NCBI GenBank assembly: GCA_016194285.1
Contig: JACQBZ010000026.1
Location: 1-32,995, forward strand
Reading direction: 5' to 3'
DNA: 32,995 nt
Source: Nitrospirota bacterium
GTDB taxonomy: Bacteria; Nitrospirota; Nitrospiria; JACQBZ01
Shown: piece after piece, positions 1 through 32,995 of the stretch
How the letters are laid out: every line of letters begins with the position of its first letter
Position numbering within the stretch: position 1 is the stretch's first letter
Notes under the pieces: model-generated
Seen by the model: the letters and a program-made list of their open reading frames with translations, nothing else
Told to the model about the DNA's origin: nothing
Databases searched by the model: none
Made by a program: the position numbers and the translations under genes

Positions 1-738
1 GGAATGGGCGAGCTTCATCTCGAGATCATCGTTGATCGGCTCTTGCGGGAGTTCAAGGTCGATGCCAATGTGGGAAAACCCCAGGTGGCTTTTAAGGAGA
101 CCGTCCGAACCAAGGCCGAGGCGGAAGGAAAATATATTCGGCAGACCGGCGGACGCGGGCAGTACGGTCATGTCTTCCTCGAAGTCGAGCCCCTTGAGCC
201 CGGGAAGGGATTTGAATTCGTCAATAAAGTTGTCGGCGGCGCGATTCCAAAGGAATATATTCCGGCCATTGAAAAAGGCATCCGCGAGGCCATGGATAAC
301 GGCGTGATGGCCGGTTATCCGATGGTTGATCTCAGGGTGAGGGTTGTCGACGGGTCCTATCACGATGTGGACTCCTCCGAGATGGCCTTCAAGATTGCGG
401 GCTCCATGGGCTTTAAAGAAGCGGTCCGTCGCGCAAGCCCGGTCCTCCTCGAACCGATCATGACGATCGAGGTGATCGTTCCGGAGGAATACATGGGCGA
501 CATCATCGGCGATCTCAACTCGCGGCGGGGAAAGATCCAGGGAATGCGGGCCCGGGCCGGAGCGCAGATTATCGACGGGCTGGTGCCGTTGAAAGAGATG
601 TTCGGTTATGCGACGGATATTCGATCCATGAGCCAGGGCCGCGCGGTCTTTACGATGCAGTTTTCTCACTACGATCACGTACCGAAGCAGATTGCGGACG
701 AGATCATCGCAAAGGTGCAGGGCAAAGCGGAAGTTTAA
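1..738 (+). CDS. fusA: Elongation factor G, C-terminal part (5' truncated by window)
   Basis: Open from base 1 in frame 1; [29 protein letters not shown] and [19 protein letters not shown] motifs of EF-G domains IV/V; located directly upstream of tuf. Confidence 0.97.
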
Positions 739-752
739 TCAGGGAGGTTTTT

Positions 753-1915
<1,163 letters not shown>

Positions 1916-1929
1916 AAAAGGTTGAATCC

Positions 1930-2238
1930 ATGGTTGATCAGAGAATCCGAATACGACTTAAAGGGTATGATTACCGCGTCTTGGACCAGTCCGTCATCGA
2001 GATCGTGGAAACGGTGAAGCGGACCGGGGCGAAGATTTCCGGGCCGATTCCATTGCCGACGGTGATCAACAAGTTTACGGTATTGCGGTCGCCTCACGTG
2101 GACAAAAAATCGCGTGAGCAGTTTGAAATACGAACGCACAAGCGCCTGATCGATATTCTGGAACCGACTCAGGATACCATGGACGCCTTGATGAAGTTGA
2201 ACTTGTCGGCCGGAGTCGACGTCGAGATCAAGACCTAA
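1930..2238 (+). CDS. rpsJ: 30S ribosomal protein S10
   Basis: [41 protein letters not shown]10 operon position. Confidence 0.98.
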
Positions 2239-2268
2239 AGAGCGGACGATTCTTCTTACGATTGGGAA

Positions 2269-2904
2269 ATGACCATGATGGTTCAAGGATTGATCGGTCA
2301 AAAGTTGGGAATGAGCCAGATCTACAGCGAGAACGGGAAGATCGTTCCGGTTACCGTGATTGCGGCGGGCCCGTGCCGCGTCGTTCTAAAAAAGACGAAA
2401 GAACGGGACGGTTATGAAGCGGTCCAGCTCTCGTTTTTGGAGGTTCCCGAGAAAAAGTTGTCCAAGGCCGAGCGAGGGCATTTAAAAAAAGCCAATGTGC
2501 CTTTTGCAAAACACCTTCGGGAATTTAAGGGCGATCTCAAGGCGGTGGAGGTCGGTGCGGTGATCGGTGCGGATCAATTTCAAAAGGGTGAGCTTGTCGA
2601 TGTCACCGGAACTTCAAAAGGAAAAGGTTTCGCCGGAGTCGTCAAGCTGCATCATTTTGCTGGCGGCCCTGAAACCCACGGTTCGATGTTTCACCGGCAA
2701 CCCGGATCGATCGGCAGCAGTTCCTGGCCGTCTCGGGTCAGAAAAAACAAGCGACTTCCGGCGCATATGGGCGCCGAGCAGGTGACGGTCCTGGGTCTGG
2801 AAGTGGTCGAGGTGCGCAAGGATGAAAACCTGCTCTTCATAAGAGGGGCGGTTCCGGGTTTCAAGGGTTCCATCTTATTCATTAAACGTTCGACACGGAA
2901 ATAA
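2269..2904 (+). CDS. rplC: 50S ribosomal protein L3
   Basis: LIGQKLGMSQIY...VDVTGTSKGKGFAGVVKLHHFAGGPETHGSMFHRQPGSIG; start may be 2275/2278. Confidence 0.97.
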   Translation: MTMMVQGLIGQKLGMSQIYSENGKIVPVTVIAAGPCRVVLKKTKERDGYEAVQLSFLEVPEKKLSKAERGHLKKANVPFAKHLREFKGDLKAVEVGAVIGADQFQKGELVDVTGTSKGKGFAGVVKLHHFAGGPETHGSMFHRQPGSIGSSSWPSRVRKNKRLPAHMGAEQVTVLGLEVVEVRKDENLLFIRGAVPGFKGSILFIKRSTRK

Positions 2905-2917
2905 GCGAAGAAGAATC

Positions 2918-3541
2918 ATGCCAACGATTGATGTGGTCAATTTAAGTAATGAAAAGGTCGGCACGGTCAACCTGGATGATCGTCTTTTTTCTGCCAAGGT
3001 GAACAAGCCGCTGATTCATGAAGCCGTCGTGATGCAGCGGGCATCCCAGCGTCAGGGCACTGCGGCGACGAAAACACGCGGTCTGGTCCGCGGTGGGGGC
3101 AAGAAACCCTGGCGTCAAAAGGGAACGGGGCGAGCGCGAGCCGGTTCCACTCGTTCTCCGCTATGGCGCGGCGGGGGAACGATCTTCGGACCGACACCGA
3201 GGGATTATGGATATGCCTTTCCGAGGAAAAAATATCGCGCCGCCTTGCGGGGGGTTTTGACGGCCAAGCTAAACGATGGAGCCGTTCTTGTGATCGAGCG
3301 TTTGGAGTTGGGCGAAGCAAAGACGAAACAGGTGGCGCAAATTCTGAAAAAACTGGAGGCCACCGGGCGGACCGTTATTGTGGCCTCAAACATCGATGAG
3401 AAGTTGGCCCGTGCGGTCCGGAACATTCCATCGGTGAAATTGTTGCCGGTTCAAGGGTTGAATGTTTACGATCTCGTCTGTGCCCGGCATCTGCTGATTC
3501 CCCAAGAGGTCCTCTCCCGGCTTCAGGAGGTCTGGTCATGA
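2918..3541 (+). CDS. rplD: 50S ribosomal protein L4
   Basis: QRQGTAATKTRGLVRGGGKKPWRQKGTGRARAGSTRSPLWRGGGTIFGP. Confidence 0.98.
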   Translation: MPTIDVVNLSNEKVGTVNLDDRLFSAKVNKPLIHEAVVMQRASQRQGTAATKTRGLVRGGGKKPWRQKGTGRARAGSTRSPLWRGGGTIFGPTPRDYGYAFPRKKYRAALRGVLTAKLNDGAVLVIERLELGEAKTKQVAQILKKLEATGRTVIVASNIDEKLARAVRNIPSVKLLPVQGLNVYDLVCARHLLIPQEVLSRLQEVWS

Positions 3542-3831
3542 ACAGGGATCCGCATCAGGTTCTCCTCCGTCCTCTGTTGACGGAGAAGATGACCAAGCTC
3601 AAGGAGGAACAAAACAAGGTCTGTTTTCTTGTCCATCCGAGGTCCAACAAGATCGAGATCAAGCGGGCGGCCGAGGAGGTCTTGAAGGTCAAGATTGATT
3701 CGGTCCATATCATCAATACCAAGGGAAAGCGGAAACGTTTGGGCCGTTTTGAGGGAAAGCGGGCGGATCTAAAAAAAGCGATTCTGACGCTTAAAAAAGG
3801 TGAAAAACTGGAACTCTTTGAAGGAGTATAG
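3538..3831 (+). CDS. rplW: 50S ribosomal protein L23
   Basis: LLRPLLTEKMTKLKEEQNKVCFLVHPRSNKIEIKRAAEEVLKVKI; operon position. Confidence 0.97.
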   Translation: MNRDPHQVLLRPLLTEKMTKLKEEQNKVCFLVHPRSNKIEIKRAAEEVLKVKIDSVHIINTKGKRKRLGRFEGKRADLKKAILTLKKGEKLELFEGV

Positions 3832-3869
3832 GAAAATAAAACGGGCCCCTGGTTCAATAGGAAACAACG

Positions 3870-4694
3870 ATGCCGATCAAACAGTATAAGCCAACCTCTC
3901 CGGGCCGTCGGGCCATGACCGGTTTTACATTCGATGAGATTACCAAGACCGAGCCCGAAAAGCGTCTTGTGACATTCCGGGTCCCGTCCGGAGGAAGAAA
4001 TAACCGCGGGAAGATGACCGTCCGCCACCGGGGCGGCGGTCACAAGCGGGCCTATCGCATCATTGATTTCAAACGGGACAAATTTAACATCCCGGCCAGG
4101 GTGATCGCGATCGAGTACGATCCGAATCGCTCCTCCCGGATCGCCCTGCTGCAATATGCCGATGGTGAAAAACGGTATATTATTGCCCCGGTAGGCATCG
4201 GCGTGGGCGATCGTGTTCTTTCCGGCAACGATGCCGAAATAAAACCCGGAAATGCGCTCCCACTCGGTGTGATTCCGGTCGGTACACAGGTCCACAATCT
4301 TGAGCTGAAGCCCGGCAAGGGCGCGCAGTTGGCCCGCAGCGCCGGCGCGTTTGCACAGATCATGGGCCGAGAGGCGGACTATGTTCAGGTGCGATTGGGT
4401 TCCGGCGAATTGCGGCGGATCCATGGTCGTTGCCTTGCGACGGTCGGGCAGGTCGGCAATCTGGATCATGAAAACATCTCGATCGGTAAAGCGGGTCGGA
4501 AACGGTGGATGGGCCGTCGTCCTATTGTTCGAGGACTGGCCATGAATCCGGTGGATCACCCGCATGGCGGGGGAGAAGGGAAATCCGGGCAGGGCAACCC
4601 CCATCCCGTTTCACCCTGGGGGATGCCCACGAAAGGATACAAGACGCGCAAACGGAAAGACACAAATCAATTTATCATCAAACGACGAAATTAA
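3870..4694 (+). CDS. rplB: 50S ribosomal protein L2
   Basis: [23 protein letters not shown]...[37 protein letters not shown]. Confidence 0.98.
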
Positions 4695-4706
4695 AGGAGA
4701 GATTCG

Positions 4707-4994
4707 GTGCCCCGGTCGGTTAAAAAAGGTCCTTTTGTTGATCCGAAGCTGATGGAAAAGATCGCGGTCTTAAATGAGGCCAATGATAAGAAGATCATTA
4801 AGACCTGGGCTCGACGGTCGACCATCGTGCCGGAGATGATCGGTCACACGATGGCGGTTCACAACGGTAAAAAGTTTATTCCGGTCTACGTCACTGAAAA
4901 TATGGTCGGGCACAAGTTGGGAGAATTTGCGCCCACACGCTTCTTCAGAGGACACGGACAGGCGAGAACCGAAAAAGCGACGGCGCTCAAGTAG
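4707..4994 (+). CDS. rpsS: 30S ribosomal protein S19
   Basis: GTG start; [19 protein letters not shown]...[16 protein letters not shown]. Confidence 0.98.
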
Positions 4995-5036
4995 GCCCGT
5001 CCAAGCATTGATTCATATTAAAGAGCGGAAAAATTT

Positions 5037-5438
5037 ATGGCGACGGAAGCAAAGGCGATCTTAAGATTCGTGAGAGTGGCCCCGCGCAAGGCGAGAATGG
5101 TCATCGACCTGATTCGCGGCCAGCAGGTGGCCGAGGCGATCAACATTTTGAAGTTCACGCCCCGCTCTGCTTCGCGCGTGGTGGAGAAAGTGCTCAAGTC
5201 GGCCGTGGCCAACGCGGAGAATCTGGAAATCGGCGATCCGGACGATCTTTGGGTGAGCCGGGTCTTTGTGGACGGCGGTCCGGTTCTAAAACGGTTCAAT
5301 GCGCGTTCGATGGGACGGGCCAATCCGATCAAGAAAAGAACCAGCCACATTACGGTGGTGGTCGCTTCCCGGGTCACCGGTGATGGAAAAGCGCCGTCTG
5401 AACCGGTGAAGGCACGAAAGCAGGCTTCGGCGAAATAG
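5037..5438 (+). CDS. rplV: 50S ribosomal protein L22
   Basis: [35 protein letters not shown]; short basic C-terminal tail. Confidence 0.97.
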
Positions 5439-5478
5439 CCACTCGGCGAGCCCCTATTTATTAATAAGAGAGGAAGAC

Positions 5479-6156
5479 GTGGGACAAAAGGTTCACCCGA
5501 TCGGGTTTCGTCTGGGTTATATCAAAACATGGAATTCGCGTTGGTATGCCGAGAAGGATTACGCCAAACTGCTGCATGAGGATCTTAAGATACGAAAAAT
5601 GGTCAAGGAAAAACTGGCTCATGCCGGGGTGTCCAAAATTGAAATCGAGCGTTCCGGCAATCAGGTCAAGATCAATATCCACACGGCGCGCCCCGGGATC
5701 ATTATCGGGCGAAAAGGAGCCGAGGTGGATAAATTAAAGTCGGAACTGGAAGCCAAGACCGCGCGCCAGGTTTATATCAATATTAAAGAGATCCGAAAGC
5801 CCGAGGTGGACGCTCAATTGGTAGCCGAAAACGTCGCGGTTCAATTGGAAAAACGGATTGCTTTCCGACGGGCCATGAAAAAAAGCGTCCAGGCCGCGTT
5901 GCGGTTGGGGGCCCAGGGAATCAAGATCACCTGTGCAGGGCGGCTGGGCGGATCTGAAATTGCCCGGACGGAATGGTATCGCGAAGGCCGCGTGCCCCTG
6001 CACACCTTAAGGGCCGATATTGATTACGGACTGGCCGAAGCCAAGACTACCTACGGACGGATCGGAGTGAAGGTTTTGATCTATAAGGGCGAGATGTTGC
6101 CGACCCTGCCGGAAAAGCAGGAAGGTCGGTTGGATCTTTCCTCGGAGCGACGATAA
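5479..6156 (+). CDS. rpsC: 30S ribosomal protein S3
   Basis: [24 protein letters not shown]...[11 protein letters not shown]-type KH domain. Confidence 0.98.
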
Positions 6157-6569
6157 TGCTGAGTCCTAAGAAGGTTAAGTTCAGGAAGATGCATAAGGGC
6201 CGGCGGTTTGGCAAGGCCTATCGGGGTTCGGAGCTGTCCTTTGGCGAGTTCGGGCTCAAAGTTCTTGAGCCGGCCTGGATCACCGCCCGTCAACTGGAGG
6301 CGGCGCGTATCGCGATGACCCGATTTATCAAGCGGGGCGGAAAGATCTGGACCCGGGTGTTTCCGGACAAACCGATCACCAAGAAACCGGCCGAGACGCG
6401 GATGGGAAAAGGAAAAGGGAATCCGGAATTGTGGGTCGCTTCGGTTCGACCGGGTCGGATCATCTATGAGATGGACGGCGTTACCCGAGAAGTCGCCGAA
6501 GAAGCCTTTCGGCTGGCCGCGTACAAACTTCCGGTGGCCACCCAATTGGTTGCACGGGGGAAATTCTGA
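6156..6569 (+). CDS. rplP: 50S ribosomal protein L16
   Basis: [17 protein letters not shown]...[23 protein letters not shown]. Confidence 0.98.
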
Positions 6570-6781
6570 TGGAACTCCAGGAAATTCGTAATCTGACAAT
6601 GGATGAACTCGTTCTGAAGGAAAAGGAGCTTCGAAAGGAGCTTTTCAACCTGCGATACCAGTTGTTGAGCGGCCGGATCGAGAATCCGCAACAGATCAGG
6701 AACTCGCGCCGCGAAATCGCGCGCATCCAGACCGTGGTTCGTGAAAAGCGTTCCGGTGCGGCGGGTAAAACGGCAGCATGA
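6569..6781 (+). CDS. rpmC: 50S ribosomal protein L29
   Basis: LTMDELVLKEKELRKELFNLRYQLLSGRIENPQQIRNSRREIARIQTV. Confidence 0.96.
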   Translation: MELQEIRNLTMDELVLKEKELRKELFNLRYQLLSGRIENPQQIRNSRREIARIQTVVREKRSGAAGKTAA

Positions 6782-6798
6782 TGAAAGGACGTTAATCT

Positions 6799-7110
6799 AT
6801 GTCGGCAGAAGCAGGCCCAAAGAAACGGCGCCGGACTTTTATCGGAGAGGTCATCAGCCACCGCATGAACAAGACGGTCGTGGTGATGATTGAAAGAGTC
6901 TTCCTTCATCCGACCTACAAAAAGGTGGTTCGAAAAACCACCAAATTGAAGGCCCACGATGAACAGAACGAGTGTCAGGTTGGCGATACGGTGAAAATTT
7001 TAGAAAGTCGACCGATCAGTAAAGAGAAGCATTGGCGGGTCATCGAAATTGTTCAGCGCTCTCAGGGCGCCTCCCCCGCGGAGGTGCAGAACCCGGCCGC
7101 GCTGTCATAA
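6799..7110 (+). CDS. rpsQ: 30S ribosomal protein S17
   Basis: FIGEVISHRMNKTVVVMIERVFLHPTYKKVVRKTTKLKAHDEQNECQVGD. Confidence 0.97.
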   Translation: MSAEAGPKKRRRTFIGEVISHRMNKTVVVMIERVFLHPTYKKVVRKTTKLKAHDEQNECQVGDTVKILESRPISKEKHWRVIEIVQRSQGASPAEVQNPAALS

Positions 7111-7136
7111 CGTCGTTGTGGGAGTGAGGCAGTCGA

Positions 7137-7505
7137 ATGATTCAAGATTATACCATGCTGGATGTGGCCGATAACTCCGGGGCCAAGAAAGTAATGTGCT
7201 TTCACGTCATGGGCGGATCGGGGAGACGGTACGCGACCGTCGGCGATGTGATCACCGTCGCCGTCAAAGAGGCCATTCCGCAAGCCGCGGTGAAGAAGGG
7301 CGATGTGGCGAAGGCCGTCGTTGTAAGGACGGTGAAGGAGATCCGGAGGGAGGACGGTTCCTACATCCGCTTTGATCGAAACGCCGCGGTCTTGATCAAT
7401 CCTCAGGGCGAACCGATCGGGACTCGAATCTTTGGTCCGGTCGCCCGGGAACTTCGAGGAAAGAAATTCATGAAAATTATTTCCCTCGCGCCGGAGGTGC
7501 TTTGA
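7137..7505 (+). CDS. rplN: 50S ribosomal protein L14
   Basis: [24 protein letters not shown]...[13 protein letters not shown]. Confidence 0.98.
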
Positions 7506-7867
7506 TCATGGGGGCCGGGGTGAGCGAGTCGCAAATTGTCCTTCCGAATTTCCGGGTCCGCAAAGGGGACACTGTGATGATCATGACCGGCAAGGATAAG
7601 GGAAAGACCGGCAAGGTACTGGAAGTGGACCGTTCGAATCACCGTGTCTTTGTCGAGAAGCTCAATATCATCAAGCGGCATATGAAGCCGAGTCAGAAGC
7701 ACCGTCAGGGCGGGATCATTGAGAAGGAAGCCCCGATACAGCTTTCGAATGTCATGATCGTCTGTCAAAATTGCGGAAAAACGGCGCGGGTTGGGATGCG
7801 TCGGATCGAAGACGGTCAAAAACTCCGTTACTGCAAGAAATGCGGGGAAATCATCGACCGCGGGTAG
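7502..7867 (+). CDS. rplX: 50S ribosomal protein L24
   Basis: [25 protein letters not shown]...[18 protein letters not shown]; start may be 7508. Confidence 0.96.
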
Positions 7868-7887
7868 ATATTCACTTGGAGGAAGGC

Positions 7888-8541
7888 ATGGCGAAGGCGA
7901 AAGAGAAAGCAAAACCAGAAAAAGAAAAGACGCCTAAAACGGAAGGCAGGGAAAAGGCCAAGGAGAAAGAAAAAGCAAGACCGGTCCCGGAGGAGGTCTT
8001 CCCGCCTCGCTTGAAGGCGCGATACCGAGAAAAGGTCATCCCCGACCTGATGAAGCAATTTTCCTACAAAAACCCAATGCAGGTTCCCCGCCTTGAGAAG
8101 GTCGTGATCAACGTCGGGATGGGGGAAGCCATCCAGAACGCGAAACTCTTGGAGGCCGCCGTTAATGAGCTCACCCTCATTACGGGCCAGAAGCCGGTCG
8201 TGACCCGTGCCAAGAAATCGATTTCCGGATTTAAGTTGCGGCAAGGAATGGCCATCGGCTGCAAGGTGACCCTTCGCGGCGGACGGATGTACGAATTTTT
8301 GGACCGATTTTTTAATGTGGCGCTTCCCCGAATTCGTGATTTTAAGGGAGTTTCGCCGAAATCGTTTGATGGTCGTGGAAATTACAGCCTGGGCCTCAAG
8401 GAACAACTCCTCTTTCCGGAAATCAAATATGACGATGTGGTGGCCACGCATGGCATGGACATCACGATTGCGACCACGGCACGATCCAACGATGAAGGCA
8501 AGGCCTTGTTAGGGTTATTGGGGTTGCCGTTTCGAACTTAA
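7888..8541 (+). CDS. rplE: 50S ribosomal protein L5 with Lys/Glu-rich N-terminal extension
   Basis: ATG 7888 preceded by ggagga; [15 protein letters not shown]...[13 protein letters not shown]-type core; track ORF from 7771 starts too early (overlaps rplX). Confidence 0.95.
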
Positions 8542-8558
8542 ACCATGGGGAGAGGGGC

Positions 8559-8744
8559 GTGGCCAAAAAAGCATTGATTCTTAAAGCACAAGCGGCGCCG
8601 AAATTCGCGGTTCGGAAATACAATCGTTGTCCCGTCTGCGGCCGCTCCCGGGGATTTTTAAGGAAATTTCGCATGTGCCGGATCTGTTTCCGCAACCTTA
8701 GTCTTCGGGGAGATATCCCCGGTGTGGTTAAGTCCAGTTGGTAG
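8559..8744 (+). CDS. rpsZ: 30S ribosomal protein S14 type Z (zinc-binding)
   Basis: GTG start; 61 aa with [22 protein letters not shown] Cys4 motif. Confidence 0.96.
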
Positions 8745-8760
8745 GAGGAATTCGCCGTCG

Positions 8761-9153
8761 ATGATGACCGATCCCATTTCTGACATGTTGAACCGGATGC
8801 GTAATGCGATTCAGCGCAAATACGAATCAGTCGACATTCCGGCTTCAAAGCTCAAACAAAACATCGCCCGTCTCTTAAAGGACGAGGGCTATATTCAAAA
8901 CATTGAAACGGTATCGGAAGGCCGTCATCCGGTGCTTCGGATCAAGCTGAAATACGCGAAAGACGTCCCGATCATCAACGGACTGAGAAGGGTCAGTCGT
9001 CCCGGACGGAGGGTCTATGTGGACAAGGACGGTATACCCAAAGTGCGGGGTGGATTGGGGACGGCCGTGATATCGACGACGCAAGGCATGATGACCGATC
9101 GTGAATCGAGGAAACGCCAGGTCGGCGGGGAAGTGATCTGTTATATTTGGTGA
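8761..9153 (+). CDS. rpsH: 30S ribosomal protein S8
   Basis: [44 protein letters not shown]...[12 protein letters not shown] 8761 (or 8764) behind taggagg. Confidence 0.97.
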
Positions 9154-9163
9154 TTAACCGGAA

Positions 9164-9188
9164 GGGGACAGATTTGAAATCTGTCCCC
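9164..9188. repeat. Perfect palindrome ggggacagattt-g-aaatctgtcccc (REP-like) between rpsH and rplF
   Basis: 12-bp perfect inverted repeat with 1-nt spacer, read directly. Confidence 0.9.
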
Positions 9189-9215
9189 CGGCAGTAATAA
9201 TAAGGAACAACGTCT

Positions 9216-9752
9216 ATGTCGCGTGTTGGTAGAAAACCGATCTTGATCCCGTCCGGCGTTCAGGTCAAAGTGGACGAAAAAGGGGTTCATATCAAAGGTC
9301 CGAAAGGGGATCTGACCCGTTCGTTAGAAAGCGGGATCGGAGCGAAGGTGGAGGACGGTCGTGTCGTCGTCACACGGCGAAGCGACGATCGTCTACATCG
9401 GGCCAAGCACGGTCTGTTCCGCAGCGATCTTAATAACATGGTGATCGGTGTTTCTCAGGGATACCAGAAGACGCTGGAGATCAACGGGGTCGGTTTCCGC
9501 GCGCAGGTCCAGGGCCGCAACCTGACGCTGGCCCTGGGATTTTCTCACCCCACGGTGTTTGCTCTGCCCATGGGAATCGAGGCCGCGGTGGATAAGCAAA
9601 CCGTGATCACGATCAAGGGCGCGGACAAATACCTCGTCGGACAGGTGGCGGCCGAGATCCGGGACTTGAAGCGCCCGGAGCCTTACAAGGGTAAGGGCAT
9701 CAAATATGCGGGTGAAGTCATTGAACGGAAAGAAGGGAAAACGAGCAAGTAG
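9216..9752 (+). CDS. rplF: 50S ribosomal protein L6
   Basis: MSRVGRKPILIPSGVQVKVDEKGVHIKGPKGDL...RRPEPYKGKGIKYAGE-type C-terminus. Confidence 0.98.
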   Translation: MSRVGRKPILIPSGVQVKVDEKGVHIKGPKGDLTRSLESGIGAKVEDGRVVVTRRSDDRLHRAKHGLFRSDLNNMVIGVSQGYQKTLEINGVGFRAQVQGRNLTLALGFSHPTVFALPMGIEAAVDKQTVITIKGADKYLVGQVAAEIRDLKRPEPYKGKGIKYAGEVIERKEGKTSK

Positions 9753-9774
9753 GAGTTAACGGAGAAATAGAACG

Positions 9775-10143
9775 ATGCTGAACGTTCAATTAAAGGTCGA
9801 ATCCAGGGTGCGCCGTCACCAACGGGTGCGCAAAACGGTTTTCGGTTTGCCACAGCGTCCGCGGCTGGTGGTCTTTCGCAGCAATCTGCACATTTACGCC
9901 CAGATCATTGATGATGCGGCGGGGAAGACGCTGGTGGCCGTATCGACACTGGATCCGGAATGCAAGAAGAGCGTTCAGCGCGGAAATAATAAAAAAGCGG
10001 CCGAAGCGGTCGGACAGCTGGTTGCAAAACGGGCGCTGGCCAAAAACATTAAAACGGTTGTGTTTGATCGGGGTGGGTATCTGTTTCACGGTCGTGTGAA
10101 AGCCTTGGCGGATGCGGCCCGCCAGGGGGGTCTGATCTTTTGA
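9775..10143 (+). CDS. rplR: 50S ribosomal protein L18
   Basis: [31 protein letters not shown]...[26 protein letters not shown]. Confidence 0.98.
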
Positions 10144-10202
10144 GGCCGGATCTCGTGCGCATTCATAATGTCCGTATCGTTCAATAAAAGGAGTAAAATT
10201 CG

Positions 10203-10721
10203 GTGAAAGTCAATCCTAATGAACTGACCCTGAAGGATAAAGTGGTTTTTATCAACCGCGTCGCCAAAGTGGTTAAAGGGGGTAAGCGTTTCAGCTTCAG
10301 CGCGTTGGTCGTCGTGGGAGATGGCCATGGATGGGTCGGAATGGGTAAGGGAAAGGCGGCGGAAGTTCCGGATGCGATACGAAAAGCCGTTGAGAGAGCC
10401 AAAAAGGACTTGATCAAGGTTCCGTTGAAGAATGGCACGATCCCGTACGTTGTGACGGGTCATTACGGGGCTGAAGATGTCCTGCTGAAACCGGGGGCGG
10501 AAGGTGTCGGCGTGATTGCCGGAGGGGCCGTGCGGGCCGTCATGGAAGTCTGTGGGATTCAAAACGTGGTCAGCAAGTCCTTGGGCAGCGGCAATCCTTA
10601 CAACGTGGTCAAGGCCACGCTGAGCGGACTTCAACAACTCCATGCGCCGGAAGAAATCCTGAAAATGCGTCGCTCAGACCAATCGGAAGAGGCGGGCTAT
10701 GTCGGCAAACCGGCCGCGTAA
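10203..10721 (+). CDS. rpsE: 30S ribosomal protein S5
   Basis: GTG start; [53 protein letters not shown]. Confidence 0.98.
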
Positions 10722-10893
10722 TTTGGCCATTACGTTACGACGAAGCGTCATCGGATACCCTCGTGAAAAGCGGGACGTGGTCCGATCCCTGGGACTCCGA
10801 CGCATTCGCCACACCGTTGTTCGGGCGGATACCCCGCAGACCCGCGGTATGATAGCACGAATTCACCATTTGATCGATGTGAAAGAGGTTTAG
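10699..10893 (+). CDS. rpmD: 50S ribosomal protein L30
   Basis: [51 protein letters not shown]; overlaps the rpsE 3' end. Confidence 0.94.
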
Positions 10894-10896
10894 GCC

Positions 10897-11409
10897 ATGA
10901 GGCTCCACGAATTACAACCACAAAGCGGATCCCGGAAAAAAGAGAAACGAATCGGAAGAGGAATCGGCTCGGGACACGGCAAGACATCCACGAAGGGGCA
11001 TAAGGGGGGGCTTGCGAGAAGCGGCGGCGGGGGCAAGGGGCCCGGGTTTGAAGGCGGCCAGATGCCGTTGATCCGGCGCATCCCGAAGCGCGGTTTTACA
11101 AACCGTTTCCGTGACGAGGCCGCGGTGGTGAACTTGGAGAGTCTGAACCGGTTCAATGGAAATTCGACCGTTACGCCGGAACAGTTAAAAGATGCCGGGT
11201 TGGTTCGTCGTTCCGCAACCGCCGTGAAAATCTTGGGTCAGGGAGAGTTGAGCAAGCCGCTGACGGTCCAGGCCCACCAATTCAGCCGATCCGCGTCGGA
11301 GAAGATCCAAAAAGCCGGCGGGAAAGCCGAAATGATCCGGACGGCTTCTGACAAGTCAAATCTGTCGGTGAAGGCCCGGTCGGTCTTAAGGAGCGGCGAA
11401 GGTGTTTGA
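10897..11409 (+). CDS. rplO: 50S ribosomal protein L15
   Basis: [45 protein letters not shown]. Confidence 0.97.
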
Positions 11410-12715
11410 ACGTTTTGTTACCAATCTTCAGAACATTTTTCATATTCCGGAACTTCGGCATCGAATTTTGTTCACGTTTGTGATGCTGGGCGTTTATCGA
11501 CTCGGCGCCCATATTCCGACTCCAGGAATTAATAACGAGGCCCTTAGTGATTTTCTGGCGGCCCAAGGAGGAGCGCTGCTCGGATTCCTGGATATGTTTT
11601 CGGGTGGTGCGCTGTCCAGGCTGACCGTCTTCGCGCTGGGGATCATGCCGTACATCAGCGCCTCCATCATCCTTCAGCTTTTGACGGTCGTCATTCCGAC
11701 GCTTTCAAAGCTGGCCAAGGAGGGTGAGCGCGGGCGCAAGAAGATTATTCAGTATACGCGCTACGGTACGGTGGCCATTTCACTCATCCAGTCCTTTGGG
11801 ATCTCCGTCGGCCTGGAGGGGATGAACAACGGGGCTTTTGTCCAGCACCCGGGCTTCGCCTTTCGCATCATGACCATGATCACTTTGACGGCCGGGACGG
11901 CGTTTCTGATGTGGCTGGGAGAGCAGATTACCGAACGGGGGATCGGGAACGGGATCTCGCTGATCATCTTCTCGGGGATCGTGGCCCGATTGCCGTCGGC
12001 TGTGATCAACACGTATCGTCTGTATGATACGGGGCAGCTGAACCTGTTTTTACTCATGGTTCTGGCCCTCTTGATGGTTGCGGTCGTGTCGGCGATTGTC
12101 TTTCTGGAGAGCGCCCGGCGGAAGATTCCGGTTCAATATGCGAAACGCGTCGTCGGAAGACGGGTCTACGGAGGGCAGAGTACTCATATACCGTTGAAGA
12201 TCAATACCGCGGGTGTGATCCCTCCGATCTTTGCTTCATCGATCATTGCCTTTCCGGCGACGATCACCGGCTTCATACAGATTCCCTGGGTCCATGACAT
12301 TTCCCGGCAACTCGCTCCGGGATCGGTGCTTTACACCTTTATGTATGTGGGGATGATCGTCTTTTTCTGTTTTTTTTATACGGCGGTGGTCCTCAATCCG
12401 GTGGATATGGCGGATAACATGAAAAAGTACGGCGGATTTATCCCCGGGATCCGGCCGGGCCAGCGAACGTCCGATTACATCTATCAAGTCCTGACCCGGA
12501 TCACCTTTGTGGGGGCGCTTTATCTCGCGGTCGTCTGCGTGATTCCGGAGATCCTGATTTATAAAATGGGGGTGCCGTTCTTCTTCGGTGGAACATCGCT
12601 TTTGATCGTGATCGGCGTGGGCCTGGACACCGCCCAGCAAATCGAGTCCCATATGCTGACACGGCATTACGAAGGTTTTCTTTCCAAGGGACGTCTGAGA
12701 GGAAGGGCGGGATAA
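11402..12715 (+). CDS. secY: Preprotein translocase subunit SecY
   Basis: GTG start; [21 protein letters not shown]...[33 protein letters not shown]. Confidence 0.98.
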
Positions 12716-12727
12716 GCGAGGTGCGGC

Positions 12728-13369
12728 GTGCGGCTCATTTTTCTCGGTCCGCCGGGAGTGGGAAAGGGGACTCAAGCGCAGCGGCTGTCGGCCCAGCAGA
12801 GCATCCCAAAGATTTCGACGGGGGATATCCTGCGCGAGGCGGTCCTGAAAAAAACGCCCCTGGGTGTTCAGGCCAAATCGTTCATGGACAGCGGAAAGCT
12901 GGTCCCCGACGAGGTGGTCATTGGCATTATCCGGGCACGATTGAAAGAGACGGACTCCAAGGAGGGTTTTATCCTGGACGGTTTTCCAAGAACGGTGCCG
13001 CAGGCCCAAGCCCTGACCTCGATGCTCCGTCAAGACCAACGGAGTATAGACCGGGTCCTGAATTTTGAATTATCGAATGATGAATTGGTGCGGCGCCTTT
13101 CAGGCCGACGGAGTTGTCCGAATTGCCAGGCCGTGTATCATCTGGAATATAGTCCTTCGCAGAAACCGGAGCTCTGCGATCGCTGCGGCGGCAAGCTCAT
13201 TCAACGAAGCGACGATCAGCCGGAGACGATTCGCAAACGCTTGGAGGTTTACCGGTCGCAGACATTGCCGTTAATCCGGTTTTACGAGGAGCAAGGCGTC
13301 CTCGTGCGAATCGACGGATCGGGACCGCCGGAGACGGTTTATCAAAGGGTCACGGCCGCTCTCGGATAG
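12728..13369 (+). CDS. adk: Adenylate kinase (zinc-lid type)
   Basis: GTG start; RLIFLGPPGVGKGTQAQRL P-loop; lid CPNCQAVYH...CDRCGGKL. Confidence 0.97.
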   Translation: MRLIFLGPPGVGKGTQAQRLSAQQSIPKISTGDILREAVLKKTPLGVQAKSFMDSGKLVPDEVVIGIIRARLKETDSKEGFILDGFPRTVPQAQALTSMLRQDQRSIDRVLNFELSNDELVRRLSGRRSCPNCQAVYHLEYSPSQKPELCDRCGGKLIQRSDDQPETIRKRLEVYRSQTLPLIRFYEEQGVLVRIDGSGPPETVYQRVTAALG

Positions 13370-13375
13370 ATAGCC

Positions 13376-14137
13376 ATGATCATTTTGAAATCGTCGGAAG
13401 AAATCGGCAAGATCGAAAAAGCGGGGCGGATTGTGGCGGAGGTATTGAAGGAACTGAAGGCGCAGGTGAAACCCGGGGTGACGACGCTGGAACTGGATCG
13501 AACGGCTGAAGAGGGAATACGAAAACGGGGAGGCCGCCCGGCGTTCAAGGGATACCGGGGATTTCCGGCGACCCTTTGCGCATCGGTGAACGATGAAATC
13601 GTGCACGGGATTCCATCCAAACGGGTCCTTCAGCCCGGGGACATCATCGGTTTGGATCTGGGGGCGATCGTCGATGGTTATTACGGGGATGCGGCCATCA
13701 CGGTGGCGGTCGGTGCCGTTGAGCCGGCCGTGGAACGATTGGTCCGGGTGACGGAGGAATCGCTGTATCGGGGGATCGAACAGATGAGGGTGGGAAATCG
13801 GCTGTCCGATATTTCCCACGCCGTTCAAACGCATGTCGAGGCGGCCGGTTATTCAGTGGTCAAGGATTTTGTGGGACACGGCATCGGTCAATCGCTCCAT
13901 GAAGAGCCTCAGTTGCCCAACTTCGGCCAACCCGGTCAGGGGCCCCGACTCAAGGAGGGCATGGTCCTGGCGATCGAGCCGATGGTGAATATGGGAAAGG
14001 ATGGTGTTCGCATCCTCAGCGATCATTGGACGGCCGTGACGCAAGACGGGAGTCTTTCGGCTCATTTTGAGCACACTGTCGCCGTTACCGAAGCGGGACC
14101 GCTTATTTTAACCTCGAATGATCACGGGAGAGTCTGA
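13376..14137 (+). CDS. map: Type I methionine aminopeptidase
   Basis: [24 protein letters not shown]...[19 protein letters not shown]...MVLAIEPMV. Confidence 0.98.
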
Positions 14138-14143
14138 ACAGGC

Positions 14144-14362
14144 ATGTCGAAGGAAGACGTGGTTGAGGTTCAGGGAACGATTGTAGAGACCCTCCCGAAT
14201 GCGATGTTTCGAGTGGAACTGGAGAACGGGCACCGAGTCTTGGCGCATATCTCGGGAAAGATGAGAATGCATTTCATCAAGATTCTTCCGGGCGATAAAG
14301 TAACGGTGGAGCTTTCGCCGTATGACTTGACGCGAGGGAGAATCACGTACCGGTTTAAATAG
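14144..14362 (+). CDS. infA: Translation initiation factor IF-1
   Basis: [72 protein letters not shown]. Confidence 0.98.
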
Positions 14363-14366
14363 GTAC

Positions 14367-14486
14367 CCACGGGCCAAACCCGTGGTCCTTGGAGGCTCGT
14401 CCACGCGGGTATTGACCCCCAGCGAGCAAAGCGAGCGAGAGGGGGAGGCTCCGGTGGCTTTGCCACTGGAGGGGGCGACGCGAGCC
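14367..14486. repeat. Structured spacer with several inverted repeats (infA-rpmJ)
   Basis: CCACGGG/CCCGTGG (14367-14385), CTCCGGTGGC-TTT-GCCACTGGAG (14449-14471), CCCCC/GGGGG around agcgagcaaagcgagcgaga, outer GGCTCG/CGAGCC. Confidence 0.6.
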
Positions 14487-14513
14487 CCTAAATATAATCA
14501 ACCAGGTGCAACC

Positions 14514-14627
14514 GTGAAGGTGCGATCCTCAGTCAAAGCGATCTGTGCAAAATGCAAGGTCATACGCCGAAAGGGCGTGGTCCGGGTCATCTGCACCAAT
14601 CGACGTCATAAACAGCGTCAGGGATAG
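14514..14627 (+). CDS. rpmJ: 50S ribosomal protein L36
   Basis: GTG 14514; [37 protein letters not shown] (37 aa); the longer track ORF from 14382 is unlikely. Confidence 0.96.
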
Positions 14628-14698
14628 GGCGCAAGAGAATCATGCCGTTTCGTGCGCAAGCCCGCCTCGGGACGGACGACTGATTTAAAGGAGGCAAC

Positions 14699-15082
14699 GT
14701 GGCCAGAATTGCGGGAGTGGATCTTCCGAGAGATAAAACGGTCGCCGTGGGCTTGACCTACGTTTATGGTATCGGCCGATCGACTTCGATGAGGATCCTG
14801 AAAACGACGGGGGTGAATCCGGATAAACGGGTGAAGGATCTTAAGGAAGACGAAATCGTCACGCTTCGAGAGACCATCGAGCGGGATTATAAAGTGGAAG
14901 GGGACCTCCGCAAAGAAGTGTCGATGAACATCAAGCGATTGATGGATATCGGAAGCTACCGGGGATTGCGGCATCGCAAGGGATTGCCGCTTCGCGGACA
15001 GCGGACGAAAACCAACGCCCGCACCCGGAAGGGCCCCAAGAAATCGATCGGCATCAAGTTGAAGTCAGAAGCCACCGCGTAA
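14699..15082 (+). CDS. rpsM: 30S ribosomal protein S13
   Basis: GTG start; [34 protein letters not shown]...[24 protein letters not shown]. Confidence 0.98.
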
Positions 15083-15184
15083 AGCGAGCGACTGGCTCTG
15101 CCAGCGCAAGCGCGGGGTGTGGGGGCATCGGAGGACCTTGTTCCTTCTTTGCCGCACGGGCCCCAACTAATAATGAGGTAATGC

Positions 15185-15568
15185 ATGGGAAATAAGAAAG
15201 GCAAGAAACGCGAGAAGAAAATCGTTCAGGTCGGAATCGCGCACATTCAGGCGTCCTTCAATAACACGATTGTAACCGTGACCGACATGAGCGGAAACGT
15301 CATGGTGTGGTCCAGCGCGGGCAATCAGGGTTTCAAAGGCTCGAGGAAGAGCACCCCGTTCGCCGCGCAGCGGGCGGCCGAGGTGGCGGCCAAGAAGGCC
15401 ATGGAGCATGGAATGCGGCAGATCGATGTTTATGTCAAGGGACCCGGATCGGGTCGAGAATCGGCGATCCGGGCCTTGCAGGCGGCCGGGTTGAAGATCA
15501 ATCTCATCAAAGATGTAACGCCTGTTCCGCATAACGGATGTCGGCCACCCAAGCGTCGCCGAGTATGA
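15185..15568 (+). CDS. rpsK: 30S ribosomal protein S11
   Basis: [30 protein letters not shown]...[15 protein letters not shown]. Confidence 0.98.
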
Positions 15569-15593
15569 AATAAATTAAGGAGGGAAGCAAAAC

Positions 15594-16220
15594 GTGGGAC
15601 GATATATTGGATCGGTTTGCCGGCTGTGCCGACGGGAAGGGAACAAACTTTTTCTGAAGGGAAGCCGGTGCTTTACGGAAAAGTGCGCCATCGAGCGGCG
15701 AAGCTATGCACCGGGTCAGCACGGGCAAGCCCGCCCCCGAATCTCCGAATACCAAGTCCAGTTGCGCGAGAAGCAGAAGCTGAAAAGAATCTATGGGTTG
15801 CTGGAGCGCCAGTTCAGCGGGTATTTCAAGAAAGCCGCCCGTAAGAAAGGCATCACGGGTGAAAACCTGCTCCAGTTGCTCGAGAGGAGAATCGATAATG
15901 TCGTCTATCGGATGGGCTTCTGTTCGTCCCGGAAAGAAGCCCGGCAAATGGTGAACCATGGTCATTTCCGGGTCAACGGGCGGAAAGTGGATGTGGCTTC
16001 CTTTCTTGTAAAAGACGGTGATGTGGTCGAATTGAAAACGACCAGCCGTCAGTTACCGCAGGTCCAGGCGTCTCTAACCGCTGCGGAGGGGAGAGGGACT
16101 CCTCAATGGCTGGAGTTGGACAAGGCGAATTTTAAGGGTCGGGTTAAAACCATGCCGACCAAGGAAGATCTGACCGTACAGGTGAATGAACAACTCGTGG
16201 TGGAACTCTATTCCAGATGA
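15594..16220 (+). CDS. rpsD: 30S ribosomal protein S4 (Cys-containing form)
   Basis: GTG start; MGRYIGSVCRLCRREGNKLFLKGSRCFTEKCAIERRSYAPGQHG...RRIDNVVYRMGF. Confidence 0.98.
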   Translation: MGRYIGSVCRLCRREGNKLFLKGSRCFTEKCAIERRSYAPGQHGQARPRISEYQVQLREKQKLKRIYGLLERQFSGYFKKAARKKGITGENLLQLLERRIDNVVYRMGFCSSRKEARQMVNHGHFRVNGRKVDVASFLVKDGDVVELKTTSRQLPQVQASLTAAEGRGTPQWLELDKANFKGRVKTMPTKEDLTVQVNEQLVVELYSR

Positions 16221-16323
16221 CCGTTTGTTATTCTTCAACGATTCGAACCCTGGAAGGATTTTTTCCTTCATCGGCTGCGGTGGCAGGATGCATCCGCCCG
16301 AGGCGGCGTGGTAAGGAGGACTT

Positions 16324-17322
16324 ATGATTATTCGAACCAAAGATTTCCAGATTCCCAAAAAAATGGAAATCGAAAACGAAACACTCACAGGCACCTACGG
16401 CAAATTTTTCGCCGAACCTTTTGAACGCGGATTCGGCACGACGATCGGGAGTTCCCTAAGGCGAATTCTCCTTTCCTCCATCGCGGGAGCGGCCGTGACC
16501 TCCGTTAAGATTGAGGGGGTCCTGCACGAATTTTCAACGATTCCCGGAGTCAAAGAGGACGTGACGGATATTATCCTGAATGTTAAAAATCTTCGTTTCA
16601 AGCTCCACACGGACAGGCCGAAAACCGTTCGACTGAGAAAGAAGGGACCCGGAGAAGCCCGCGCCAAGGATATTATTCATGACGCGGATGTCGAAGTTCT
16701 CAACCCCGATCTTCATATTGCGACCCTGGACAAAGAAGCGAACTTGGATATGGAGATGGTGATTCGGGTCGGAAGCGGATATATGCCGGCTGATCGAAAT
16801 AAGGAGGAAGGGATGCCGATCGGGATGATCCCCGTGGATTCCATTTTCTCCCCCATCAAGAGAGTCAATTTTACCGTTGAAAACGCTCGCGTGGGCCGGA
16901 TTACCGACTATGATAAACTGATCATGGAGGTTTGGACGGACGGCGGTGTTAAGCCGGACGATGCCTTGGCGTACGCCGCGAAGATCCTCAAGGATCATCT
17001 TGCGATTTTTATTAATTTCGATGAATCCATTGAACCGGTCCACGAGCCGGTGGATGATAAAAAAACGGACTTCAACAAGAACCTGCTCCGCAGTGTGCAT
17101 GAGCTTGAGCTTTCCGTTCGCGCGGCCAACTGTTTGAAAAACGCAAGCATCAAAACGATCGGGGATCTTGTTCAGAAGACGGAATCCGAGATGCTTCGGA
17201 CAAAGAATTTCGGTCGAAAATCGCTGAACGAGATCAAGGAAATCCTGGCCGGAATGGGGCTGTCATTGGGGATGAAAGTGGATTATCAGCCGACCGGCGA
17301 GGGAACTGAGAAAGGGGATTGA
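16324..17322 (+). CDS. rpoA: DNA-directed RNA polymerase subunit alpha
   Basis: [56 protein letters not shown]...[13 protein letters not shown]-type alpha-CTD. Confidence 0.98.
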
Positions 17323-17329
17323 AGCCGAT

Positions 17330-17755
17330 ATGCGTCACAAAAAGCGCGGACGACAACTGGGGCGGGACACGGACCACCGTCGGGCCCTCTTCCGAAACTT
17401 GGTAACCTCGTTGTTTGACCACGAACGAATTGAAACGACGGAGGCCAAAGCCAAGGAGATCCGCGGAATCGCCGACCGCATGGTTTCCTTGGGTAAGCAG
17501 GGAGATCTGGCCGCCCGAAGACGGGCGGCATCGTATTTGATGAGTCCAAAGACGGTTTCGAAATTGTTTGCCGAGATCGCGCCTCGATTTACAAAACGCC
17601 CCGGGGGCTATACCCGTTTGATTAAGACCCGGGTTCGAAACGGAGACGGGGCGCGAATGGCCGTGGTCGAATTGGTTGTGCAGGGTCAACTCGCTAAAAC
17701 CGCGAAAGCCGTGAAAACCGAAAAACCTAAAGAGGGACCGGAATCCAATCCTTAA
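17330..17755 (+). CDS. rplQ: 50S ribosomal protein L17
   Basis: MRHKKRGRQLGRDTDHRRALFRNLVTSLFDHERIETTEAKAKEIR. Confidence 0.98.
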   Translation: MRHKKRGRQLGRDTDHRRALFRNLVTSLFDHERIETTEAKAKEIRGIADRMVSLGKQGDLAARRRAASYLMSPKTVSKLFAEIAPRFTKRPGGYTRLIKTRVRNGDGARMAVVELVVQGQLAKTAKAVKTEKPKEGPESNP

Positions 17756-17818
17756 AAAGGTTTTTCCGACTCTTAGTGTAAAGAACACCATTTCCCCTCA
17801 ACCTTTCTGAATCCGCAC

Positions 17819-17860
17819 AGCGAGCAAAATCCCCGGCACCAAGGCCGGGGTTCTTCAATT
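17819..17860. repeat. GC hairpin AATCCCCGGC-accaag-GCCGGGGTTCTTCAA with AGCGAGC tag; candidate end-of-operon terminator or REP-like element
   Basis: CCCCGGC 17831-17837 / GCCGGGG 17844-17850, T-rich 3' side; same arms recur at 32140-32170. Confidence 0.7.
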
Positions 17861-17914
17861 TTCACCTCTCCGGATCTTGGAATATTTCCAGTGGGTTCCA
17901 AGATTATCCGGCGC

Positions 17915-17943
17915 TTTACTCAAATCCTGGCGTATGTTATAGT
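17915..17943 (+). promoter_or_regulatory. Possible sigma70-type promoter upstream of lptC
   Basis: TTTACT - 17 nt - TATAGT, immediately before ATG 17953. Confidence 0.4.
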
Positions 17944-17952
17944 GTGTGTACG

Positions 17953-18516
17953 ATGCCGTTGCGATTTCCGAGGATCATGCTCCTGATTTTTATTGGAATG
18001 CTTCTGGCGTTGTTGGCTTGGGTTTTGTCCGTGGGCATCGAACATCCTCAAGTCCTGCCTCCATCGAGAACGCTGATCTCGAAAGCGGATATCGAAATGG
18101 AAGGGTTTACGCTCAAGCAGATTCGTAACGGTGCGGTGGAATGGGATATCAAAGCCGAGCGGGCCGAGTTATTTGAAGATCGGAAAGAGGTATTGCTCCA
18201 TGAAATGCAGGCGACCCTGCAAACTGCCGAAGGGCTCCAAGTGAGTTTTTCAGGGGATCAGGGTCTGTTAAATACGGGGACCCACGACTTTGAGATTAAG
18301 AAGAACGACGGGGATCTGGATGTATCGATGAATAACGGATTCACGATTCGGACTCCCTCGTTGAGCTGGAAGGATCAAGAGCGGGAGATTGTATCGCTGG
18401 AACCGGTTCAGATCACCGCTCAGAGACTCCGAATTCGCGGCAATCAACTGGTCGTGAAACTGGAAAATCAGCAATTTACGGTCAATGGGGATGTCCATGT
18501 TACGGCCGAGCCTTAA
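17953..18516 (+). CDS. lptC: LPS export ABC transporter periplasmic protein LptC
   Basis: One N-terminal TM segment; SKADIEMEGFTLKQIRNGAVEWDIKAERAELFEDRKEVLLHEM; directly upstream of lptA/lptB. Track ORF begins at GTG 17944. Confidence 0.88.
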   Translation: MPLRFPRIMLLIFIGMLLALLAWVLSVGIEHPQVLPPSRTLISKADIEMEGFTLKQIRNGAVEWDIKAERAELFEDRKEVLLHEMQATLQTAEGLQVSFSGDQGLLNTGTHDFEIKKNDGDLDVSMNNGFTIRTPSLSWKDQEREIVSLEPVQITAQRLRIRGNQLVVKLENQQFTVNGDVHVTAEP

Positions 18517-18552
18517 AATCATTTTGATCGCCGGTGTTTTTTTTTAAATGGC

Positions 18553-19038
18553 TTGCCCCTTTTTGCGGCGGAGGCGGTGACCCATTCCAAGACGCTTTCC
18601 ATCAGCTCTAAAAGCATGACGGTAAAAAACATGGAACATCTGGCCATTTTCGAGGGCGATGTGGTTATGGTCAAAGAGGATATGACCATCACCGCCCGCC
18701 ATGCGGAGGTCACGTTTGCTTCCAAGAATGCCCCCAGCGAGACCTCTAAATCGTCCTCGGGACTCGTCGCTCCTCGGTCTCAATTTGAGAATAATGAGAT
18801 CACGGTCATCCACGCGACCGGAGATGTCGTCCTGCAGCAGGGGGAGAAACGGGCTAAATCCAACGAGGCGTTTTATTATCAAAAGGAAGATAAGGTCGTT
18901 CTGTTGGGGGAACCGGTCGCTTGGGAAAAGGACTACAAGGTTACCGGAACCAAGATGACGATTTACTTGCAAGAGGATCGGAGTGTCGTTGAAGGCAGCA
19001 AAGTGTTGATTCATCCCAAAGAACCGTCTCAAAAGTAA
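18553..19038 (+). CDS. lptA: LPS transport periplasmic protein LptA (OstA-like); signal peptide in another frame upstream of a T9 tract
   Basis: [43 protein letters not shown]...[26 protein letters not shown]; true start probably ATG 18497 (see findings). Confidence 0.85.
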
Positions 19039-19039
19039 G

Positions 19040-19792
19040 TTGAGTCAAACGTTTTCAAGGCGGATGATGCTCTTAAGCGCGAAACATCTTGAGAAAAGTT
19101 TTCGAAAACGCAAGGTCGTGAAAGATGTCAGCCTGGAAGTAAAGACCGGCGAAGTGGTGGGATTATTGGGGCCGAATGGTGCCGGAAAGACGACGGTATT
19201 TTATATGATCGTGGGTCTGATCGCGGCGGATCAGGGAGAGATTTATCTCGATGATCAGAACATGACGCATCTGCCGATGTATCGACGAGCCCGTCGAGGA
19301 ATCGGCTATCTTCCGCAAGAACCTTCGGTTTTTCGAAAACTGACCGTTGAAGAGAATCTTCTTGCGATCCTTGAGACGTTGGACTATTCGCCCTCGGAAC
19401 GGCAGGAACGCCTCCATTCTCTCCTCAAAGAACTGAACATTTCGCATCTTTCAAAAAATAAAGCCTATGCCTTGTCGGGAGGAGAACGTCGGAGGGTCGA
19501 AATCACACGTTCGCTGGTGACGTCGCCTCACTTTCTTCTGCTGGACGAACCCTTCGCCGGAATCGATCCCATTGCGATTATCGATATTCAGAAGATTATC
19601 GGCCAATTAAAGGCCAAGGGAATCGGAATCCTCATCACGGATCATAACGTTCAGGAAACACTTGAAATTACGGATCGCTCTTATATAATCAGTGAAGGAG
19701 AAATCCTGGAATCAGGCACGTCCCAAGTTATCGCGAACAGTTCCAAGGCCAAGGCGATCTATCTGGGAGAAAAATTTCGATTTCATGGATAA
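19040..19792 (+). CDS. lptB: LPS export ABC transporter ATP-binding protein LptB
   Basis: [51 protein letters not shown]; start may be the ATG at 19064. Confidence 0.96.
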
Positions 19793-19866
19793 GCCCTCGG
19801 TGGCAACACGAGGGGCCAACCCCGCTCCAGAGAATGGGGTTTGTCGCGAGGCATGACATTGGTATT

Positions 19867-21285
19867 ATGAAAACCCGACTTGATTTAAGACTGACTCAAA
19901 AACTGATCATGACGCCACAGCTGCAGCAGGCGATCAAACTGCTGCAACTCTCCAGGCTGGAACTCACACAAATGGTTTCGCAGGAACTCCTTGAAAATCC
20001 CTTGCTGGACGAGGTCACGGATCTGGAGGAGGCGGTCGAAGAGAAAAAGAACGAGGAAGATGAGACCACGCCGGATACCACGGAGGTCGAGCTGTCGTCA
20101 CAGTGGGAAGAATATATCGGGGATATCCAGCGCGAAAATAAGGAAACCGAGTATCCTTCCGGGGGAGGCGACGAGCCGCCTTCTTATGAACAGACGCTGA
20201 CCCGCCCTCAGTCGCTGTCGGAGCATCTCCTCTGGCAGTTAAGACTATCGGTCGCGACCCCGGAGGAAGTCGAGATCGGTAAAATCATCATTGGGAACAT
20301 CGACGAGGATGGGTATCTCCGGATCACGGTTGAGGAACTGGCGACATTGGCCGAAGCCAAAGGCGAGGAAGTCGAACGAGCGCTCAAGCTCATTCAGAGT
20401 TTTGACCCGATGGGGGTTGGCGCGAGAGATCTCAAAGAATGTTTGTCAATACAACTTGAACAACTTGGGCTGAAAGGCTCATTGGCCGACGTGATTGTAT
20501 CCAACCATCTGAAGGAGATCGAGACTCGAAGGTTTCAGGATATTGTCAAGTCACTGGGCGTTTCTCTGGAAGAAATCTTGGCGATCGTGAAAATCATTCA
20601 AGGCCTTGAACCCAAGCCCGGTCGGCCGTTCTTAACCGATGAAGCCCAAATTATTATTCCGGATATTTTTGTGACGAAGTCCGATGACGACTACGTCGTT
20701 GTCCTTAACGACGACGGCCTGCCCAAACTGCGCATCAGTCCTTACTATCAAAAATTGCTTTTGGAAAAAACGCAAACCCCCGATGCGACCCGCAACTATC
20801 TTGAAAGCCGGTTTCGATCGGCCATATGGTTGGTTCGCAGCATCGAACAACGGAACCGTACGATCTGTAAGGTGGCGCAAAGCATCGTGAAATTCCAACG
20901 GGAGTTCTTGGAAAAAGGGGTGGATAACTTAAAACCCTTGGTCCTGCGACAAGTGGCCGATGATATTTCCATGCATGAGTCGACCATCAGTCGAGTGACG
21001 ACGAACAAGTATATGCACACCCCTCGGGGAATCTTTGAATTGAAGTATTTTTTTAACAGCAGTCTTTCACGAAGCGGGGAGTTCGGCGGGGAAGTCTCCT
21101 CCGTCACGGTACGGGAGATCATCCGTCAGATGGTGTCGGGAGAAGATCCCAAAAATCCCCTCAAAGACCAGGAGATCGTTGAACGTCTCAGAAATCAGCA
21201 TATCGAAATTGCCCGGAGGACGGTGGCGAAATACCGGGTGGAACTTAAAATACCGCAGGCCAGTCGCCGTCGCTATCTATCCTGA
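19867..21285 (+). CDS. rpoN: RNA polymerase sigma-54 factor
   Basis: MKTRLDLRLTQKLIMTPQLQQAIKLLQLSRLEL; FDPMGVGARDLKECL; RpoN box ARRTVAKYRVELKIP; track ORF begins at 19834. Confidence 0.97.
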   Translation: MKTRLDLRLTQKLIMTPQLQQAIKLLQLSRLELTQMVSQELLENPLLDEVTDLEEAVEEKKNEEDETTPDTTEVELSSQWEEYIGDIQRENKETEYPSGGGDEPPSYEQTLTRPQSLSEHLLWQLRLSVATPEEVEIGKIIIGNIDEDGYLRITVEELATLAEAKGEEVERALKLIQSFDPMGVGARDLKECLSIQLEQLGLKGSLADVIVSNHLKEIETRRFQDIVKSLGVSLEEILAIVKIIQGLEPKPGRPFLTDEAQIIIPDIFVTKSDDDYVVVLNDDGLPKLRISPYYQKLLLEKTQTPDATRNYLESRFRSAIWLVRSIEQRNRTICKVAQSIVKFQREFLEKGVDNLKPLVLRQVADDISMHESTISRVTTNKYMHTPRGIFELKYFFNSSLSRSGEFGGEVSSVTVREIIRQMVSGEDPKNPLKDQEIVERLRNQHIEIARRTVAKYRVELKIPQASRRRYLS

Positions 21286-21373
21286 AAATGCGTTTTATTT
21301 TTTGGCCGAATCCAACGGAACAACGGTTCGTTCTCCTTAACGGTAAGCGCTGTTTTTGCTGAAGGAGTGAGGC

Positions 21374-21889
21374 ATGGAGGTTACGATTACCGGTCGACAT
21401 ATGGAAATGACCCAAGCCTTGCGCGATTATACCCGGCAGAGGCTAAAAAAAGTTTCTCGTTATTCCTTTAAACCGATTGAGGCGGCCGTGAGGTTGTCCG
21501 TTGAAAAGTATCGGCATACGGCCGAGATTACGTTATGGGTTGATGGAAATCGGATTCTGGCCAAAGAAGAGACGGACGAAATGTATCGGTCCATCGACAT
21601 GGCGATGGACAAGATCGAACAGAGGTTAAGGAGATACAAAGAGAAGCTATCCCGACACAAGCCGCCGTCGGCAAGGAAAACGCCGGTGCCGAAACCGGTG
21701 AAGAAGACGCCGATGATTACACGGGAAGCCTATATTGTATCCACGCTGTCGATGGACGATGCCCTGTCCCGGTTGGCTTTGGTGAAGACCGATCACGTGG
21801 TCTTTTTCGATGATACGGATGAGCAACTGAAATTGTTGATGCGAGGAAAGAATGGCCACTTCGAATTGACTGAACTTATCATCGATTGA
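21374..21889 (+). CDS. hpf: Ribosome hibernation promoting factor (long-type, sigma-54 modulation/S30EA family)
   Basis: MEVTITGRHMEMTQALRDYTRQRLKKVSRY...TAEITLWVDG; C-terminal S30EA-like domain; rpoN-hpf synteny. Confidence 0.93.
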   Translation: MEVTITGRHMEMTQALRDYTRQRLKKVSRYSFKPIEAAVRLSVEKYRHTAEITLWVDGNRILAKEETDEMYRSIDMAMDKIEQRLRRYKEKLSRHKPPSARKTPVPKPVKKTPMITREAYIVSTLSMDDALSRLALVKTDHVVFFDDTDEQLKLLMRGKNGHFELTELIID

Positions 21890-21902
21890 ACCTTAAGGAA
21901 CG

Positions 21903-22775
21903 ATGTCCATGGACCTGCGATTGGTGATCGTCAGCGGATTGTCCGGTTCCGGAAAAACCAACGCATTGAAATGTTTTGAAGACCTCGGTTTTTTTTGCGT
22001 CGATAATCTCCCGCCACCCTTGTTGCCCGTCTTTGCCGACTTGTGTATCCAATCCAGCGCCGGAATTACGAAAGTCGCCGTCGGAATCGACATCCGGGAG
22101 CGGGACTTCTTACGGGATTTTTTGGCGATTTCGGAACGACTCAAAGGAGAAGGATACCAGTATGAACTGATTTTTTTTGAAGCCGATGACGAAGTGCTGG
22201 TCCGACGGTTTTCCGAAACAAGGCGGCCCCATCCTCTGGCAAAGAATACGCCGATTCTTGAAGGAATCCAAAAGGAGAGGGAGCAGTTGGCTGAACTGAA
22301 GAAACGGTCGGACCGGATTATCGATACCTCCAATTTCACGATCCAGCAGTTGAAGGATGTCATTGCCCAATACTATTTAGATCAAGGGGAGATTCGAAAG
22401 CCCAGCATCTCCGTTATTTCTTTTGGTTATAAATACGGGATTCCCTACGAAACCGATCTGCTGTTCGATGTGCGATTTCTTCAGAACCCGAATTTTGTGT
22501 CCGAGCTGAAGCCTCTATCCGGCGAGGATCCGGCCGTCCAGGACTATGTCTTTCGGAAGCCGGAGGCGGATCGATTCATTGAGCTGGTTAAATCGTTCCT
22601 CTCCTTTCTGGTTCCATTTTATGAAAAGGAAGGCCGTCCCTATTTAACCCTCGCGATTGGCTGTACGGGAGGGCGTCATCGCTCCGTGGCCATCGCTCGA
22701 CGGCTTCATGATGATCTTAAGGCAGCCCATTATCAAGTGGTGCTGCGACATCGCGATGTCAATCGGGATCGCTGA
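21903..22775 (+). CDS. rapZ: RNase adapter protein RapZ
   Basis: LVIVSGLSGSGKTNALKCFEDLGFFCVDNLPP; YLTLAIGCTGGRHRSVAIARRL. Confidence 0.97.
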   Translation: MSMDLRLVIVSGLSGSGKTNALKCFEDLGFFCVDNLPPPLLPVFADLCIQSSAGITKVAVGIDIRERDFLRDFLAISERLKGEGYQYELIFFEADDEVLVRRFSETRRPHPLAKNTPILEGIQKEREQLAELKKRSDRIIDTSNFTIQQLKDVIAQYYLDQGEIRKPSISVISFGYKYGIPYETDLLFDVRFLQNPNFVSELKPLSGEDPAVQDYVFRKPEADRFIELVKSFLSFLVPFYEKEGRPYLTLAIGCTGGRHRSVAIARRLHDDLKAAHYQVVLRHRDVNRDR

Positions 22776-23552
22776 ATGATCAAGAAATCGAAAACGTCTC
22801 TGCTGTTAACATTGAATTTGGAGCATTGCTCTATCGAGACCGTCATTGGACTACTCAAGGCCACGACGACCGATGGAACCCTCCTCGACCAAATCGCAAA
22901 GCTGCGCCATCGGGATCAAGCCCTCATGGAGATGCTGATCAGTCACCCCAGGGTCATGCCGCAAACCTTCCTTTTTCTCTATAGCAATGCCTCGGCCGAT
23001 TTTAAAAAGCGGATTCAAGCGATAAAGAAGGAGCCCGTTTCCCCGGCCAACAAGGGCTTGGTCCCGTATCAAGGACTTGGCATAGAACCGGTCTCAACGG
23101 AAGGGGGGATTGAAAAAGATCATCCAACGGCAGATAAGGAGACGCTTTATCAACGCATTCAAAAGATGCCGGTGGCTGAAAAGGTACAATTCGCGCTACG
23201 CGCCGGAAAGGATGCGCGAAGCCTCTTGCTCAAGGATCCCAATCGTCAGGTGTCTCAGGCGGTTTTGGCCAGTCCGAAAATTACCGAGGATGAAATTCTT
23301 CTCATCGCGCAATCGCGAAACGTTTCAGATGACATTTTAAGAAGTGTCGGTAAAAATAAAGAGTGGCTAAAGAACTACTCTATTCTTTTCGCGCTCATCG
23401 CCAATCCGAAGACTCCGGTTGGGATTTCGGTCTCGCTGTTGGGGTCGGTCAAGGTAAAGGATCTGGGCCTCCTGGTCAAAAATCGGAACATTCCCGAAGC
23501 CGTTCGATCGGGCGCCCAACGTCTATTGTATGCGAAGCAAAAGCAGTCCTAA
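22776..23552 (+). CDS. Hypothetical protein with possible short alpha-helical (HEAT/LRV-like) repeats
   Basis: Contiguous with the rapZ stop; C-terminal half ARSLLLKDPNRQVSQAVLASPKITEDEILLIAQSRNVSDDILRSVGKNKEWLKNYSILFALIANPKTPVGISVSLL. Confidence 0.8.
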   Translation: MIKKSKTSLLLTLNLEHCSIETVIGLLKATTTDGTLLDQIAKLRHRDQALMEMLISHPRVMPQTFLFLYSNASADFKKRIQAIKKEPVSPANKGLVPYQGLGIEPVSTEGGIEKDHPTADKETLYQRIQKMPVAEKVQFALRAGKDARSLLLKDPNRQVSQAVLASPKITEDEILLIAQSRNVSDDILRSVGKNKEWLKNYSILFALIANPKTPVGISVSLLGSVKVKDLGLLVKNRNIPEAVRSGAQRLLYAKQKQS

Positions 23553-23658
23553 TTATCTTCCCCTATAATCAAACCCCCTATCCTTGGGGGGTCATGTCCA
23601 TTTATGTACAATCCGACGAATTTTTTCTAAAAACATGGTTTTTTTTCAATGAAATCCC

Positions 23659-23692
23659 TTGACAAGCTGGATATAGTAAGTATACTTGCTAT
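23659..23692 (+). promoter_or_regulatory. Sigma70-like promoter overlapped by palindrome, upstream of HTH gene
   Basis: TTGACA (23659) - 16 nt - TATACT (23681); ATAGTAAGTATACTTGCTAT (23673-23692) palindromic except one pair. Confidence 0.65.
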
Positions 23693-23741
23693 TATTAGAT
23701 AGCTAAATCTGAAAATATTTCTCAACACTTAGGATTGAGGC

Positions 23742-23945
23742 ATGGTTCCAAATATCAGGGTTAAACGGTACAAGACGAGAGACATCTGCAAAATTTTTGA
23801 TATCTCAAAGGCCACGCTCTTTCGTTGGGAAAAGGATGGACTGATCTCCAATGTCGGCCGAGACTGGCGTAACTGGCGCCTCTACTCCAAGCATAATATA
23901 AAAGAGATCCGTAAAATCATGCAAAGCAGAAACAGCCGACTCTAG
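23742..23945 (+). CDS. Small MerR-type (BldC-size) DNA-binding protein
   Basis: 67 aa; YKTRDICKIFDISKATLFRWEKDGLISNVGRDWRNWRLYSKHNIKEIRKIM winged-HTH pattern without an effector domain. Confidence 0.85.
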   Translation: MVPNIRVKRYKTRDICKIFDISKATLFRWEKDGLISNVGRDWRNWRLYSKHNIKEIRKIMQSRNSRL

Positions 23946-23971
23946 TCATTCAAAAAGGTAGGTGTCTGAAG

Positions 23972-25042
23972 ATGTTTTTTCCCTTTTCAAAAGCCAATCC
24001 CCTGTTTGGACTGGATATTGGTTCCAGTGCGATCAAAGTCGTTCAACTCAAGGAGAAGAAAACGGGTTATTATCTCGAGAAATTTGGCATTAAGACTTTG
24101 GCCCCTGAAATGATCGTGGACGGTACGGTGATGGATGCGAGCAGTGTTGGGGGTATCATAAAGGAATTGCTGGCCGAGCAGAAGATCAAGCTGAAGGATG
24201 TGGCCATTTCAATTTCCGGCCATTCCGTGATCGTGAAAAAAATTAGCCTTCCGGCGATGACCGAAGACGAACTGGAAGAATCGATCAAGTGGGAAGCGGA
24301 ACAGTATATCCCGTTCGACATCAACGACGTCAATATCGATTTTCATATTTTGGGAACGGTCGAAGGGCAGGATGGACAGCCCCAGATGAATGTCCTTTTG
24401 GTGGCGGCGAAAAAGGACAAGCTGAATGAGTACATCTCCTTGGTGGCCGATGCGGGCCTGACTCCCCGGGTGGTCGATGTGGACGCCTTTGCGATTGAAA
24501 ATATGTATGGGGTGAACTACGGCGTTCGGGAGAGTGAAGTCGTCGCCTTGGTGAATATCGGCGCCAGCGTGATGAACATCAACATCTTAAAGAATACGAT
24601 GTCGTCCTTTACACGCGACATTTCAATCGGCGGAAACCGGTACACCGAAACGATTCAGAAAGAATTGAATCTGAGTTATCAGGACGCGGAACAGGCCAAG
24701 CGATTGGAGAACCCGGAAGGGGTGAATCCCGAGGCTCTTTCCGCGGTGATGAATGCCGTGAATACCGAAGTGGCCGGTGAGGTCACCCGCTCCGTTGATT
24801 ATTTTAAAACAGCCTCCGCGCAGGAGAATATCGACAAAGTTGTTTTATGCGGAGGAGCGGCCCGATCGAGAGGACTGGTCACATTGCTGGGTGAACGTCT
24901 TGGGGTACCGGTCGAGCTGGCCAACCCTTTCAATCAAATCGATATTGATAAGAAGACGTTCAGCGTTGAAGAGGTTCAGGAGTTGGCTCCGCAGGCCGCC
25001 GTAGGCGTCGGCCTTGCGATTCGGAAGATGGGTGATCGATGA
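23972..25042 (+). CDS. pilM: Type IV pilus assembly ATPase-like protein PilM
   Basis: FGLDIGSSAIKVVQLKEKKTGYYLEKFG...KWEAEQYIPFDINDVNIDFHIL; actin-like ASKHA fold motifs. Confidence 0.96.
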   Translation: MFFPFSKANPLFGLDIGSSAIKVVQLKEKKTGYYLEKFGIKTLAPEMIVDGTVMDASSVGGIIKELLAEQKIKLKDVAISISGHSVIVKKISLPAMTEDELEESIKWEAEQYIPFDINDVNIDFHILGTVEGQDGQPQMNVLLVAAKKDKLNEYISLVADAGLTPRVVDVDAFAIENMYGVNYGVRESEVVALVNIGASVMNINILKNTMSSFTRDISIGGNRYTETIQKELNLSYQDAEQAKRLENPEGVNPEALSAVMNAVNTEVAGEVTRSVDYFKTASAQENIDKVVLCGGAARSRGLVTLLGERLGVPVELANPFNQIDIDKKTFSVEEVQELAPQAAVGVGLAIRKMGDR

Positions 25043-25590
25043 TCAAGATCAATTTACTGCCGATTCCCAAGGCCCGAAAAGCCAAGAAGCAAATGGAGAT
25101 TCAGTACGAGCTGATCTTGGCGGGCGTATTGATCGGTTTCGTTCTTGTAGCCTGCACCTATTTTTGGTATTTAATGGATTCTCGAATCGACCGTCTTAAA
25201 GATCAAAAAACCAAAGCGAACGCAGAATTGACGGTGTTGAAGGAAAAAGTCAAGGAAGTTGAAAACTATGAAAACAACAAAAAGATCCTTGAAGATAAGA
25301 ATAGGATCATTGAACAGTTAAAGAAAAATCAAGGGGCCCCGGTCCGTTTACTGGACGAACTCAGCAAGAGTATGGAGCCTCTCAAGATTTGGTTGACCAC
25401 CGTCACGGAGCAAGGTTCGCAAGTGGAAGTTGACGGCAAAGCCATTACCAATTCCGACATCGTTGAATTTATCAATAACATGAAGAATACGAAGTTTTTT
25501 ACCGATATTCAATTGATCGAATCCCGACAGGCCATTGAATTAAATATTCCGGTTTATAATTTCAAACTTCGATGCACCATGGTGATTTAA
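25039..25590 (+). CDS. pilN: Type IV pilus assembly protein PilN
   Basis: MIKINLLPIPKARK; one TM segment; synteny. Confidence 0.94.
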   Translation: MIKINLLPIPKARKAKKQMEIQYELILAGVLIGFVLVACTYFWYLMDSRIDRLKDQKTKANAELTVLKEKVKEVENYENNKKILEDKNRIIEQLKKNQGAPVRLLDELSKSMEPLKIWLTTVTEQGSQVEVDGKAITNSDIVEFINNMKNTKFFTDIQLIESRQAIELNIPVYNFKLRCTMVI

Positions 25591-26253
25591 ATGAACCTGG
25601 ATTTTATTAAAAATCTTCCAACGTATCAGAAGCTCCTGGCCCTATTCCTGATCAATATCCTCATCGTGGCCATGTTTTTCTGGTTTTTTTACCTACCGCA
25701 AAACAACCTCATTGCGGGATTGCAGACCGACCTTGCGAAACTCGAAAGCGAGATCGGAATCCAGCGTGCGAAGGTTGAGAAACTGGAGCAATTGAAAAAA
25801 GAGAATGCCGAGCTCGAAAAACAACTGGCGGAGAAAAAAGAGCAGCTTCCCCCGGAAGGGGAAGTGGCCAGCTTGCTGAAGCAGGTTTCCGACCTGGGGC
25901 TTCGGGTGGGTCTTGATTTTAAGTTGTGGAAGCCTTCTGCCAAGAAAGATAACCCCAGTGGTCTGTATGCAGAGATTCCGGTGGAGGTCGAAGTCGGCGG
26001 CGGATATCACACAACCGCCCTGTTCTTTGACAGTGTGAGCAAGCTCCCGCGAATCGTGAATATTAACAATATCAAAATGGGAACCCCGAAGGTTGAAAGA
26101 GGGCGCTTGGTCGTCCACACCGCTTTTGTGGCCACCGCCTTCGCGGCGGCCGAAGCAAAACCGGTCGAAGACAAGAAAAAACCTCAGGCCGGCGCCAAGG
26201 GCGGACCGGCCCCGGCCAAAGGCGCAAAGGCCGGGTCGCCAGGGATTGAATAA
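25591..26253 (+). CDS. pilO: Type IV pilus assembly protein PilO
   Basis: N-terminal TM, coiled coil, YHTTALFFDSVSKLPRIVNINNIKMG; synteny. Confidence 0.94.
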   Translation: MNLDFIKNLPTYQKLLALFLINILIVAMFFWFFYLPQNNLIAGLQTDLAKLESEIGIQRAKVEKLEQLKKENAELEKQLAEKKEQLPPEGEVASLLKQVSDLGLRVGLDFKLWKPSAKKDNPSGLYAEIPVEVEVGGGYHTTALFFDSVSKLPRIVNINNIKMGTPKVERGRLVVHTAFVATAFAAAEAKPVEDKKKPQAGAKGGPAPAKGAKAGSPGIE

Positions 26254-26258
26254 CAAAA

Positions 26259-26855
26259 ATGAGTTTTCTATTAAAGCGAGATCGGGCCGATGAACGAGTT
26301 CAAGGGCGTGGCTTTCATTGCATCGTTCGACTCTTGATCATCGGATTCGGTTTCGGGATGATCGCGGCCGCGGCCGTTGGGTGTGTAGGAGGTTCATCCC
26401 CCCCGGCCCCGCCGGCGGGAAAGCAGGCCGCGGCTAAACCCCCGGCGCCGGTGTCGACGGGGGTGGCCGAACAGAAGACGGAGGGCCAGAGCCCCCCCGC
26501 TCCGTATGTCTATAAGGCCGAGGGACGTCGGGACCCGTTTCAATCCATTTTGGTTACGGCGGAATCGGGTAAGAACTTGCAAAGCCTTCCGCCCCTGTTA
26601 CGCACGGAGATCGGCGAGCTCCGTCTGATCGGCATCGTTTGGGGTGGGTTTGGGTATTCCGCCATGGTCCAGACTCCGGATGGAAAAGGATACACCATTC
26701 ATGTGGGAACCCCGGTGGGACCCAACAACGGAGCGGTTCGAAAAATCACGGAGCGTTATCTGAGCATCGAGGAAAAATATACCGACATCTTTGGTGAAAA
26801 GAAGGTGAGAGAAGTCAGGCTGGATCTTCATCCCCAAAAGGAGGGGAGCGAATGA
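26259..26855 (+). CDS. pilP: Type IV pilus assembly lipoprotein PilP
   Basis: Lipobox-like AAAAVGC; GRRDPFQSIL...LRLIGIVWGGFGYSAMVQTPDGKGYTIHVGTPVGPNNG. Confidence 0.94.
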   Translation: MSFLLKRDRADERVQGRGFHCIVRLLIIGFGFGMIAAAAVGCVGGSSPPAPPAGKQAAAKPPAPVSTGVAEQKTEGQSPPAPYVYKAEGRRDPFQSILVTAESGKNLQSLPPLLRTEIGELRLIGIVWGGFGYSAMVQTPDGKGYTIHVGTPVGPNNGAVRKITERYLSIEEKYTDIFGEKKVREVRLDLHPQKEGSE

Positions 26856-29254
26856 AACTTAAGACGCATTTTGCTCGGCGCGTGGTGAACGGACTCTTCG
26901 TGCCATTCCTAATTCTGGGAATGACCGCGTGCGCTTCCGTTCTTGAAGAAACCCAACCCGGGGACGAGCTCAATACCATTCAGGATATCTCGGTGACCGA
27001 TCAGGCGGATAAAACGGAGATCGTTGTCGTCGGTCAGAAACCCCTGGTTTATACCTCCTACCAATTGACGGATCCCGTGAGACTGATCGTGGACCTGGCC
27101 GGTGCTTCGGTCGGAAAATTCAAGGATCGATTGCCGATCGGTCAAGGGGCCGTGACGGACCTTCTTCCCATCGAAGGGGAAAAACCCAGCAACGTGGTCC
27201 GGTTGGAAATCACACTGACGGAAGCCGTTCTTTCTCACGTGAGCGCCGATGGGGAAAAGTTGTTGATCGATATCGACAAACCGACGGCTTCGGCCGGCAC
27301 CGGGCCGGCACCTTCAGCCAATGCAGCCACTCCAACGGAAGCGGCCCAGCAAACGCCGGTGCCGCCGACGGCGACGATTGAAGAGAAACCGGTGCCGAGT
27401 GAGCCGACCCTTCCGGCCGCGAAGACGGTATCAAAACTGAAGGTCGATCGGAACAAGGACACGGTCGCCGTTCGGATCACCGGGGACGGGGCTCTGAAGC
27501 CGAATGCGTTCATGGTCGCAGAAAACCGTCTGGTAGTGGATTTGCCGGACGTGACCAACAGCATCCGACCCAACACCATAGCCGTGAAGCACAAGCTCCT
27601 GAAGCGAATCCGAATCGGTCAGCATGTCAAACCCCAGATGGTCCGTGTGGTTTTTGACCTGAATTCGAAGGTCTCGTTTGCCGTTGAGCCGTCCGGTAAA
27701 GAAGTCGCCGTCACCTTAAGCGCGGCGAATGCGGAACTCCCTCCGGTTCCGGCGGCGGCCGAAATCAAGCCGAAGGAGGAACAGGCAGAAACCCCCCCGG
27801 CGGCGGAAGCGACTCCGGAAAAACCTCAAGAGAAGCCGCAGGAAGCGTCACAAGAAGCGCCCAACGAAACGCCGCAGGTGACAACACAAGAAAAGCCGCA
27901 AGAAAAACCGAATGGCCAGGAGAAGGTTAAACCGGCGCCGTCCCCCGAGGAAATAACGCTGCAGCCTGTCGTCGGATCCGTGAAGAAAGAAGATATCACG
28001 GTTCGAAAAAGATATGTCGGACGGAAAGTTTCACTGGATTTCCAAGATGCCGACCTCAGCAACGTGCTCCGGTTGCTGGCCGATGTGAGCGGGTTGAACA
28101 TCGTGATCGGAGAAAATGTGAAAGGCAAGGTGACGCTTAAGCTGATTAATGTGCCTTGGGACCAAGCCCTGGATATCGTTTTGAAGATGAACAATCTGGG
28201 CCAGGTTCGCGAGGGAAACATTATCCGCGTGGCCACGCTCGCGGACATCGCCAAACAGCAGGACGAAGAGGCCCATGCGAAAGACGCCAGGGTCAAGGCC
28301 GAGGACCTCATCACGAAAGTCATTTTTATCAACTATGCCAAGGCCGATGAACTGGCCGCCACGCTGAAAAAGTACCTGAGTCCCAGAGGTGAAATCACGG
28401 TCGACCCGCGGACAAACACCCTGATTGTTAAGGATATTGATAAAGAGATCAACGAAGCCGTAGCCCTGGTGAAGACACTCGATGCGCGCACCCCGCAGGT
28501 TCAAATCGAGGCGCGGATCGTACAGGCCGATACCGCCTTTGCCCAATCGCTCGGCATTCAATGGGGTGTGGCGTTCAGCGGCGTCAATAAAAACGGCGTT
28601 TTCGGTATCCAGGGAATCAATAGTGGGGGCACACCACCGGCGTTTGGGACATTTGCGCCCGATTTTGCGGTGAATTTACCGGCGGCCGTTAACGGTATGG
28701 GTGCGGTTCCCTCCGCCGGTTTCAACTTCGGACGGTTTACGAATTACCCGATTAATCTTGACCTGCGCCTTTCCGCGGGCGAGCTGGACGGATTGACCCA
28801 CACAATCTCGAGTCCGAAGGTGACGACGTTGAATAATGTCAAGGCCAAGATCGAGCAGGGTCAATCCATCCCATACCCGTCCTCCTCGCCCAATACGGGA
28901 ACGACGACGACCTTTGTCGACGCGAATCTGACCCTGGAGGTCACGCCTCATATCACTCCGGATCAGAGCATCATCATGAAGGTGAAAGCGGCCCGAGACT
29001 CCCTCGGCAGCTTCAGCAACCCCGCCGCGGGTCCCAGTATCGCGAGGCGATCGGCGTTGACCGAAGTGTTGGTGCGAGACCGTGAAACGACCGTGATCGG
29101 GGGAATCTTCGAGGACGAGAAAATTGATACCACGACCGGCATCCCGTTTCTTTCAAGAATTCCGTTTCTGGGATGGCTATTTAAGAATCAAACCAAGACG
29201 GACACAAAGACGGAATTACTGATTTTCCTCACACCCACAATTGTGAAGGATTAG
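26852..29254 (+). CDS. pilQ: Type IV pilus secretin PilQ with AMIN domains
   Basis: AMIN-like repeats; [39 protein letters not shown]; secretin C-terminus [18 protein letters not shown]...[10 protein letters not shown]. Confidence 0.97.
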
Positions 29255-29289
29255 GAAGGACGCGCCTGGTTTTAGCGGCGCTGGGGCTG

Positions 29290-30492
29290 ATGCTCAGGTA
29301 TCTCAACGGTGGCGAGTCACACGGCAAACTGCTTTTGGCCATCCTGGAGGGAATGCCCTCGGGTGTTCCCTTGACCGAGGCGGTTGTCAATCTCGACCTC
29401 GCCCGCCGGCAGAAAGGATACGGCCGCGGGGGGAGAATGAAGATCGAGCAGGATCAGGTTGAATTTGTCTCGGGTGTCCGGAAGGGCTTTACCTTGGGAA
29501 GCCCGATCGGGCTGCAGATCGCCAATAAAGATTGGAAGAATTGGCAGGAGATCATGGCGGTTGAACCCCCAAGGGGAGCAGCCCCGGAGGGGAGGGGCCC
29601 CGTTCTGGTTGACCCGGCGATTCAACGCGTGGTGACCAAGCCGAGGCCGGGCCATGCCGATCTGGTCGGTGCGATCAAATATGCCCATACCGATATTCGG
29701 AATGTGCTCGAGAAGGCCAGCGCCCGTGAGACGGCGATCCGCGTCGCGGTCGGCGCCGTGGCGAAGGTCCTGTTGAGTCAGTTCCAGATCACCCTCGTGA
29801 GTCATGTCCGGGAAATCGGGGGCATTCAGGCCGAAACGAGCCGATTAAGTCTCGAACAGATCCGGGAAGCGGCGGAGGCGTCCGAGGTTCGTTGCGCGGA
29901 TGCGGCCGCGGCCGGGAAGATGATCGAAAAGATCCGCGAAGCCAAAGACAAAGGCGATACCTTGGGAGGGGTGTTCGAGGTGATCGCGGACAATGTTCCG
30001 ATCGGCCTCGGGAGCTATGGTCAGTGGGACCGTCGATTGGGTGCCCGCCTGGCCTTTGCGTTGATGAGCATCCAGGCCATGAAAGGGGTTGAAATCGGCA
30101 TGGGGTTCGAATCCGCGCGACGGTTCGGTTCCGAGGTCCATGATGAAATATTCTATGACGAAGCCGCCGGACGATTTTACCGAAAGACCAACAACGCGGG
30201 CGGCCTCGAGGGAGGAATCACCAACGGCCAACCTATCGTGCTCCGCGTGGCGATGAAGCCGATCTCCACGCTCTATTCGCCCCTGAAAAGCGTCGACATC
30301 AAGAGCAAAGAGCCCTTTGAGGCGACGGTGGAACGGTCCGATATCTGTACCGTGCCGGCGGCGGGGGTCATCGGCGAGGCGGTTGTGGCCTTTGAACTGG
30401 CCGCCGCCATGATCGAAAAATTCGGGGGAGACAGCCTGATCGAGATGAAACGCAATTTCACCGGCTATCAAGAGTATGTTAAAAACTGGTAA
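29290..30492 (+). CDS. aroC: Chorismate synthase
   Basis: [73 protein letters not shown]. Confidence 0.97.
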
Positions 30493-32099
30493 TGAAAAAC
30501 ATCGTATTGATTGGTTTCATGGGGACCGGAAAAAGCGAGGTCGGGAAACGGCTGGCCCGCGAGCTCGGTTGGGCTTTCGAGGATACCGATCTTTGGATTC
30601 AAAAACGGGCCGGCCGGACCATTCCCGAGATTTTCAAGCAATCCGGTGAGGCCCATTTCAGAAAGCTGGAGAGAGAAGTCGTGGCAGAGTTGGCCGACAG
30701 TAAATCCTGCGTAATCGCGACCGGGGGCGGTGTGGTGATGGATCCGGTGAACCTCCGCCGTCTGCAACGCAACGGAGTCCTGATCGGTTTGGAGGCTTCC
30801 CCGGATGCCATTATGACCCGAACGGCCGGGCCGGAGCGTCCGTTGCTACAGCACGGCCGACGTATTGAGCGTATCCGAGAATTGCTGAAGGTCCGGCGTC
30901 CGTTTTATCGCCTCTCCGATCACCAAATCAATACCACCCACAAGACTCCTGAACAAGTTGTGAAAATGATCCGGCATATTGTTTCAGAGCCTTCCACCCT
31001 TCGGGTCGATCTCGCAGAGCGAGGTTATCCGATCGAGATCGGGAAGGGAATTCTGCCCCGGATCGGAGAGCGGTTGGTCTCACTTGGGCTCAAGGGAAAA
31101 GTCGGCTTGATTACGAATCCACGGGTGGCTCGTCTTTATGGTTCCATCGCGTCGCGCAGTCTACGAAAGGCCGGTTTCGAGGTCGCCGTGGTCATGCTGC
31201 CCGACGGGGAGCGGTACAAGAATCTCCGGTCGGTTTCCCGCGTATATGATGAACTGGTCCGAAGATCATTTGAGCGAAGCTCGACTCTCCTGGCTCTGGG
31301 CGGTGGCGTTATCGGTGATCTGGCCGGGTTTGCGGCCGCGACCTTCATGCGCGGAATCGGGTTCGTCCAGGTCCCGACCACGCTGGCGGCCCAGGTGGAT
31401 GCAAGCATCGGTGGAAAGACCGGGGTGGATCACGCTCATGGGAAAAACCTGATCGGCTCATTTTACCAGCCGAAACTGGTCTTGATCGATCCGGAGGTTT
31501 TAAGAACGCTGATCCGGCGCGAATTCGTTTCGGGTCTTGCCGAGGTGATCAAGTATGGCGTGATCCGGGATGAAGGGTTCTTCTCCTATCTCGAAGACAA
31601 TATGGACAAGATCCTTAAATTGGAGGCGGCGGCCCTGACCCATGCCATCCGCCGGTCCTGTGCCATCAAAGCGGATGTGGTCCAAAAAGACGAGCGGGAA
31701 AGCGGGTTGAGAAAGATCCTCAACTACGGACATACCTTCGGGCATGCGCTCGAAACCGTCACGAACTACCGAACCTATTTTCACGGGGAGGCCGTTTCGA
31801 TCGGGATCGCCTTTGCCGCGCAACTGTCCGTCCGGCTCGGCCTTTCGGATGCTTCAGGCGCCCGGCGTCAAATCGAGCTCCTCAGCCGGGCGGGGCTTCC
31901 GGTCGCCTTGCCGAAAATCAAGGCGGCCGATATACTTAAAATTATGAAGCTGGACAAGAAAGTGACCGACAGGAGAATCCATTTCGTTCTGGCCGAAAAG
32001 ATCGGCCGGGTCGCAGTAAAGCCGGTGGAAGAAAAGGAGATCGTCGGGCTATTGAATCAGCATAGCGAGCGCAATCCCCGCCTGCGAAGGCGGGGTTAG
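30492..32099 (+). CDS. aroKB: Fused shikimate kinase / 3-dehydroquinate synthase (AroK-AroB)
   Basis: IVLIGFMGTGKSEVGKRLARELGWAFEDTDLWI + ATGGGVV (AroK); LPDGERYKNL, ALGGGVIGDLAGFAAATFMRGIGFVQVPTTLAAQVDASIGGKTGVD (AroB) in one 535-aa ORF. Confidence 0.95.
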   Translation: MKNIVLIGFMGTGKSEVGKRLARELGWAFEDTDLWIQKRAGRTIPEIFKQSGEAHFRKLEREVVAELADSKSCVIATGGGVVMDPVNLRRLQRNGVLIGLEASPDAIMTRTAGPERPLLQHGRRIERIRELLKVRRPFYRLSDHQINTTHKTPEQVVKMIRHIVSEPSTLRVDLAERGYPIEIGKGILPRIGERLVSLGLKGKVGLITNPRVARLYGSIASRSLRKAGFEVAVVMLPDGERYKNLRSVSRVYDELVRRSFERSSTLLALGGGVIGDLAGFAAATFMRGIGFVQVPTTLAAQVDASIGGKTGVDHAHGKNLIGSFYQPKLVLIDPEVLRTLIRREFVSGLAEVIKYGVIRDEGFFSYLEDNMDKILKLEAAALTHAIRRSCAIKADVVQKDERESGLRKILNYGHTFGHALETVTNYRTYFHGEAVSIGIAFAAQLSVRLGLSDASGARRQIELLSRAGLPVALPKIKAADILKIMKLDKKVTDRRIHFVLAEKIGRVAVKPVEEKEIVGLLNQHSERNPRLRRRG

Positions 32100-32105
32100 C
32101 GAGCG
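32064..32105. repeat. AGCGAGC-flanked GC hairpin overlapping the aroB stop
   Basis: agcgagc-gcaat-CCCCGCC-tgcgaa-GGCGGGG-tt-agcgagcg. Confidence 0.75.
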
Positions 32106-32135
32106 AATCAAAATAAGGTTTTCTCCACCCGGATC

Positions 32136-32170
32136 GAAGAATCCCCGGCTGTGAAGCCGGGGTTCTTCAA
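32136..32170. repeat. GC hairpin GAAGAATCCCCGGC-tgtgaa-GCCGGGGTTCTTCAA
   Basis: About 13-bp stem with one T bulge; AATCCCCGGC-N6-GCCGGGGTTCTTCAA is shared with 17828-17858. Confidence 0.8.
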
Positions 32171-32220
32171 AGCGGGGTTCTGATAAAAACCGGCCCGGTA
32201 TCAACCGAAGGAGGATGGAA

Positions 32221-32763
32221 ATGGCCAGAAAACGATATGATATTGGTTGGTTGTTTTGTTTGATTCTTTTATTACAAAGCTGTGGCAATGATGCCTCCTT
32301 TGATGCGGTAGTGGAACCGGCGACCCAGACATCAACAGGGTGTACATTCACGGCGATAACAGTTACGGGACCCATTGGAGGCGCTACTCCTGTCTATTGT
32401 CAAACAGTGGGCCCTGTACAGTTCCATGTACAGAGGTCCGCGGACGATACAACCCCGGTGGGCGATGCAAATGTTAGGATTGATATCGGGAACAGCGTGG
32501 GCGACGGTGTTTTGCTATTAAATTCTACAGGGACGGCCTGTTTTAACGGCGGCGATCCCACTGCCAGTCCTCCTCCATCCGGCTGTCTCTCACTTGATAC
32601 GAAGACGGATAAGTTCGGTGTTGTTTCATTCCAGGTTCGAACCACTCCGATCGAGGGTTGTGACGGCGCCACTACAGATATCACAAGCAGTACATTTGCA
32701 CGGGTTACGATTTCCAATTCTAGTGGAAACTGGCAGATGGACAACACGATCAAATGCAAGTAG
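32221..32763 (+). CDS. Putative secreted lipoprotein of unknown function
   Basis: aaggagg 6 nt before ATG 32221; signal peptide with lipobox LLLQSC; Thr/Ser/Gly-rich beta-type sequence. Confidence 0.75.
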   Translation: MARKRYDIGWLFCLILLLQSCGNDASFDAVVEPATQTSTGCTFTAITVTGPIGGATPVYCQTVGPVQFHVQRSADDTTPVGDANVRIDIGNSVGDGVLLLNSTGTACFNGGDPTASPPPSGCLSLDTKTDKFGVVSFQVRTTPIEGCDGATTDITSSTFARVTISNSSGNWQMDNTIKCK

Positions 32764-32825
32764 GCCTCAACGACTTTGTTCGCCATTAATCCGGTTTTTG
32801 GTTAAACGCGTTATCCAATCCATTG

Positions 32826-32857
32826 GCGCTCCGGTTTTTTACTGGAGCGCTTTTTTT
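32826..32857 (+). terminator. Rho-independent terminator
   Basis: GCGCTCCGG-tttttta-CTGGAGCGC stem-loop followed by TTTTTTT. Confidence 0.9.
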
Positions 32858-32858
32858 A

Positions 32859-32995
32859 GTGCGCCCGGCAGGGCGCACTCACTTGGAGGTGAAAATCCTC
32901 TACGGACCCTGATGACGGGAACCGTTAGCCGAACCGTAAGGGCTGCCGCCGTGAGGCGGGGTCTGAAGGAAGCGGTAAGCAAATCCCCGGCCCAA
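32859..32995 (+). mobile_element. 5' end (domain I) of a group II intron, IIC-like; continues beyond window
   Basis: Begins GTGCGCCCGGCAGGGCGCAC; cttggaggtgaaaatcctctac, gttagccgaaccgtaagggctgccgccgtgaggcggggtctgaaggaagcggtaagcaaa are characteristic domain I sequences, resembling the Oceanobacillus iheyensis IIC intron as recalled. Confidence 0.9.

Follow-up and report, generated by a model that had tools for sequence, protein, structure and literature searches.

To our knowledge, programmed transcriptional slippage has been documented in few cellular genes, chiefly in secretion systems and insertion sequences. A change of frame can also be made by the ribosome, as in Escherichia coli dnaX, whose site consists of A_AAA_AAG with an upstream Shine–Dalgarno-like element and a stem-loop. 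That system resembles the present one in shifting by −1 at an A-rich heptamer, the same type of frame change, but stimulators of its kind were sought in the DUF374 genes described here and not found.

Among slippage systems, dnaX of Thermus thermophilus (PMC1088944) shares with our case an A9 run in a cellular housekeeping gene, products from two frames and the absence of a mobile element; there, however, the template frame leads to the long product, with a slippage fraction of 50% (PMC1088944), whereas in lptA and DUF374 it leads to the short one. In Shigella flexneri mxiE, two overlapping frames are joined only if one U is added within a run of U, the logic that we propose for lptA; mxiE, mxiA, spa13 and spa33 all serve type III secretion in a single lineage (PMC1088944, PMC4256274, PMC5009743), whereas lptA is a core lipopolysaccharide (LPS) transport gene whose joint falls within the signal peptide and is conserved across genera. 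The interrupted tssM1 gene of Citrobacter rodentium is likewise restored by an added A, at an A11 run, with slippage of about 20–25% and a need for both products (PMC4256274); more broadly, fractions of about 15–25% are given for mxiA and tssM1 (PMC4256274). Whereas tssM1 is an enterobacterial type VI secretion gene, the DUF374 case spans families and classes of Nitrospirota.

A search of open papers for lptA, DUF374 or Nitrospira together with slippage returned nothing on point. The type of mechanism is known, lptA and DUF374 appear to be new cases of it, and what is most unusual about them is how widely the DUF374 site occurs across the phylum. With a probability of roughly three in four, we propose that programmed RNA-polymerase slippage with an added base yields full-length LptA and DUF374 protein, a reading drawn from comparative sequence patterns. 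If true, a usually essential LPS transport gene with a slippage-stitched signal peptide and a chromosomal gene recoded throughout a phylum would extend the documented range of such recoding.

The lptA frame break and its conservation

The window, by which we mean the whole stretch of 32,995 nucleotides analysed here, comes from a fragmented draft genome of a Nitrospirota bacterium (G000; 102 contigs, 88.6% complete). It carries lptC, lptA and lptB in this order, named from Pfam and NCBIfam matches (Table 1), with the 3′ end of lptC overlapping the start of lptA. The lptA product combines an LptA/LptD_N domain with a signal peptide, the latter assessed from hydropathy alone, and its gene is flanked by lptC and lptB; against the TIGR03002 LptA model the body scores 50.5 bits, under the cut-off of 71.7.

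Table 1 Features of the lptC–lptA–lptB locus in the window and of the DUF374 site elsewhere in the same genome
Feature	Position	Strand	Remarks
lptC ORF	17944..18516	+	TIGR04409 LptC 1.2e-19, PF06835; stop TAA 18514-18516; start codon putative
lptA 0-frame leader ORF	18491..18547	+	MSMLRPSLKIILIAGVFF, stop TAA 18545-18547; start ATG 18491 or 18497
T9 slippery tract (putative)	18537..18545	+	GTTTTTTTTTAAA; last T belongs to 0-frame stop TAA
lptA body, -1 frame	18544..19038	+	signal-peptide c-region and mature LptA; PF03968 LptD_N/LptA 1.6e-16
lptB	19040..19792	+	TIGR04406 LptB 5.6e-112; ORF start TTG 19040, putative start
DUF374 gene A-run	G000:C66:29627-29637		PF04028 4.7e-30; gene split at A9

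The frame opened by ATG 18497-18499 reads MLRPSLKIILIAGVFF, which comprises the n-region and hydrophobic core of a signal peptide, and then stops at a run of exactly nine Ts; relative to it, the open frame of the LptA body is shifted by −1. That frame holds no ATG, GTG or TTG between the lptC stop and the tract, and its first start codon, TTG 18553, lies within the signal peptide. Adding one T fuses MLRPSLKIILIAGVFF to the signal-peptide c-region (11 residues) and the body. The initial annotation had read the leader to its stop in this way, had placed the body in another frame without an upstream ATG or GTG, and had joined the two by lengthening T9 to T10; re-reading the sequence confirms all three points, extends the second to TTG codons before the tract and gives the joined product a signal-peptide-like core. 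The 12-residue hydropathy of this core is 1.9–2.8 in every split genome; the LptA frame extended upstream of the tract reaches 0.5–1.3 in those genomes and has no ATG, GTG or TTG start. The better-conserved start position is ATG 18491 (MSM...), in frame with ATG 18497: an ATG stands there in all seven genomes of the family, and the second start is GTG in one of them (G002). Annotation pipelines are likely to call such an lptA broken or to miss its signal peptide, and the same holds for split DUF374 genes.

LptA was found in all seven family genomes, which represent three genera, with 65–80% identity to that of the window. Comparison with relatives, which the initial annotation had called for, yields exactly T9 at the same place in each of the seven, starting 46 or 49 nt past the first ATG at codon position 2, and the same break in five. 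In those five (G000, G001, G003, G005 and G006) the ATG frame ends at the tract and LptA goes on in −1. In the remaining two, extra bases just 3′ of the tract (+1 in G002, +4 in G004) bring lptA into frame with T9 intact, so LptA there is independent of slippage. Since the 2.31 Mb of G000 contain no A/T run of ten or more and just 16 of nine, the recurrence of T9 at lptA in all seven genomes goes beyond chance. In other families of the class, lptA has a contiguous frame and A/T runs of at most seven near its start (n = 63, two of them flagged solely for a start codon that was hard to place); a single frame goes with absence of the run there, but the in-frame G002 and G004 keep T9.

Within the class, 16 of 270 genomes have no LptA match, including G011 (96% complete) and G012 (95%); LptA in these genomes may be absent or too divergent. 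A seeming internal stop in LptA of another genome (G266) is merely the end of the gene.

A split DUF374 gene beside waaA

Screening of the remaining nine-base runs of G000 brought up a second case, a DUF374 gene situated between waaA and an ABC transporter gene, probably msbA-like. Its upstream frame stops eight codons past A9, while the −1 frame encodes the C-terminal part (ILQSWDGFLIPYPFS...). DUF374 was found in six members of the family and is split alike in all six. The split also occurs throughout the class, single-contig genomes among them, and in another set of families from a different part of the phylum. Across Nitrospirota, 78 loci were readable, of which 62 are split (L021/L059 and relatives L060-L086, L088, L119-L135, L137-L139 and L149-L161) and 16 are in frame. 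As for lptA, these counts refer to related genomes and not to independent events.

Run and split go together. All 62 split genes are shifted by −1. Their junctions carry A9 (51 loci), A10 (10) or A11 (1), compared with a longest nearby A-run of seven in the 16 in-frame homologues. The A9, A10 and A11 variants hold the same frame relation, and within the family of the window the run changes by substitution at its edge. In family f4, the split gene of G011 has A10, whereas that of G012 (L136, G012:C3:148000-149300) is in frame without the run and has probably lost the recoding site naturally as its frame was restored. Closed genomes of 2.3–4.3 Mb contain about 4–11 nine-base A/T windows each, at least one of them at the DUF374 site. 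Retention of the site across classes argues for selection, whereas the tail of the short product after the run, which spans 1 to 49 codons, is unlikely to matter given that range.

Proposed slippage and its alternatives

In the reading that we favour, lptA would be a recoded gene, with the n-region and core in one frame, the cleavage region and mature LptA in −1, and T9 at the joint. RNA polymerase would slip on T9 and add one U in some transcripts (U10), a change of −2 serving equally. Ribosomes would then read U10 transcripts straight through into full-length secreted LptA, and T9-faithful transcripts would give only a peptide of 18–19 residues ending at the stop. The same slippage would make the DUF374 protein, next to waaA, from A9–A11 in much of the phylum. 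The transcript pool is most likely mixed, with only a fraction of it giving full-length protein. Because the short lptA product would be just that peptide, LptA output would be lowered relative to LptC and LptB. What we observe are the split frames, the conserved runs, the constant direction of the shift and the tie between run and split; that RNA polymerase is responsible, how efficient it is and any dosage role are our inference. With slippage on a retained run the template frame would also hardly matter, which would account for two species being in frame and yet keeping T9.

The same proteins would result from programmed −1 ribosomal frameshifting, in which tRNAs would slip in tandem on U_UUU_UUU (lptA) or A_AAA_AAA (DUF374) and the lptA stop would act as a pause signal. 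We regard this as unlikely. In its favour, the direction is invariably −1, both heptamers are phased correctly (any run of nine holds one) and the 0-frame stop of lptA lies directly 3′ of the site. The demand for hydrophobic residues could moreover preserve extra Ts in lptA, and because these residues already require many Ts, the ribosomal route is harder to exclude there. No stimulator was found for it. Shine–Dalgarno-like sites within 24 nt upstream of the run occur in none of the 62 split DUF374 genes, folding downstream of the run is weak (mean z about −0.7), and no covarying structure or compensatory pairs were found 3′ of the lptA tract, all of which favours slippage of the transcript. 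The composition of the runs points the same way. In 49 of the 62 split DUF374 genes the run begins at codon position 3, so that its eighth and ninth A lie beyond the heptamer, yet they never vary; the ninth occupies the synonymous third position of a lysine codon and is always A, where the ratio of AAG to AAA elsewhere in DUF374 is 203:152 upstream and 47:47 downstream. Such invariance at bases needless for a ribosomal shift favours transcript slippage, as does the fact that A and T runs serve alike. Nine or more consecutive A or T bases mark the frame junction, or its position, in 7 of 7 lptA and 62 of 62 split DUF374 genes, and homology resumes in another frame across species in five of seven and 62 of 62, respectively. 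At every split junction in both genes the run spans at least nine bases, and it is at nine that many bacterial genomes show selection against slippage during transcription (PMC1088944); this again favours slippage.

Three further accounts concern the template or the stop codons. The initial annotation had offered transcriptional slippage beside phase variation and a homopolymer error, and of these it is slippage that is now well supported, by T9 throughout the family and by the same architecture in the DUF374 genes of the phylum. Homopolymer runs of about nine act as contingency loci in some bacteria, and replication slippage could in the same way alter the length of T9 and toggle LptA on and off. 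We consider this very improbable: the tract is exactly nine in all seven species despite diverging flanks, and the frame differences lie outside it, so that a constant T9 with a varying frame relation is the opposite of phase variation by tract length. In DUF374, too, the frame relation is the same whatever the run length, and within the family of the window the run changes by edge substitution. Since LptA is usually essential, switching it off would also carry a high cost. An LptC–LptA fusion made by reading through the lptC stop would suit the five split genomes, where lptC and the LptA body share one frame; it is less probable still, as G002 and G004 have the two in different frames, the linker lacks conservation, and both T9 and the hydrophobic core in the ATG frame would be left unexplained. 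As for an assembly or sequencing error, the window does come from a fragmented draft, but T9 stands in seven separate species genomes with the same break in five, A10 and A11 in relatives indicate that runs are not clipped at nine, and the DUF374 split is present in closed genomes; an error is in practice excluded.

Programmed slippage, our preferred reading, leaves room for two views of its role. As T9 would let LptA be made from either template frame, the lptA split may equally be a tolerated state, and the retention of T9 in the in-frame G002 and G004 fits selected and tolerated views alike. The lptA and DUF374 sites would let one test whether slippage sites are regulatory or merely tolerated. 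A speculative extension, which we hold to be doubtful, is a standing slippage control of LPS assembly, in which an ancient A-run in DUF374 and a younger T-run in lptA would set the full-length share, possibly tuned by factors acting on slippage, for instance nucleotide pools or temperature.

Other nine-base runs

The other A9 and T9 sites of G000, inspected singly, are mostly intergenic or in frame within genes; its 123 T8 sites were counted only. At one A9 run (L012) two genes overlap in what seems an ordinary manner, and this site was not counted as recoding. Among the A9 and T9 sites of closed relatives, inspection by eye revealed no third split gene, and several resemble terminators. Such runs in closed genomes (L216, L225, L227 and L237, in G061, G043 and G115) adjoin similar CG-rich, CGCCCTCAGG-like sequences, which suggests terminators more than sites of recoding. 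Two in-frame T9 runs of G000 (L016, G000:C45:29772; L019, G000:C61:3379) fall in hydrophobic N-terminal stretches of long ORFs, where slippage would yield truncated products.
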